From: Allorhodopirellula heiligendammensis
GTDB taxonomy: Bacteria > Planctomycetota > Planctomycetia > Pirellulales > Pirellulaceae
NCBI RefSeq assembly: GCF_007860105.1
Contig: NZ_SJPU01000002.1
Span: 2,261,882 to 2,325,881, forward strand
Direction of reading: 5' to 3'
DNA: 64,000 nucleotides
The notes beneath the pieces are model-generated. The model was not told the DNA's origin and searched no databases. It saw nothing but the letters and a program-made list of their open reading frames with translations. Both the position numbers and the translations under genes were made by a program. Of the stretch, positions 1 to 64,000 are shown one piece after another; position 1 is the first letter of the stretch; the number at the start of each line of letters is the position of its first letter.

Positions 1-2
1 AG

Positions 3-344
3 CTACTCGATCCAGTAGGCCCCTGTGAGAGCGAGTCGAAAGAGCGCTGCAGTGAGAAAGGTTTTCTGGCCATGTCGCTGGCGAGCTACTTGGAATTGCT
101 GGACTGGACCGCCCGCCAGACGGCCTCTGGCAAGCGCGGCAGAACACCCGCGAGCGTCCCGCCGATCCTGCAGCGTCTGGGCTTGGATCGGGCTTCGTGG
201 TGTGAACTGGTCAGCGATTTTGGCAAGCTGTTTGGTACGGTAGCGGGACGCCCCGGTTGTGTTGACGCGATGCGTAGTCACCGTACCCATCGTCGCTACC
301 ACATGCGTCGGCGGGCAAGAGAGCTATTCGCGGACGCTGGTTAA
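3..344 (+). CDS. REP-associated (Y1/IS200-like) transposase, C-terminal part only
   Basis: The frame is open from the left edge to a TAA at 342-344, so this is the 3' end of a longer gene whose catalytic domain lies outside the window. The visible 113 residues contain the segments GFLAMS, LELLDWTARQ and GKRG followed by a proline/leucine stretch and a tryptophan-cysteine pair. I associate this tail with planctomycete Y1-type (HUH) transposase-like proteins, which normally carry an N-terminal His-hydrophobic-His nuclease domain and process REP palindromes. Two REP-like repeats follow at 513 and 715, which fits this role. No other domain is visible. The family call rests on the C-terminal pattern and the neighbouring repeats; an unrelated hypothetical protein is possible. 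Confidence 0.5.
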   Translation, partial: LLDPVGPCESESKERCSEKGFLAMSLASYLELLDWTARQTASGKRGRTPASVPPILQRLGLDRASWCELVSDFGKLFGTVAGRPGCVDAMRSHRTHRRYHMRRRARELFADAG

Positions 345-512
345 AGTCAACGATCGCATCTTCTTCGCTCCAGCGGATCACCTTTCCGGGTCGATAACGC
401 TTGCGGCGCACACTTTCAGGCTGCCAAGACGGCAAAGTAGCTCGTTTCGGTACCTGAGCGGCTGGAGAGATCTCACGAATTGCCGTCTACTCCCAACGGG
501 CCACTTGCGAGG

Positions 513-552
513 GGTCAACAAAGTGTCGTGTCCCCAGATGCTTGTCCCCCAG
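513..552. repeat. REP-like repeat, copy 1
   Basis: A 40-bp unit starting GGTCAACAAAGTG and ending with CTTGTCCCC recurs at 715-754 with about four mismatches, in the same orientation. It contains the GTGTCCCCA...TGTCCCC double motif typical of planctomycete REP-like sequences. It lies downstream of the transposase tail, as expected for REP/RAYT pairs. Confidence 0.7.
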
Positions 553-689
553 TATTCAGATTCCCCGCCTAACAAGACCCACCCAATCGCTACTATCATC
601 ACGATGGCCAGTAGCGCGGCGGCAGCAACGCGAACGGATGTCGCTCGGTTTCTCACAAACCAATCGACTGCACCGATGCACGAGGGCAC
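553..689 (-). pseudogene. Remnant of a small membrane protein trapped between two REP copies
   Basis: Between the two REP copies the minus strand reads about 45 residues with a hydrophobic run (AAAALLAIVMIVAIGWVLL) preceded by a basic stretch, as in an inner-membrane anchor. The frame then runs into REP copy 1 and continues as meaningless sequence to 378. Reading upstream, the frame stays open and hydrophobic to a stop near 720. It looks like an internal piece of a membrane protein cut out by repeat insertion. The rest of 345-743 shows nothing I can support. Chance hydrophobic reading is a real alternative. Confidence 0.2.
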
Positions 690-714
690 GAGCAGGATGA
701 GTCCATACAGCCAT

Positions 715-754
715 GGTCAACAAAGTGCCGTGTCCCCAGGTGCTTGTCCCCAGG
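715..754. repeat. REP-like repeat, copy 2
   Basis: Second copy of the 40-bp unit, 202 bp downstream of copy 1 and in the same orientation. It ends immediately before the integrase homology begins, so it marks the truncation point of the integrase gene. Confidence 0.7.
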
Positions 755-1394
755 TGCTCTGTTTGCTCTTGCTCGGTTCGGTGGGTTGCGGGTTTGCGAA
801 CTGCTGATCGTCAAATGGTCGGATGTTCGGCTGGATTATGGCCGTATTCAGATCAACTCACCCAAAACGGGACTGCGGTTCTGTACGATCTTCCCGGAAC
901 TGCGTCCGATTCTGGAGGCCGCTGCGGCTGAGCGTGAAAACGATTTGGTGATGAATCGCCGTCTGGTCGTCAATCACTTGCCAGGTGCGAACATGGCGAC
1001 CCACATGCAGCGGATTATCGAGTCTGCGGGAATTGTTCCGTGGGCGAAGACTTTTCAGAATTTGCGGGCGTCACGACGAACCGAGTTGCAGGAATGTTTC
1101 GCCGGTCACGTTATCGATGCATGGCTCGGTCATTCCGCCGCCGTGGCCGCCAAACACTATTTGCAGGTGACCCCCGATCACTGGGCCGCTGGAGCGTCGA
1201 TCACAACAGTCAAGATTGACACCGCCACAAACGGCGGTGTCCTGGGCGGTGTCACACCTGCCGCTACCGACCACCATGGAGAAAGCCCGGACACAAAAAA
1301 ACCCCGCAAAACGCTTGGTTTTGCGGGGTCTGTGATGGTGGGTAATGAAACCCAGATGATCCCTACGGGACTCGAACCCGTGTTGCCGCCGTGA
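744..1394 (+). pseudogene. Tyrosine recombinase (integrase), C-terminal catalytic fragment
   Basis: The translation begins abruptly within a tyrosine-recombinase catalytic domain. FGGLRVCELLIVKWSD carries the first catalytic arginine, NSPKTG the beta-strand lysine, FQNLRASRRTEL the box II arginine (Asn where many relatives have His), and WLGHSAAVAAKHYLQV the LGH motif and the catalytic tyrosine. The N-terminal core-binding domain is absent and the 5' break coincides with the REP repeat, so the gene is truncated and probably inactive. The last residues are not authentic: the frame reads through the tRNA terminator and the antisense of tRNA-Glu, giving the tRNA-derived peptide GLEPV. The position at the 3' side of a tRNA gene is typical for an integrated element. 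Confidence 0.7.
1295..1328 (-). terminator. Rho-independent terminator of tRNA-Glu
   Basis: A perfect 11-bp stem (CCCCGCAAAAC at 1302-1312 with its complement at 1318-1328) encloses a five-base loop. On the minus strand it is followed by seven T. It lies 28 bp beyond the tRNA 3' end. Confidence 0.85.
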
Positions 1395-1429
1395 AAGGGC
1401 AGTGTCCTAGACCGCTAGACGAAGGGACC
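1357..1429 (-). tRNA. tRNA-Glu (anticodon UUC)
   Basis: The minus strand folds into a complete cloverleaf. The acceptor stem GGTCCCT pairs with AGGGATC, with one G-U pair and discriminator A at 1357. The anticodon loop is CTTTCAC, giving anticodon TTC. The T arm reads ACGGGTTCGAGTCCCGT. CCA is not encoded. The 3' end faces the integrase fragment and is a likely attachment site. Confidence 0.95.
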
Positions 1430-1658
1430 TCTAAAACGACATCGCTGCCGTGATGGGCGTGTTTTTACAAGGAGACGCTGAGGGCGTCAAGGGTTCATCG
1501 GCGAGGAGCTGGGAAAAACGTATTAAGTTCGTTTTAAGCCCCTTCACGCAGGAAACGAGGGCATCGCCAACCAAACTGCTCGTTTGGTGAGGATGGCGAA
1601 AACGGAGACGGGCGCATCGCAGGAATTCAACGAGAGTCCGTTCGCGAGTTTTCGCGAA

Positions 1659-1853
1659 CTAACCCTCGACGGAGCTATCGGAGGCTTCGTTGGAACGCTG
1701 GATCGCTTCGTAGACTTCGTGTCGATGAACGGGCACCTCACGCGGGGCCTCAACCCCCAGACGAACTTTGTCGCCGCGGATTTCAACAACAACGATTTTG
1801 ATATCGTTATTGATGATGATGCTTTCGTTCTTCTTTCTTGACAAAACCAACAT
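1659..1853 (-). CDS. csrA: Carbon storage regulator CsrA (RNA-binding translational regulator)
   Basis: This 64-residue protein starts [12 protein letters not shown] and contains the [11 protein letters not shown] and VPVHRHEVY segments that define CsrA/RsmA. CsrA dimers bind GGA motifs near ribosome binding sites and alter translation or mRNA stability of carbon-storage, motility and biofilm genes. The length matches the family (about 60-70 residues). The start is supported by AAAGGA eight bases upstream of the ATG. It stands alone: the nearest gene upstream is divergent and the tRNA lies downstream. No CsrB-like RNA or FliW partner is visible in the window. The 229-bp spacer to the tRNA shows nothing else. 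Confidence 0.95.
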
Positions 1854-2061
1854 GGACTAATTCCTTTACAATGGCCACAGTATCTCTCAAAAACGACCTT
1901 CCAATTCATCGGTAGGAAGGACAGGCCGTAGGGTTCTTAACCGTGGACGGGGATCCTAGAGCACTTTACTCTAGGACAAAAACGGACGCGGTCAAGGAAT
2001 TCTGGGTTGACAAACCCGTAAAAATCTCTTTTCCATCCAATATACGCTCGATGGTGACGGA

Positions 2062-2439
2062 ATGTCCCCCTATTTTTCATTTCAAGCCTATGTTTATCGC
2101 GGACAAGGGCGCCCGTTAGGTCGTACGCTCGAACAAGCTGCTGAGGCGATGAATTCACTGCCAGGACTGTTTTTTGAGTGGGACGGTTCACTGACGTGGG
2201 CGAACCAGACCGCCGGGTGGCAAATTGACGCCACCATTTTCGACGATGGTCAACAGATTCAGTACATCGATTTACATGGCCGAGCAGTTTCGCAGGAGGG
2301 CTGCCGGCGGCTGAACGAGCGGATCGGCGATCTCTTTGCAGCCTGGGGCGACCCGGATGAGCTCAACCTCATGCGGCTACCGGACCGACGATGGCAAAAT
2401 TTACACGACTTTGCAAAAGAGTCGCAGGGCGACGACTGA
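2062..2439 (+). CDS. Conserved-looking hypothetical protein, 125 aa
   Basis: I do not recognise this protein. It is soluble, without signal peptide or membrane segment, and mildly acidic, with a tryptophan-rich middle (FEWDGSLTW, AGWQID) and a DLHGRAVSQEGC segment. Together these read like a compact alpha/beta fold. Codon use and composition match its neighbours, which favours a real gene. It diverges from csrA and is followed by a 277-bp spacer without recognisable signals. No function can be assigned. Confidence 0.55.
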   Translation: MSPYFSFQAYVYRGQGRPLGRTLEQAAEAMNSLPGLFFEWDGSLTWANQTAGWQIDATIFDDGQQIQYIDLHGRAVSQEGCRRLNERIGDLFAAWGDPDELNLMRLPDRRWQNLHDFAKESQGDD

Positions 2440-2716
2440 CTCTCCATCAATCGAGGACGGCGAAAATTTGCCAACCCCACGCATCCTCTCGCCCACCGAG
2501 CGGCTAAAAATCAGCGGGATGCTGGCGTCAAACAGGGAATTTCTTAGTCGATCGCCAGGCCAGCCACATTTGCCTTCCGAATACTCGGCCTAAAAACTCG
2601 ATGCCTCCGACGCATTGGCATGGTTTGTGCTTTACATCGCAATATCGTTAAAAACGGAAACGCGATCTGACAAGCTTGCGACCGACACTGTTCCCATCTT
2701 TTCAGGATGAAGACCT

Positions 2717-2944
2717 ATGATGACTGCCACTGCCACCCCATCGTCCACCGCTTCAACGTTCGTCTCGCCCGTCGCTGATGTGGCTCAAAATGAGACACAG
2801 CTCTCGGATATCGAGATTTTGCGTCGGGTTCGCAGCATCCGCAGTAGCTGGACGGTTACCGAGCGGATGGAGCGTCGGCAAGAAGCCGGAGAGCGATTTG
2901 CCCGTTTGATTGAGGCTTTATCGCTGGACCATTCAGCCGCCTAA
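2717..2944 (+). CDS. Small hypothetical protein, 75 aa
   Basis: The N-terminal third is Ser/Thr/Ala-rich and probably disordered. The rest (SDIEILRRVRSIRSSWT, then RMERRQEAGERFARLIEAL) is a highly charged amphipathic helical region, as in small nucleic-acid-binding or protein-docking proteins. AGGATGAAGACCT upstream of the ATG offers a plausible ribosome binding site. It precedes the lipoprotein gene by 90 bp on the same strand and could share its transcript. I do not recognise the family. Confidence 0.5.
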   Translation: MMTATATPSSTASTFVSPVADVAQNETQLSDIEILRRVRSIRSSWTVTERMERRQEAGERFARLIEALSLDHSAA

Positions 2945-3034
2945 GGCCCATCGCGTAGCACGCGTTTGGGTTTCCCAGTTGGCTGCAAACGGTTTAGACT
3001 GCCGGTTTTCGCTTCCACGGGAGGGACACGACGC

Positions 3035-4747
3035 GTGCAAAAGTATCGGTTCAAAGAGATCGTTGCGACCTATTGGCAGACGCATCGATTGCGATTCGCG
3101 AGCGTGGGACTGACCACATTAGCATTAACAGGTTGTGGACGACCGGAGCCGTCGACAGACGCTGCTCCTGCGGCAACCACTGGCGAGATGTCGGGCACTC
3201 AGCATCTGGCTGAAGGCAGCTCGTCTCTGACAGCGGAATCGTTGCCGCCGCCGACTGCGTCTCCCGAGCTGTCACCACCGGTTGGCGTAGACGACACGGC
3301 TGATCAGCCGCCCTCCAGCGAAAATGCGCCTCCACCCCGCATTCCGGCGATCGATGGGGCGAGTCAACGCCCTCAGCTTCGACCTGATTGGGGCCCCGGA
3401 GAGCTGAACGCTTTTCTGGGAGATATTGATCGTGAAATGGGAGCCTTGATCAATGGGCAGGCCGGCAACACAGACCCGCGCGCCGTCCAGGAAGAGGTCG
3501 TGCGTCTTGTCGCGTTAAAACGAGTTGCCGCCGAGCGTTTAAGTGAACACCCCGATGGGACTGAACGCGATCGCGTCACCGGTCGCCGTGGTGTATTGCA
3601 AGCCCTTTCCCACTTGGCGTCCATGGGTGACTTGAAAGCCGCCGAGGAGCTGCAGGCGATTGCTGAGGACTCTCGCAATTCGCCCGACACGGCTCTGCGG
3701 TCAGATAGTCAATTGGTGCTCATTGGCCTGGGGATTGAATCTCTCCGCCATGGCAAATCGGATGCCGCCGCCCACGTGATGGATCTCGCGCACGAGTTAC
3801 TCGAGGGTGATCAACGTGTTGATGTCGCCACGCTGATGGTGCTCGGACAGGCCAAGGACACGCTCCTGCAGTATGAGTACCAGGCAGAAGCCGAGGAGAT
3901 TCGGGATCTGATCACTGATCGGTTTGGAGACGCTCAAGACGCCGAGGTCGCTCGCATGGCGGCAATGATCGCGTCATCTGGATTCTCACAGGCCAATTCG
4001 GCGCTCGAACATCTCGACCAACTCCGCCAGCAAATCGTGGCGACCGCCACGACTGCCTCAAGCAACACTCCCGACGAGCATCATTCGACAATGCCGGTCG
4101 AGGTATCGGCGTGGCAAGCGGCCATCAAAGACGTGCTATCGACGCCAGCGGACCTGTTGACGGTCGAGTTTCTTTGCGGCGCAAGTTTGGAGGCCGAAGC
4201 GGTGGGTCGAAATGATATCGCTGCGGCCACTTACGACGTGCTGCAGCGGCAATTCGCTGACCGCCAAGACGCAATCGGACGGGTCGCGAGGACCGCGCTG
4301 CGTGCCCGTGAGAATCGCCAGGCGGTGATCGGCCGCGAATTTGACCCGGATCTCCCGACAGTCAGTGGACAGCCCGTAAAGATGGCCGACTACCGAGGTA
4401 AAATCGTCCTGATGCCGTTTTGGTCGAGTGCCTTCCCCAATTCGCTGGCGGTCCTGCCAAACCTGCAGGAAATCCAGGCGAAGTATCCCGACCGCGTCTC
4501 GATCGTAGGGATGAACCTCGACGTGGCGGGCACGGACGTGGAAGGATTCATGCAGCGGGACGGACTGAGTTTCCCGAGCTTCCGCAGTGAGTCCGATCCC
4601 AGTGCCGAGATCGTTAACGAGGTAGCGTACCGGTTCGGTGCCGTGACACTGCTGTTCGTTGCGATCATGGATGCCGAGGGAAAAGTCGTTCATCTCAATT
4701 TTTCGGGTGAAGATTTGATGCCAGAAGTCCAAAAGCGGATTCGTTAA
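3035..4747 (+). CDS. Lipoprotein with a C-terminal thioredoxin/TlpA-like domain lacking the active-site cysteines
   Basis: The start chosen is the GTG at 3035, which has GGGAGG about ten bases upstream and puts a signal peptide and lipobox (ALTGC, Cys34) at the N-terminus of a 570-residue protein. A Pro/Ser/Ala-rich linker follows, then a mostly helical region (roughly residues 110-420) that may be TPR-like. From about residue 430 a redoxin fold is recognisable: VSGQPVKMADYRGKIVL, then a FW-rich turn, then an LNFSG end. Where TlpA/ResA proteins have WCxxC the sequence reads FWSSAFPNS, so both redox cysteines are gone. The domain is therefore probably structural or ligand-binding and not a disulfide reductase. 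The protein should be anchored in a membrane facing the periplasm. Confidence 0.75.
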   Translation: MQKYRFKEIVATYWQTHRLRFASVGLTTLALTGCGRPEPSTDAAPAATTGEMSGTQHLAEGSSSLTAESLPPPTASPELSPPVGVDDTADQPPSSENAPPPRIPAIDGASQRPQLRPDWGPGELNAFLGDIDREMGALINGQAGNTDPRAVQEEVVRLVALKRVAAERLSEHPDGTERDRVTGRRGVLQALSHLASMGDLKAAEELQAIAEDSRNSPDTALRSDSQLVLIGLGIESLRHGKSDAAAHVMDLAHELLEGDQRVDVATLMVLGQAKDTLLQYEYQAEAEEIRDLITDRFGDAQDAEVARMAAMIASSGFSQANSALEHLDQLRQQIVATATTASSNTPDEHHSTMPVEVSAWQAAIKDVLSTPADLLTVEFLCGASLEAEAVGRNDIAAATYDVLQRQFADRQDAIGRVARTALRARENRQAVIGREFDPDLPTVSGQPVKMADYRGKIVLMPFWSSAFPNSLAVLPNLQEIQAKYPDRVSIVGMNLDVAGTDVEGFMQRDGLSFPSFRSESDPSAEIVNEVAYRFGAVTLLFVAIMDAEGKVVHLNFSGEDLMPEVQKRIR

Positions 4748-4814
4748 ATTAAAATCGATAGCAACGGGGGACCGAACGACCGGTCCTCGATCCTCTCTAG
4801 CCCCTCGGCAAATC

Positions 4815-5066
4815 ATGTCGGCAACCTCAGTCATGCAGTTCATCGAACTGACCGGCAAAACATTGCTGGATGTCGTCAACGAAGGCGAGATCGATATGCG
4901 GCAATTGCGTGATTCCGGTGTGACCGGTGACTCCATCTTGCGGATCAATAAGTTCGGAGAAATCGAACTACGGCAATCCAACGAATGGGTCATGGTCGGC
5001 GGCCTCATCGGCAATTTCGACGACCGCTTGCGCAAAATCACAAAACTCGATTGGTTATCATCTTAG
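4815..5066 (+). CDS. Small hypothetical protein, 83 aa
   Basis: A short soluble protein with a FIELTGKTLLDVVNEGEI helix, a DSGVTGDSILRIN segment and a C-terminal VGGLIGNFDDRL motif. Composition and codon use match genuine neighbours. It follows the lipoprotein by 67 bp. A GGACCG/CGGTCC hairpin near 4768-4784 lies in between. The start could instead be the ATG at 4833. I believe the family is planctomycete-specific, but no function is known to me. Confidence 0.55.
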   Translation: MSATSVMQFIELTGKTLLDVVNEGEIDMRQLRDSGVTGDSILRINKFGEIELRQSNEWVMVGGLIGNFDDRLRKITKLDWLSS

Positions 5067-5311
5067 GAGGGGTTCCTTCCAGCGATCATCCGATCGATAC
5101 ATGAAACCATCCGCGTTTTGATTCGGCGCCGCCCGTACCGCGGGAGCGTCTGCTGTTTCATGGCACAGTCTACTTGCCGGTTGATGTACTATCCCAACGC
5201 GTCAGCGCGGTATGCCATCTCGTCCCTCGCTTGCGTTCCTGCTAGGGCAGGAGCCCAGTCGATGAAATAGACTGTCGCGAGATTCGCAGGCAGCGCAGAG
5301 GCCATCCTACG

Positions 5312-5343
5312 AAAAAACCGCGTGAGCTGGGCCCACGCGGTTT
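5312..5343 (-). terminator. Rho-independent terminator of the YTV-repeat gene
   Basis: A ten-base stem (AAACCGCGTG with CACGCGGTTT) has a run of T on the minus strand, 58 bp past the stop of the YTV-repeat gene. The remaining spacer 5067-5311 shows no gene or repeat. Confidence 0.8.
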
Positions 5344-5400
5344 CGCCGTTTTAGGATGCCGTCGACTCGCCCCGGAGAGCGAGTCGATCAGGGGTTTCAA

Positions 5401-7416
5401 TTAGGCGCCACAGTTGGTGCAACCAGCACCAGCTTGCATGACAGGGGTGCCTTGGACGGGAGCAGCAACCGGAGTCGCTTGCACCGATCCGCAGCCACAA
5501 CCGGCGGCTGGGGCACTGTAGACAGGAACCTGAATGGTAGTAGGAACCTGCTTGCAGACGCGAACTTGAACTTCCTTCATCGATTGCACAGGAACGCAAA
5601 CGGTGTAGGTTTCTGGCACTTCTTCAGTGACGGTGTCATAGACAGTCACGTTGTAGGTGCGAGTACGAGTTTCGGGCACGTTGACGGTGTGCGAAACTTC
5701 GCGTTCGCGTTGTTGAGTTTCCATGCGAGTCAGATTGACAGTGCGAGTACGCTCTTCGTTCTTCATGGTCGTTTGATTGACCATGCGAGTGCGATCTTCG
5801 GTACGGCAACGTTGCACGGGAACCATCCGAGTGCGAGTTTCGGTGCGGCACTTGGTGACTTGATATTCACGAGTGCGTTGCTCTTGACGAGTCTTCTGAA
5901 CCGAAACAGTACGGGTACGCTCTTCGGTTGTCATGGTCGTCACAGGAACTTCGCGGGTGCGAGTTTCCATCCGAGTGCGGTGAACAGGAACTTCACGAGT
6001 CCGCTCTTCGGTCGTGTACGTGGTGACTTGGTAGTCACGAGTACGGGTTTCTTGGCGATACCGAGTCACGGGAACGGTGCGAGTGCGAGTTTCCGTGCGG
6101 CAGCGAGTCACGTTGACAGTACGCTCACGGGATTCGCTACGCATGCGGGTAACTGGGACCATACGGGTCTTGGTTTCGCAGTTGTAGGAAGTCGTGGTGT
6201 AGGTGTAAGGGACTTGCTCGGTGGTCCGCTGATAAGTGGTCGTTGGAACTTGCTCGGTCACAACGTTAGGAACGTAAACGCGACGATAAGTTACCGCTGG
6301 AGCGCAACCGGCATTGGCGGCAACGCTGCCACCGCATCCGCAGCTGCTCTGGCATCCGCCACAGCCACCACATGGGCTACCGCAGGCGCTGGTGCTGCCA
6401 TTGTCGCAGCCACATCCGCTTGCAGCGGGGGCAGTCGCGACTGCTTGGCACTCGTAGCTGCCCAGATCGCGTTGTACGGTTCGCATGCTGGTCACGGGGA
6501 CGCACTTGCTGACGGTACGATAGGCAGTCTGAGTTTGCTGAACAGGCACCCGCACAGTGTACGTTTGGGCAACTTGCTCGGTGTAAGGAACCATGACATT
6601 GTACGTCTGCGTGACTTGTTCGGTGTAAGGCACGGTCACGTTGTAGGACTGTTCAACCTGCTCGGTGTAAGGCACGTTGACGGTGTACTCTTGCGTCTTG
6701 GTTTCGGTGTGCGGAACGCGGACGGTGTACGTTTGCGTTTGCGTTTCGGTGTAAGGAACGCAAACTTGATACTCTTGGGTTTGCGTGCTCGTTACGGGAA
6801 CCTGAACGCTGTAAGTTTGTTCAACTTGTTCGGTGTACGGGACACAGACCGTGTATTCTTGCGTCTTGGTTTCGGTGTAGGGAACCTGAACCGAGTAGGT
6901 CTGTTCGACTTGTTCGGTGTAAGGGACCGAGACTTGGTAAGTCTGTTCGACCTGCGTGGTCACGGGCACCGACACTGTGTACGTTTGTTCTTCAGTGTAC
7001 GGCACAGCGACTTGAACGTCGTAGGTTTCCGTCTTGGTTTCCGTCTTTGGCACGTTCACGGTGTATTCTTGCGAGCGTGTTTCGACACGAGCAACTTGTT
7101 TTGTGACGTTTCGAGTGCGAGTCTGAGTTTGACGCTCGTACGTGGTGGTCGGAACCATACGGGTTTCCGTCACGTACTGAGAACGCATTACCGTTTGCGT
7201 TTGATAAGACACTGTCGAACCACAACCGGCAGCATCACCGCAGCCTGCTCCGACACCGTCGGCACAGCCACCGCCACAACCAGCCGTTGAACCTTGCGAA
7301 GCACAACCGCTTCCGCTGGCGCAACCGCTACAACTTCCGCATCCTGCGTGGACCGAGGCAGCGAATAACATCGCTGCGGCGACCCCCATAAACATCCTCA
7401 AAACACTAGACTTCAT
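5401..7416 (-). CDS. Secreted YTV-repeat protein with two 14-residue repeat arrays and cysteine-rich linkers (planctomycete wall-type)
   Basis: The start is the ATG at 7416, with GAGAGGG upstream; it gives a signal peptide ending SVHA (residues 1-24) and a 671-residue secreted protein. A Cys/Gly-rich segment (25-66) follows. Residues 117-298 are 13 uninterrupted 14-residue repeats of the type TYSVQVPYTEQVEQ. Residues 334-371 are a second Cys/Gly cluster. Residues 430-597 are 12 uninterrupted 14-residue repeats of the type RTRTVPVTRYRQET. A third small cysteine cluster ends the protein. This is the YTV repeat family (Pfam PF07639 as I recall), described from Rhodopirellula and linked with the proteinaceous cell envelope. 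The alternating Tyr/Thr/Val pattern suggests beta structure, and the cysteines suggest disulfide cross-linking. The gene is monocistronic with its own terminator. Confidence 0.85.
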   Translation of the reverse strand: MKSSVLRMFMGVAAAMLFAASVHAGCGSCSGCASGSGCASQGSTAGCGGGCADGVGAGCGDAAGCGSTVSYQTQTVMRSQYVTETRMVPTTTYERQTQTRTRNVTKQVARVETRSQEYTVNVPKTETKTETYDVQVAVPYTEEQTYTVSVPVTTQVEQTYQVSVPYTEQVEQTYSVQVPYTETKTQEYTVCVPYTEQVEQTYSVQVPVTSTQTQEYQVCVPYTETQTQTYTVRVPHTETKTQEYTVNVPYTEQVEQSYNVTVPYTEQVTQTYNVMVPYTEQVAQTYTVRVPVQQTQTAYRTVSKCVPVTSMRTVQRDLGSYECQAVATAPAASGCGCDNGSTSACGSPCGGCGGCQSSCGCGGSVAANAGCAPAVTYRRVYVPNVVTEQVPTTTYQRTTEQVPYTYTTTSYNCETKTRMVPVTRMRSESRERTVNVTRCRTETRTRTVPVTRYRQETRTRDYQVTTYTTEERTREVPVHRTRMETRTREVPVTTMTTEERTRTVSVQKTRQEQRTREYQVTKCRTETRTRMVPVQRCRTEDRTRMVNQTTMKNEERTRTVNLTRMETQQREREVSHTVNVPETRTRTYNVTVYDTVTEEVPETYTVCVPVQSMKEVQVRVCKQVPTTIQVPVYSAPAAGCGCGSVQATPVAAPVQGTPVMQAGAGCTNCGA

Positions 7417-7611
7417 TGAAAACCCTCTCGAAATGCTCACGATATTGTGAGGCAACAGAAGAAACACGGGCAAGCTTTAACGGCTGCGCAATCTGGGCGA
7501 ACATCGCCCTGCAGTGATCCAAGGTAGATGCTGGGTAAGCTGTGTCAACAATGCAGGTGCCATTCGGCGGCAAGTTTCACGGATTTTTCAAGCAAGACGA
7601 CCCCGGGTTGA

Positions 7612-7633
7612 AAAAAATATTTGAATATTTTTT
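7612..7633. promoter_or_regulatory. AT-only 22-bp palindrome between divergent genes
   Basis: AAAAAATATT and its exact complement AATATTTTTT are separated by TG. It lies in the 551-bp spacer between the divergent YTV-repeat gene and the PAS-GAF-receiver gene and is far more AT-rich than the surroundings. It could be a binding site or a promoter-proximal element. No sigma-70 box pair could be fixed. The rest of 7417-7967 shows nothing I can support. Confidence 0.35.
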
Positions 7634-7967
7634 GAGACACCTGTTCAGGGGGACATCCCTGCATCGCCGGCCACAGGCCTCACGCTGTCCCGCTGAGCTT
7701 AGAGCCGCCTCTGTCCCACCATCTAGGTTCCTTGGGAGGCGAACACTCCCTTGTCGATTGTTCCGCGCGATGAAGCCGCTATCCCAAATATTTTTGCGTG
7801 AGCGGATCGCCGAAGCGATGCCCGATCCGATTTGCAAACCGCCCGCAATCTGCGAACATAAAGAACGTGTTGCCGGGCGTTTTCGTCTATAGTTCTGAGT
7901 GTAGCGTTGGAACACGCATTTTGTACGACGAGATGAATGGCTTCCAGAGGTGGGGGGAAATCAAGCT

Positions 7968-9761
7968 GTGTCAAAAATGATTTGGGTAGGCGACGGGGGA
8001 CAGCCACCCGAGGCGAGTTCCGCGGGCACCATCGATTTCCCCGGTGACGTCCAATGGGTACGTGCCGAATCGATCGTAGAAGCATTTCCCATGCTCGAGC
8101 AGGAGTCAGTCGCCGGCATCTGGCTAGAGCGTTCAACTCTGCCGCAGATTTCGGAGATTCGCGGGATCACCCAAAGTGGCTTGATGCTGCGGGACATGCC
8201 CGAAGGCGTCGCTCTGCTCGATTCCGATCTGCGGGTAATCTGGGCCAACCGGCAATTGCTCCAGTGGGCTGGCCGCGACGAAGGCCCCCCGCTCGGTATG
8301 ACCTTTTACGAGCTCTTACACAATCCCGAAATCATGGGACCGGACTTCTGTCCGTTTCACACCTCGCTGGCGACAGGTGATCAGAGCCATTCGACGCTGC
8401 ACAGCACCCACAATCAGTACTTCAAGGTCCACGCCGCTCCCATCTATTCGGCAGCCGCATCGCGACACCTCATCGTCACCGTTAGTGATATCACCGAAGA
8501 GATCCTCCAGGAACAGAAGCTGGCCGCGATCCACCAAGCCGGACGGGAGCTCGCCGATCTTCGCCCCAACGAGATCTTCATGATGGAGGTGGATGAGCGA
8601 ATCGATCTTCTCAAAGACAACATCCAGCACTACCTCCGCGACTTGCTGAACTTCGAAGTCATCGAAATCCGAGTACTCGAACAATCCACTGGCGATCTAC
8701 TGCCACTGCTGAGCGTGGGAATTGACGAGGAAGCATCCGATCGCAAGCTACTGGCGAGAATGCACGAGAATGGGATCACCGGATACGTCGCCGCCAGCGG
8801 GGTTCCGTACATCTGTCATGACGTGCTCAATGACCCGCTATTCATCCCCGGTGTCGCCAACACCCGTAGCTCGTTGACTGTCCCTCTGATTTTGCACGAC
8901 CAGGTGCTCGGAACCATCAACGTCGAGAGCCCCGATGTCGCCACGTTCACCGATAGCGACCTGCAGTTCCTAGAGATTTTCGCTCGAGACATCGCCTTCG
9001 CACTCAACACGCTGGAATTGTTGGTCGCGCAAAAGGCCAACACAGCCCAGCAAAGTTGTGACGCGATTCACAGCGCCGTCGCGATGCCAGTCGACGCCAT
9101 TCTCAACGATGCAGTGCACGTGATGGAAGGGTATATCGGGCACAGTAGCGAGGTGATGGATCGTCTCAGCCGCATCCTGCAGAATTCACGCGATATCAAA
9201 CGTACGATTCAGCAGATCGGGCAGAAGATGACCCCACTCGAGGCAGTTGCTGCCGACGAGAAGTCCGAACGGCACGTGATCCTGCGTGGCAAACGGATCT
9301 TGGTCGTCGATGAAGACGATCAAGTTCGTGAGGATGCTCACCGTCTACTCGAACGCTACGGATGTGTTGTTGAAACCGCCCATGCTGGCGACGAGGCCTT
9401 GCTGATGGTTCGCCGCAGCGGTGGGCAGAATTCCTATGATGCCATCATCAGTGACATTCGACTCGCTGACTATAGCGGTTACCAACTGATGCTGCGTTTG
9501 GGCAAGTTTATGGATCACGTGCCCATGATCCTGATGACCGGTTTCGGTTACGATCCAGGGCACTCTATCGTCAAAGCCAAACAGAACGGACTGCACCCCA
9601 AGGCGGTCCTGTACAAGCCATTCCGCTTAGACCAGCTCATCGACGTCTTAAAAACCGTGCTCGAGGCAGCCCCCAAACCGATTGCAGAACCACCAGAGGA
9701 TGCCGGCAATAACGATGGCACCGAGCATTCGGCGTCCACTCCCAGCGGCGCTCGTCCCTAG
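7968..9761 (+). CDS. PAS-GAF-receiver signalling protein with a degenerate histidine-kinase dimerisation region
   Basis: The start chosen is GTG at 7968, about ten bases after a GGGGGG run; the ATG at 7977 is the alternative. The 597-residue protein has a PAS fold (about 70-180, with VALLDSDLRVIWAN), a GAF domain (about 200-355) and a helical segment (362-425) resembling a kinase DHp domain (AIHSAVAMPVDAIL). It ends with a full receiver domain (442-565) with acidic pocket D448/D450/D451, phospho-acceptor D496, T524 and K550. No ATP-binding kinase domain is present, and the proline expected five residues after the histidine is displaced. It thus probably receives phosphate from a separate kinase and integrates small-molecule signals. 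A small zinc-finger-like gene follows after 57 bp. Confidence 0.85.
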   Translation: MSKMIWVGDGGQPPEASSAGTIDFPGDVQWVRAESIVEAFPMLEQESVAGIWLERSTLPQISEIRGITQSGLMLRDMPEGVALLDSDLRVIWANRQLLQWAGRDEGPPLGMTFYELLHNPEIMGPDFCPFHTSLATGDQSHSTLHSTHNQYFKVHAAPIYSAAASRHLIVTVSDITEEILQEQKLAAIHQAGRELADLRPNEIFMMEVDERIDLLKDNIQHYLRDLLNFEVIEIRVLEQSTGDLLPLLSVGIDEEASDRKLLARMHENGITGYVAASGVPYICHDVLNDPLFIPGVANTRSSLTVPLILHDQVLGTINVESPDVATFTDSDLQFLEIFARDIAFALNTLELLVAQKANTAQQSCDAIHSAVAMPVDAILNDAVHVMEGYIGHSSEVMDRLSRILQNSRDIKRTIQQIGQKMTPLEAVAADEKSERHVILRGKRILVVDEDDQVREDAHRLLERYGCVVETAHAGDEALLMVRRSGGQNSYDAIISDIRLADYSGYQLMLRLGKFMDHVPMILMTGFGYDPGHSIVKAKQNGLHPKAVLYKPFRLDQLIDVLKTVLEAAPKPIAEPPEDAGNNDGTEHSASTPSGARP

Positions 9762-9818
9762 GCCCCTGCCTCACCGACCACCCCCACTCCCACTCCCACT
9801 CCCGGCACGACGAACCTG

Positions 9819-10247
9819 ATGGGCCACGGCGATCACGAGCACGACAGCGACTCCATCGAATTTAGCGACATTGAATTGCTCGCTTTCCTCGATGAGTTAC
9901 TCGCACCAGAGAATTCCGCCAGGATCGAAGTTGCCATTCGCGAGCACCCTGAATTGCACCAGAGACTGGTACGCCTGCGGGGTCAAAACGTCGCTGGTCT
10001 CCATACCATTGGAGCGATCTGGCGGCGTGAGCGGCTGAGTTGTCCCGATCGCGAATTGCTCCGTCGCCACTTATTGGGCGAAATTGGGAGCGAGGAAAGC
10101 GACTACATTCGGTTTCACCTCAATGACATCGGTTGCCGCGTTTGCAATGCCAATTTCGATGACCTAACTCAAGCAATCGCCCAAGAGCGAGATTCCCAGC
10201 ATCGCCGGCACCGGATGTTTCAGACCAGCGCCGGTCATCTGCGTTAG
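9819..10247 (+). CDS. Small protein with zf-HC2/anti-sigma-like zinc motif
   Basis: The 142-residue protein has an acidic His/Asp-rich N-terminus, a first helical region (LLAFLDELLAPENSARIE) and a second with CPDRELLRRHLLGE followed by RFHLNDIGCRVC. The spacing His-x6-Cys-x2-Cys resembles the HC2 zinc finger of anti-sigma factors, and the helical segment before it matches that fold. There is no membrane segment, so any anti-sigma role would be cytoplasmic. It follows the PAS-GAF-receiver gene closely on the same strand and may be co-transcribed. No sigma factor gene is adjacent, so the partner is unknown. Confidence 0.6.
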   Translation: MGHGDHEHDSDSIEFSDIELLAFLDELLAPENSARIEVAIREHPELHQRLVRLRGQNVAGLHTIGAIWRRERLSCPDRELLRRHLLGEIGSEESDYIRFHLNDIGCRVCNANFDDLTQAIAQERDSQHRRHRMFQTSAGHLR

Positions 10248-10350
10248 GATCGCGACAGGGTCGTCACCCCCTGCTCAGCGATCAGGACTTTTGCGTGACG
10301 GAGTGACGTCAATAGCGTCCAACTGACCGCAGAGTTCCACGATTAAACCC

Positions 10351-13300
10351 TCAGGGGGCGAGCATCCGCTCAAACATGCTGCGGTTGGAGACGCGGACGT
10401 CATCGCAGCGACGCACGATCTCTGCCGGATCCGATTCACCGAGCAGGGCCGCGAGCTGTTTCATTTCGAGGGTGTCGGGCTTACCGTCGGCTGACAGCGG
10501 CAATTCATGGCGAGCAGGCGTGTCGATCAGTCGCAATTTTGTTTCGACATTGCGCAAATAACGATAGTTATCGATCAGTTTCTCAGCGTCAGCCCTGTCA
10601 TAGACACCGGCAGCAGCGAGGTCGCTCAGCGCCGCCGCCACCCCCGTGGCAATCTCGGCATCCAGTCTTCCCGCTGATTTCAGCACTCCCGCGGCGACGA
10701 TGAACTGCGCGTCGACGGTGCCACCGACGCCACGCTTCATATTGCCAGGCGCGGCTGTCGACTCGCCGCGCTGCCGGAGGGTCTTGAACTCGGCAAACTG
10801 GCTGTCACGCCACGGTGTCTGCCGAATCGCTTTGGCGATGGCAGCGCTGACGAGTTCGCGGGTCCGACGCGATCCTGAGAACGCGCGAGCTTGGCACAAA
10901 GCTGCTCGTCGCCACAGCGGCGCGCCGCCTAAACGAAAAGGTTTAATGAACTGGTCGATGGAGTAGGCCAACACTGTTTCATCGGCACCCTGAGCCAAGG
11001 GCAGATCAACTTCATAGAGTCGATCACCTGCCGAATCGACTGTCCTGACAACGTTCTGAGCCAATTGGTTAAAAAACTGGCGGTTGGAGAGTGTTGCTTT
11101 GGGACCGCCGACGCGGCGCTGCGTTTCGCCTTCGGCTGTGTACAGAAACGTCAGGTCGAGATCACTATGATAGTTAGGCTCCCGCCCGCCGTATTTCCCC
11201 AGTGCAACGGCAACCATTTCCACCGGCTCATTCTGCTCATTAACCGGATCACCAAATCTCGCCGTCAGGAGTTCAAGCTCGCGATCGATGACCCGCCGCA
11301 AACAGGCGTCCGCGGTATCACTGAGGGACTGACCGATCGCGTCTACCGTCTCTTTGCCCAATAGGTCACGCGTGCCAATCATCAAATGGCATCCGGCCCG
11401 GAATGTTTGCAGGATCGGGCTCAGATCGTCCGCGAACTGGCACAACCGAATCGATTGCGCGTCGAGGCGTTCCGATGGCGGCAGGCGATTCATCAGTAAC
11501 GAGTCGACCAGTTCGTCGATCATCCCCGGATTCTCCGTCAGGATACCGGTCAGGTAGGGCGTCAGCGAACACAGATTCACCATCAACGCCAAAGTTGCCG
11601 GGTTGGCACCGAGCAACTCCCAAAGAGTCGCCTTGGCACCGATTGAGTCGGCGACTTTACTAAGTTGGTCGAGAGTTCGATCAGGCGCAGGCGTGCGCGC
11701 AATTTCACGCAGCAGGTGCGGGGCCAGGCCTGCGAAAAACTGGCGACATCGGCGCGGTGATAGAAAGGATACCGACTCATGACTGAGTGATGAGATCTGG
11801 TCGGCGGCGCGGTCGAGATCAATAAATCCATGACCTCGCAAGACCTCAGCAAACCTATCGGAATCCGGATCCGGATCAAGAATCAATTCAGTTTCGATTT
11901 CGACTGCATCGATGTCGGGGGCGAGATCTGACTGAGCAGCCACCGGGCGTACGGCGAGGTCGGATGCCGCTGTTGGGCTCGCGGCGACGTCCTGAGCCAT
12001 CAGGTGATTGATGATCTTGCGGTTGACGTCGAACGTCTCGTCCAACAACTTTTCAAATCGCTCGCGGTCACCGACCGCGGCTTTTTCGTCAGAGCCATCA
12101 CCGCTCTCGCCACTGCGATCCCGCGGCCGGCGCACACCCAACCGCCACGCCAAGCGAGTGCGGATCAGATCGTCATCGGGCAGGTAAGCGACTCGGTGGT
12201 CCAACAAGACGGCGAGGTGGTGCTCAAGCCGACAAAGTCGCGCGTGGTTCTCGGACAAAATGGAGGCTTCCTGCTGCGTCAAGCAACCGTGTCGGTTCAA
12301 TGCCGCGATCGCATCGAGCGTCCCCGGGACACGAACCTCAGGCAACTCACCGCCGTGCATCAGCTGCAAGAACTGGATCGTCAGCTCAATATCGCGGCGA
12401 CCACCAGGACAATCGGCGATCGGAGTGCCGCGCTGAGTGTCCACAGAGAGTGCGCGTTTTTCGAGTTTGCGGCGCAGGACCCGTATGTCCGCGATTTCAC
12501 TGCGACTAAGAAGACGATGGTAGACCCAAGGCTCCATCTGCTTTAGGAACCAATCTCCCAGCCCACGATCGCCGGCAGCGACCCGACCTTTGACAAACGC
12601 CAGACGCTGGAAGGTCTGGTTCTCGCGTTCGTAATAGGCTGCTGCATCACTGGCAGCGTGGAAATCAACTTGCCGCGATGCAGATTCCCCCGTGCGGATA
12701 AAATCACTCAGCCGCTGGGTATCGGCGGTCGCGAAATCCTCACCCGGCTGCTGTACGAATCGGATGTGGATCGACACGACCGGACCGCGATTGGAACCGA
12801 GCAGGCCGAGCAATCCGGCCACGATATGACGATTGAATTTGAGGTGACTCTCGTTTCTTCGGTCGATCTGATCGCACAATAGCAGCAGGTCCAGTGGCGA
12901 GTCGTAGCCAATTTCCTCGCCGCCATAGTTTCCCAACGCAATGATCGCGTATTTCGGTTCGCTAGCATCGATCCGTTGCGGGTAATTGAACTGCGAAGCA
13001 ACTTGGTCGATCGTGAAATCCAGTGCAGTCGCCAGCACCGCGTCGGTGAGATGGCTGATCTGCCGGGCAACGCGATCGGGGGCCAGTCCGCGTACGAATT
13101 CGCCGTAAGCGATCCGCAAAACCTCGCGACCGACGTACCGTCGAATCGCAACCGCTGCACGCGGGATCGATGCGGTGGTGCGGAGCTCGTGCGCCAACTC
13201 GTCGCGTAACTGCTCCCGCGATGTTGGGCGGCCGTCACTGGCACGGATCAGGTCGAAGCTTTCTGGATCGCTGATCAACAACTCAGCCACCGCTGGACTG

Positions 13301-13596
13301 GTTGAAAGCACCTGCAGAAGCGCTGGCAGGGCTTGGGGATCGCGATCAAACAATGCTAACAACGAGGTTGGGCTGCGAGAAACATCCACAAATCGCTCGA
13401 GTAGTTGCACCGCCCCATCGGGATCGTCAACCAAGCCCAAGTGATCATGCAGGGACGTCCACAACCCTGTCAAAAGGTCCGGCGCAACACCGCTAGCAGC
13501 AATTTTTTCCAATGCAGCGAGCACACGGGCGGAGTCAGTGAAGCGATTCTCACGCAGGGGATGGTAATCGTTGAACGAATTCACAGCGGTCGTCAT
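10351..13596 (-). CDS. glnE: Glutamine synthetase adenylyltransferase GlnE, with a degenerate N-terminal catalytic domain
   Basis: This 1081-residue protein has the GlnE layout: two nucleotidyltransferase domains, each followed by a helical regulatory domain. GlnE adenylylates glutamine synthetase through the C-terminal domain and removes the AMP through the N-terminal domain, under PII control. The C-terminal domain is intact: GKYGGREPNYHSDLDL with D812 and D814, and a third carboxylate in YEVD (D864). In the N-terminal domain the equivalent motif reads GNYGGEEIGYDSPLDL, so the first metal-binding Asp is Pro234, and the third-carboxylate strand reads SIHIRF with His277. The deadenylylating half is therefore probably inactive. 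The protein is longer than the E. coli one (946). It is monocistronic and divergent from rpoD. Confidence 0.9.
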   Translation of the reverse strand: MTTAVNSFNDYHPLRENRFTDSARVLAALEKIAASGVAPDLLTGLWTSLHDHLGLVDDPDGAVQLLERFVDVSRSPTSLLALFDRDPQALPALLQVLSTSPAVAELLISDPESFDLIRASDGRPTSREQLRDELAHELRTTASIPRAAVAIRRYVGREVLRIAYGEFVRGLAPDRVARQISHLTDAVLATALDFTIDQVASQFNYPQRIDASEPKYAIIALGNYGGEEIGYDSPLDLLLLCDQIDRRNESHLKFNRHIVAGLLGLLGSNRGPVVSIHIRFVQQPGEDFATADTQRLSDFIRTGESASRQVDFHAASDAAAYYERENQTFQRLAFVKGRVAAGDRGLGDWFLKQMEPWVYHRLLSRSEIADIRVLRRKLEKRALSVDTQRGTPIADCPGGRRDIELTIQFLQLMHGGELPEVRVPGTLDAIAALNRHGCLTQQEASILSENHARLCRLEHHLAVLLDHRVAYLPDDDLIRTRLAWRLGVRRPRDRSGESGDGSDEKAAVGDRERFEKLLDETFDVNRKIINHLMAQDVAASPTAASDLAVRPVAAQSDLAPDIDAVEIETELILDPDPDSDRFAEVLRGHGFIDLDRAADQISSLSHESVSFLSPRRCRQFFAGLAPHLLREIARTPAPDRTLDQLSKVADSIGAKATLWELLGANPATLALMVNLCSLTPYLTGILTENPGMIDELVDSLLMNRLPPSERLDAQSIRLCQFADDLSPILQTFRAGCHLMIGTRDLLGKETVDAIGQSLSDTADACLRRVIDRELELLTARFGDPVNEQNEPVEMVAVALGKYGGREPNYHSDLDLTFLYTAEGETQRRVGGPKATLSNRQFFNQLAQNVVRTVDSAGDRLYEVDLPLAQGADETVLAYSIDQFIKPFRLGGAPLWRRAALCQARAFSGSRRTRELVSAAIAKAIRQTPWRDSQFAEFKTLRQRGESTAAPGNMKRGVGGTVDAQFIVAAGVLKSAGRLDAEIATGVAAALSDLAAAGVYDRADAEKLIDNYRYLRNVETKLRLIDTPARHELPLSADGKPDTLEMKQLAALLGESDPAEIVRRCDDVRVSNRSMFERMLAP

Positions 13597-13847
13597 CGGG
13601 GCATTCTATGGATGGGGCGGCTCGCACGACCTGCCGGCAACAGCCGTTGAAAGCCAACGCGTCGTCATACGTGTCGGGAACTTTCCCAACTTAACGGCAT
13701 CTAATCCTGCTAGGGACGTATCGCCCCGAGTTTACGCCCCAGGGGCGAGTTGGTGTAGCGGAGTCGGAGGATGGGCAATTCATTCCTATTTTTAACCTTG
13801 TTGACGCAAAACCTGACCTACCTTTGAACATGCGAACGCTGGGGAAC

Positions 13848-13942
13848 GTGGGATCGGGAAACGGTCCCACGCTGGTGGACGAGTTGATTGAAATCACCGG
13901 GCGTTGCGTGCGAGCAACATCGCGATGAGCCTCGTCCACACC
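13848..13942 (+). other. Candidate structured RNA leader upstream of rpoD
   Basis: A hairpin GTGGGA/TCCCAC (13848-13870) is followed by a long-range stem, GGTGGACGAG at 13874-13883 pairing with CTCGTCCAC at 13931-13939. That stem encloses two smaller hairpins (TGAT/ATCA near 13885-13896 and GTTGC/GCAAC at 13903-13918). It lies 170 bp before the rpoD start and could be an untranslated leader. I see no known riboswitch signature. The rest of the 13597-14110 spacer contains no supported gene. Confidence 0.3.
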
Positions 13943-14110
13943 CTGCGCCGCTACGCTTCTCTGACCACGGGCGTTTATTACGCCTAACCTCCTGTGCGGC
14001 AATTACTTGCGATGATTCATGCGTTACCTGAGTTCTCCGCTGGCACCAACAGTGCATGGTGTTCCTTCCCAAACAGCTTTGACGATCAACCGGGAGACGA
14101 GGAGAACCTG

Positions 14111-15700
14111 ATGGGCAAAAAGTTTAGCAGTCGCAGTTTGCAGGATGACGCCTTTGATGCCGAAGACTCCATCTCCCGTCGCTCGCGGACCATGGGTCAA
14201 GATTTCGCCGACGCGGTGTCCGACGACTCGGAGCTGAACTCACTCTCCGACGATGATTTGGTCGTCCGCCGGGAGGAAATGCCAACGGATCCTACGGAGG
14301 ATCCCGTCCGCATGTATCTGATGCAAATGGGCCAAATCCCGCTACTTACCCGAGATCAAGAGGTTTCTGCCGCTGTCCAGATCGAGGCCACACGAGAACG
14401 CTACCGTCACTGCATGATGGCGACAGATTTCATGTTGCAGGCTGCCTTGAAATTGCTGCAACAGGTGCGTGATAAACAACTGCGACTGGACCGTACGATC
14501 GAAGTCAGCGTGACGAACGCCGCCGAGAAGAAGGCGATCATGAAGCGGATCGTTCCCAACACCCGTACACTGGGGCATCTGCTGGAGAGAAATCGCAACG
14601 ATTACTTGACGGCGATCAATAAATCACTGCCCATGCGGCGGCGCCGAGCGGCATGGCGAAACCTTGTCGTTCGCCGCAACAAGGCCGTGCGATTGGTCGA
14701 AGAAATGAACCTGCGGACGAACAAGTTGCAGCCCATCTTCGAAAAATTGCGTCGCAGTGCGATGCGAATGAATGAGATTCGCCAAATCTTAGACGCACCT
14801 CATCGGCTGGCGCTGGCGGGCATGCCGCCGGTCGCGGAATTGCAGAGCGAGTTACGACAACTCATGCGTCTGACGTACGAGACACCTAAAACGCTGTCCC
14901 GCCGCGTCGATCGCTGCGACACACTTCGCGATGACTACGATGCCGCCAAACGCGTGCTGTCCGCGGGAAACCTGCGTCTGGTAGTGTCGATCGCAAAAAA
15001 ATATCGCAATCGCGGACTGTCTTTCTTGGACTTGATCCAAGAAGGCAACACGGGTTTGATGCGTGCGGTCGACAAGTTCGAACATGCCCGTGGTTACAAA
15101 TTCAGCACCTACGCGACTTGGTGGATTCGCCAAGCCATCACGCGGGCCATCGCCGATCAAAGCCGCACCATTCGCGTGCCGGTACACATGATTGACACCA
15201 TGAACAAGATTCGTCAGATCACCCGTGATCTCGTGCAGGAATTTGGTCGCGAGCCGACTCCCGAAGAAGTCTGTGCACGTAGCGGATTGTCGCTCGACGA
15301 CACACGAATCATCTTAAAGATGGCCCGCCAGCCGTTGTCGTTGGATCAGCCGGTCGGCGATCACGAGGACAGTGCGTTCGGAGAGTTCTTGCAAGATCAC
15401 CGCGACCAAGACCCGCTGATGGAAACCAATCGCGAGGCGTTAAAGCATCAGATTGACCTCGCGATGGAAACGCTCAATTATCGTGAGCGTGAGATCCTAC
15501 GACTGCGGTACGGCTTGGCCGATGGCTATACCTACACGCTCGAAGAGGTCGGCCGGATTTTCCAAGTGACTCGAGAGCGGGTGCGTCAAATTGAGAGCAA
15601 GGCCGTTCGCAAACTGCAGCAGCCCTACCGAGCGAAATCGCTGGTCAGCTTTCTCGACGGTGCCGAATTGATCATGTTTGAAAGCAGCGAAGCGATTTAG
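14111..15700 (+). CDS. rpoD: RNA polymerase primary sigma factor (sigma-70 family)
   Basis: The ATG at 14111 is chosen because GGAG lies seven bases upstream; it gives 529 residues. Region 1.2 is [22 protein letters not shown] charged non-conserved region of about 170 residues follows. Regions 2.1-2.4 are complete ([51 protein letters not shown]), with the RTIRVPVHM start of region 3. Region 4 has [15 protein letters not shown] and the helix-turn-helix [20 protein letters not shown]. It directs RNA polymerase to housekeeping promoters. The long spacer region marks it as a primary factor and not an ECF or FliA type. The last codons and the stop lie in a 15-bp direct repeat (15688-15702 and 15707-15721), which suggests slippage at the gene end. 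Confidence 0.95.
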
Positions 15701-15866
15701 CGGCTTCGAAGCGATTTAGCGAATGACGACCGATGGCTTCACGACATTGCCGACGCCGCGCTGGACGCCTATGCTGAACAGGCAGTCGACCGACACATCA
15801 TGGCAATCCATTGCTGTGGCGTGACCGACTGCGTTCTTCGTCTTCGCACACTCCCGAGCCAGCGCC

Positions 15867-16193
15867 ATGCCATTGTTTGAGATCGAAACCGACGCACATA
15901 TCATCATCACATGGTCCGAAGACGAAGTTTCCGCGCAGACGGTCGTCGATGATGCCTATCCCGAAGATGAAGTCCTGCGAATCACTAAGCGGCCGCGGGA
16001 TTCCTGGGTGATCAGCAAGGGCGCCCTGGGACTGACCGACCGCACCCTCGATCCATGCACGATCGCGCGGGACTGTCTCAGCAAATCGGCTGGCGACAAA
16101 GTCAATGCGATTCGCCTGTATCGGATGGAGACGGGTTGCGACGTCGACCAGGCCCGCCGCGCCATCGAATCGAACATGGTGATGGGATGGTAG
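15867..16193 (+). CDS. Small protein with an L7/L12-like C-terminal motif
   Basis: The 108-residue protein is acidic at the N-terminus (EIETDAHIIITWSEDEV). It ends with NAIRLYRMETGCDVDQARRAIE, which resembles the KxxAIKxYREATGLxLxEAKxxVE helix-turn-helix of the ribosomal L7/L12 C-terminal domain, also found in unrelated bacterial proteins as a protein-binding module. The stop codon overlaps the start of the next gene (ATGGTAG), which implies translational coupling with the large lipoprotein downstream. Its exact function is unknown. Confidence 0.6.
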   Translation: MPLFEIETDAHIIITWSEDEVSAQTVVDDAYPEDEVLRITKRPRDSWVISKGALGLTDRTLDPCTIARDCLSKSAGDKVNAIRLYRMETGCDVDQARRAIESNMVMGW

Positions 16194-18736
16194 CCTCGCT
16201 CGGTCGAGCGTGGTGGTGGTTTCTGCTCTGTTTGCCCTTGGTCGTCGGCTGCGACGGCTGCCGGTTAACCAGTGAACCTGACGAAGCGGCCCCGCAGAGT
16301 GAAACGCAGCAACCGCCCTTCACGTCTCGCGCCGCCGATGCATACCCTGCATCGCGCCCCGATATGCAGACCAGCGAGAGTCCCAACGGATCGGTAAAAC
16401 CGGGTCATTGGACGAGCGCCCGACTATCCATACGCAGCAATCTCGATGACCGCCGCGGCGTGGTGCAAACTCGCAGCGAGGTTGGCGAGTCTCCAAACGG
16501 TCTGCTCGACGATGGATCGCTGGACGCACTTGAACCTGAGTTAACGAGTTCGTTTTTTGTCCGTCGCCCCGCTGTCTTGCCCAAGGGACAAATGCGGCGA
16601 TTGGAGACGCGTTTCCTCGCGCCTCGTCGCGAAGGCCAGATGTTTGAAAACGTGATCATGGACGGGCAGTTTCTGGGGCGCGATTCGACTGCCCGCTTCG
16701 ACCTCCGTCCCGCCCGCTTTGCGGTGATGTTGCCCCAGACGTATTTCTTGGTCATTCTCACCAACCGCCCCGAACGATTCACTCGCTGGCAAACATCAAA
16801 TTGGGTACGTGCGGTTCACGGTGCTGACTCTTTCAAGCGACCACCCCAAAACTACCGTATCGTCATTCCGCCCACGCAAGGCGTGCTACCACTTGCGGAA
16901 ACCGCCCTCGACTGGACCTCGACCGCCGTGTTGTTGTGGGATGATTTACCAGCGAGCTCACTGACACCGGGACAGCGAACCGCTATTTTGGACTGGCTGA
17001 ATTTTGGTGGGCTGATTGTTGTCAACGGCCCGGCGGGAGTTGACTCGCTCACCGATGCTGATTTTCAGGACCTATTGCCTGTGATCCCCGGTGGCGCTGC
17101 CGAACTGCTAGCGGGCGACGCGCAAGATTTCATTCGTTCTCATAGCGTCGTCGCCGACCCCTCCACCGCGAGGGTAATCGAAGACCTCCAAGGCAATTCC
17201 TCGTTCGTCGCAGCGGCTGGCCAGCAAAGACCAGACGCCTTGGAGATCGGTGATGGGGGACTGCTGCTGGAACGCCGGGTGGGACGTGGAAGATTGGTGC
17301 AGTCCCGAATCGATCTGATGAGCCCGTGGCTCATGCCCTGGAAGTCGTACGACAGCTTCGTCAACTCCGCGATCCTGGCACGGCCGCCACGAGTATTTCG
17401 ACGCGAGCAAGTTGCCGCCGACGCGACCCCATCGGCCGCGACGCCGCTCTCGCCAGAGACACCACTCGTTTCACCGGATGACGCGACAGTTCTCGGATCA
17501 GACATTACTCCGTCCCCGTCTGTGCGACAGAGTTTTGTGGGATTTCATACGGACGTGACCTCGCCAGCGATCAACACGGGGTTACGGCTGTTTTCGCGTG
17601 ACGCGAAAATGCGAGTTCCTCGCAATGATGACACGGCAAGCGAGACGCCGAAATCGGAATCAACTGCGGACGCCGACGCACCATTCGCAGCGTGGAAAAG
17701 CGATGACGTGTGGCCGCACCCAGTTAGCGGTCTGGGTGCCTGGACGAACGAGAGTGATCTGCTGACCTGGGGCCAGAACCAACTCCGTCAAGAAATTGGC
17801 GTGACGATTCCCAAATCCTCCTTGGTGTTTCGTAGCTTGCTGATTTATTTAGTGATTTTGATCCCCCTGAATTACACCGTCTTTCGATTGCTCGGTCAGC
17901 TCGAATGGGCGTGGCTGGCAGTCGTGCCGTTGTCAATCGCCGGCGCGTTTTGGGTGGCCCACGCCGCCCAACTCGATGTTGGATTCGCACGGAGTCGCAA
18001 TGAAGTGGCCATGCTCGAATTGCCCGTGAATTACTCTCGGGGTCACCTCACGCGAGTGGTTGGACTCTACAACTCGCTGGCGAGCCGTTACCGCATCGAT
18101 TTCAACAGCCCTGATGCTGCGATCGAAGTCATTCGGAGGCGAGGCCAGGACGAACAGGACGCGAGTTTGTTTGGCACGGTCGATGCTGATTTCGAACTCG
18201 GCTTCGAAGCCGGGCCCTCCATGAATAACATCGGCGTGGGTAGCAACTCGTATGGCGTTGTGCATGCGGAGCAAATCATCGACGTCGCCGGCCCTGTACA
18301 CCTGCAAACCACTGCGCAGGACGCCCCCCGCCGCTCCATCGACGGAGCATCCATCGTGAATGATTCCTCGCTAGAGCTACTCGATGCTTTCGTGATCGAA
18401 CGTGACGCAGCGGGGGAGGCGAGGATGGCGACTTTGGGCACGATCGGCAGCGGTGCCCGAAAATCGATTCGCATGCAAGCGGTCGGGAGGGTGGTGGTGC
18501 CAAGGGACCTCCCCATGGGCATGACTGACGCGATGAACCAACTACTCGCTCACGACGCAATCCCTCCGGGATCGGCGCGACTGGTGGCACGCCTCGACCA
18601 AGCGATCGGCGGAATGAAGATCTCTCCTGATTGCAAACAGGTGCGAGCGCAAACACTCGTGCTCGCCCATCTCGCTCACCCTCAGCGTGCTCCTGCAATG
18701 AGCGACGAAAATCTAGTCGGCGATGCACTGCCGTAG
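16187..18736 (+). CDS. Large lipoprotein/membrane protein, planctomycete-type, unknown function
   Basis: The ATG at 16187 overlaps the stop of the upstream gene and begins a 849-residue protein with a Trp-rich signal peptide and lipobox (LVVGC, Cys22). After a disordered segment comes a region with WTSTAVLLWDDL and LDWLNFGGLIVVNGPAG. This has the look of the glutamine-amidotransferase-like domain found in periplasmic-facing bacterial membrane proteins (BatA/DUF4159-like context), here without visible catalytic residues. Two hydrophobic segments (LIYLVILIPLNYTVF and LAVVPLSIAGAFWVAHAA) sit about two thirds along. A beta-rich C-terminal domain follows. It is probably an envelope protein. The coupling with the L7/L12-motif protein suggests they act together. 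Confidence 0.7.
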   Translation: MVASLGRAWWWFLLCLPLVVGCDGCRLTSEPDEAAPQSETQQPPFTSRAADAYPASRPDMQTSESPNGSVKPGHWTSARLSIRSNLDDRRGVVQTRSEVGESPNGLLDDGSLDALEPELTSSFFVRRPAVLPKGQMRRLETRFLAPRREGQMFENVIMDGQFLGRDSTARFDLRPARFAVMLPQTYFLVILTNRPERFTRWQTSNWVRAVHGADSFKRPPQNYRIVIPPTQGVLPLAETALDWTSTAVLLWDDLPASSLTPGQRTAILDWLNFGGLIVVNGPAGVDSLTDADFQDLLPVIPGGAAELLAGDAQDFIRSHSVVADPSTARVIEDLQGNSSFVAAAGQQRPDALEIGDGGLLLERRVGRGRLVQSRIDLMSPWLMPWKSYDSFVNSAILARPPRVFRREQVAADATPSAATPLSPETPLVSPDDATVLGSDITPSPSVRQSFVGFHTDVTSPAINTGLRLFSRDAKMRVPRNDDTASETPKSESTADADAPFAAWKSDDVWPHPVSGLGAWTNESDLLTWGQNQLRQEIGVTIPKSSLVFRSLLIYLVILIPLNYTVFRLLGQLEWAWLAVVPLSIAGAFWVAHAAQLDVGFARSRNEVAMLELPVNYSRGHLTRVVGLYNSLASRYRIDFNSPDAAIEVIRRRGQDEQDASLFGTVDADFELGFEAGPSMNNIGVGSNSYGVVHAEQIIDVAGPVHLQTTAQDAPRRSIDGASIVNDSSLELLDAFVIERDAAGEARMATLGTIGSGARKSIRMQAVGRVVVPRDLPMGMTDAMNQLLAHDAIPPGSARLVARLDQAIGGMKISPDCKQVRAQTLVLAHLAHPQRAPAMSDENLVGDALP

Positions 18737-18879
18737 CTGCTCGGAGCAATCCCACGGATTCTGCCCTCCCCAGGCAGTTGTGATGGAAATAGTTGCTGGC
18801 CCTGCGATACCTTCGTTCGCGGTAGGGGTTTGTTCTTTAGCAGCACAAACAACTCACTCCGCGTTGGGAGATGGAATAA

Positions 18880-19173
18880 ATGCATCATACGGCACATCAA
18901 GACGCTTCAATTGCTAAACCACAGTCGTCGCCGCCCCGGCAACGCGACACGCTGTCGGATACAGGGGTCATGCGCATCCTTGGCGAGTATCCTCCCCCGC
19001 ATGAAAAGGCGGCACATGAAGAACTGCCGGCGATGCGGCAATGTCCACTCTGCTCACGCAATGTTCCCGAGGCCTCAACCGTCTGCAAACATTGCCAATG
19101 TTACGTTGGTCCGTCACCCGACTACCTGACTTCGCTGAACGGGTCAACGCACAAGCAGCGGCCCCAGCCATGA
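18880..19173 (+). CDS. Small double-CxxC zinc-ribbon protein
   Basis: The 97-residue protein has a disordered N-terminus and one clear zinc-ribbon: CPLCSRNVPEASTVCKHC, that is two CxxC knuckles eleven residues apart, followed by CYVGPSPDYL. Such rubredoxin-like knuckles bind zinc and often mediate protein or nucleic-acid contacts. An in-frame ATG at 18969 would give a shorter form starting nearer the ribbon. It is convergent with the DUF1990 gene, 28 bp away. It is not obviously linked to its upstream neighbour. Confidence 0.6.
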   Translation: MHHTAHQDASIAKPQSSPPRQRDTLSDTGVMRILGEYPPPHEKAAHEELPAMRQCPLCSRNVPEASTVCKHCQCYVGPSPDYLTSLNGSTHKQRPQP

Positions 19174-19201
19174 TGTTGAATTCGCATTCTCAGGAGCGTA
19201 G

Positions 19202-19795
19202 CTACCCGCTTGTCGCGGTAGCTTGGAGGTCCTGTTGCATGGCTCGAGCAACGCTGTCGACGAAGCGTCGTTGGTAGTAGCGAATCACGGGCGTTCCAAT
19301 TCCGGCCGCAATGCTGCTCGCACGTGAGAACGAGCGAATTGAAAATCGAACCTTTTCAGTGTTCGGATCGAATGCCACGGTGAACCGTTCCTCGCCAATC
19401 ATGATGTGCCGCCCCAGCGTGCCCACAGCGAATGAGAAACAGTGACCACCGTCCGTCTTGGTGGGGGACCTCACATCCACGACGCGGCAGCAATTGAGCG
19501 TCCACACTCGCATCACACGCGCGACGATGGCGGTGTCTTGGCCAACGAACAGTGGCCCGTCGCGAAACAGCGAAACCCATGGAAGTTGCAGACAGCGACC
19601 TTGCTGCAAATTTTCACACGCAGCGGCAAAGCACGCCTCTCCACGCCCCAGATCGACAGCGTGTTCGTTGTGAAAATAATTCGCCGGCATCGCACCCCAG
19701 GTTTCACCGACCTCTTGATACGACAGCGCGTCATTACTCTGATTGCGTGTGCATCTCAGCAGCTCAAGTTCGGTGGGTCGTCGCAGTGTGATCAT
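19202..19795 (-). CDS. DUF1990 family protein
   Basis: The 197-residue protein shows the DUF1990 layout: a Tyr-containing N-terminal helix, LGRGEACFAAACENLQQGRCLQLPW, a VARVMRVWTLNCCRVVDV strand pair, and FSFAVGTLGRHIMIGEERFTV with a final FSRASSIAAGIGTPVIRYYQRRF. These proteins are found in bacteria and plants and their biochemical role is unsettled. The ATG overlaps the stop of the upstream SDR gene by four bases (ATGA), so the two are translated from one message. Neighbouring of DUF1990 with NmrA-like reductases suggests a shared, unknown small-molecule pathway. Confidence 0.8.
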   Translation of the reverse strand: MITLRRPTELELLRCTRNQSNDALSYQEVGETWGAMPANYFHNEHAVDLGRGEACFAAACENLQQGRCLQLPWVSLFRDGPLFVGQDTAIVARVMRVWTLNCCRVVDVRSPTKTDGGHCFSFAVGTLGRHIMIGEERFTVAFDPNTEKVRFSIRSFSRASSIAAGIGTPVIRYYQRRFVDSVARAMQQDLQATATSG

Positions 19796-20727
19796 GCCTT
19801 CGCATGTCCCGCAGCTTCTCCGGCGAGAGCCCTGGCAATGGCGGCATCAACCGACATTGCATCGATCTGAAAACGCTCGGCGGAAGAATCCGTTACGATC
19901 GTCGGATTGGCCAGTCCCGTCACCATGTCCGAACCGATGCGAGCAGTTTCGGGGGTCACCAGCGACAGCCACAATCCAGATAGCCAGGGAGTTAAAAACG
20001 GAACCGGAATGAAGACGCGTCGCAGGCCATTTTGTTGGGAATACTCAGCCAATATCTCACGGTAGGTTGTCGTGTCGGGGGTGCCGATTTCGACAATCTC
20101 CGATGCGGACAGTTCAATATCCGCTGCGGCCATCAGGTAGCGCACCAAGTCGGCAGTACCGATAGGTTGGGTCTGCGTGGAGAGCCATTGAGGACAGATC
20201 ATTACTGGCAGACGGTGACAAAGATTCTTAACCATTTCGAAAGAGAGACTTCCCGCCCCAATCACCATCGCCGCGCGAAACTCAATCGTAGGAACGCGAC
20301 CCTGCCGCAGAATTCGTCCGACCTCTTGGCGACTGCGCAAATGCTCCGACAGCCCATCAGCCTCCCGACCGAGGCCCCCAAGATAAATTAGCCGATCGAG
20401 TCCGGCCTCAGCGGCTGCATCACGAAAATGACCGGCCGCCCTGCGATCTCGCTGAGCAAAATCACCGTCACCCGACATCGAGTGCACCAGATAGTACGCT
20501 AGATCGCACCCCTCCATGGCCCGTCTCAACGAATCAGGCTGCAGCACGTCAGCTTCGATCACCGAAATCCGTTCGTCCTCCCTAAATTCGCTCTTCGTGC
20601 GATCGCGCGTCATGCAACGAACATAGAAACCGGCCTCGAGGAGCCGCGGCAATAACGCACCGCCCACGTGTCCAGTCGCGCCAGTCAGCAGAACATGACG
20701 TCGCTCGTCAAACATAATTGAGTCCAT
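19792..20727 (-). CDS. NmrA-like/atypical short-chain dehydrogenase, NAD(P)-binding
   Basis: The 311-residue protein begins with a Rossmann nucleotide-binding motif, VLLTGATGHVGGALL (the TGxxGxxG of atypical SDRs). It continues with RCMTRDRTKSEF, ADVLQPDSL, DLAYYLVHSMSG and a downstream EFRAAMVIGAGSLSFEM. The classical YxxxK catalytic pair is not present as such, as in many NmrA-like and complex-I-assembly-like members that bind NAD(P) without classical dehydrogenase chemistry. It is translationally coupled to DUF1990. The next gene upstream is a separate ISL3 element. The start could be an in-frame ATG four codons in. Confidence 0.85.
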   Translation of the reverse strand: MDSIMFDERRHVLLTGATGHVGGALLPRLLEAGFYVRCMTRDRTKSEFREDERISVIEADVLQPDSLRRAMEGCDLAYYLVHSMSGDGDFAQRDRRAAGHFRDAAAEAGLDRLIYLGGLGREADGLSEHLRSRQEVGRILRQGRVPTIEFRAAMVIGAGSLSFEMVKNLCHRLPVMICPQWLSTQTQPIGTADLVRYLMAAADIELSASEIVEIGTPDTTTYREILAEYSQQNGLRRVFIPVPFLTPWLSGLWLSLVTPETARIGSDMVTGLANPTIVTDSSAERFQIDAMSVDAAIARALAGEAAGHAKA

Positions 20728-20912
20728 CGTGTACTAACCGCATAGTGTTCCCATACATAACTCGCGCACGTCCTGCAAAGCCGGCTTAATCCCTCGGACT
20801 ACGCGACGAATCGCCCTGACTACTGATCACCGCAGCAACGGCTTCTTTAGGAATAATTTAAATGATGCCTCGCTCAATACCTTCATCGCTACATAGGAAA
20901 TCGGGAAATCAT

Positions 20913-22248
20913 GGCTCATCCAGCGAAAGCGTACTCTGTTTGATGGAGCGAGTAGAGCGTGAGCTCAAAATACTCACGGTCGCGGATACCGTAGGATTGC
21001 CTTTGGACAGTCTTGATTTTGTTGCTGGTGCCCTCCATCGGTCCGGATGATATCCGGTGCGCAAAATAGTTCATCAGTCCCTCTTCATGCCGCATCAACG
21101 TCTTGGCCATTGTTTTGCGGAGGGGCCAGTCCGGTCGCTATCGCTCGCTCACACCAAGACCGCAGGAACAACTGGGCCGGCCAGCGAAACGTATACCTCC
21201 AAAACATTCGCAGCTCCTCCTTGAGATAATACGCCGTGGCTAGCGGCTCATTGAGTTCCAAGGCCGCGGCCAGGTGTGCTTCCTCGTTGCGATCTGCACG
21301 TAGGTTCTCGGGATTCTTCAGCAGCAGCCATCGACTCCCCTTGAGCACCGACTTTTCAGCGGCGGTCGCTTTCTGGAAGAGTTGCCGACGGAACGTCGTC
21401 AACTTTTCGTTCATTAATTTCACGACATGGAAGCGGTCAAACACGATATCGGCGTTAGGAAGGTTCCCACGCACCGCAAGGATGTAGGCGCTGGACATGT
21501 CCATCGCAACCGCTTCGATGCGATGCCGCCGACGGCCCAGTCGTTTCCAAAAAGGTACCAGCGAATCGGCCGATTTGCCTTCTCCCACGAAGATAATCGC
21601 ACCGCTGTCCAGGTCCATCACCAGCGTCACGTAGCGGTGACCTTTGCCAATGCAGATCTCATCGATGGCGATTCGCCGTACGTCTTTCAGGGAAGGATTG
21701 GCAAATCGCCGCTGGAGGTCCGTCTTTTTGATTTCTTTGATCACATCCCAGGTAACGCCAAGCAGATCAGCAACGTCCTTTCTCGTCATGCTTCGAGTTA
21801 ACTGCAAAGCGTATTTCCCCCAGCCCTTGGTGTAGCTTCGGCGGGCGGCGGCAAATTCAATTTGGATTTGGCGAACGGCCCCGCAATCATTGCACTGCAC
21901 GCGAGGCGAGGAGGCGACGACTACGGTCCGTTTTAGGCCGATCGGAGAAGCTCGAAATTCTCGTTGCCTGAGCTCTCGACGGATCACGTTCCGGCTATCG
22001 CACGATGGACAGTAAATCGCCTTTTCGCTTGGCTGGACATAAAATCGTGTGACGCCTTTGGAGAACTCAATCCGCGTCTGCTGGAAGCCACGGATGCCAA
22101 AGGACTGATACAACAAGGTGGTGGACATGTGCATTTTTCAAAGAAGACGTGAGAAATCTCCTCGAAAGATCGCATGTCCACGCTTTTTCTTCCATACACC
22201 ACATTCTCGATCGCCCCCAGCCTCGCGCACCCGTCAGTTGGATGAGCC
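20913..22248 (-). mobile_element. ISL3-family insertion sequence, degenerate
   Basis: The perfect 10-bp inverted repeat GGCTCATCCA (20913-20922) and TGGATGAGCC (22239-22248) flanks the transposase gene. It gives a 1.34-kb element, a normal ISL3 size, and the left repeat overlaps the transposase stop codon. The 8 bp on either side are not identical (GAAATCAT and TACTTTCT), so target duplication is not preserved or the true ends lie slightly outside. Confidence 0.6.
20916..22134 (-). pseudogene. ISL3-family transposase, frameshifted
   Basis: The first part (22134-21126) carries the N-terminal zinc-binding region (CPSCDSRNV and CNDCGAV), the helix-turn-helix TRKDVADLLGVTWDVIKEI and DDE-domain landmarks: IAIDEICIGKG, TLVMDLDSGAIIFVGEG, VAMDMSSAY and NADIVFDRFHVVKLMNE. 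The frame then breaks. The remaining domain, including SGPMEGTSNKIKTVQRQSYGIRD with the conserved glutamate of the triad, is in another frame (20916-21119). The shift maps to a run of four C at 21122-21125 (G on the plus strand), where three would keep the frame. Together the parts make about 400 residues, the usual family length. It is probably inactive, although slippage at the C run cannot be excluded. Confidence 0.85.
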
Positions 22249-22314
22249 TACTTTCTCGACATCCTTGTCACGTTGGGAGTTCGCTGCCATCCCTTCAAAA
22301 TGCACTGTTCGTGG

Positions 22315-23400
22315 CTATTCCTTCGCCCAGTTGAACTTTTGCTTAAGGCCATTTAGATGTTGATAGCCGATGATTTTTTCATGCTGCAATCGTCCCACCA
22401 GAATCCCCGGAGCAATCCTAAGTTCTTCCGCCAACGCCAGCACGGCACTAATGGACTTGGTTGTTTTTAGAGCAGCGTCGAACTCACGCGGAATGAGAAG
22501 CTCGCGAGCGAATTTATTGGCGGCAGCCTCTCGCGGGTCATCTGAGTACCTCACATCAATGTAAGTTTGCTTCTTACTGTCACTAAGAATATGCCCGGCT
22601 TCGTGAAACAACGTGAACCAGAAAATGTCATTCATTTTGCCTCGAAGATTGACCGCAATCATCGCTTTGTGCGGGGATAGCCATCGTGCCGCTCCGTTGA
22701 TTTTCCCACCCTTGATTTCCGGCACCAAGCACAAGGCAACACCTGATGCTGCGAATGCTTCCTTCATCTTGGGAATAAAAACGCCTGGTGCTTCCATTGT
22801 CAGCTCACGAATCTCGGAAACAGCCGCTGCAAATGCTCGTCTATTGAAGTGTTGGGCTTCGATCGATTCGGACTCTTTTTCGGCGATCCTAAGCCAAGTT
22901 GCCAGCCGGCAGTCCAGACACGACGCATCTTGTGACTTCCGAAAAGAAAACTGACCTTCGCACCAACCGTCCCTCCATGCTCCAACAGTTGCCACCCGAA
23001 AGAAGCTCAGCGTTTGTTCGAGAAGAGAGATCTTGTCCTGCGTAGCTTCGAGGTACCCGCGTTTGACTAGTTCGTTGGTGGGAACCAGCTTCAGCCACTC
23101 AATATCTTTCGCAAGCTCTTCGCGAGCTTGAAGGCGAGCCAACTGCTCTTGATACTCCGCTTCCAAGTTGTTCCAGATTCTGGCGGGAACGTTGGTTACA
23201 CGTTCCAGCAGCATTGCCGTTTGCTGCGTTAACGGGGCCTTGCCCTTGATGATTTGATTGAGGGTCTTGGTCGCCAGGCCTGTTCGCTCGGCGAGTTCTC
23301 GTTGGTCAATCCCCAGTTCGTCGATCGTTTCCCGGAGCGTTGCTCCAGGTGGGACGGCAAAGTCCGGTTCGTAGCGGTATCGTTTTGCGTTGGTTGCCAT
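22315..23400 (-). CDS. HigA-type antitoxin fused to an ImmA/IrrE-type zinc metalloprotease
   Basis: Residues 15-70 form an XRE/HigA helix-turn-helix (GATLRETIDELGIDQRELAER, then TLNQIIKGKAPLTQQTA), the DNA-binding antitoxin and autorepressor part. The remaining 290 residues end with an ImmA/IrrE-type domain carrying the zinc protease motif HEAGH (266-270) after WFTLF. In this family the protease cleaves or regulates repressors in response to DNA or other stress. The full length (361) is typical of fused HigA/ImmA proteins (COG3093 plus COG2856). The gene follows the toxin by 58 bp in the toxin-first order of higBA operons. It lies in the accessory island between an IS element and a broken regulator gene. 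Confidence 0.85.
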   Translation of the reverse strand: MATNAKRYRYEPDFAVPPGATLRETIDELGIDQRELAERTGLATKTLNQIIKGKAPLTQQTAMLLERVTNVPARIWNNLEAEYQEQLARLQAREELAKDIEWLKLVPTNELVKRGYLEATQDKISLLEQTLSFFRVATVGAWRDGWCEGQFSFRKSQDASCLDCRLATWLRIAEKESESIEAQHFNRRAFAAAVSEIRELTMEAPGVFIPKMKEAFAASGVALCLVPEIKGGKINGAARWLSPHKAMIAVNLRGKMNDIFWFTLFHEAGHILSDSKKQTYIDVRYSDDPREAAANKFARELLIPREFDAALKTTKSISAVLALAEELRIAPGILVGRLQHEKIIGYQHLNGLKQKFNWAKE

Positions 23401-23458
23401 CGGTGCTGCCGTTTTTTATGCGTTGTGTATATTTAGGGTCGTTTCGCTCCATCGCGGC

Positions 23459-23794
23459 TCAGTGGTAATCCTTGATTGCCTGAATCACTACCGCCGTGAC
23501 CTCCTCCAGAATCAGCCCTCCGTCTTTCTTGCGGGGAAGTGGGTCGTGATCCGGTGAGAAAATCAGGCGATATGGATGTGCGAGATCCACGGCAAACTTC
23601 CCTTTCAGGTTTCCGGTTAGGGCGTGACAACGTGCTCCTGGGACGAGGAGCAAGTCAGCAAGCGTCTCGGCAGCTTGCATTTGCCCTAGTCGCATCTGCA
23701 ACTTCAGAGCCATGGGCTTGCCGAACTTCGCCTGTGACTCCGTCGCGGACGAGCAAATTTTGCAAAGTTTCTTGTTGGTAAATTCGATCTGCAA
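23459..23794 (-). CDS. HigB/RelE-like toxin of the toxin-antitoxin pair
   Basis: The start is taken as the TTG at 23794, with AAGGA about nine bases upstream; longer starts add a composition-poor leader. The 111-residue product shows the killer-protein pattern: IEFTNKKLCKICSS, KLQMRLGQMQAAETLADLL, PGARCHALTGNLKGKFAVDLAHPYRLIF and a C-terminal EVTAVVIQAIKDYH. RelE-fold toxins of this group cleave translated mRNA on the ribosome. Toxin-first order and the adjacent HigA-type gene support a HigBA system. The DLAHPYRLIF and KDYH segments are the most conserved parts of the family. Confidence 0.8.
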   Translation of the reverse strand: MQIEFTNKKLCKICSSATESQAKFGKPMALKLQMRLGQMQAAETLADLLLVPGARCHALTGNLKGKFAVDLAHPYRLIFSPDHDPLPRKKDGGLILEEVTAVVIQAIKDYH

Positions 23795-24044
23795 CGGAGA
23801 TGTCCTTGAGAAATAGTTTACCGAACTGGTAAACAAAAAGCAATAACACAAAGCATAGCGAAAGTGTAGCCAAGTGGCAAAACGGGGCATCGGGGTTGAC
23901 TTTTCGGTTAAATCAGCCGGCAATCAAGACGGTCACTCGGTAAGGTGCAGCAAATGGCCTGGTGCTGATCTGTTCAATCTTTGGAGGCGACTTAGGCGTG
24001 CGAACGTGAACACTTTGGGCGGGGTTCTGTCAGCCTCCGCAGTC

Positions 24045-24383
24045 TCAATCGCGACGGTATGCGACAGCCTCGGGCGCAAGTCCGAGGTGTACGAGACGAT
24101 CTGCATCCACCAGACGCAACGCGACGAAAGGTGTGTTGTCACGATGCCCGGCCCAGGCAGCAAACCATTTATTGGTCTCAGTGTTGTAGTTCGTGAGAAG
24201 TCGAACCTCGTCAAAATTCTGCTGACTGAGAAGGGTCTTTGTCGGCCCGAGATCATCAGGCTCTGAAGGTCCAGAGCGAATAGCCTCCAGGATCTTTTTT
24301 GCCCGAGATGCAGACGAAGCGGCGGCCAGTGCCCGCAGGTCACTATGCCCAATCCACTGCACCAATACTCGCTTTTCCGCCAT
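24045..24383 (-). pseudogene. Truncated N-terminal (CARF-like) domain of an RtcR-type sigma-54 regulator
   Basis: From the ATG at 24383 (GGGAG upstream) the protein reads MAEKRVLVQWIGHSDLRALA, then GPTKTLLSQQNFDEVRLLTNYN, ETNKWFAAWAG. This is the beginning of the CARF-like N-terminal domain I associate with sigma-54-interacting regulators of the RtcR group. The frame ends after 112 residues with sequence lacking conserved features, and neither an AAA+ domain nor a helix-turn-helix follows, so the gene is cut off about 95 residues in. It is probably a remnant left by rearrangement in the island. It could also be a short stand-alone sensor, which I consider less likely. Confidence 0.4.
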
Positions 24384-24390
24384 CCGCACC

Positions 24391-24419
24391 ACTCCCGTTG
24401 TGAAATCACAACGGGGAGT
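24391..24419. promoter_or_regulatory. 29-bp palindrome at the start of the CARF-like fragment
   Basis: ACTCCCGTTGTGA is repeated as its complement with one extra base around an AA centre, just upstream of the start codon at 24383. It overlaps the GGGAG ribosome-binding region on the minus strand. It could be an operator or an mRNA hairpin masking the start. Confidence 0.4.
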
Positions 24420-24558
24420 TGTACTTCACCGAGATTAATAGCTCAATCTGGGAAGGCTGGAGCAGCACAGGGGAGAAAGACTGCAATGATTAGAGGGTGC
24501 GGAAGAACGATCACTCAAGTCAGAGAGCTCACAACCCCGAATACTTGAGCGTCTAAGC

Positions 24559-26463
24559 TCAACCGCCGGCAATCATGATTTCGGTATCGTTGAGAAGCGT
24601 GCCCGTCTCGAACTGCACGTTTTTGAGCGCGACCATGTACTCGGTCACTGCGAGATAATAACGGACCTGTGCTTCACTGAGGCGTCGCTGGGTATCGAGC
24701 AGCTCGACCAGACTGATCGGCAGCCCCGCTTCGCGGTTGGCTTCGAGTGTATCGAGCGCATCCTTCGCTGCGAGATATCGATTTAAACTCGTTTCTGCCA
24801 GGGCATAGGAGCGGTCGGTTTCGGCGATAACACTTAGCAGATCATGGATAATCTGGCGCTCCTGCTCGCGCAGTAATGCTTGGTCCCTCGCGATCTGCAG
24901 CTTTGCGTGCTGGACGGCCGCGTGTGCTTGTCGAAATCCAACAGGCATTCGGAATTCCAGGCCACCCTGATACTCTTGAAATCGTGTGTCGCCGATCTCT
25001 TCAAACGCGGATCCCGTCCCAGCGAGATCGGATCCCAATCCACGAATTCGATATGTCGATGTCAGGTCGAGTGTGGGCAGTAGGAAGTTCTTTGCAGCAA
25101 GCAATTCCATTTCCCGCCGCTTGACGAGCAGTCGCTGTTCTTGCAACTCAGCTCTCATCCGGATGGCTTGAGCTGACAGGGAATCGGTATCAAAAATCAC
25201 CGGGGCAGTGGTGGGTTCATCAACGGGCCGCAGCAGCACTCCATCGCTAACAGGCAGTCCGATCAGCAATCGTAAACGACGTTCGCTCGCCAGGACGCCG
25301 CCAACCCCTGAGAACGTACCGCCGGAAGTCGCGTTGTAAATTTGCGTCCGCTGCACCAATTTCCCAGCGACTGCATCTTGGTATTCGCCTTGAAATCGGT
25401 AGTACTGCTCTCGGGCGAGCGCTTCTGCAGAGCCACCACGGCGATTCGAGGTTTTCTGGGCATCATAGCTGCGCCAAGTGAGGCGACTTCGTTCGAGAGC
25501 CTCGGCCCGGGCGTCGACATCGCGATAAGCAAACGCAAGATCCCAGTAGGCGTTGGCCACGTTGCTAATGTAGTTTCGGGTATTACGGCGGAACACCGCG
25601 ACCGACATGTCGTTGTTGGTTTTAGCAATCAACACGCCATTGTAGACGCCTGGCAGGGCAGCCGCCCCGGCAATGCGGTTGAACGTAAGTCCACCTCCAC
25701 GCAACAACGGTTGACGGATCTCAGCTTGAAACTGAGACTGCCACGCGCTTGGAACGAGGTTTCCCGTCGCGTTGTTCGCGTCGTAATCCGTCACACTGCG
25801 AAGCGCCAACTCAGCCCCCGTGGCCGTTCGCTTGGAGGTTTGAAAAACGTAGTCGTGTAGATCTTGCTGGAAGGCGTTGGCCCCCCCGCCGAAGAATCGG
25901 TTATTGAACTGGCGATCGTTGTTCTGCCATTGTCCCATCGCATACAGCTGAGCGTCGAACGCGGAGAGAGCCGCCTCGATACCGAGCTGCGGGTTGGTTT
26001 GCACCAGAGGTAAGGTCTGCTGACTAGCGACTTGCTCGGGAGCTCGCAGCACGGTGGCGTTGAGATCTCGAAGCACCTCCGAATTGGACAGCGCGATTAA
26101 GATCGTTTCACGCAGCGTCAAGTCGCGATAGGCTGCATTTTCGAGTGAAGTGGCATCTCGGATTGTGATCGGGGGCAGCGGTGCGGTCGTCAGCGCAATC
26201 GCTTCGGCGGCTTGCCCAGGAGGAGCCCCAGCGTCAACATTGGCCATGATCGCGTCGACGCAGGCGGTATCATTGCCAACCGTTTCAGGCAAGCTCTTGA
26301 CGGCGCGACACCCCAACAGCCCCGCGAAGGCCGATAATAAAGCACCGGTGACAAGGGACCATAGGACAATGGAGAACAGCGGCCAGCGATGCCGCGAATC
26401 ACGCAGTCGACGGGCAGACTCGACTCCATCACCGGCCAGCATGACCGGGGGTGAATCGGACAT
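24559..26463 (-). CDS. TolC-like outer-membrane efflux lipoprotein
   Basis: The ATG at 26463 is chosen because AGGGGA lies eight bases upstream. The 634-residue protein then has a hydrophobic segment and lipobox (FAGLLGC, Cys52) after a basic stretch. The mature part has the TolC/NodT layout: two tandem repeats of long helices with beta segments, for example DLTLRETILIALSNSEVLRD, QAEIRQPLLRGGG and ANAYWDLAFAYRDVDARAEA in the first half, and EYQGGLEFRMPVGFRQAHAAVQHAKLQI with LVELLDTQRRLSEAQVRYY in the second. TolC trimers form the outer-membrane/periplasm tunnel of type I and efflux systems. The gene is divergent from the adaptor-protease operon, which suggests it is its exit channel. Confidence 0.9.
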   Translation of the reverse strand: MSDSPPVMLAGDGVESARRLRDSRHRWPLFSIVLWSLVTGALLSAFAGLLGCRAVKSLPETVGNDTACVDAIMANVDAGAPPGQAAEAIALTTAPLPPITIRDATSLENAAYRDLTLRETILIALSNSEVLRDLNATVLRAPEQVASQQTLPLVQTNPQLGIEAALSAFDAQLYAMGQWQNNDRQFNNRFFGGGANAFQQDLHDYVFQTSKRTATGAELALRSVTDYDANNATGNLVPSAWQSQFQAEIRQPLLRGGGLTFNRIAGAAALPGVYNGVLIAKTNNDMSVAVFRRNTRNYISNVANAYWDLAFAYRDVDARAEALERSRLTWRSYDAQKTSNRRGGSAEALAREQYYRFQGEYQDAVAGKLVQRTQIYNATSGGTFSGVGGVLASERRLRLLIGLPVSDGVLLRPVDEPTTAPVIFDTDSLSAQAIRMRAELQEQRLLVKRREMELLAAKNFLLPTLDLTSTYRIRGLGSDLAGTGSAFEEIGDTRFQEYQGGLEFRMPVGFRQAHAAVQHAKLQIARDQALLREQERQIIHDLLSVIAETDRSYALAETSLNRYLAAKDALDTLEANREAGLPISLVELLDTQRRLSEAQVRYYLAVTEYMVALKNVQFETGTLLNDTEIMIAGG

Positions 26464-26660
26464 CAGTCCGTCCCCTAGCGATTCCCGTAACCCTGTTGCT
26501 CTGCCAGGATTCGGTTGGCCGGTCGATTTCGATGATGCGATCAAAATGCTGCGTTATAGAGTCGATGTCCGACAGATGTCACAATCCGTACACCCGTCTT
26601 TATTCGACGATTCCCTACGACTGCATCCAGTGAAATCGTTACGAAACGACGCCTCACTGT

Positions 26661-26677
26661 GTTTCACACCGTGAAAC
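26661..26677. promoter_or_regulatory. Perfect 17-bp inverted repeat between the divergent export genes
   Basis: GTTTCAC and GTGAAAC flank an ACC centre, 48 bp upstream of the first adaptor start and in the 261-bp spacer shared with the TolC-like gene. Size and symmetry fit a dimeric repressor or activator site acting on both genes. No regulator gene is adjacent. Confidence 0.45.
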
Positions 26678-26724
26678 TCGAACGCGTGTACAAGATTCAG
26701 ACCCCTACCAGTTAAGATACGTCG

Positions 26725-28176
26725 ATGAGTCACCCGCCCGACCCCAACGCCGATCGTCTCAGTGAACGTTTCGAACTCGCGTGGCTACGCGGTACCGACG
26801 CTTTAGCGGATCCCATCGTTCGCGCGCAAAGTCTGTGTGGCGAAATCTCGCGGGTGGTCGCAGCCGATCGGGTTAGCTTTGTAGTCAAGCATGGTCCTAC
26901 GTCCCAAGTCGTTGCCACGTCGACGACTCCAGCGATCGATCCGCGCTCCTCGGAGGCTGGCTGGTTGAGACAACTCGCCGACGAGGTGTGCCGCACAGGC
27001 ACCGACGTTCAGGTGGAACGACAGTCGATAGAGATGCCTTCGGACCTGACGGATGCGACCGAGACCTTGGCGATCCCAGTCACCGACCGTGACTCGATTG
27101 ACAACATCGAGGCGGCAATCGTACTGCAACGCTACACATCCAAACCAAACTCACTCGCCGCATCACTGGCCAGCACGCGGCGCGAGATCGACGTGGCCGC
27201 GACGGAGGTTGCGTCCGCATTGCGGCAACGGGCTGCCAAATCGGAGCGGCGAGCCACGGCATGGTGGCGACACGCCCCCAATTGGAAGCGTCTCGCCGTG
27301 GTCGCTGGGATCGGCATTGGTTTCGCATTGCTACTCAGCATTCCTGTTCCGTTCCGACTGTCTGTTGAGGGGCGACTGGAGCCAGCCAAGTCGTTTGGCG
27401 TCTTCGCACCCGCCGCCGGTACGCTCGTAGAAATGCACGCGAGTGACGGTGATGTCGTTGCCCAAGGTGCCGCCTTAGCAGAACTTCGTAGTGTCGAGAT
27501 CGACCTCCAGCAAGAACGTCTCGTCGGCGAACTCGCTGCTGCGGAAACTGAGCTCGCCACATTGCGATTGCGGCAATCCGACTCGGCCGCCGCTGAGTCT
27601 ACCCATGCCTCATCAATGGGTCATTCACAGGATGCAGCCCAAAGCCGATCGCGCCAGATGGTACTTCGTTCCCGCATTCATTCTTTGCAAGCACAAGCCG
27701 ACCTCATGAGTGAGGTCCGAGAATCCTTGACGATTCGAGCGTCAATCGATGGTCGCATCATTCTCCGCGACGAACAATCCGAGCTGGTTGGCCAAACGAT
27801 CAGCCAGAGCCAGTGGTTGATGCAGCTCGCTGATTTAACTGCTGGATATGCTGCCATCATCGATCTACCTGAAAACGACGACGCTTACCTACGCCGGGTG
27901 CTCAATACCGAGCAGGCTAACCCGATCAGCGACTTGCGGTTACTGGCATCTCCCGATGTCCAGTTCAGTTGCAGGGTTGGCCGCGTTGCCGATACTGTCC
28001 AGCTGAATGAACGAGGCAAAGCCGTGATTGAAGTCATCATTCCCATCGATGTCCCTCTACCGGATGATGTGCACGTCGGAGCCACCGTGGTTGGGACGAT
28101 TGAAGTGGGCCGTCGCTCGTTAGGCTTCATCTGGTTTCGCCCCTTCATTGAATTTCTCCGGAGTTACGGATGGTAA
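26725..28176 (+). CDS. Membrane-fusion (HlyD-like) adaptor with N-terminal GAF-like extension
   Basis: The 483-residue protein has a cytoplasmic N-terminal region of about 190 residues with GAF-like character (PIVRAQSLCGEISRVVAADRVSFVVK, DATETLAIPVTDRDSI). A single transmembrane helix (VVAGIGIGFALLLSIPVPF, about 193-212) follows. The periplasmic part is adaptor-like: EGRLEPAKSFGVFAPAAGTLVE and DGDVVAQGAALAELRS form a biotinyl/lipoyl half, then come coiled-coil helices and IRASIDGRIILRDEQSELVGQ as the second half. The end resembles adaptor beta domains. Adaptors of this type link an inner-membrane component to TolC. The stop overlaps the next gene (ATGGTAA), so translation is coupled. Confidence 0.85.
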   Translation: MSHPPDPNADRLSERFELAWLRGTDALADPIVRAQSLCGEISRVVAADRVSFVVKHGPTSQVVATSTTPAIDPRSSEAGWLRQLADEVCRTGTDVQVERQSIEMPSDLTDATETLAIPVTDRDSIDNIEAAIVLQRYTSKPNSLAASLASTRREIDVAATEVASALRQRAAKSERRATAWWRHAPNWKRLAVVAGIGIGFALLLSIPVPFRLSVEGRLEPAKSFGVFAPAAGTLVEMHASDGDVVAQGAALAELRSVEIDLQQERLVGELAAAETELATLRLRQSDSAAAESTHASSMGHSQDAAQSRSRQMVLRSRIHSLQAQADLMSEVRESLTIRASIDGRIILRDEQSELVGQTISQSQWLMQLADLTAGYAAIIDLPENDDAYLRRVLNTEQANPISDLRLLASPDVQFSCRVGRVADTVQLNERGKAVIEVIIPIDVPLPDDVHVGATVVGTIEVGRRSLGFIWFRPFIEFLRSYGW

Positions 28177-29399
28177 ACATCAATCTAAAACGGGAATTCG
28201 TCAAGATATTCGATTCTGCGTCAATGGCGTTACGACGTATGAGCGATAAGCGCGGCTCGTGGTCTCTTCTCCCCCAAACCCGCGTTCGTATTCCAACGGC
28301 GAATCAAATGCGTGTTACGCAGCGAATTCAAGCGTGCTTGTTCCTGCTTCCACTCCTCTTCATTCACGTTCAAGCAGTCGCTCAGACTCCAGATTCCGCT
28401 GGCAGCATCGGCGGTCTCGTCGTTGTTCTGATGGACGAAGCGTCCATTGCTGCGGCGATCGAAGGATCAGTTAGTGAAGTTGTTGTTGGGGAGGGAGAGA
28501 CCGTCAGTGCCGGCGACGTCATCATCCAACTTGATGATCGTAAGGCACAACTGGAGCAATCTTTGGCTCAGCAGGCTGCTGAGATCGCAACTCATCGACA
28601 GGTGGAGACAAGTGCAGTGGACGCCGCCAAGGTGGCTGTCGCCGAGCAGGAGCAAACGATCGCCGAGCATGAAATCCGGAGTGAACTTAATCGCCGCCGC
28701 GCCGCGAATGAACTCAAAATTCAAGCCGCCGAGAAAGCAGAGTTGGTCGCGAAGAATGAGTGGCAGCGGGCTGAATCCGCTCGCCAGAACTTTGTCGACG
28801 CTGTGTCTGAGTCTGAAATCGAAGGGCTACAACTCGCCTACGAGCGCTGCCAACTGGAGACTCGAGAAGCCATCTTTCAACTTGAGATGGCGGCGATCGA
28901 CGTGCGGCTCGACCAAGCCATGGGCAAAACCCTGCAGTGGCAACTCGAGTCCGCCCGTGTGAGCCTGCACGCTGCGAAAGCGGCAAACGAAGTGCGAGCA
29001 CTCGAAGCAAAAATCCAAGGTCTCAAATTGGACTTGGCACGCGTGGTCAGTGACGACCACCATTTGCAATCGCCCATCGACGGTACGGTTGTCTCGATCT
29101 CCGCGGGCGTGGGAGACTGGGTCCGCAGCGGACAGGTTATCGCGAGAATCATTGGTCGTGAACGCCTTCGGGCCGAAGGCTACGTGACGTCCGAACATGC
29201 CCACAGGCTGCGAAACGCGAACAGTGTGGTCGTCAGGGTCACCAACAGTGACGGCACCACAATCCAACGCGATGGTGTCCAGCGTTTCGTGAGCCCCGAG
29301 CTGGATGCCGTGACCGGGGAGGTCCGCATCTGGATTGAATTTGATAACCGCGACGGCAAAATCTATCCTGGATCGAAAGCCTCGGTGGAGGCTCGCTGA
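28170..29399 (+). CDS. Second membrane-fusion (HlyD-like) periplasmic adaptor
   Basis: The ORF overlaps the previous gene by seven bases (ATGGTAA). A better secretion start is the ATG at 28308, which gives a signal peptide (ACLFLLPLLFIHVQAVAQ) and about 363 residues, so the start is ambiguous. The mature protein is a soluble adaptor: lipoyl-like AAIEGSVSEVVVGEGETVSAG, then a long coiled coil (about 120 residues rich in Ala, Glu, Gln and Arg), DHHLQSPIDGTVVSISAGVGDWV as the second lipoyl half, and a beta-barrel end (RLRAEGYVTSEHAHRL). Two different adaptors in one operon is unusual and suggests a hetero-oligomeric or alternating adaptor ring. Confidence 0.85.
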   Translation: MVNINLKREFVKIFDSASMALRRMSDKRGSWSLLPQTRVRIPTANQMRVTQRIQACLFLLPLLFIHVQAVAQTPDSAGSIGGLVVVLMDEASIAAAIEGSVSEVVVGEGETVSAGDVIIQLDDRKAQLEQSLAQQAAEIATHRQVETSAVDAAKVAVAEQEQTIAEHEIRSELNRRRAANELKIQAAEKAELVAKNEWQRAESARQNFVDAVSESEIEGLQLAYERCQLETREAIFQLEMAAIDVRLDQAMGKTLQWQLESARVSLHAAKAANEVRALEAKIQGLKLDLARVVSDDHHLQSPIDGTVVSISAGVGDWVRSGQVIARIIGRERLRAEGYVTSEHAHRLRNANSVVVRVTNSDGTTIQRDGVQRFVSPELDAVTGEVRIWIEFDNRDGKIYPGSKASVEAR

Positions 29400-31720
29400 T
29401 GTCCGTCCCCCGTTTGCAGTTACGCCCCGATCTCATCATGCGGCGAATCTCCCTGCGTGATCGCTGTGTGTGGGTCCTGAAAGACCCGCTGTCGAGGCGA
29501 CTTCATTTCTTTGAGGAGGCCGAATTTGCGATCTTGCGTCGCCTGCGAAGCAGCGTCGCATTTGCCAACTTAGCAGCGTATTACCGCGATCGCCTGCCGC
29601 CAGCCGTCCTGGCTCAATTTCTCTCGTCTGCCACCAGGGCTGGCATTCTCGTCACAACCGATGGCGTCGCAGCATCGCCGGCATGGCGACCCGCGCCACC
29701 ACCGACCCGAACCGCCTGGTGGAAAAACCCGCTGGTGATTCGATTGCCAGGCATCACCCCAGACCGCCATGCACTGTTCCAGCTGTCGGCAGGTCTTTTT
29801 ACCCCCAGCGGACGCCCGCGCCGGGGCAGACCAGCGCAGCTCCATCGAGCGACAAGGGGCAGTGATGCAGCCACCGCTCGCCTCGCACCCGAACCACAAC
29901 AGATCGATGACCTCCGCTCTGTAGCAGCAGTACCTGACACATTGCGAACTGAGCGTGGAACGACGGTCGCCATCATGACAGTCGTGGCAGCGATCATCTT
30001 TCTCGCTGCCCTGAGCATCATGCTGCGGCAACAGGACTTCATCGATGACTTAGCGAACGCAGGTTCGCATTTGGCGGCGCCGTTGGCGAAGTCAACCAGC
30101 CCGTGGGCGACCGGGCCCCTGGCTAGCACACTGCTAGTGTTTGCTTCCGCAATTGCCGTCACAAAAATATTTCACGAACTCGCCCACGCGTGGGTCTGCC
30201 ACAGGCTCGGTGGCCGCTGCCGCGAGATCGGCGTCCTGCTGTTATTTGGAATCCCGTGCTTGTACTGCGATGTCAGTGACGCATGGCTGATGCCGCGACG
30301 CCGAGATCGAATCCTCGTGTCCGCTGCAGGGGTAATCGCCGAGTGGATGGTAGCCGCTGTTGCCGCGCTCGTGTGGGCGGCAACTCGGCCGGGATTGCTG
30401 CATGATGTCTCCACGCTGATCGTCGTGGTGGCGTCCGTCAATACGTTCTTGATCAATGCCAACCCGCTACTGCGGTATGACGGCTACTACATCCTTTCGG
30501 ACGCCACTGGCGTACCGAATCTTGCTGACGAAGCAAACCTTGCGATCCGCCGCACCTGGTCAAACTGGTGCGGTACTCGGAGCGAAAGTCCTGCATCCGC
30601 ATCGCCCCAGAAGTGGTTGGTTGCCTATGGTATCGCCAGTAACGCCTACCGCCTGTTCGTATTAGGCGTGATCGGTTGGGCGGTATTCTCGTTCCTGAAG
30701 GTTTCGATTGGCTACGGTGCCGCATTACCGATCGTACTCGTACTCGGGTTTACAGTATTGCGGCAGCGGTGGGCCAACCTCGTGATGAGTGGACCACGCG
30801 CGCACCAGTCTCACGACGCCCGTTGGGGAGGCGGCATTCTATCGGTCGCAATCCTGCTCGGCATACTCGTGTTGACCTTGGTCCCGCTACCCCATAGCGT
30901 GCGGGTTGGCAGTCTGATTCGTCCGCTTGGTGAGCGACCAATCTATCTCTCGACTGCGGGAATCTTGCTCCCGCAGGAAACGGAAACTCAGGTCCGCCTG
31001 GATGACTGGCGGTTACGAATAAAGGAGTTGGCGTCGCGGGGTCGCATCGCAGAACTGGAGTCAGAGTTGGCTGCCAGTCGCGTTGATCGCATCGACCACC
31101 CTTCACTATCGTTGATCCAACCGATCCTCGCCGATCAGATCGCCAGCGAGCAGGAGAATCACCGCACGCTGGTCAATCGTCTTGATCAGCTCTCCATCTC
31201 CATAGCTCCCCAGGAAAAACTTTTTGCGCCGCCGCTACGGCACGTCTCTCGACAAGAACAAATCGCAGGCCGCTGGGGTTGGACCGGTACGCCACTCCAA
31301 CCAGCCAACGTCGGTGCGACGCTGGGCGAGGGCACGCTCCTCGGTCGTGTCGGCAGTCCTGATCGCCGTGTCGCCTCACTCTATGTCCCCGAACATACCA
31401 TCGACGAAGTCCGGATCGGGCAATCAGTCATATTCGGATATGGCGGCTTACCCCGGGGATCGATTCGCGGGCGAGTTGCATCGATCTCAGCAGACCCCGT
31501 CGATAGTGCCCCGGAAGAAGTCTTAGCCGCAGGTTGGCTCGGCAGTGATCCGATTGACCGCGATAGCACGATGGTCGGTACGGTTCACTATGAGGTCATC
31601 GTCGCGCTGGAGAGCGTGAGCTCCAAGACCACCCTTCCGGCACGACTCGTCACACCAGCTCGAATCCGGTTCCCTGCGAGTTCATTATGGTCGCGCTGGC
31701 GACGATGGTTTCAGCAGTAA
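29399..31720 (+). CDS. Membrane zinc metalloprotease (M50-like) with C-terminal adaptor-like domain
   Basis: The gene overlaps the upstream stop by one base (TGATG). Residues 1-90 resemble a PqqD-like domain (LKDPLSRRLHFFEEAEFAILRRL). A membrane region follows with the zinc motif HELAH (259-263) inside VTKIFHELAHAW and the partner motif NANPLLRYDGYYILSD (353-368, D361). Both are characteristic of the site-2-protease-like 'putative peptide zinc metalloprotease' (YydH-like) group. Several transmembrane helices flank these. The C-terminal part (about 530-740) is periplasmic and adaptor-like, with coiled-coil helices, GATLGEGTLLGRVGS and a beta-domain end. It probably cleaves or escorts a peptide across the inner membrane and docks on the adaptor/TolC tunnel. 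No ATPase is encoded nearby. Confidence 0.85.
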   Translation: MSVPRLQLRPDLIMRRISLRDRCVWVLKDPLSRRLHFFEEAEFAILRRLRSSVAFANLAAYYRDRLPPAVLAQFLSSATRAGILVTTDGVAASPAWRPAPPPTRTAWWKNPLVIRLPGITPDRHALFQLSAGLFTPSGRPRRGRPAQLHRATRGSDAATARLAPEPQQIDDLRSVAAVPDTLRTERGTTVAIMTVVAAIIFLAALSIMLRQQDFIDDLANAGSHLAAPLAKSTSPWATGPLASTLLVFASAIAVTKIFHELAHAWVCHRLGGRCREIGVLLLFGIPCLYCDVSDAWLMPRRRDRILVSAAGVIAEWMVAAVAALVWAATRPGLLHDVSTLIVVVASVNTFLINANPLLRYDGYYILSDATGVPNLADEANLAIRRTWSNWCGTRSESPASASPQKWLVAYGIASNAYRLFVLGVIGWAVFSFLKVSIGYGAALPIVLVLGFTVLRQRWANLVMSGPRAHQSHDARWGGGILSVAILLGILVLTLVPLPHSVRVGSLIRPLGERPIYLSTAGILLPQETETQVRLDDWRLRIKELASRGRIAELESELAASRVDRIDHPSLSLIQPILADQIASEQENHRTLVNRLDQLSISIAPQEKLFAPPLRHVSRQEQIAGRWGWTGTPLQPANVGATLGEGTLLGRVGSPDRRVASLYVPEHTIDEVRIGQSVIFGYGGLPRGSIRGRVASISADPVDSAPEEVLAAGWLGSDPIDRDSTMVGTVHYEVIVALESVSSKTTLPARLVTPARIRFPASSLWSRWRRWFQQ

Positions 31721-31910
31721 GGCCAAACGCCCCAAGTTAAGGAACGGTTGCGATTACCCCCTGTGCGTTCCGATCAACAAAACCGGCTCATCGGAAGGAA
31801 GCACGCATTCCGATTCAGGTGCCGCTGATGTAAGCATCCGCTGGTTTAAGAGTTTGTTCAGCTGCTCCACGAACTTCGGCGACGAGCGTCTCCGGTACTT
31901 CCGGGTCAGT

Positions 31911-31966
31911 GTTTCCCCATCGCCGTTTCCCCATCGCCGTTTCCCCATCGCCGAAGATATCCATCA
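31911..31966. repeat. Four tandem copies of a 14-bp unit
   Basis: GTTTCCCCATCGCC is repeated four times without a mismatch, 240 bp upstream of the dnaK sigma-54 promoter. An array of this kind in front of a sigma-54 gene could be a cluster of activator sites. It could equally be a slippage-prone minisatellite. The rest of the 31721-32203 spacer shows no supported gene. Confidence 0.8.
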
Positions 31967-32203
31967 CGGAGTCTGGGTGCGACGCCTGGGGAATCGTCCG
32001 CGAACACCTACGTCGCGCGAGCGCGTAAACTGCCATTTTGACACACGCCATATTTGGCCGAGTTCCCTGAAAACCTAGGGCTGCCAATTTTGCTGCAAAA
32101 ACTTTTTCATGGATGTCAAAACGCATTTTATTTTAACAAAAAGCCGCATTTCCAGCGGAGTGCAGGTTTGGCATGGGGCTCAATTCAGCGTAATTTCGCG
32201 GTC

Positions 32204-32219
32204 TGGCACAGTTCTTGCC
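32204..32219 (+). promoter_or_regulatory. Sigma-54 (RpoN) promoter of dnaK
   Basis: TGGCAC, five bases, TTGCC is an almost perfect match to the sigma-54 consensus (TGGCAC-N5-TTGCA), with the -24 GG and -12 GC exactly twelve bases apart. Transcription would start near 32231, giving a leader of about 135 bases before the dnaK ATG at 32367. No CIRCE element (TTAGCACTC-N9-GAGTGCTAA) is present. Confidence 0.6.
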
Positions 32220-32366
32220 TTTCCCCTGTCCCGTTGAAAAAGTCTGACACCCTGATCAACCAACGATCCCTGTCACCCTTGGTTCGTTGACAACCCATCA
32301 CCCACATTTTCTTAAACGAACTAGCCTCGCTTGCTGCGGGGCACACTGCCCTGCGGAGAAAACATT

Positions 32367-34298
32367 ATGGCACAAGGCGAAAAAATTATCGGCATCGACC
32401 TCGGCACCACGAACAGCGTCGTGTCGATCATGGAAGGTAGCGAACCGAAGGTAATTCCAAACGCGGAAGGCAACCGGCTCACACCGAGCGTCGTGGCCTT
32501 TACCGACAAGCAAGAAACGATCGTCGGGGAACCGGCTCGCCGGCAAGCGGTCACCAACCCTAAACGCACCGTCTATTCGGTCAAGCGATTCATGGGCCGA
32601 CGGCACAGCGAAGTCGAATCGGAAGAGAAGATGGTACCGTATGGTATCACCGGCGGTGCGGGCGACTACGTAAAGATCCAAGTCGGCGACAACGAATACA
32701 CGCCCCAAGAAATCTCGGCCAAGGTACTGCGCAAACTCAAAGAGTCGGCAGAATCCTACCTCGGACATAAAGTTAATAAGGCCGTCATCACCGTGCCGGC
32801 GTATTTCAATGATGCCCAGCGTCAAGCGACCAAAGATGCTGGCCAGATCGCGGGATTGGAAGTGGCGCGGATCATCAACGAGCCGACCGCTGCCGCACTC
32901 GCATACGGCCTGGACAAGAAGAAAGACGAGAGCATCATCGTGTTTGACCTCGGCGGTGGAACGTTCGACGTTTCGGTCCTGGAAGTGGCCGATAGTGGCG
33001 ATGAGGAGCAAGAGAGCCGCGTCTTCCAAGTCATCTCGACCTCAGGGGATACCCACCTGGGCGGCGACGATTTTGACGAAGCCTTGATCCACTACGTTGC
33101 TGACGAATTCAAGAAAGACAACGGGATCGACCTGCGTAACGATGCCATGGCGTTGCAACGACTTCAGGAAGCCTGTGAAAAAGCCAAGAAGGAACTCAGC
33201 ACGCTGCCGGAAACGGATATCAACCTGCCGTTCATCACGATGGACGCATCCGGCCCGAAACACCTGACCATGAAGATCACGCGTTCGAAGTTCGAAGAGC
33301 TGATCGACAAGCTCGTCGATCGCTGCCGTGGCCCGGTCTTGCAAGCTCTGAAAGATGCTGGCATGAGCCCGAGTGACATCGATGAAATCGTGTTGGTCGG
33401 CGGTAGTACTCGGGTGCCCAAGGTGCGACAAGCCGTGAAGGAAATCTTCGGCAAAGAGCCTCACCAAGGCGTTAACCCCGATGAAGTTGTGGCCATTGGT
33501 GCCGCGATTCAAGGTAGCGTTTTGGCTGGCGATCGTACCGATGTGCTGTTGCTCGACGTCACGCCGCTGACCCTCGGTATCGAAACCGAAGGTGGCGTCA
33601 TGACCGCACTGGTGGAACGTAACACGACCGTGCCAGCGGAAAAGAAAAACGTGTTTAGCACCGCTGCAGACAATCAGACCGCCGTCACCGTCCGAGTCTT
33701 CCAGGGCGAACGCAAGATGGCGAACGCCAACCGCCTGCTCGCTGAATTCAACCTTGACGGCATCCCCCCGTCGCCACGAGGTGTACCACAGATTGAAGTC
33801 AAGTTTGACATCGACCAGAACGGTATCCTTAGCGTGTCGGCCAAGGAGCTCAAAACCGGGAAGGAAGCCCACGTCGAGATCAAGGACAGTGGTGCATTGT
33901 CAGACGATGACATCGCGCAGATGAAGAAGGATGCCGAAGCGAATGCGGAAGATGACAAACGTCAGTTCGAACTCGTCGAAGCTCGCAACAAGGTCAGCCA
34001 GCAGGTTTACCAACTTGAGAAATTGATGACCGAGAACGGCGAGAAACTCACCGATGCCGATAAGGCACCGATGAACGCCGCGATCGAAAAAGTCAAGAAG
34101 GCCGCCGAAGGCGACGACTTGGCTGCCATCAAGTCGGCTTCCGATGAGCTCGATGCCGCCTCGCAGGCGTTCAGCAAGGTCCTCTACGAAAAGACCGATG
34201 CGGCAGGCGAGTCGGCCGACGGTCCCGCCGCTGGCGCCGGTGCATCCTCCGGTGACGATGATGACGCGGTTGACGCGGAATTCGAAGTCAAGGAATAG
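32367..34298 (+). CDS. dnaK: Chaperone DnaK (Hsp70)
   Basis: The ATG at 32367, after GCGGAGAAAACATT with GGAG at the right distance, gives 643 residues. The ATPase domain is complete: [18 protein letters not shown] (phosphate 1), [33 protein letters not shown] (phosphate 2) and [16 protein letters not shown]. The substrate domain starts after [17 protein letters not shown], and a flexible acidic tail ends the protein. DnaK binds unfolded chains and works with DnaJ and GrpE, which are not in this window. The gene stands upstream of clpB, a functional partner in disaggregation, but three hairpins lie between them, so co-transcription is doubtful. The predicted sigma-54 promoter upstream is unusual for dnaK. 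Confidence 0.97.
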
Positions 34299-34321
34299 GA
34301 ATAGCATCTAGCTTTCTCTAC

Positions 34322-34403
34322 ACGGGCCACCGGCCCGTAGGTTTGGATTATTGAGTAGACGTGCCTCCTGAGGCACGTAGGGCGAGTCTCCAATAGACTC
34401 GCC
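34322..34403. repeat. Three consecutive perfect hairpins between dnaK and clpB
   Basis: ACGGGCC-acc-GGCCCGT (34322-34338), ACGTGCCTC-ct-GAGGCACGT (34359-34378) and GGCGAGTCT-ccaat-AGACTCGCC (34381-34403) follow one another. They lack a T-tract, so they are not classical terminators. They resemble intergenic palindromic units that I recall from planctomycete genomes, possibly mRNA-stabilising or REP-derived. Confidence 0.7.
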
Positions 34404-34513
34404 TACTCCCATCACAGGCAGCCATTACCAAACACTTCCATTCATCGTCGATGTTCGCCGGGACACGCATTGGAGTCTCGGAGAGATTCGAATCCTCACT
34501 GCGGAGCAGTCTC

Positions 34514-37171
34514 ATGGCGTTTCGATTTGATAAGCTGACCACTCAAGCGCAGAGCACGGTTGCCGAGGCGCAAGCTCAGGCAACTGCTTCAGGAAACGCG
34601 GAGATCACTCCGCTGCATTTGTTTGCGGCGGCAATGGCCCAATCCGGCGGTATCACTAAACCGCTGCTCGACAAGCTCAACGTCGACACGAAATCGCTGC
34701 AAGCGTTGATCACGAGTGAACTCGAAAAACTGCCTCGCAGCAGCGGCGGCGGCCAGCCTCGAGTGAGTGCAAAGCTGCAAGAGGTTTTTCAGTCCGCCGA
34801 TGAAGCGGCCAAGTCGCTCAAGGATGAGTACGTCAGCACGGAGCATTTGCTGCTCGGATTGGTGCGGATCGAAAACACCGCCAAGAATTTGCTCGCGATG
34901 TCCGGCGTGACCGCTGACGATCTGCTCAAAGCGACCAGCGAGATCCGTGGCTCGGCGCGAGTGACGGATCCCAACGCGGAGTCGACCTACCAAGCTCTCG
35001 AAAAATACGGCATCGACCTCACCCAGCTCGCCGAGACCGGTAAACTCGACCCGGTAATCGGTCGCGACAACGAGATTCGCCGAGTCATCCAAGTACTGTC
35101 GCGGCGAACGAAGAATAATCCCGTTTTAATCGGCCAGCCCGGTGTCGGGAAAACCGCCATTGCTGAAGGGCTCGCACTGCGCATCTTTGAAGGCGATGTG
35201 CCTCAGAGCCTCAAAGGGAAACGTGTCATCTCGTTGGACATGGGCGCGTTGGTAGCTGGCGCGAAGTTCCGGGGCGATTTCGAAGAGCGACTCAAGGCAG
35301 TACTCCGCGAGGTCAAGGATTCCGATGGCGGCGTGGTGTTATTCATCGACGAACTGCACTTAGTCGTCGGGGCAGGCAACGCCGAGGGTTCCGCCGACGC
35401 GGCGAACCTACTCAAACCCGAACTGGCACGCGGCACCCTACGCTGCATCGGGGCCACCACACTCGACGAGTACCGACAACACATCGAAAAGGATGCCGCG
35501 TTGGAGCGTCGTTTTCAGCCTGTCTTCGTCGGTGAGCCAAACATTGATGATACGATCGCGATTCTGCGAGGCTTGAAATCTCGCTATGAATCACATCATG
35601 GTGTCCGCATCACCGACAGCGCGCTGGTGGCTGCCGCTAACCTATCCAGCCGTTATATCGCCGATCGATTTCTACCTGACAAAGCGATCGACTTGGTCGA
35701 CGAAGCCGCCAGTCGCTTAGCGATGGAAAAGGAGTCGGTGCCTGAACCGATCGACCGCCTCCAGCGCCGCCTGCGTCAACTCGAGCTTGCCCATCGCCAA
35801 CTCGTCGATGAAAGTGAAGCCTCGGCCGTTGAAAAGCGTTCCGACGTTGAGGAAGAAATGGACGAGGTGAAGGCGGAATTGGCCAGCCTGCGAGAGCAGT
35901 GGGAAGCCGAAAAGATGGGGCTCGATGATGTTCAGTCGATCCGCCAGGAAGCCGAGCAGCTGCAACATCGCTTTGCGAAACTTGACTCCGAGGCGAAAGA
36001 GAAACAACTCCGTGGTGAGAGCCCCGAAGAGCTCTATCGGGAAATGCTGCAAGTTCAATCCCGGCAGCGAGAACTGCAAACTCGCATTGAGGAAGCCGAA
36101 GCCGCTGAGTCCGCCAAGGCCGAATCTCAATCCAGTGAAATAGACCAAGATGATCGTGAGCCGCGCCGACTCTTACGCCAAGAAGTAACCGAAGAAGAGA
36201 TCGCTGAAGTCGTTAGTACCTGGACCGGAGTTCCGGTCTCGCGGATGATGGAAACCGAGCGTGCGAAACTACTCGTCATGGAAGAGCGTCTGCACCGACG
36301 CGTGATCGGACAAGACGAAGCCGTCGCAGCGGTTTCAGACGCTGTCCGACGCAGTCGCAGTGGATTGCAGGACCCTCATCGCCCCATCGGATCATTCCTA
36401 TTCCTCGGTCCAACCGGGGTAGGGAAAACGGAATTATGCAAGGCACTCGCCGAAGTCATGTTCGACGACGATTCAGCCATGATTCGAATCGACATGAGCG
36501 AGTTCATGGAACGACACAGCGTTTCAAGGTTGATCGGAGCACCTCCCGGATACGTCGGCTATGAGGAAGGGGGCAAACTCACCGAGGCGGTGCGCCGTCG
36601 CCCCTATGCGGTGATCTTGCTCGACGAGATGGAGAAAGCCCATCCAGACGTGTTTAACATCCTGCTGCAAGTCCTCGATGACGGCCGCCTGACCGACGGC
36701 CAAGGTCGGACGGTTGATTTCACCAACGCCGTCATCGTGATGACCAGCAATGTAGGGAGCCAAGTGATCCAACGTGTCACCGAAGAGGGTGGTGACGAAG
36801 ACGAAATGCGCGCGGCAGTCCACGACGCTCTGAAGGCACGCTTTCTTCCTGAGTTCCTCAACCGCGTTGACGACATCGTGGTCTTTCATCCGCTGCAGCA
36901 GGCCCAGATTCGACACATCGTCGAACTTCAGCTCGACGAACTGCGCCGTCGTTTGGCCGTCAGCGGATTGGCACTCGAGCTCACGCCCGCCGCAGTCGAC
37001 GAGATCGCGGCAGTCGGCTATGACCCAGCCTACGGCGCCCGCCCCCTCAAACGCGTCATCCAACGCGAAGTGCAAAACCCACTCGCCAGCGCACTGCTGA
37101 GGAACAGCTACCCAGAGGGTTCGACGATCAAGGTTGACTTCCGCGACGGGAGTTTTCGGTTCAGCGAGTAG
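34514..37171 (+). CDS. clpB: ATP-dependent disaggregase ClpB
   Basis: The ATG at 34514, seven bases after GGAG, gives 885 residues beginning MAFRFDKLT. The Clp N-terminal repeats are present ([21 protein letters not shown]). The first AAA+ module has Walker [14 protein letters not shown], Walker [12 protein letters not shown] and an arginine region. The coiled-coil middle domain that distinguishes ClpB from ClpA/ClpC spans roughly residues 400-540. The second AAA+ module has Walker [35 protein letters not shown] and sensor-2 GARPLKR. ClpB extracts chains from aggregates with DnaK. Its 3' end overlaps the convergent DUF1570 gene by eleven bases. Confidence 0.97.
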
Positions 37172-38669
37172 GTCCGGTTCCACCGGCCCGGTTCTCGGCC
37201 AAGCGTTCCATATCTGTTCGTAGCGTGCGCATGTAGCGTCGCCATTCCATTTCGAGCTTGGTCCGATCCCCAAAACATTCATCGAAAACGGAAAGCAAAT
37301 TTTCGGATCGCTCTTTCAAAATCGCAGCAGTCATGTCGCCCTCGTGTTCCTCCAACTGCCCCACTTTCTTGTAGTATTGCATGAGTTCCATGAAGTGCTC
37401 GTTGAAAAGAAAATGAGTTAGGGCCCACGCTTGACCGTACGCGGGTAGCTGGTCGCCGAGGGCCGTTTCGACCAGGAACCCCAGATCCGAGACAATGAAT
37501 TCGAGGCTGCCACGATGCGGGTCGCCCTCCAGCACGCGGTAGTAACTGATCCGACTCGAATCGACCACACCCACACCGCTCCATTTGGCGAGTTTGGCGG
37601 ACTCGAAATAGGACGCCATCCCTTCGTGGACCCAGCGTACGAAAGCACCGTCCCGGGGGAAGACGCCGGTATTGGCAGCGAGATGATGGATCGCTTCATG
37701 CGAAACGGTGGACACATCTTCGCTCTCGCGGGTGATGTCAATCAGCAGCTCGATCGTCTTGGCAAACCGGATCAACTGACCGGCACCGGGACCGCGAGCC
37801 TGCTTGGCAGTCTCTCGCAACTTCACGAGCTGGCGGTCGAGCTCCATCAGGACTTGAAATTCCTCGGACGTGCCGGAGTCGTAGAACATCGAGATGTTCT
37901 CTTTGGGCAGGTAAAAACCAGCTGTCTGTTTCAGCGAGCCACCGAGTCTGCGTTCCATCTGCATGAAATCGGCTTGCCGGCTAAACAGAACCACTTCCAA
38001 GGGTTGGTTTGGGGGTCGCAGAAAGACGCCTTCAAAGGCAAACGTCAATAAGTAGGATTCGTATACCTTTTCGAGTAGCTCCAGCCGCATCTCGGCCCGC
38101 GTTTTGTGGGTCACCTCGTCGGTGGCCGTGTTCGCATCATGCAGTAGCAGGAAGTGTTTGCTGCGGGTTGCGACCATGCGATCGCTACCGACAAACTGTC
38201 GAGCGTGCTGTTCGACTTCGGGATTGTCAGGGACCGAATGATTGATGTATCGCATCAAGTCCGCGAGCTTGACGAGCCGTTCGTCGCTGGAGTCAATCTT
38301 CCACGCCACGCTCAACAGGGACTTGGACTCTTCGAGCATGCCGTTCTTGAGCGCCCACTTGGCTAGCTCCAGAACCTCGTTGACATCGCCCAATTTGCGG
38401 ACTTCACGAAGTCGCTTGGCATAGACGCTCTGCGGCGTCGGGCTCTTGAGAACCTGAATGTCCTGTGCACTGAAATGCAGTGAACCGCGAGGATGCTGGT
38501 GCGTCACGTTCCCGCCCGCGTGGTAAGTCACCGAGCCCTCAAGTAACAATTGCAGGGATGTGCCGGGCAATTGATAGACGGTGTAATCAGCTTGGCCGGT
38601 TGAGCTGAGCTCAGGTAACAGCAGACAAAGAACAACAGCAACGCTGCAAAAAACGGCGGGGCGCGGCAT
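37161..38669 (-). CDS. DUF1570 family secreted protein with HExxH motif
   Basis: The 502-residue protein begins with a signal peptide ([19 protein letters not shown]). A helical region of about 150 residues follows. The DUF1570 region has [16 protein letters not shown] and [14 protein letters not shown], then [14 protein letters not shown], a HExxH zinc-protease-like motif near residue 325, and [18 protein letters not shown] with a following glutamate as a possible third ligand. The fold is therefore likely a gluzincin-type peptidase, although DUF1570 activity is not established to my knowledge. The family is expanded in planctomycetes. It is tail-to-tail with clpB (eleven-base overlap) and upstream of ligA on the same strand. 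Confidence 0.8.
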
Positions 38670-38850
38670 GATTCATGGCCCTTGAAAAAGAATCTTGGCA
38701 GTTATCGATTGGCGTTACAGCTTGAACGATGGCATGCACGTTTTGAACTCAATAGAGCACCCAACATCGTCAACTGGCTAGTCATATCGGATGGGGGCAG
38801 ACGCTTTCGGCTCGTAGTGCCAAGCGATAATTCAGCCCTTCAGCCAATCG

Positions 38851-40953
<2,103 letters not shown>

Positions 40954-41531
40954 TTACGAGTACTTGACGAGAACGCTCATCGTCTGCTGGAAATCTTACC
41001 CGCGAGTGGCCAACCGCGGGGAGGTAATTCCCCACTAGGGGTAATTTAGGGACGGCAGTGGCGATACCCGCCGAAACAAGTGAATTCGTGCTCGGTTTCG
41101 TCCGCCTGTGCAGATAAGATGCGATTCTTCAGACATTTTCACTTTTCCTTCTAACAAGGAGATCGTTTCCGAGTTTTCGGATGACTTTGCTCATCCGAGC
41201 GAGGTTCCCCTGACAGTCGACCCCCACTACTGGTACCTGACGGGATCGATCATCCCCATCGAGTTGCGGGAGTGGTTTATCCGTCACGGCTCTCATGAAT
41301 TACCTGGAATGAGCCGATTGCCTTATTGGAGCGCACGGTCGCCCCGCGTGCCGATTTTGCGGTATCGCCGGACGATTCTGCGGCTTTGACTGGGACCGGG
41401 TGGTAGGGTTCACCTGACGACTGGAACCTAACCGGACAGCCGGCGTGATGATTGCCAACGACACTGGGTTCGCGTGGCAAGCAGACGCGTTTGGCCGTTC
41501 CGATCTGAATGACTCAAGGAGCGATCTTTCA

Positions 41532-43622
41532 ATGCTGATGCGACAACCGTGCCCTGAACTACAATTTGCCTACGCACCTCCATTCGGGGCGACGCCGACG
41601 GCAACCGGTACCCAATTCTCTGTGTTCAGCCGTTCGGCAACCGAAATGCGATTGTTGCTGTACAACAAAGTTAACGATCGCGAACCGGCTGAAATCATCG
41701 ATTTCGATCGCGATACCGACCGCTGGGGAGACGTCTGGAGTCTGCAGGTTCCCGGAATGGAGGCCGGCGGGCTCTACCATTTCCAAGCCAGCGGCCCATG
41801 GGAGCCAGAGAACGGACATCGTTTCGACGCCTCGGCGCGTTTGATCGACCCGTATGCGCAGGCCCTGGCGGGCACCTACCAAACCGGTAAAGACGGATTG
41901 ATTCGTCCGCCGAAGTGCGTCGTCGTCGACCACTCCTTCGACTGGGAGGGCGACCGGCATCTCCGTCGCGACATGAGCGAGACGATCATTTACGAGATGC
42001 ACGTCAAAGGTTTCACGAAGAGTCGGACCGCCAAGGTGAAGGCGCCGGGTAGTTATCTCGGTGTCATCGAGAAGATTCCGTACCTGAAATCGCTCGGTAT
42101 TACGGCCGTTGAATTGATGCCGGTACATGAATTCCCGATTCTTGAACCGCACGGAAAAAAACTCGAACGCCCGAACTACTGGGGATATGACCCCATGGCG
42201 TTCTTTGCACCTCACCGCGGGTACGCCCACGGAAAGACGCCAGCGGCGCAGGTCAACGAGTTCAAACAGATGGTCAAGGCGTTGCATCAGGCTGGCATCG
42301 AAGTCATCCTCGACGTGGTTTTCAACCATACCTGTGAAGGCAACGAAAACGGGCCGACTCTGTCGTTCAAAGGTCTGGAGAACCAGGTTTACTACATTCT
42401 CAGCGAAGGCCAGCACTACTGCAATTACAGCGGCTGCGGCAATACGCTCAATGGTAATCATCCCGTCGTCCGTGAAATGATCTTCCACTGTTTGCGGCAC
42501 TGGGTGCACAACTACCATGTCGATGGATTCCGATTCGACCTAGCCAGCATCTTCAGTCGTGACCGCACCGGCAATTTGATTTCTAACCCACCCATCGTGG
42601 AATTGATCGCCGAGGACCCGATGCTAGCGGATACCAAGATCATTGCCGAAGCCTGGGATGCCGCTGGCGCCTATCAAGTCGGCAGTTTCGGCAACCATCG
42701 TTGGGCCGAATGGAACGGTCGCTATCGAGACGATGCACGCGGCTTTTGGCGCGGTGATGGTGGCACGCTTGGCCCGCTCGCAACACGCCTGGCGGGTAGT
42801 AGTGACCTTTACGAACACGCCGGTCGACCGCCTTTTTGCAGCATCAACTTCATCACCAGCCACGATGGCTTCACGATGAACGATTTGGTCTCGTATAAAG
42901 AGAAGCACAACGAGGCCAACAACGAAAACAACTGTGACGGCGACAACCATAACACGAGTGACAACTACGGCGTCGAAGGCCCGACTCGCAAGAAGGCAAT
43001 CGCCACGATTCGCTCTCAGCAAATCCGAAATATGCTCGCCACGCTATTGGTCAGCCAAGGTGTCCCAATGATCGTCAGCGGTGACGAAGTGCGCCGCACG
43101 CAGAAAGGTAACAACAACGCCTACTGCCAAGACAACGACATCTCGTGGTTTGACTGGCGGCTGGTCGAACGGAATGCGGACTTAGCCCGTTTCGTCAGTG
43201 CGATGATCGAGTTCCGTAAGAACCAGCCGACGATCCGGAGAAAAGAATACCTCACTGGTCGTCCGATCGACGGCCGCAAAGTCCCCGATGTGTCATGGTA
43301 TGGCATCAAAGGCAATCCGTTGCACTGGGACCAAGGCATGCTGGCGATGACCGCTTACATCGCCGCCCCCAGTCGCGCTGACGATCCCGAAGGACTTGGC
43401 CGCGATTTGATCATTATGTTCAACAGCACGGGCGACAATCTCGACTTCGAACTGCCTTCGATCGGACGCGGCGTCGTGTGGAACCTATTCGCCGACACGG
43501 CCGCGATTCCACCCAAGGATATCTTTCCGGACATTGACGGCCCGGTCGCTCCGAGCAACCGCATTATCGACATGCCACGGCACTCCATGAAGATTTACGT
43601 CTGCAACGCGCAATTGACGTGA
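41532..43622 (+). CDS. glgX: Glycogen debranching enzyme GlgX (isoamylase-type, GH13)
   Basis: The start at 41532 is preferred because AGGAG lies ten bases upstream; an in-frame ATG at 41445 lacks a binding site. The 696-residue enzyme has an N-terminal CBM48-like domain (TGTQFSVFSRSATEMRLLLYN). The GH13 barrel follows: YEMHVKGFT, ILDVVFNHTCEGN, nucleophile region DGFRFDLASIF, general acid IIAEAWDAAG and transition-state Asp in FITSHDGFTMNDLVSYK. GlgX hydrolyses alpha-1,6 branch points left after phosphorylase action. The glycogen phosphorylase gene follows on the same strand, so the pair forms a glycogen breakdown unit. A palindromic spacer lies between them. Confidence 0.95.
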   Translation: MLMRQPCPELQFAYAPPFGATPTATGTQFSVFSRSATEMRLLLYNKVNDREPAEIIDFDRDTDRWGDVWSLQVPGMEAGGLYHFQASGPWEPENGHRFDASARLIDPYAQALAGTYQTGKDGLIRPPKCVVVDHSFDWEGDRHLRRDMSETIIYEMHVKGFTKSRTAKVKAPGSYLGVIEKIPYLKSLGITAVELMPVHEFPILEPHGKKLERPNYWGYDPMAFFAPHRGYAHGKTPAAQVNEFKQMVKALHQAGIEVILDVVFNHTCEGNENGPTLSFKGLENQVYYILSEGQHYCNYSGCGNTLNGNHPVVREMIFHCLRHWVHNYHVDGFRFDLASIFSRDRTGNLISNPPIVELIAEDPMLADTKIIAEAWDAAGAYQVGSFGNHRWAEWNGRYRDDARGFWRGDGGTLGPLATRLAGSSDLYEHAGRPPFCSINFITSHDGFTMNDLVSYKEKHNEANNENNCDGDNHNTSDNYGVEGPTRKKAIATIRSQQIRNMLATLLVSQGVPMIVSGDEVRRTQKGNNNAYCQDNDISWFDWRLVERNADLARFVSAMIEFRKNQPTIRRKEYLTGRPIDGRKVPDVSWYGIKGNPLHWDQGMLAMTAYIAAPSRADDPEGLGRDLIIMFNSTGDNLDFELPSIGRGVVWNLFADTAAIPPKDIFPDIDGPVAPSNRIIDMPRHSMKIYVCNAQLT

Positions 43623-43718
43623 AGCCAGACCGCAGGTGTTTCTTCATTAAGAGCGCGGATCGTCCCGGAGAGGCTGTGAGTTTCTACAATCCGGGCGCCC
43701 GTTTGGCTGGGGAGGTAG

Positions 43719-43752
43719 CGGAAGTCTTGAAGACTTCCGGCCTTCCTGCCGG
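43719..43752. repeat. Nested palindromes between glgX and glgP
   Basis: CGGAAGTCT-tga-AGACTTCCG (43719-43739) overlaps CCGGC-cttcct-GCCGG (43737-43752). No T-tract follows. The style resembles the hairpin units between dnaK and clpB. The remainder of the 43623-44054 spacer shows no gene. Confidence 0.65.
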
Positions 43753-44054
43753 CAATGCCGCATCGCCGCAACTCGCCATGAGTTCAACGACGACAACTCA
43801 CCGCCTCTGAGGACGCGTGATCCCGCTGCAATCGCGTTTTTTTGCCCGGTTGCTACTGTTTCCGTCCTTAACCGCAAGCCGCCCTCTCGTGATCAAACCG
43901 GCCCTTGCGCACCGGTCGCATAAGATGCGACGTTGGCGTGGCAATCAGATCCCTCTATACTCCAACCGTATCCATAGGGCGGTCCATGTCCAGGGGGGAC
44001 GCATCTCTCGTCTCACCCAGACCTCTTTACTTTCTCTACGAAAGCACTACGCAC

Positions 44055-46574
44055 ATGTCCAACACGCTCACCAATTCAGCTTCGGCAAAGTCGAAACCAG
44101 CCTCTAAGCAGCCACTCTCGTTGGGCGAGCTCGATCTTCCGACCGCTGTCCGCCGACATTTAACAGTCACGCTGGGCCACTTCGACGATGGCCAAACGCC
44201 CGGCAACGAATCGGATCAACGATACCTGTATCGCGCCTTAGCAATTTCAGTGCGTGACCGCTTGGTGCCGGAGTGGCAGCAGACATTGCGTCGAATGCGA
44301 GAGAGCGACGACCGCAAGGTGTACTACCTATCTCTGGAATTTTTGATCGGCCGTTCGCTCACCAACGCCGTTCAGAACCTCGATCTGGACGACGAAACAC
44401 GCGCCGCCATGCATGCCTACGGGATGGAGATGGAGGACGTTGCTGACCGAGAACTCGATGCGGGCTTGGGCAATGGTGGCTTGGGACGGCTCGCTGCCTG
44501 TTTCCTTGACAGTTGTGCGAACCTGCAACTCCCTGTGGTTGGCTACGGCATCCGCTACGAATACGGCATGTTCCACCAGCGTATTGAAGATGGACGCCAA
44601 GTCGAAGATCCCGATCACTGGCTCCGCGACGGCAACCCCTGGGAAATCGTTCGCGCTGAGAGCAGTCGGCGAATCCGGTTCTATGGTCGCACCGAACAGT
44701 ATCCCAACGATCAAGGGAAGATGTGCCAGCGGCTGGTTGATACGCACGATGTGCTCGCCGTGCCATTTGACATGCCCATTCCAGGTTATCGCAATGAAAC
44801 CGTCAACACGCTGCGTCTATGGAAAGCGTCGACGACGGACGTGTTTGATCTCGCTGAATTCAACGCGGGCAGTTACACCGAAGCCGTCGCGACAAAAAAC
44901 AATGCCGAACAGATTTCGATGGTGCTGTACCCGAACGATGCCAGCGAAAACGGAAAGGAATTGCGTCTGAAGCAACAGTACTTCCTCGTTTCAGCATCGC
45001 TCCAGGACGTCATCGACCGGTGGGTAAAGAAGTATGGCGAAGACTTCTCGCAGTTCGGCCAAAAGAACTGCTTCCAACTCAACGACACCCACCCGGCTTG
45101 CGCTGTGCCCGAATTGATGCGGTTGCTGCTCGACGAGCACGGCCTGGAGTGGGACGAAGCGTGGGACGTGACCACGCGGTGCATGGCCTACACCAACCAC
45201 ACGCTGCTGCCTGAGGCACTTGAGCGTTGGTCGGTGGGACTATTCAGTCGATTGCTGCCTCGATTGCTCGAGATCATTTACGAGATCAATGCTCGGTTCC
45301 TCAAACTCGTCGACCAGCAGTGGCCGGGTGATGTCGGCATGCGGCGTGAGATGTCGTTGATCGAAGAAAGCGATAACCCGCACATTCGGATGGCGTATCT
45401 GGCCATCGTCGGCAGTTTCTCCGTCAATGGTGTCGCTGGATTGCATACCCAGTTACTTGAGAGTGGCTTGTTCAAGAACTTCGCCCAACTTTGGCCACGC
45501 AAGTTCAATAACAAGACCAATGGTGTCACTCAACGACGCTGGCTCGCTCACTGCAATCCCGGTCTACGAGACCTACTCAACGAAACTATTGGTGATGGCT
45601 GGCAAACCGATCTGACCAAGATCAAAGAACTTGCGCCGCTGGCGACCGATGCGACCTTCCGCCAGCGCTGGCAGTCGATCAAGCTCGACAACAAGAAACG
45701 TTTGTCTGAACTGGTCGCTGAAACCACGGGCGTCGACTTCGATACATCGTTTATGTTTGATGTTCAAGTCAAACGGATTCACGAGTACAAACGCCAACTG
45801 CTCAACGTGTTACACGTCATCCACCTTTACGATCGCATCCAACGCGGCGAGACCACCGGCATGGCTCCGCGCTGCGTGCTGATCGGTGGAAAGGCAGCAC
45901 CGGGATACCACGTAGCAAAATTGATCGTCAAATTGATCAACGACGTCGCAGGAGTAGTCAATGCGGATCCGAAGTGCCGCGATCTGCTGCGAATGGTGTT
46001 CTTCCCGAACTACCGTGTCTCGTCAATGGAGGTGATCTGCCCAGCGACGGAGTTGTCTGAACAGATTTCGACGGCAGGCAAAGAGGCATCCGGTACCGGA
46101 AACATGAAATTCATGATGAACGGAGCGCTCACAATTGGCACACTCGATGGTGCCAATATCGAGATTCGCGAGAATGCCGGCGATGAAAACTTCTTCTTGT
46201 TTGGCCTCGACGCGCCAGAAGTCGTCGAAACGAAGAAAGACTATCGGCCCAACGATATTATCGCAGCGGATCCGGATATCGCCCGGTTGATGAGTATCCT
46301 CGAAAGCGGAACATTCAATCGAAATAACCCTGGCCTGTATGATTTGCTGACCGGTGGACTGCGGAGCCCGCACGATCCGTGGGTCACGATTGCCGATTTG
46401 CGAAGCTACATTGACGCGCAGGTCGAAGTGAGTAACACCTACCAAGACACGGCAAAATGGAATGAAATGAGCATTCTCAATACCGCCGGAAGCGGATGGT
46501 TCAGTAGTGACCGTACGATCGCGCAATACGCCCAAGACATCTGGGACGTCCGCGCGTTGCCGCCACTGAAATAG
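44055..46574 (+). CDS. glgP: Glycogen phosphorylase (GT35)
   Basis: The ATG at 44055 (MSNTLTNSASAKS) gives 839 residues, the standard length. Landmarks are YYLSLEFLIGRSL, DAGLGNGGLGRLAACFLDS, YEYGMFHQ, QLNDTHPACAVPELMRLL, the long middle region with RRWLAHCNPGL, and the PLP site EASGTGNMKFMMNGALTIGTLDGANIEI, in which the lysine of GNMKF carries pyridoxal phosphate. It removes glucose-1-phosphate from glycogen chain ends, working with GlgX. Upstream in-frame codons (from 43905) lack the family pattern. There is no clear ribosome binding site before 44055, so the start could lie a few codons away. Confidence 0.96.
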   Translation: MSNTLTNSASAKSKPASKQPLSLGELDLPTAVRRHLTVTLGHFDDGQTPGNESDQRYLYRALAISVRDRLVPEWQQTLRRMRESDDRKVYYLSLEFLIGRSLTNAVQNLDLDDETRAAMHAYGMEMEDVADRELDAGLGNGGLGRLAACFLDSCANLQLPVVGYGIRYEYGMFHQRIEDGRQVEDPDHWLRDGNPWEIVRAESSRRIRFYGRTEQYPNDQGKMCQRLVDTHDVLAVPFDMPIPGYRNETVNTLRLWKASTTDVFDLAEFNAGSYTEAVATKNNAEQISMVLYPNDASENGKELRLKQQYFLVSASLQDVIDRWVKKYGEDFSQFGQKNCFQLNDTHPACAVPELMRLLLDEHGLEWDEAWDVTTRCMAYTNHTLLPEALERWSVGLFSRLLPRLLEIIYEINARFLKLVDQQWPGDVGMRREMSLIEESDNPHIRMAYLAIVGSFSVNGVAGLHTQLLESGLFKNFAQLWPRKFNNKTNGVTQRRWLAHCNPGLRDLLNETIGDGWQTDLTKIKELAPLATDATFRQRWQSIKLDNKKRLSELVAETTGVDFDTSFMFDVQVKRIHEYKRQLLNVLHVIHLYDRIQRGETTGMAPRCVLIGGKAAPGYHVAKLIVKLINDVAGVVNADPKCRDLLRMVFFPNYRVSSMEVICPATELSEQISTAGKEASGTGNMKFMMNGALTIGTLDGANIEIRENAGDENFFLFGLDAPEVVETKKDYRPNDIIAADPDIARLMSILESGTFNRNNPGLYDLLTGGLRSPHDPWVTIADLRSYIDAQVEVSNTYQDTAKWNEMSILNTAGSGWFSSDRTIAQYAQDIWDVRALPPLK

Positions 46575-46723
46575 GTACCGATCCAACGCACGCAGCAGGC
46601 AGAGTTTTTCAGCCACGGTGATATCACACCTGTGGCGTCAGCCTCAGGAAAACTCACGCGTTTGGGTTGTTAAGAAAACACCTGCCGCTCGCCCAAGAAA
46701 TCTTCCCCCCTTGAAAAACACCC

Positions 46724-47341
46724 ATGTCTGAAGAACACGTCCTGGTCGTGCCCGCCGACCTCATTTCCTCACTGGGACATCTCGAGGGATTCGAGGTCGA
46801 TGTCGATCGGTTTCTGATGCCGATCCTCGCCAGTGACCAGCTTTCGTATCGGCCCCGAGCGGCGATGGAATTGGACCCAAGTTTCAAGCAGCTGATCCCT
46901 TACGTTGTGATGCAGTGGACCGATCCAGCGGACGGACTCGTTCGCGTCTTTACGTACACACGCGGCGGGGGCTCGGGCGAATCTCGATTGCACGCTAAGC
47001 GAAGCATCGGTGTGGGCGGCCACATCAGCCGCGAGGACGCCGCAGGCGATGAAGATCCCTATCTAACAGGCATGCGCCGCGAGCTCGATGAAGAAGTAAC
47101 GATCCAGTGCGACTACGTCGACCAGCGAGAAGGCTTGCTGTACGATCCCAGCAACGAAGTCGGCCGCGTGCACCTGGGCGTGATCCATCGCTTCACACTC
47201 GATCACCCTCAGGTGACTAGCAACGAAGCGGAACTGGCGGACGGAGAGTTTCTGACGATCGCCCAGTTACGAACCCAATATGATGCGTTGGAAACATGGA
47301 GTCAGTTGTGTCTGGATGCCTTGTTCCCGGAGACCCGCTAA
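46724..47341 (+). CDS. NUDIX-like hydrolase
   Basis: The 205-residue protein contains a NUDIX-type core: SIGVGGHISRED, then RRELDEEVTIQ, which matches the REUxEE part of the box. The spacing between the glycine and the REL segment is several residues longer than canonical. The protein lacks a signal peptide. NUDIX enzymes hydrolyse diphosphates linked to another moiety. The substrate here is unknown. The stop codon abuts the start of the asparagine-synthetase-like gene without a gap (47341/47342), so the three genes up to 49569 form one operon. I do not recognise the product more closely. Confidence 0.75.
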   Translation: MSEEHVLVVPADLISSLGHLEGFEVDVDRFLMPILASDQLSYRPRAAMELDPSFKQLIPYVVMQWTDPADGLVRVFTYTRGGGSGESRLHAKRSIGVGGHISREDAAGDEDPYLTGMRRELDEEVTIQCDYVDQREGLLYDPSNEVGRVHLGVIHRFTLDHPQVTSNEAELADGEFLTIAQLRTQYDALETWSQLCLDALFPETR

Positions 47342-48670
47342 ATGCCTACTCAACAAACGATCGACCGGCTCGTCAATTTGATGGATCCGGACGCCAACGT
47401 CCTCCTCAATGAAACCGCCACATCGGCGGCAGAGATCGTGCGAGGCGGTGACCGTGAACGCATCTCTAAAATCGAAGGTCAGTTCGCGATCTGTGAAAAA
47501 GACGGTCGCACCGTGCGGATGGTGCGGACGATCGGACGACCGATGCGTTACTTCATGGCCAAACTCAAAGCCGGACCGTGCTTGGTCGTCGCTGAACGCA
47601 TCGATGAAATCGCCGCCTGGCTCCAGCGTGAAGGTTTGCGCGATCAGTTTGACCCTTCCTACACGCGCATGGTGCCGGCCCACTACTTAATCGAGCTACA
47701 ACTCGTCGGATGTCCTGATCCGAATCCGGTCCATCAACGTTTCTTCACGCCCGAGCGGAACCGCTTGCCCGCGGACGTCCCCGCGATCGGTCACGAATAC
47801 ATCACGCGTTTAGCGCGGGTTTGCGATGCATGGCTGGATCGCATCGGTGAAACTGAGCCCATTGGTGTTTTGTTTTCCGGGGGCATTGATAGCGGTGCGG
47901 TGCTGTGCGTGCTCTATGATTTGATGCTGCGACGCGGCCAGGCCCCCACGCGTCTAAAAGCATTCTCGCTGGCCGTTGACGGCCATGCACAGGATTTCAA
48001 ACAGGCCGCTGAGTTCGTCAACAAGTGCGGTTTTCCCGAACTCCTCGAAGTCGTTGAAGTACCTGAGGAGCAGGTCAGTTGGCGGCGAGCGATTGAACTG
48101 GTCGAGGACTACAAACCGCTCGACATCCAATCTGCGACCTTCGCAGCCGCACTCGTTGAAGCGATTCGGCAACGGTATCCCGACTGGCGATGGCTGGTCG
48201 ATGGCGATGGCGGAGATGAAAACCTCAAGGATTACCTGATCGAGGACAACCCTGAGCTAACGATCCGTAGCGTGCTGAACAACCTGATGCTCTATCAGGA
48301 AGGCTGGGGGGTTGATTCGATCAAGCACTCACTGACCTACAGCGGCGGCCAAAGCCGAGGGCACTCCCGCTCTTCGGCAGTGCTACGGGCCTTCGGTTTC
48401 TCCGGTTTTAGTCCCTTCGCAACCCCGTCGGTAATCGAAGTCGCCGAGGCGATCCCGTTCATCGACCTAACCGACTGGGATCACGAATCCCTGTATCAGC
48501 TCAAAGGCAGTGTCGTTGCCGCCGGAGTCAAATCGGTGACAGGGATCGAGATGCCGACTTTCGAGAAGCGGCGTTTCCAACATGGTGCGGTTTCCCGAGA
48601 TGCGTTCGATCGTATCTTCCCGCAATCGCCGATGGAATATCGCAAGGCGTTCCGCGAACTGTGTTCCTAG
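47342..48670 (+). CDS. Asparagine-synthetase-like ATP-pyrophosphatase with degenerate glutaminase half
   Basis: The 442-residue protein has a PP-loop, IGVLFSGGIDSGAVLCVLYD (SGGIDS at 179-184), then a second adenylate motif LVDGDGGDENLKDY and the large helical tail with a KRRFQHG end. This is the AsnB synthetase domain that activates a carboxylate with ATP. The N-terminal ~150 residues keep traces of the class II glutaminase fold (EGQFAICEKDGRTVRMVRTIGRP) but lack the N-terminal nucleophilic cysteine, so it cannot use glutamine through this domain. The nitrogen donor might be ammonia or an amine or amino acid substrate. It lies between a NUDIX and a radical SAM gene. Confidence 0.85.
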   Translation: MPTQQTIDRLVNLMDPDANVLLNETATSAAEIVRGGDRERISKIEGQFAICEKDGRTVRMVRTIGRPMRYFMAKLKAGPCLVVAERIDEIAAWLQREGLRDQFDPSYTRMVPAHYLIELQLVGCPDPNPVHQRFFTPERNRLPADVPAIGHEYITRLARVCDAWLDRIGETEPIGVLFSGGIDSGAVLCVLYDLMLRRGQAPTRLKAFSLAVDGHAQDFKQAAEFVNKCGFPELLEVVEVPEEQVSWRRAIELVEDYKPLDIQSATFAAALVEAIRQRYPDWRWLVDGDGGDENLKDYLIEDNPELTIRSVLNNLMLYQEGWGVDSIKHSLTYSGGQSRGHSRSSAVLRAFGFSGFSPFATPSVIEVAEAIPFIDLTDWDHESLYQLKGSVVAAGVKSVTGIEMPTFEKRRFQHGAVSRDAFDRIFPQSPMEYRKAFRELCS

Positions 48671-49569
48671 GTCCATCCGCCTATGGAGTCAGCGTGGAGC
48701 ATGAAGCCATCGGTGAAAACCGCACACGCCCCACGCTGACACTGCTGCTCACCGCTCGGCGGTGCCCCGTTGAATGCGTCTTCTGCGATCTCTGGAAGCA
48801 CAACCATCCCGGCGCCACACCAGTGGGATCGATCCCACACCAGATCCGTGGCGCAACAGCTTCTCTCACCTCGCCGGTAGGGACCTGGGCCATCAAACTT
48901 TACAACGGCGGCAACTTCACCGATCCGCTCAGTATCCCACCAGCCGACTGGCCGGAAATCGCCGAACTCTGCAAACCGTTTGAACGGGTGATCGTTGAGA
49001 ACCACGCTACGATGTGCGGCGAACGGCTACTGCGGTTTCGCGACCTCCTCTCGCCTCAACTCGAAGTCGCCGTGGGACTGGAAACCTCCAATCCCGATGT
49101 GCTCGCACGCCAACAGAAACAGATGACGTTGGACGACTTTGCTGGTGCGGCCGAGTTCCTGCAGCGCAATGAGATTGCTCTCCGGTGCTTCGTGATGCTG
49201 CAGTTGCCACACGCCAACCCCAAAAAATGTGTCGACGATGCCGTGCAAGCCGTGATCCATGCCGCTCAGGCCGGAGCCCAGTTCGTCGCCATCATTCCAA
49301 CCCGCAGCGACACCCCGGCGATGCAAAAGCTCATCGCCACCGGGGAGTTTGTCTCGCCAACCCTGATGCAACTGGAGACGGCGCTGCACGACTCACTGTC
49401 GCAGATACGCACTGACGATTCGGGCTGCGTGGTCACCGCAGACACCTGGGACATCGAGATGGTACGACACTGTCCCACGTGCCAGGATGCTCGCATCAAA
49501 AACATTCAGGCGATGAACTCCAGGCAGCAATCCCTGCCGGTGAGCCGGTGTGATCGATGCGGGAGCTAA
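48661..49569 (+). CDS. Radical SAM enzyme of the Elp3/MiaB-like (RaSEA-like) type
   Basis: The GTG at 48661 lies inside the end of the previous gene (ten-base overlap). A GTG at 48694, after GGAG, is an alternative. The 302-residue protein has the [4Fe-4S] motif CPVECVFC (C35, C39, C42) after TLTLLLTARR. LYNGGNFTDP, VIVENHATMC and EVAVGLETSNPDVL then follow, a pattern shared with Elp3-like enzymes such as the archaeosine enzyme RaSEA. The C-terminus carries HCPTC and CDRCGS, two CxxC knuckles that could bind zinc or an auxiliary cluster. The operon context with an adenylating enzyme and a NUDIX protein suggests modification of a nucleobase, tRNA or small metabolite, but this is inference. Confidence 0.85.
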   Translation: MFLGPSAYGVSVEHEAIGENRTRPTLTLLLTARRCPVECVFCDLWKHNHPGATPVGSIPHQIRGATASLTSPVGTWAIKLYNGGNFTDPLSIPPADWPEIAELCKPFERVIVENHATMCGERLLRFRDLLSPQLEVAVGLETSNPDVLARQQKQMTLDDFAGAAEFLQRNEIALRCFVMLQLPHANPKKCVDDAVQAVIHAAQAGAQFVAIIPTRSDTPAMQKLIATGEFVSPTLMQLETALHDSLSQIRTDDSGCVVTADTWDIEMVRHCPTCQDARIKNIQAMNSRQQSLPVSRCDRCGS

Positions 49570-49607
49570 GTTCACGTGCTCTGCTTGCTTGAGCCAATAG
49601 CCTTGAG

Positions 49608-50111
49608 CTACTTGTGCCCGTCGCCGAAAGCAATTTCAATCGCGCGGTCGAGCCGACTACGTAACAGCGTCATCTGATCGGCGCTAAGTTGCTGGCCAAT
49701 TAAACTGGCGGCATGCAGCCCAGCGATCAACAGCAGCCCAATCGGCACCGCCACCAACGACCAGGGTGCGTACCCGAGTGACCATTGAACGTAACCAACT
49801 ATCATCGCCAAACAGATCAAGATCGCGACGACAAAGTAGATCGCGATGAACATCGTCCAAACTTCTGGCCGTGGCGAGAAGCGAGCAAAGATCCTCGCCC
49901 CGTCCTCTGTCTCGCCGCACTGGGCTGACAAATGCGGTGACCAGAACCGACGTTCTGCGGGGGCGATTTTAAAGTCGATCACCATTCCGGCCGACTCTGC
50001 AAACCCGTGCAGCTCCTCGCTCGCAATTGCCGTTTTCAATCGTGCGATCGCCCTCTCTTGGTCCACCGGAACGTCGACGGTGAACGTGGGTTGGAACTGA
50101 AAGAGATTCAT
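49608..50111 (-). CDS. Small membrane protein, 167 aa, two transmembrane helices
   Basis: The 167-residue protein begins with a soluble segment of about 85 residues (FTVDVPVDQERAIARLKTAI). Two hydrophobic helices follow, WTMFIAIYFVVAILICLAMI and WSLVAVPIGLLLIAGLHAAS, and then a short cytoplasmic tail rich in Arg. I do not recognise the family; such N-terminal DUF-type lipid- or ligand-facing segments occur in many planctomycete membrane proteins. It is convergent with the radical SAM operon and has a 250-bp upstream region of its own. No function can be assigned. Confidence 0.55.
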   Translation of the reverse strand: MNLFQFQPTFTVDVPVDQERAIARLKTAIASEELHGFAESAGMVIDFKIAPAERRFWSPHLSAQCGETEDGARIFARFSPRPEVWTMFIAIYFVVAILICLAMIVGYVQWSLGYAPWSLVAVPIGLLLIAGLHAASLIGQQLSADQMTLLRSRLDRAIEIAFGDGHK

Positions 50112-50359
50112 CTGAGTCAGGGGTTGCCGCGTTCTGCGCGTGAGGTCGAGCTGCCGGGTTCACTCCAGGGTCATATTATCGCACACTAGGCGACAGCGAG
50201 ACAATAAAACGCGTTACGGCACATGTAGCTAGCCTCGCCAGAGGTTAAGTTACACTTTCTGACGAACGCAGCGACGTGATTTTAGCCAAGATCTGGCGAA
50301 CGTGGCTTATTGATTCGCGATCACCATCTAGCCGTTGCACCTGATCACCGTACCTTGGG

Positions 50360-51373
50360 ATGTCCCTTTTAATGAACTCCGCACCAATCGTTTTGCTCAG
50401 TGGTTTCGCTGACGAGTCCGCACTCTCCAAGCAAGCCAACGAACAGTTTGCAGCCCTCGCCGCCATTGGACTGGAATACTACTCGATCCGGTTCGTCGAT
50501 GTCGGCAATGGCATCAAGAACGTGATGGCGCTCGACGAGACTGAAATCAAAATGCTGCAGCAAATGCATGCAGATTACGGTCTGAAGGTGTCCAGCATCG
50601 GCTCGCCTATCGGCAAAGTCAAACTGCTCGATATCGATGACGGGACGGCCAACAAGTTCGTTCCATTTGACCAATATTTACGTGAGGATGTATCGATCGC
50701 CTGCGATCGTGCGGAAGCGTTTGGCGCCAAGTTGCTGCGAGGATTCTCGTTCTATCATCCCAAAGGCACCGCTCCCGAAGATCATATCGACCGCGTTGCC
50801 GACCAGTTGAGCCAAATTGCCGAAGCCTGTGATGCCCGCGGGCTGACGTTTGGTCTCGAGGTCGAAGCCAATCTAGTCGGACAGACGGGACACCTGCTTG
50901 CCGACATCGCAGCGAAGGTGAATCATCCGGCGATGTTGACCATATTCGATGGTGCGAATATCGCCATGCAAGGCTTCACGCCAGATCAGGTTTACGCGGA
51001 ATACCAAGCCATGAAACCATCGCTCGGCTGGCTACACATCAAGGATTATAGCGACCCAGGATTGCGTGGCCGCGTCGAGCACGTCGACGAGGAATCAGCT
51101 AGCCACTTTGTACCCGCCGATCGTGGCGATAGTGCCCATGAAGCGATCCTGAGAGATTTGCGTGAATTCTTGCCAACCCTGCACCAGCGGATGGTCGACC
51201 GCGGTGCCGACGGCGTATTCATGGATCTGGAACCCCATGTGCGCGGCGGCGGCCAATTCGGCGGCTTCAGCGGCCCCGACGGTTTTGGGATCGCAGCCCG
51301 TGCGTTGTGCAATCTGCTCGATTACACGCAGATCGGTTACCAGTTGCGAACGTTCGAGTCGCTCCAGGACTGA
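50360..51373 (+). CDS. Sugar-phosphate isomerase/epimerase-like TIM-barrel protein
   Basis: The 337-residue protein has an AP-endonuclease-2/xylose-isomerase-like barrel. The conserved strands appear as IVLLSGFADESALSKQANEQF, YYSIRFVDVGNG, LKVSSIGSPIGKVKL, LLRGFSFYHP, TFGLEVEANLVGQTGHL, DGANIAMQG, LGWLHIKDYSDPGL and DGVFMDLEPHV, carrying metal-binding Glu, Asp and His residues at the barrel face. Members isomerise or epimerise sugars and inositols. The ATG at 50360 is chosen; an ATG at 50372 is in frame. The gene is monocistronic, with nothing in the spacer that would identify its substrate. Confidence 0.85.
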   Translation: MSLLMNSAPIVLLSGFADESALSKQANEQFAALAAIGLEYYSIRFVDVGNGIKNVMALDETEIKMLQQMHADYGLKVSSIGSPIGKVKLLDIDDGTANKFVPFDQYLREDVSIACDRAEAFGAKLLRGFSFYHPKGTAPEDHIDRVADQLSQIAEACDARGLTFGLEVEANLVGQTGHLLADIAAKVNHPAMLTIFDGANIAMQGFTPDQVYAEYQAMKPSLGWLHIKDYSDPGLRGRVEHVDEESASHFVPADRGDSAHEAILRDLREFLPTLHQRMVDRGADGVFMDLEPHVRGGGQFGGFSGPDGFGIAARALCNLLDYTQIGYQLRTFESLQD

Positions 51374-51508
51374 GCCGAGAAGCCAAGCGGACGAATCCGT
51401 CATACTAGTGAGCCCAGACGCGCAAGCGGCCGGGCTTGTCCGGTGCCTCGATCGAACTCGGCTCACAAATTGCAACCGAGTCGCCATGTCAATTCAATTG
51501 ACTGGCTG

Positions 51509-51844
51509 TTAGGCAAAGCCGTCGAGAAAGCGGTCCAAGGCCATATCCATCTTCTCAGGCGTATCGTAATTGCCTTGAGCAATTTGGCGGCGAAGATCAG
51601 CCACTCGGTCAACGCGAATGTCACCACCTCCGGCGACGGCGGAACTCTCATGGAGCCGGTTGGCGGGCGAACTGGCGGCGGCTTTGGCTGTCGACGACAA
51701 ATCCAATTGATCCACGGGCGCGGCCGACGTTTTTGCAGCGTTGGGCGTCGCCAGTCGATTGGTACTGCGGTTGGTCGCCGCAGTGCTCGCAGCCGATGAC
51801 GTGGGCGCGGCGGTCGAAAGTCGAAATGGTCCGTAAATTTGCAT
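51509..51844 (-). CDS. FlgM-like anti-sigma-28 factor
   Basis: From the ATG at 51844 (preceded by CAGGGAG) the 111-residue protein is an Ala/Ser/Thr-rich disordered chain. DQLDLSSTAKAAA follows, then the FlgM core RVDRVADLRRQIAQGNYDTPEKMDMALDRFLDGF. This matches the conserved C-terminal FlgM region that binds FliA. FlgM holds sigma-28 inactive until the hook-basal body is finished and FlgM is exported. No flagellar genes lie within 20 kb, so it is an orphan copy here. CsrA, another motility regulator, is near the other end of the window. The 652-bp spacer 51845-52496 holds a 21-bp repeat and no supported gene. Confidence 0.8.
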   Translation of the reverse strand: MQIYGPFRLSTAAPTSSAASTAATNRSTNRLATPNAAKTSAAPVDQLDLSSTAKAAASSPANRLHESSAVAGGGDIRVDRVADLRRQIAQGNYDTPEKMDMALDRFLDGFA

Positions 51845-52261
51845 CTTCACTGGCTCCCTGGGAGGAAAGCGGAACCTGACGATCTCCAATTGTCACCCGT
51901 CGTGGGTGCTTGCCCGCCAAACAGGTGGACAATTGACAACTATATGAATCTCGTCAGAAACGGTTTTGGAATTGGGCTGTGCGGCAACCGAGTCGACTCG
52001 TGAACTCACGAAAAGGTTGGTTTCCCAGCAAAATTCGTTCGTCTGAGTGACAATTCTCGGGTTCGGTTACCAGCGCCGCAATCCTTGTCCCAGGATGCAT
52101 TCCGTCAGAATCAGTGGAGACTTCGCAAGCGCAGATGAGTGAGAACACAGTTAGTATCGACTCGGTCATCGCGATTTCTGAAGCGTATTTTATTCGTTCA
52201 AACAGAAAACATTCCCGGAGCATGGGTCAACGCTCAGATTAGCAACCCCGTGAGCGGCGTC

Positions 52262-52324
52262 GCAAGACCAGTCGCCAGCATTGCAAGACCAGTCGCCGGC
52301 ATTGCAAGACCATTCGCCGGGGCT
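52262..52324. repeat. Three tandem 21-bp imperfect repeats
   Basis: GCAAGACCAGTCGCCAGCATT is followed by one copy differing at one base and a third copy diverged in its last part. The array sits between flgM and glmU. Too few and too uniform for CRISPR; no flanking leader or spacer pattern is present. Confidence 0.7.
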
Positions 52325-52496
52325 AACAGCGGTCGGCCAAGCGATCGATCGACGACTGCAAATCAACCCGGTAACCGCTTCTTCCTGCTCTCCCGCGGCA
52401 GCCCGGTTGCCCGATTCCGCTTGACAGGGGACGATTGGACACCGCAGAGTGCCAACGCACGCATTTTCGTTTCGTCCGCCCCCCACTGACCACCCC

Positions 52497-53273
52497 ATGA
52501 CTGACCCTGTCCCCGCTCCCGCCCAAACTGCCGTGGCCGTGATTTTGGCTGCTGGCAAGGGAACACGCATGAATAGCGACCTGCCCAAGGTGCTCTGTCC
52601 CGTCGTCGGCCGCCCGATGATTCACTTCGTGCTCGATGCCGCTTCTGAAGCGGGATTCAGTAAAAAAGTAGTGGTCATTGGGTACGAGAAGCAAGCCGTC
52701 CGCGACGCATTGAACGCACGCGGTGACGGCGACATCGTGTTCGCCGAGCAGAACGAACAGCTTGGCACCGGCCACGCCGTGCAGATGTGCCGCGAGCATC
52801 TTGCCGGACACGATGGCCTGACGCTGGTGATTGCTGGCGACTCGCCGCTAATCCAAGCAGACAGCCTTCAGAAATTGGTCGCCCATTTTGAAAACACCCA
52901 GCCCGCGCTACTGCTCGGAACACTCAAAAAAGACGACCCGACGGGACTGGGGCGAATTGTGCGAAATTCCGAGGGACAGTTCACCTGGATTGTCGAGCAT
53001 AAGGACGCGACGCCGGAACAGTTGGAAATCAACGAAGTCAACATGAGTACGTACCTGTTCGCCACTCCGGATCTGATCTGGGCGCTCGAGCACCTCAGCA
53101 ACGACAACGCCCAGGGTGAATATTATCTCACCGACTGTGCTCGACTGCTCTACGAGGCCGGACGGCCGGTCGAGGCACTGCCCGTCCTCAAGGACTGCGA
53201 ATCCTTGTCGATCAACAACCCTGCTGAACTTCAACTGGTCGATCAAACAATGCGAGCGATGGGATATGCGTGA
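52497..53273 (+). CDS. glmU: UDP-N-acetylglucosamine pyrophosphorylase domain protein (single-domain GlmU)
   Basis: The ATG at 52497 gives 258 residues starting MTDPVPAPAQTAVAVILAAG. The uridyltransferase signature ILAAGKGTRMNSDLPKVLCPVVGRPM binds UTP. Later landmarks are EQNEQLGTGHAVQ, VIAGDSPLIQ, GRIVRNSEGQFTWIVEHKDA and EINEVNMSTYLFATPD. The left-handed beta-helix acetyltransferase half of bifunctional GlmU (about 200 residues) is absent, so it can make UDP-GlcNAc from GlcNAc-1-phosphate but not acetylate GlcN-1-P. UDP-GlcNAc feeds lipopolysaccharide and peptidoglycan synthesis. The stop overlaps the start of prs by eight bases, as in the conserved glmU-prs pair. Confidence 0.9.
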   Translation: MTDPVPAPAQTAVAVILAAGKGTRMNSDLPKVLCPVVGRPMIHFVLDAASEAGFSKKVVVIGYEKQAVRDALNARGDGDIVFAEQNEQLGTGHAVQMCREHLAGHDGLTLVIAGDSPLIQADSLQKLVAHFENTQPALLLGTLKKDDPTGLGRIVRNSEGQFTWIVEHKDATPEQLEINEVNMSTYLFATPDLIWALEHLSNDNAQGEYYLTDCARLLYEAGRPVEALPVLKDCESLSINNPAELQLVDQTMRAMGYA

Positions 53274-54216
53274 ACTCAAAATCTTCAGCGGCCGTGGCAA
53301 TCCCGAACTCGCTGAGAAACTCTGCCGACATCTGCACCTCAAACCGGCCCGAATTACGCTCGGACAGTTCCCTGACGGTGAGAATTACTGCAAACTCGAT
53401 GAAGACGTGCGTGGTCGCGATGTCTTCTTGATGCAGCCGACATGCCCGCCGGTCAACGATAACTTGATCGAACTGTTGACGATGATCGATTGCTGTAAAC
53501 GAGCCAGCGCCGAACGCATCACCGCGGTAATCCCATACTTCGGTTACGCGCGGCAAGACCGCAAGGACGAGGGACGCGTGCCCATTACGGCCAAATTGGT
53601 CGCCAATCTGATCACCCGTGCTGGTGCCGATCGGGTGCTCACGATGGATCTGCACGCAGCCCAAATCCAAGGCTTCTTTGACGTCCCGGTCGACCACCTC
53701 TATGCCGCTCCGGTAATCAACGATCACTTCGTCAGTCGTCGTTTTGACGGTGAGGAAATCGTCGTTGTCAGCCCTGATGAAGGCAGCATCAAGCGTGCCG
53801 TCGGACATGGCAAACGGCTCGGTGGGACACTTGCCATTGTTGATAAACGGCGCAGCAGCGCGCTCGAGGTTCGGCAGAGCACCATCATTGGCGGGCCCGT
53901 CAAAGGACGCATTGCATTGCTGTTTGACGACATGATCAGCACGGCGGGATCGATCTGCGGCGCCGCCAGACTCGTGCACGAGTTCGGGGCGAAAGAAATT
54001 CACATCGCTTGTACGCACGGCATCTTTTGCGGCCCTGCGATTGAGCGTCTACGTGACGCCCCGATTGATTCGATTACCGTGACCGACACGATTCCACTCT
54101 CTGAGGACAAATTACTCCCCAACCTGGTCCAGCTCTCGGTGGCCCCGTTGCTGGCAGAGGCGATTAAGCGAATCCACCACGATCAATCGATCAGCGAATT
54201 GTTCCGAGAACGTTGA
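53266..54216 (+). CDS. prs: Ribose-phosphate pyrophosphokinase (PRPP synthetase)
   Basis: The ATG at 53266 overlaps the glmU stop and gives 316 residues starting MRELKIFSGRGNPELAEKL. Conserved parts are FPDGENYCKLDEDVRGRDVFLMQ, the flexible loop and catalytic region (VIPYFGYARQDRKDEGR), DLHAAQIQGFFDVPVDHLYA (metal and substrate), VVVSPDEGSIKRA and the PRPP loop IALLFDDMISTAGSICGAA. It makes PRPP from ribose-5-phosphate and ATP for nucleotide, histidine and NAD synthesis. The upstream in-frame extension has no family similarity. Its fusion to glmU transcription is a common bacterial arrangement. Confidence 0.97.
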   Translation: MRELKIFSGRGNPELAEKLCRHLHLKPARITLGQFPDGENYCKLDEDVRGRDVFLMQPTCPPVNDNLIELLTMIDCCKRASAERITAVIPYFGYARQDRKDEGRVPITAKLVANLITRAGADRVLTMDLHAAQIQGFFDVPVDHLYAAPVINDHFVSRRFDGEEIVVVSPDEGSIKRAVGHGKRLGGTLAIVDKRRSSALEVRQSTIIGGPVKGRIALLFDDMISTAGSICGAARLVHEFGAKEIHIACTHGIFCGPAIERLRDAPIDSITVTDTIPLSEDKLLPNLVQLSVAPLLAEAIKRIHHDQSISELFRER

Positions 54217-54311
54217 TTTTTGGCTCTTTGGGGAGCACTGTTGCCACACCGCCGAGCCGAATATTCCTTCGCCCCGAAACGCGTCGGCGGAACTTGAATG
54301 CCGTTCTTCAC

Positions 54312-54344
54312 CGGCGATTTCGGTAGAAGCTCTACCGATCGCCG
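54312..54344. repeat. Strong hairpin after prs
   Basis: CGGCGAT-tt-CGGTAGA pairs with TCTACCG-ATCGCCG around an AGC loop, fourteen paired bases with a two-base bulge. It lies about 100 bp downstream of prs, without a T-tract, and could attenuate or stabilise the transcript. Confidence 0.55.
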
Positions 54345-54423
54345 AAGCCCTCGATCGCTGCGTACGGGAGCGACGCCCGCCAGCCGCCCACGCGGGCCTC
54401 GCTCGGATGATCGTCATTTTTTG

Positions 54424-54440
54424 CGCGTCAATTTGACGCG
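54424..54440. promoter_or_regulatory. Perfect 17-bp palindrome before the zinc-ribbon membrane gene
   Basis: CGCGTCAA and TTGACGCG flank a single T, 63 bp upstream of the start at 54503 and just after a T-run. It could be an operator for that gene; no other evidence. Confidence 0.35.
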
Positions 54441-54502
54441 ACGACGGCATTGGGGATTAGAATAAACCGGCATTTCTTTTCCCCCCACTTGCGAGCGACC
54501 CC

Positions 54503-55840
54503 ATGGCACTCGTTCTAACTTGCTCCAAGTGCGCTCAGCGACTGAGCATTCCCGATCAGATGAGAGGGAAACAGGTCCGCTGTCCTAAATGCCGGGAAGT
54601 CTACCTGGTCGATCGGAAATCGACGCCAAATACGACTCCGAACCTGTCGTCCAGACCAGCCCCTGCTGCCAGCAGAGCCCCCACGCGGCCCGCGGCAACT
54701 GCCCAGCCCACGCCCCGCCAAGCCCCAGCTCAGTCGACGGCATCGAGCGGTGGCTCCCAGCCACGGACGACCCGGTGCCCCAAATGCAGCGTGCCAATGC
54801 GGCTGCCCACCCAGGCGGGAACAACCACGTTCCAGTGCCCAAAGTGTGGAACGAAGTTAACCGTGCGAGCGCCGCAGGGCGGAACTGCAGCCAACGGCCC
54901 GTCGCCGAGCACCAACCCACGCGCGGCTCCACGGCCGACCGCTCCACGGGCACCAGCCCCCCGGTCTGCTGCCACACCAGCAGGTGACTCCCTGTTCGGT
55001 GACCTGCCCACCTCGCCCACGACCGGTTTCGGTGGGGGCCGCTCAGCAGCGAGCCAGCCCAGTCCGCTGGGACAAAACCCCTACGCCGCCCCCACGCCCT
55101 CGTACGCCTCCGCGGCCGGTCGCTCCTCGATATCCGGCGGTGGTAAATCGGCACTCCTGCCGCAATCGCTGTTGATTGCCATTCCGAATGCACTCGCGCT
55201 CCTATTTGTCGTCGCACAGTTTTTCATGACGCTCGCCAGCGACAACCCAGACCAGGCAGGCACGCGATCCGTGGTACTGGTGATCTTTGGCGTGGCGGCA
55301 ATCAACTTTGTCGTCGTGCTCGGCGGCGCGATCTCGATGCTCCGAGGAGGCCCGCGGTGGGTGAGCATCCTAACCTGCTTGGCAGCGCTCGTCCCGACGA
55401 TCTGCGTGTCCGTCGCCTGCCTCGGAATTTTGATGTATCCCATTGTGTTAGGAGGCGCGATCTGGGGGCTGATCAGCCTATTCAGCAGCTCTCCATCACC
55501 AGCGGCCTATGCGGGCGGCGGCTACGCCCACCCCAGCCCGGCAGCCACACCCGCCTATCGATCCGCCGGTGGCCACCTCGAGCAAGCTCAGCGGGAGGCC
55601 AATCAACAGCGGTCCTCAGGTGGGGAATCGGGCTCGACGGTTGGGGCCATCGCGTGCCTCGTCGGCGGCGTCGTGTTCATTGGCGTCGCAATCGCTCTGA
55701 TCGTCTTACTCTGCCTTGTGCTGATGGGGAAAGTGGAAGCTCGAAAGCCGTTCAAAGCCATCGCTGGCATCATTTTCTGTGGATCGACTGGCGTCAGCTT
55801 GCTCGTCAAAGGCATCTCACATTTTCAGAATCGCCGCTGA
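54503..55840 (+). CDS. Double zinc-ribbon membrane protein, 445 aa
   Basis: The protein starts with two zinc-ribbon domains of the MJ0042 type: CSKCAQRLSIPDQMRGKQVRCPKC (residues 7-30) and CPKCSVPMRLPTQAGTTTFQCPKC (about 93-116), each CxxC-x15-20-CxxC. A Pro/Ala/Ser-rich disordered region joins them to the rest. Hydrophobic helices follow: SLLIAIPNALALLFVVAQFFM, SVVLVIFGVAAINFVVVLGGA, ILTCLAALVPTICVSVACLGI, PIVLGGAIWGLISLF, and a last pair near 370-420. The ribbons lie in the cytoplasm and the rest in the membrane. Two-ribbon membrane proteins of this kind are common in planctomycetes. The function is unknown. A palindrome and a T-run precede the start. Confidence 0.75.
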   Translation: MALVLTCSKCAQRLSIPDQMRGKQVRCPKCREVYLVDRKSTPNTTPNLSSRPAPAASRAPTRPAATAQPTPRQAPAQSTASSGGSQPRTTRCPKCSVPMRLPTQAGTTTFQCPKCGTKLTVRAPQGGTAANGPSPSTNPRAAPRPTAPRAPAPRSAATPAGDSLFGDLPTSPTTGFGGGRSAASQPSPLGQNPYAAPTPSYASAAGRSSISGGGKSALLPQSLLIAIPNALALLFVVAQFFMTLASDNPDQAGTRSVVLVIFGVAAINFVVVLGGAISMLRGGPRWVSILTCLAALVPTICVSVACLGILMYPIVLGGAIWGLISLFSSSPSPAAYAGGGYAHPSPAATPAYRSAGGHLEQAQREANQQRSSGGESGSTVGAIACLVGGVVFIGVAIALIVLLCLVLMGKVEARKPFKAIAGIIFCGSTGVSLLVKGISHFQNRR

Positions 55841-56005
55841 TGCTAATTTGGGCTGAATCGCCGCACCGGTGATGCTCAACATGATTAGCGGCGTTGCCGT
55901 GCCAGGCGGTACGTGGATAATGAACCGCGGCCCGACTGGGATGAACTACGAGCATTGGGCGACACCTGCACCCCGGATTTGATACCTGTGAACGAACATT
56001 TGGCG

Positions 56006-58075
56006 ATGACCTCTCCCCCGTCCGACGAGTCTTGGGCTGTGGAGGATGCAGCGGCGATGTATGGGATCGAGCGCTGGGGTGACGGCTATTTTTCCATCTC
56101 GGAAAATGGCACGGTTCTCGTCTCACCCGACCCGAATAAACCTGAATCGATTGATCTGAAGGAGCTGGTCGATCGGTTAGTCGATCGCGGGTTGGAACTG
56201 CCGATCTTGATCCGTTTTAACGGCATTCTTCGCGATCGCCTCCATCGCTTGGCCGCGTGTTTTCACAAAGCGATTGAAGACCACGACTACGGCAATCGAT
56301 ACCGCTGCGTATTTCCCATCAAGGTGAACCAACAACGTGAAGTGGTGCAACAAATCGTGAGCGAAGGTGGGCAGCTGGGGTTTGGCATTGAGGCAGGCAG
56401 CAAGCCCGAACTGCTCGCGGCCGTCGCCATGGGCACTCTGGAACTGCCCATCGTATGCAATGGCTTCAAAGATGAAGAGTTCATTCGGCTGGCGCTCCAC
56501 GCCCAGCGTCTCGGACGCACAGTAATCCCTGTGGTCGAAAAGGTCAGTGAACTGGATTTAATTCTGCGTGTTGCCGCCGAGGTCGGGGTGCGACCGACGT
56601 TTGGAATTCGGGTGAAACTCGCCACTCGTGGCAGTGGGCGCTGGCAGGCCAGTGGCGGCTACCGCAGCAAATTCGGTTTGACCGTTGCGGAAGTGCTGGC
56701 TCAACTCGATCGCCTGATCGAGATGGACATGGGTGACTGTTTCCAACTACTGCATTTTCACGTCGGTAGCCAGATTGGCAATATCCGCCAGCTGAAGTCC
56801 GCCATTCTCGAAGCCGCGCGCGTCTACGTGGATCTGAAGAAACGTGGTGCCGCGATGGGATATCTCGATGTCGGCGGCGGCCTCGGGGTGGACTACGACG
56901 GTTCGCAATCGGACAACGAATCAAGTATGAACTACACGATTCAGGAATACGCCAATGACGTGGTGTACCATGTCCAAAGCGTGTGCGATGAATCAGACGT
57001 ACCGCATCCCCAACTGATATCCGAGAGCGGTCGAGCCGTGGCAGCGCAACACAGCATCTTGGTGATGGAAACGCTCGGTGTGACGTCTCAGGGCGGGGGG
57101 AGTTTACCCAGCTGGGCCCGCGTGCCGGCGGATGAGAAGCAAGCCGCTCGGACTGCCGAAGCCAACGAAATCGGTGACGACAACAACCTCGGCGAAGACG
57201 CACTCAGCGAAGAAATTCGCGGACGCCAGCTTCGTAGCGATGAGCCCGCAGGGCCGCCATTCGAATTCGAACAGCCCGTGCATGATCTCTGGGAACAGTA
57301 CAAACTGATGACCCCTGGCAATATGCTGGAGACGTTTCACGACGCCCAAGTTGCGCTCGATCTGTGCATGAACCTGTTCAGCGGTGGGTATCTGCCGTTG
57401 GAACAACGCGTTGCCGCAGAAACGCTGTATTTTGCCATCTGTCATCGGGCTCGCGATTTCGCGGCGGAACTGGACGAAATTCCCGAAGATCTATGTGATC
57501 TCGATCGCATGCTCTCCGATATTTACTTCGCAAACTTCTCACTGTTCCAGTCCATGCCCGATTCCTGGGCGATCGACCAACTGTTTCCCATCATGCCGAT
57601 TCATCGGTTGCTCGAACGGCCCACCCGCCACGCGGTGCTCGGTGACATCACCTGTGACAGCGACGGCAAAATTGACTCGTTCGTCGGTGATGGACATCGC
57701 ACGCAAACGCTGATGCTGCACCCACTGCGAGTGGGCGAACCGTACCAGCTCGCCGTGTTCATGGTCGGTGCCTACCAAGAAATCCTGGGCGATCTGCATA
57801 ACCTCTTCGGAGACACTCACGCCGTCCATGTCGAACTCGATGGCGACGTGACGAAGATTCGATCCATTGTCAAAGGTGACACCGTCTCGGAAGTCCTCAG
57901 CTACGTCCAGTACGAGGGACGAGAACTGGTCGAAGCAATTCAGGAGGCGGTCGAAAACGCAATTGACAGTGGACGAATCAACCACCAGCAAGCCGGACAA
58001 ACCGTCGCTGCGTACGAGCAGGCTTTGGCGGGATACACGTACCTGACATCATCACGGCGGGGCAGTGGCTCCTAG
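56006..58075 (+). CDS. speA: Biosynthetic arginine decarboxylase SpeA
   Basis: The ATG at 56006 is chosen because the family starts shortly before YGIERWGDGYFSI; an upstream GTG (55913) would add a weak extension. The 689-residue enzyme has the alanine-racemase-like barrel with the PLP lysine in YRCVFPIKVNQQREVV, the glycine-rich phosphate site (LDVGGGLGVDYDG), ESGRAVAAQHSILVME and the C-terminal beta domain with GDITCDSDGKIDSF. Arginine decarboxylase makes agmatine for putrescine and spermidine. It needs SpeB or the agmatine deiminase route for completion; neither is in this window. A composition-poor internal stretch after the STLPSW region (about residues 380-420) looks like an insertion relative to E. 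coli. Confidence 0.93.
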   Translation: MTSPPSDESWAVEDAAAMYGIERWGDGYFSISENGTVLVSPDPNKPESIDLKELVDRLVDRGLELPILIRFNGILRDRLHRLAACFHKAIEDHDYGNRYRCVFPIKVNQQREVVQQIVSEGGQLGFGIEAGSKPELLAAVAMGTLELPIVCNGFKDEEFIRLALHAQRLGRTVIPVVEKVSELDLILRVAAEVGVRPTFGIRVKLATRGSGRWQASGGYRSKFGLTVAEVLAQLDRLIEMDMGDCFQLLHFHVGSQIGNIRQLKSAILEAARVYVDLKKRGAAMGYLDVGGGLGVDYDGSQSDNESSMNYTIQEYANDVVYHVQSVCDESDVPHPQLISESGRAVAAQHSILVMETLGVTSQGGGSLPSWARVPADEKQAARTAEANEIGDDNNLGEDALSEEIRGRQLRSDEPAGPPFEFEQPVHDLWEQYKLMTPGNMLETFHDAQVALDLCMNLFSGGYLPLEQRVAAETLYFAICHRARDFAAELDEIPEDLCDLDRMLSDIYFANFSLFQSMPDSWAIDQLFPIMPIHRLLERPTRHAVLGDITCDSDGKIDSFVGDGHRTQTLMLHPLRVGEPYQLAVFMVGAYQEILGDLHNLFGDTHAVHVELDGDVTKIRSIVKGDTVSEVLSYVQYEGRELVEAIQEAVENAIDSGRINHQQAGQTVAAYEQALAGYTYLTSSRRGSGS

Positions 58076-58085
58076 GGCGTAGCTA

Positions 58086-58136
58086 GGGACCATTTCCCGG
58101 GGAACACGCGACGGTCACGGACGGGACAATGGTCCC
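58086..58136. repeat. Inverted repeat after speA
   Basis: GGGACCATT (58086-58094) and AATGGTCCC (58128-58136) are exact complements around a 33-base GC-rich centre. It may end or stabilise the speA message. No T-tract follows. Confidence 0.45.
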
Positions 58137-58246
58137 ATCCTACGTATCTCCGACCCTTCCGGACATTCTGGCGTTCGTTAGAATGTCCTGCTAGACTGCA
58201 GGCTCCATTCGCCTGCACTCCACACTCGCTGAGCATAACTCGCCGC

Positions 58247-59347
58247 ATGTCAAACCCAATCAAATTTATCATGATCGGTGGATTTCTCGGCGCGGGAAAG
58301 ACCACCCTGATCTCGAAACTGGCGAGGAAATTCCAAGCCGAAGGAAAGCATGTCTGCATCGTCACCAACGACCAGGCTGCGGGATTGGTCGATACGGAGT
58401 TACTCCGCAGTGAGGGGTTGGAAGTCAATGAGGTCGCCGGCTCCTGCTTCTGCTGCAACTTCAATGGTCTGACCGATGCGATGGCGGAATTTGAAACTCG
58501 CCAACGCCCAGACGTGGTGCTGGCCGAACCGGTTGGAAGCTGTACCGACCTGGTCGCGACGATCGCACTGCCGATGATGCAGCGGCTCGGTGAGCAATTC
58601 GACCACAGCCCCTACGCAGTGGTGCTCAAACCCAGCCACGCATTGCGAATTCTCTCCGGCGGGCAGGCCGGATTTTCGCCGAAGGCTGAATACATCTTTC
58701 GCAAACAACTCGAAGAATCTGAACTTGTGTTGATCAATCGGATTGATGAGCTCAGCGACGAACAAGTCCAGCTGCTCCGAAACCACATCGACGAGCAATA
58801 CCCCGGTCGGACAGTAATCTGTATCTCCGCGCGCACCGGAGAAAATCTCGATCGACTCTACGCAGCCCTGCGAGCTTCGGCAGCACCTCGAAACCACCTG
58901 ATGGAGGTCGACTACGACGTGTATGCCGAAGGCGAAGCGGAACTGGGCTGGCTCAACGCCACGGCCAGTTTTAACGCCCAAGAAAACATCGTGATCGATG
59001 ACCTCGCGATGCTAGCACTCCAAACGATCCGTAGCGAACTAGCGGAGATCGGTGCCGAGCCCGCCCACCTGAAAATTCTCTGCTCATCAGCGAGCAGTGT
59101 GAGCGTTGTCAACCTCGTCAGCAGCGATACTGAGCCGATGTTGTCAGTGGCCAGTGAGAGCTCGGCAGACGAAGTCAAAATGGTCGTCAATGCACGCGTT
59201 TGCTTGGCCCCCGAGTCACTCCGTCCGCTCATTGAATCGGTACTCACGAAGGTCGCCGAGAAACTTGACGCGAGGATAAAAATCGAGCAGATCGAAGCTT
59301 TCCGTCCTGGACGCCCGGAACCCACCCACCGAGTTACGTCTGTTTAG
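58247..59347 (+). CDS. CobW/COG0523-type GTPase (metallochaperone-like)
   Basis: The 366-residue protein starts with a P-loop, IMIGGFLGAGKTTLISKLAR, followed by HVCIVTNDQA and the diagnostic metal site CFCC (C67-C70) in EVAGSCFCCNFNGL. The G3/G4 regions include DVVLAEPVGSCTDL and LVLINRIDELSDEQ. The C-terminal half is beta-rich and lacks a His-rich tail. COG0523 GTPases deliver zinc, cobalt or nickel; the target here is unknown. It is monocistronic with a spacer palindrome upstream. The C-terminal part (VSVVNLVSSDTEPMLSV) is not the classical CobW_C domain, which might mean a different client. Confidence 0.9.
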   Translation: MSNPIKFIMIGGFLGAGKTTLISKLARKFQAEGKHVCIVTNDQAAGLVDTELLRSEGLEVNEVAGSCFCCNFNGLTDAMAEFETRQRPDVVLAEPVGSCTDLVATIALPMMQRLGEQFDHSPYAVVLKPSHALRILSGGQAGFSPKAEYIFRKQLEESELVLINRIDELSDEQVQLLRNHIDEQYPGRTVICISARTGENLDRLYAALRASAAPRNHLMEVDYDVYAEGEAELGWLNATASFNAQENIVIDDLAMLALQTIRSELAEIGAEPAHLKILCSSASSVSVVNLVSSDTEPMLSVASESSADEVKMVVNARVCLAPESLRPLIESVLTKVAEKLDARIKIEQIEAFRPGRPEPTHRVTSV

Positions 59348-59460
59348 GTGGACGTATTAGCGGCGACCCTGCCAGGGTAGGCGGGCACTTAAAAAACCAC
59401 CGCTCCACGGTTATTCTCTAAGCTCAACTCCCCCGCCTCACGCCATCGCGAGAATGACGA

Positions 59461-60510
59461 TTGTCGAACACCCATCTGGCCCAGCGTCCGACCACCGAGC
59501 CCGCCACGATCCTGCGTTTTCGTGATCGACAATACGCGGCCGACCTCATCGCCGCAGCAATCCTGGAGTTTGATCTCTTTAGCTATCTCGAGCAGCATCC
59601 AGAGGTTTCCTTCACGGAGCTCTGTCAGCATTTCGATTGGCAACCACGTCCTGCCGACGTGCTGATGACACTCTGCAGAGCCAGCGGCTTGATTGCAACC
59701 GCCCCCAATGGTGGCAACCACCTGACGGACGTTGGTCGGGAATACCTGACCAAGGACAGCCCTTGGTTTCTCGGACCGTACTACCGTCCCATTGCTGACT
59801 CGGCGGTACTGAAAGACTTTGTTACCGTTTTGAGAACAGGCAAACCCGCAAATTGGCAGGCTAAATCGGACGGTGCTGACTGGCACGAATCGATGAAGGA
59901 CGAAACGTTCGCCAACAGTTTCACCGATCTCATGAACTGTCGTGGCATCGCGTTTGGTCAACATCTCGCCGAAGCAGTCACGCCCTATGTGAAAGATCGC
60001 ACGCATGTGCTCGACGTGGGCGGTGGATCGGGAATCTACAGCTCGACGATGGTGGCGAGACATCCCCATTTGCGCGCCACTGTGCTCGAACAGGCGCCGG
60101 TGGACGCCATCGCACGCCGCGAAATTGAGCGAAATGGTTTGAGTGACAAAATCAGCGTTGCGTCGGCGGACATGTTCAGCGATCCCTGGCCAGACATTGC
60201 CGACGTAATCCTGCTATCCAATCTGCTTCATGATTGGGATATCGCCGAAGCACAGTCGATTGTCGACCGAGCGGTCGCGGTGCTGCCACCAGGCGGGTTG
60301 ATCATCATTCATGGGGCCATCATCAACGCTGAAAAAACTGGTCCGCTCCCCGTCGCAGAGTATTCATCGCTGTTGATGAATATTACTCAGGGCAAATGCT
60401 ACAGCGTGACAGAATATCGCGATTTCCTACGCCCTCACGGCTTTGAGATGCATCCCTACCAAGACACGGTAGGTGACCGCGGTTTCCTTGCAGCCACGAA
60501 GCCATCATGA
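59461..60510 (+). CDS. SAM-dependent O-methyltransferase with dimerisation domain
   Basis: The start is TTG at 59461. The 349-residue protein has an N-terminal winged-helix dimerisation domain (YAADLIAAAILEFDLFSYLE, then FTELCQHFDWQPRPADVLMTL). The class I SAM fold follows, with motif I VLDVGGGSGIYSS, VLEQAPVDAIARREIE, DMFSDPWPDIADVILLSNLLHDW and VLPPGGLIIIHGAII. This matches the hydroxyneurosporene/hydroxyindole O-methyltransferase family (Methyltransf_2). The substrate is unknown. The stop overlaps the next start by four bases (ATGA), so it is coupled to the lipoprotein gene. A UbiA-type prenyltransferase is convergent nearby, which might point to prenylated or quinone-like substrates. Confidence 0.88.
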   Translation: MSNTHLAQRPTTEPATILRFRDRQYAADLIAAAILEFDLFSYLEQHPEVSFTELCQHFDWQPRPADVLMTLCRASGLIATAPNGGNHLTDVGREYLTKDSPWFLGPYYRPIADSAVLKDFVTVLRTGKPANWQAKSDGADWHESMKDETFANSFTDLMNCRGIAFGQHLAEAVTPYVKDRTHVLDVGGGSGIYSSTMVARHPHLRATVLEQAPVDAIARREIERNGLSDKISVASADMFSDPWPDIADVILLSNLLHDWDIAEAQSIVDRAVAVLPPGGLIIIHGAIINAEKTGPLPVAEYSSLLMNITQGKCYSVTEYRDFLRPHGFEMHPYQDTVGDRGFLAATKPS

Positions 60511-61049
60511 TTCAGTTTGCACGCACGATGGTTTTCGCATCGCTCACCATGCTCGCAGCATGCGGGACCGTGGCGAATGGCAACGACGATGCTCTCCAGT
60601 GGGATATCACGTTGCCCGTTGACGGCGACACGGCCGAAGTGACCTCGAACGGCAAACGCGCGGTTGTCGCGATTCGCAGCACACGGGGCATCGGCCGAGC
60701 GACGATTGAGCGGCGCGATGAGTCATGGCCAGACCAGATCGTCATTCAGTTGCACGTCAGTGGCCTTGAGAGCTGGCGGGTCTCCAACGGCACCGACACG
60801 CTCCACGCCTCCGTTTCCAGCCATCCCGCAACACCACGTATCCGGAGTTGGAAGAACGATCAGGAAGACGTCCAACTCAACACAGAGAGTCGATACTGGA
60901 TGCCCATTAAACGACGAGATTCCCAGGGGAAGCAGACGAAAGAAATCCCCAACAAGCAGGGATACTTTGAAATCCGGCTTCCCAAAGCTCTATTTGAGGG
61001 CAATCCGCCAGAACTCTCACTGCACTGGATCGACTTTTACCGCGGTTAA
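60507..61049 (+). CDS. Small lipoprotein, 180 aa, unknown
   Basis: The protein starts with a signal peptide ending in a lipobox (LTMLAAC). The mature part is beta-rich and hydrophilic: DALQWDITLPVDGDTAEV, RATIERRDESWPDQIVIQLHVSGLESWRV, GYFEIRLPKALFEG and a final ELSLHWIDFYR. The Trp/Tyr pairs and strand pattern suggest a small jelly-roll or immunoglobulin-like fold. It is translationally coupled to the O-methyltransferase (four-base overlap). I do not recognise the family. Either the pair acts in one envelope pathway or the coupling is accidental. Confidence 0.65.
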   Translation: MIQFARTMVFASLTMLAACGTVANGNDDALQWDITLPVDGDTAEVTSNGKRAVVAIRSTRGIGRATIERRDESWPDQIVIQLHVSGLESWRVSNGTDTLHASVSSHPATPRIRSWKNDQEDVQLNTESRYWMPIKRRDSQGKQTKEIPNKQGYFEIRLPKALFEGNPPELSLHWIDFYRG

Positions 61050-61212
61050 AAACTTGGCAGCTCGAGAGCTTTGTCACCGCCAAGCAGGCGAGTTCGCGAT
61101 GGTGAGAACATTCCTGGGGCTGATGACACTCAGAGAAACGCAACTTCCAACTTACCGCTTGGAACGAGTGAGTCGACAGCCCGTCAAACATCGTCTCTCC
61201 ATTTGAATTCGC

Positions 61213-62292
61213 TCAGGTCATCCGAAACCGGGACGCCAGCAGACGCGATGGGATGAGCAGGGCAAAGATCAGCACAGCAATGTTTGCTCCCACCGCAAGC
61301 ATCGTGATCGTCGCCGCCAGTGGGATGATGGCCATTAATCCCGAACCAATCGTTGCACCGATCCGCTGAGGCGAGGGATTTCTCGCGGCGGCGAATCCGC
61401 GTAGCAGCGCCGTTGCGAGCATCAATAGAATGGCCGCGGGAAAGATAACGACAGGGTCGATGCGCCACGCGTCTTCCCAAGCATTGCCCTCTCCGATCGA
61501 CGACCAGGCCGCCGTCCGTGGCGCGAAAGCGAGCATGACCGCCCCGACGGCCATCATCACCAATCCGACTGGTAGATGGATCGTGCGATCCCCCACCGCC
61601 TCACGGCGACCGAATGTAGTCAGACCAGCGATATACATTCCCATCCCCATCGCGAACGCACAGACCACGGGCGTGAATCCCCAGGCCAGTGGATCCCCCA
61701 ATGCTATGCTTTGGAGTGAGGCCAACGTCTCTTCACTGACAAATTTCGACAACACCGCGCTCGCTGACGCCGCACCAAGTGAAAAACTCAGCGTCCGACA
61801 GGCGCCCATTAACAGCGGTGCCAATGGCGTTCGCTTCAACGGCCCGTCGTACAAAACGATGCAGATGCTCAGGATCACCGCAACGACCGCAGGCACCCAG
61901 CCGATGCGGCTATCACAGCAAATCCCCACAGCAATTGGGGGTATCACCCCGCAGACGAGCAGCCCCCATCCGGCACACTGTGCGCTGCGTACCGAGATCG
62001 CGCGGCGGGCAAGTGGTCGTCCACGGCGGGCTCGCACGTCACGCCGCAAATCGAAGACGTCGTTGAGAATCATGCCTGCCCAGTACAGCGAAACCGCCGA
62101 TACTAAGGTCAGTCCCAGCACGATCCAAATATCTCGCTGATCACTGTCGCTTGCAACACGCCCCAGCGCACCGGTGTACCAACCGCTGCCCCCGAGAACG
62201 AGTAGAAAAGCAGCTGAGATGTCGGCGATGATCGTGAACGTATTAGGCAGACGCACCAATTCAGCCCACGACATCCAATTCACTTTGCTCAT
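61213..62292 (-). CDS. UbiA-family prenyltransferase-like membrane protein (possibly EboC-type)
   Basis: The start chosen is the ATG at 62292, giving 359 residues. The first prenyl-diphosphate motif is present: NDVFDLRRDVRARRGRPL (NDxxDxxxD). At the place of the second motif, DxxGD, the sequence reads AGLTTFGRREAVGDR. This is a pattern I recall from EboC-type members, which are linked with eustigmatophyte/cyanobacterial ebo clusters. About eight transmembrane helices are visible, for example IADISAAFLLVLGGSGWY and LVMMAVGAVMLAFAP. UbiA enzymes transfer prenyl groups to aromatic acceptors; whether this one is active is uncertain. It is divergent from nothing close and convergent with the lipoprotein. 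Confidence 0.8.
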   Translation of the reverse strand: MSKVNWMSWAELVRLPNTFTIIADISAAFLLVLGGSGWYTGALGRVASDSDQRDIWIVLGLTLVSAVSLYWAGMILNDVFDLRRDVRARRGRPLARRAISVRSAQCAGWGLLVCGVIPPIAVGICCDSRIGWVPAVVAVILSICIVLYDGPLKRTPLAPLLMGACRTLSFSLGAASASAVLSKFVSEETLASLQSIALGDPLAWGFTPVVCAFAMGMGMYIAGLTTFGRREAVGDRTIHLPVGLVMMAVGAVMLAFAPRTAAWSSIGEGNAWEDAWRIDPVVIFPAAILLMLATALLRGFAAARNPSPQRIGATIGSGLMAIIPLAATITMLAVGANIAVLIFALLIPSRLLASRFRMT

Positions 62293-62379
62293 GTTTGATC
62301 GCTTCTTTTGAACGTCGAAAAGTCTTTCGGCATCAGGCATGGGATCGCGTGGACAACGAACATCCTTCGTCAGGCCTAC

Positions 62380-63525
62380 TTAGCGCCGCAGCATGCGACT
62401 TTGACGTTCGGTGATATGAATTCCATACCGCGATAAGTAGCGACTGGTATCGTTGGTGAAATTCACTTCCATGTCTTGGTTTTCGAATCGAAACCGGCCG
62501 ATCGGTGGCGACGAAATAGGACGAATGGAATATAGCTCAATCACACTGATGAGATGAGCGGGAACAGTGGAAGCAGCAACTGCAGTATCTTCTGCTTCTG
62601 CTGTAGTGGTGACATCCAAATCGTCATCCGAATCAGCGAGCGTAGTAGTCGCATGGGCGGGATCGCTCCAGAATTCGATGCGGAGCGGCAGTCCGCGACC
62701 GAAGCCGTTTTCGACCGAGGCCGACTTGGCGATCGCCACAACTACTTCGGTGGGACATAGCTCGGGCCAGGTCTCTGTGCCAAAATCCGTGAGTCGCTGC
62801 TCCCGAATATCGGCTCGTAATTTCCCACGGACAATCCAAACCTCTCGTTGTTCGAGTCTGCCCGAAGCCAGCGTGAGATCATGGTCGGTTGCGATTCGTT
62901 CGAGCATTTCCGTCCAGGCACCCACTCGTACGCTGGGGGGTAGATGATTCGCGATGGGTTCGTCTGCCGCAGTGTCTTGATGGTAGACGGGAGCCACCGC
63001 GCCTTGGACCCATTGATCCAAACGCCCCACGTCGACGCGTTGCAGGGTGACTTCTTCGCCAATCTGTTCGCGGGTCCACGCCAGCCGCCCGTCGCTGATC
63101 TGTTGCAAGGTATGTTTGCCGTCTCCATCGTGCATGGCGACTTGGAGATTGAACCAACCGCTGCCGTCGCCGGCCTGCTCATAGGTCCCCACGCCGATGA
63201 CTTCGCGATCACCTACGCGGACTCGTTGACGAATTTTCGCGTCAAAAGCGGGACCGAGAGCAATTTGCTCGATCACCCGCGCCAGCAGGCGGCGGGCGGG
63301 CTCGGTCGCCTGCGGAGGCTCAGGGCGATGAGATGCCGATGGATTTTGAAGAGTTGGCGGCGTTTGGCCAACTGCCGAGGGAGCCACTCCGCCGACCAAC
63401 ACGCTCGCCCACACCAAGGCCAGCAGCACCGCTGGGTAAGTCGTGCAAGGAATGCCTGACGTGAGCGACAAACCGTCGAAACAGCGCCGCAAAAAGGCGA
63501 TGCGGTGGTAGGAATCAATCTTCAT
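62380..63525 (-). CDS. Exported hypothetical protein, 381 aa
   Basis: The N-terminus has a basic stretch and a signal-like hydrophobic run (YPAVLLALVWASVLVGGVAP). The mature part begins with a proline-rich linker, then a beta-rich domain: RRLLARVIEQIALGPAFDAKIRQRVRVGDREVIGVGTYEQAGDGSGWFNLQVAM, HTLQQISDGRLAWTREQI, and DLTLASGRLEQREVWIVRGKL. The alternation resembles LolA/LolB-like carrier proteins, which bind lipid chains in a half-barrel, but this is only a fold impression. It is convergent with nothing; its upstream region faces the next lipoprotein (divergent spacer 63526-63771, no element seen). Confidence 0.6.
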   Translation of the reverse strand: MKIDSYHRIAFLRRCFDGLSLTSGIPCTTYPAVLLALVWASVLVGGVAPSAVGQTPPTLQNPSASHRPEPPQATEPARRLLARVIEQIALGPAFDAKIRQRVRVGDREVIGVGTYEQAGDGSGWFNLQVAMHDGDGKHTLQQISDGRLAWTREQIGEEVTLQRVDVGRLDQWVQGAVAPVYHQDTAADEPIANHLPPSVRVGAWTEMLERIATDHDLTLASGRLEQREVWIVRGKLRADIREQRLTDFGTETWPELCPTEVVVAIAKSASVENGFGRGLPLRIEFWSDPAHATTTLADSDDDLDVTTTAEAEDTAVAASTVPAHLISVIELYSIRPISSPPIGRFRFENQDMEVNFTNDTSRYLSRYGIHITERQSRMLRR

Positions 63526-63771
63526 ATGCAGGTTGTGACGATTTTAGCAAAGATTCGGGGCTCGAATTGCCGATGCAACCCCATAGCGACGGGTCCGAGA
63601 GCGGATTCAGAGCGAGTGGCGACGTGATCGTAAAGATCGTCCGTCGTCCAAGTCCATCCCATTCGATCCCGATTCGTCTTCAGGCGAATCACCACCCGTT
63701 CGACTTCCGCAGAGCAATTCACGATCGAATTGCCGGAAACTCGAACCCAGCGACCCATGACGGGGGAAAAC

Positions 63772-64000
63772 ATGAAACGAATCGTCACTCATTTGGCGCT
63801 CACGGCGACCACGGCGTTCATCGCCACCGGGTGTGTGCCGGTTCGCCACAACATGCCACCGGAGCAGCGTATGATGCAGCCCGGACCTGGCGTGGGCGGC
63901 CCCGGACCCGGCGTACTCGGGCCTCAAGCCTACAATCCCATGATGGGAGCCGCAGAAACAGCGGCCCCCGCTGCTGCGGCACTCGCCAGCAGTGAGAAGG
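63772..64000 (+). CDS. Gly/Pro-rich lipoprotein, N-terminal part (cut by the window end)
   Basis: The ATG at 63772, five bases after GGGGGA, opens a frame that continues past 64000. The signal peptide ends in a lipobox (AFIATGC). The mature chain starts VPVRHNMPPEQRMMQPGPGVGGP and continues Gly/Pro/Ala-rich (GPGVLGPQAYNPMMG). No domain is visible in the part present. It is probably an envelope lipoprotein. Confidence 0.7.
   Translation, partial: MKRIVTHLALTATTAFIATGCVPVRHNMPPEQRMMQPGPGVGGPGPGVLGPQAYNPMMGAAETAAPAAAALASSEK

Follow-up and report, generated by a model that had tools for sequence, protein, structure and literature searches.

A TolC-like channel, two HlyD-type adaptors and a PqqD-like/M50 protease fusion as a candidate ABC-less export set for giant LEPR-leader proteins

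Giant proteins with LEPR or DUF4347 starts are found in many bacteria. LEPR-XLL (NF012209, LEPR-8K) and DUF4347 (PF14252) form N-terminal parts of the giants beside the operons described here and are named as domains only—NF012209 being a short NCBI model for such LEPR starts. Type I secretion, with HlyB–HlyD–TolC and LapBCE as examples, resembles the present set in its TolC-like channel, its HlyD adaptors and a giant, repetitive, adhesin-like cargo. However, no ABC transporter was found in the present set, the presumed tag of the cargo is N-terminal, and an M50 protease with an adaptor tail is there instead. PqqD-like domains bind RiPP leaders, and the nearest named relatives of the M50 core are the daptide and YydH/LiaK RiPP metalloproteases (NF041824, NF058609). 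The present fusion differs from these in scoring below their cut-offs, in carrying fused adaptor and apparently PqqD-like parts, and in that giants adjoin the loci of its relatives.

The closest described system is a conserved locus in which a secondary SecA_DEAD protein accompanies M50, HlyD and GAF/HlyD proteins and sometimes an OEP (Kamneva, Poudel and Ward 2015, PMC4452313). The available part of that paper suggests that SecA hydrolyses ATP, that the M50 protein forms a membrane pore and that GAF acts as a sensor, and it leaves the biological role of the module unassigned; the same part names neither a cargo or targeting signal nor a clade of SecA-less operons with LEPR/DUF4347 giants. As far as that part goes, the module and the set described here have in common the M50/HlyD, HlyD/biotin-lipoyl and GAF/HlyD proteins, an OEP in some members, and their occurrence in Planctomycetes, Proteobacteria and Nitrospirae. 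However, the window set has no SecA beside it, and since the secondary SecA of the genome (C2:977641-979914) lies on the same contig at a distance of about 1.3 Mb, the set is not filed as a full member of the module. In the literature searched—mostly open-access and without bioRxiv—no export route for LEPR/DUF4347 proteins is named in the available parts of the papers, and no paper brings PqqD, HlyD and SecA together. A term search of the available part of PMC3482391 gave no mention of M50 or T1SS. An S-layer paper (PMC13274458) was set aside, the type I system treated in its available part having an ABC gene.

The window—the whole stretch of 64,000 nucleotides that was analysed, C2:2261882-2325881 of the 7.2-Mb genome of the planctomycete Allorhodopirellula heiligendammensis—contains a locus that by family names alone would make an efflux-like cluster. 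A sequence-only reading had proposed here a tightly coupled set of an outer-membrane channel, two adaptors and an M50 fusion with no ABC or RND engine, and this description holds: the four ORFs are real and by Pfam carry OEP, HlyD and M50 parts (Table 1), the three plus-strand genes overlap by 7 and 1 nt, and the nine ORFs around the locus match no transporter family at E ≤ 1e-5 and include no dedicated ABC transporter, one of them having no family at all. The TolC-like protein has 661 aa from its TTG start (an internal ATG at 26463 is possible), the adaptors 483 aa (P0002) and 409 aa (P0003), and the M50 fusion 773 aa (P0004). Pfam detects OEP in the TolC-like protein (1.7e-20), HlyD_3 in P0002 (3e-8) and P0003 (2e-16), and M50 (1.4e-5) and HlyD_3 (7e-4) in the fusion, the latter two each slightly below the curated cut-off. 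The locus is flanked by an HTH/M78 gene and an ISL3 transposase on one side and by Hsp70 and a ClpB-type gene on the other.

Table 1. Features of the window locus (positions within the window)
Feature	Position	Strand	Basis
TolC-like outer-membrane factor (OEP)	24559..26544	-	ORF, Pfam OEP; divergent from adaptor operon
Inverted repeat, possible operator	26661..26677	.	between divergent units
GAF-like cytoplasmic part + TM + HlyD adaptor (P0002)	26725..28176	+	ORF, Pfam, profile, model
HlyD/biotin-lipoyl periplasmic adaptor (P0003)	28170..29399	+	ORF, Pfam
PqqD-like + M50 site-2-type protease + HlyD tail fusion (P0004)	29399..31720	+	ORF, Pfam/NCBIfam, alignment, model
PqqD-like N-terminal part of M50 fusion, putative leader receptor	29399..29653, bounds approximate	+	model, relatives' Pfam
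HELAH zinc-binding motif of M50	30173..30187	+	alignment
HlyD-type adaptor tail of M50 fusion	30887..31720, bounds approximate	+	Pfam, model

The GAF-like part that had been read into one adaptor is upheld through relatives, Pfam giving no GAF in P0002 itself. When the first 170 residues of P0002 are used alone, hhalign pairs them with the second-GAF region of longer relatives (96.9%, E 1.6e-10), compared with 0.7% for the first-GAF region and 0.3% for the adaptor region as controls; a full-length profile comparison with the relatives was also run. The second-GAF region is scored as Pfam GAF in one relative. From this profile match and from the topology of the model as we read it, the N-terminal part appears GAF-like. 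P0002 is shorter than its counterparts in the other planctomycete loci mapped, which have about 640–730 aa.

The M50 fusion bears out the proposed PqqD-like/protease/adaptor order in a similar manner. Pfam gives no PqqD in P0004, PqqD matches at E ≤ 0.1 occur in 9 of 17 aligned members of the M50-fusion family, and the model of the P0004 N terminus runs strand–strand–strand–helix–helix–helix at low pLDDT; we read this part as PqqD-like. The zinc motif is intact, and the HlyD tail follows. The HExxH and NPxxRxDGY positions are kept across 17 diverse relatives from several phyla, with the H, E and H of the zinc motif invariant in these 17 and in 51 aligned members. With P0004 as the sole query, a PDB sequence search gave nothing at E ≤ 0.1; the family profile found mainly adaptors and biotin-carrier domains, together with weak matches to two site-2 proteases (3b4r, 9e-5; RseP, 0.005). 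Fold searches with the models of two window proteins returned periplasmic adaptors throughout the best 50 matches listed for each; this outcome, like the lack of PqqD and GAF hits by Pfam in the window proteins, is counted against the exporter reading.

Between the divergent units lies an inverted repeat, GTTTCAC-ACC-GTGAAAC, with 7-bp arms and a 3-nt spacer. The palindrome that had been suggested as a common control element is present; since 7-bp arms are reached by 19 of 500 shuffles, however, it is weak evidence by itself. The TGTTTCAC half-site recurs in the intergenic regions of the two nearest relatives (L047, L048) in a different arrangement, and an operator role is given little weight.

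Within the order of the host, the M50 fusion is matched in 146 of 147 genomes (145 at E < 1e-40), and so is the secondary SecA (146 of 147), with 140 matches at < 1e-180 that, at this E-value, are unlikely to be canonical SecA alone. Forty planctomycete regions were mapped in addition to a second M50 locus of the host genome on contig C8; the regions were chosen from best hits and hits near SecA and are therefore not a random sample. Two arrangements are found. Type A comprises GAF-HlyD, HlyD and M50, and DUF3467 is frequently present; the secondary SecA is the adjacent gene in six of these loci (L067–L072), and the C8 locus (L004) is of this type without SecA. Type B has a TolC-like gene near GAF-HlyD, HlyD and M50 and no SecA; of its 15 OMF hits, 11 are divergent and 4 lie upstream on the same strand. 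Five further SecA loci (L074–L078) have no M50 set beside them, an observation we count against an export role. The window locus is of type B. Its nearest relatives, L047 and L048 of genus g7, keep the four genes together, with an OMF of 57% identity to that of the window. A quick tree places the window M50 with these two (SH-aLRT 97) inside the planctomycete clade, on the longest branch of the tree (1.57), a placement that the tool flags as unsure; given this branch, which is also counted against the exporter reading, the window M50 may have changed its role.

Outside this order, one genome per species was scanned with the M50 alignment, giving at least 594 candidates; 568 of these were confirmed and the best 80 kept. 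These best 80 loci belong to Alpha-, Beta- and Gammaproteobacteria, desulfobacterial lineages, Nitrospira and one genome labelled Bdellovibrionota. Co-occurrence of the four parts, on which the sequence-only reading had made its proposal depend, is conserved: among the best 80 loci, 64 offer 5 kb or more of sequence before the M50 gene, and in 51 of these OMF, HlyD, GAF-HlyD and M50 are all present. Nor does an ABC or RND component travel with the set, none lying inside the operon span in any of the best 80 loci as judged by small home-made profiles; the seeds of these profiles were a handful of proteins from plasmids and the window, with two ABC sequences and one partial RND, and the labels are our own. 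Within 9 kb, a same-strand ABC match occurs in 8 of the best 80 loci, and SecA and DUF3467 in none.

The set is also carried by plasmids. Of 5426 Escherichia coli genomes, 24 have the M50 gene, and 21 of its 25 places there are on plasmids. A tblastn search of plasmids with the C8 M50 protein gave 81 records, from which 13 plasmid regions, and in addition one E. coli chromosome region, were opened. In 11 of these 13 plasmid regions, the ORF immediately upstream of the set is a giant. Its annotation is LEPR-XLL protein for Pontibrevibacter, Pseudosulfitobacter and Thalassospira; it is annotated otherwise in Methylosinus, Kosakonia, Burkholderia anthina, Niveispirillum and E. coli, and without annotation in Sinorhizobium, Rhodobacteraceae M382 and Pseudohalocynthiibacter. 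Azospirillum B510 has a lone M50 gene with a LEPR protein about 10 kb on, and the plasmid record of Rhizobium johnstonii starts at the set. The five plasmid giant starts that were read all carry the LEPR-type motif: LESRQLFDGAA (E. coli), LEPRMLFDGA (Kosakonia), MEPRVLLSADP, LEPRFLLSADP and LEPRVLLNADV.

In eight planctomycete loci, an ORF of more than 2500 aa lies just downstream of the M50 gene and runs off the fetched stretch; these eight giants are nearly Cys-free, and most of them have a high content of Asp, Gly, Thr and Ala. They and some further ORFs begin with a basic stretch followed by a motif such as LETRRVLNADG or LEPRVVLTATA. In a strict scan of the host's own order, a LEPR-leader ORF occurs within about 10 kb at 17 of 36 M50 loci and at 0 of 40 random regions (Fisher 2e-7, kinship uncorrected). 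The random regions, 40 of 44 drawn, are of like size and come from 24 genomes, 20 of which also supplied M50 loci; L062 and L082, with the motif in a loose scan and without it in the strict one, are left out of the 17. ORFs of at least 1200 aa, whatever their start, show only a modest excess at M50 loci (17 of 36, versus 12 of 40 controls). LEPR neighbours are found in 9 of the 23 planctomycete genera sampled, a spread that we also set against an exporter.

Among the best 80 loci outside the order, 37 of 38 adjacent giants with a readable start have a basic leader ending in the consensus 'ALEPR[MI][MV][FL]D[AG]A'. Adjacent ORFs of at least 1000 aa with the start in view carry the motif in 14 of 17 cases, or 14 of 15 after removal of two shadow frames: L152 (1213 aa) overlaps the M50 gene, and the region of L177 (2321 aa) is covered by minus-strand ORFs with a higher GC3. 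Another 24 giants extended beyond the flank; when their start regions were retrieved, 23 showed the motif, and one start was not reached; L241 is scored positive in its motif-carrying frame. The exception is L169, whose adjacent giant opens with a Sec-like signal and is counted against the exporter reading. When all non-overlapping ORFs of at least 1000 aa with the start in view are taken, without regard to strand or distance, the motif is found in 16 of 32. The largest annotated neighbour of such operons has about 12,900 aa.

Of 59 leaders, 58 were aligned, with L069 and L070 being mis-picked ORFs; the L/M, E and R/K positions are fixed by the search pattern, whereas A or G after the D/N/S position, present in 54 of 58, lies outside its demand. 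The LEPR leader is about 35 aa long and has a median net charge of +5. Its median peak hydropathy is 0.31, versus 2.47 for the TolC proteins of the same operons; the leader is unlikely to be a Sec signal because it is without the hydrophobic core of the operons' own TolC and HlyD proteins.

A further association comes from 149 genomes of the genus Pseudomonas: 72 have the M50 gene, 70 have DUF4347, 69 have both and 76 neither, so that M50 and DUF4347 coincide in 69 of the 73 genomes with either (kinship uncorrected, and with an M50 limit of E < 1e-80 chosen after the table was seen). The sole genome with DUF4347 only contains pieces of both M50 and DUF4347 in a 296-aa frame; of the three with M50 only, the one inspected (G159, L239) has a LEPR giant start. 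In a PDB search, the DUF4347 profile found chain G of 9qpe, a DUF4347 protein, and five designed barrels, which are taken as chance hits. According to the available part of the source, 9QPE comes from a paper on type VI effector loading (PMC13323088), so DUF4347 is not exclusive to the export route proposed here.

Taken together, the likely cargo of the set is a giant LEPR-leader protein, as judged from the comparative counts at the order's own loci and at the adjacent giants elsewhere, and this would replace the small precursor peptide that had been envisaged as substrate. The window set matches the LEPR-cargo export operons in OMF, HlyD, GAF-HlyD and PqqD/M50/HlyD without ABC; it differs in that no LEPR giant lies beside it. 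The window is devoid of LEPR ORFs, as are the stretches of about 10 kb around the sets of L047 and L048, and this too is held against an exporter. Elsewhere, the host genome has six LEPR-type N termini, on ORFs of about 6560, 1878, 1821, 1007, 611 and 524 aa; two of these reach the cut-off of NF012209, a short model that also weakly hits 7 of 14 controls, which we likewise set against the exporter reading.

A candidate motor, the secondary SecA, is present in part of the family. A SecA-like gene lies in the operon in plasmid loci L134–L137, L141 and L148, and is split into two ORFs in L140; these genes have 39–46% identity over 552–641 aa to the secondary SecA of the host. The motor-less character first claimed for the locus stands in part: the operon spans of the best 80 loci are free of ABC and RND, but siblings carry a secondary SecA in the operon, and the host genome has one elsewhere. 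The secondary SecA is likely the motor in Planctomycetes and some Alphaproteobacteria. Among 38 whole genomes with a SecA-less operon (completeness not given), 36 have one full SecA only, and the two with a second full SecA_DEAD match are both Nitrospira; other second SecA_DEAD matches are partial, at about 32 bits or less, six of them above the family cut-off. The branch with SecA-less operons is thus mostly without a secondary SecA, and in this proteobacterial/Nitrospira clade, canonical SecA, proton-motive force or folding on the outside would have to power export.

We consider it probable, from gene content and comparison, that the window locus is a one-step trans-envelope protein exporter without an ABC motor. 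The PqqD-like domain of the M50 fusion would bind the basic N-terminal LEPR leader of a giant cargo, and the chain would enter at an inner-membrane gate formed or organized by the M50 membrane helices, where the protease would remove the leader. The adaptor tail of the fusion and the two HlyD adaptors would connect this gate to the TolC-like channel, with the GAF part of one adaptor as a cytoplasmic switch for gating or sensing. In the planctomycete window system, the secondary SecA would act in trans as the pushing ATPase, and the LEPR cargo would be supplied in trans from elsewhere in the genome, although the locus used could be that on C8 instead. The protease as inner-membrane gate and GAF as sensor are retained from the sequence-only reading as proposals, but they are not new: going by the available part of PMC4452313, the M50 pore and the GAF sensor were both in print in 2015.

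It is unlikely that the fusion is instead a leader protease of the daptide/epipeptide type, which would cut small PqqD-bound precursors and pass them to the adaptors in a RiPP-like manner. The binding of RiPP leaders by PqqD-like domains speaks for such a role, and the best NCBIfam match of P0004 is daptide_HExxH, followed by YydH/LiaK; however, the scores of 144.6 and 34.1 bits stay under the cut-offs of 300 and 225 bits, and relatives often adjoin giant proteins. Unlikely as well is a reading in which the cargo is moved by a conventional type I exporter with an ABC transporter, encoded at another place in the genome, and the set is an accessory for retention, processing or sensing. It could draw on the RTX-type repeats in the L151 cargo and, weakly, in that of L134, on the C-terminal part of the E. 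coli cargo (L142), which reaches 98.9 of 180 bits with the BapA/LapF model and 33 of 66 with T1SS_rpt_143, both below cut-off, and on a Vibrio LEPR giant with RTX parts mentioned in the available part of PMC10868602. The adhesin resemblance of the E. coli cargo is counted against the exporter reading as well. On the other hand, the set brings an OMF and adaptors of its own, no ABC or RND lies inside the spans of the best 80 operons, and the shared signal is N-terminal. The T1SS C-terminal target model gave no hit in nine cargo C termini at E ≤ 0.01, while adhesin-type models hit L142 below cut-off.

A decayed or re-purposed window copy—serving, for example, small-molecule efflux or envelope signalling within a family that exports giants—is improbable, too. 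The longest branch, the shorter GAF adaptor and the lack of a LEPR neighbour would fit it, but the four frames are open, the catalytic motifs are kept, and the four genes stay together in L047 and L048. We take the window copy for a divergent member of a broad family of putative exporters without an ABC motor. For the family as a whole, the balance is even on a larger claim: a distinct and widespread secretion system of diderms, in which a PqqD-like domain would read an 'ALEPRxxFDA' leader on giant Cys-poor proteins, M50 would replace the ABC transporter as gate and peptidase, and adaptors and TolC would complete export, with a secondary SecA driving one branch and no dedicated ATPase in another, broad one.

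New here are the recurrence of the set across Planctomycetes, Proteobacteria and Nitrospira, the likely giant cargo with its leader tag, the M50/DUF4347 co-distribution and the single full SecA in 36 of 38 genomes. The SecA branch of this family has been on record since 2015; strong comparative evidence now allows a cargo and a tag to be proposed for the family. Related sets beside LEPR-tagged giants suggest a little-known protein secretion route together with its address label, and the set occurs in genetically accessible genera. If the proposal is true, the exporter and the address tag of the LEPR/DUF4347 giants would be named, and gating of secretion would be a new use of an intramembrane protease. 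The passage of such long chains, with thousands of residues, across two membranes without a dedicated ATPase would then pose an energetic puzzle.

The giants, the very long proteins beside M50 sets that are the proposed cargo, carry DUF4347 close to the N-terminus in loci L142, L193, L226, L229, and L201. The H, HG, and YGC positions of this domain are invariant in all 10 aligned sequences, and the sole cysteine of the 4459-residue Escherichia coli giant (L142) is that of the YGC motif. These conserved positions look like a caspase-type dyad, a likeness by which the giants may be self-cutting, with self-cleavage as a candidate activity; a Pfam search gave a weak C80 hint for two of the 10 sequences. 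The E. coli set comprises five genes (giant, TolC, two adaptors, and M50) in L139, L142, and L146, is located on plasmids and one chromosome, and features neither SecA nor ABC among its annotated genes. Its M50 gene occurs in 24 of 5426 genomes.

The own genome carries ORFs with LEPR-type N-termini; in the giants, the LEPR leader is a basic N-terminal tag that ends in ALEPR[MI][MV][FL]D[AG]A. The LEPR ORF of about 6560 residues adjoins genes whose N-termini, as judged by eye, resemble those of type IV pilins or pseudopilins. The LEPR ORF of L256 overlaps its partner by 26 nt, and the latter contains DPNATIE-like repeats in tandem. The ORF of L169 starts with a Sec-like signal in place of the leader and is an exception to the LEPR-leader rule for giants beside M50 sets.

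Features of the window, of its genome and of related loci
Feature	Location	Remark
LEPR ORF, ~6560 aa, and neighbours	L257:285-20000 + L258:1092-5104	own genome
LEPR ORF, 1007 aa, and ORF, 1902 aa	L256:5109-13815	own genome
DUF3467 protein, small	L004:9403-9804	beside GAF-HlyD/M50 genes
SapC-family gene	L136:16215-17036	annotated; alphaproteobacterial operon
ORF similar in size to the SapC-family gene	L148:17215-18036	alphaproteobacterial operon
DUF4347 giant, 4459 aa	L142:3830-17209	E. coli
ISL3-family transposase and HTH/M78 (ImmA-like) gene	window 21085-23400	OMF side of locus
ORF, 2956 aa	L169:4438-13305	adjoining M50 set

A small DUF3467 protein, possibly a chaperone or cargo adaptor, is encoded beside the GAF-HlyD and M50 genes of type A sets and of several sets from Alphaproteobacteria (L004, L067, L134, L137, L141, and L151). 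In two alphaproteobacterial operons, the SapC-family gene or the similar-sized ORF separates M50 from SecA. In the window, the transposase and the HTH/M78 gene mark a possible mobile boundary.

At least one DUF4347 cargo-type protein is produced, since BTH_II1339 of Burkholderia thailandensis is listed with the proteins that increase in stationary phase (PMC12322963).
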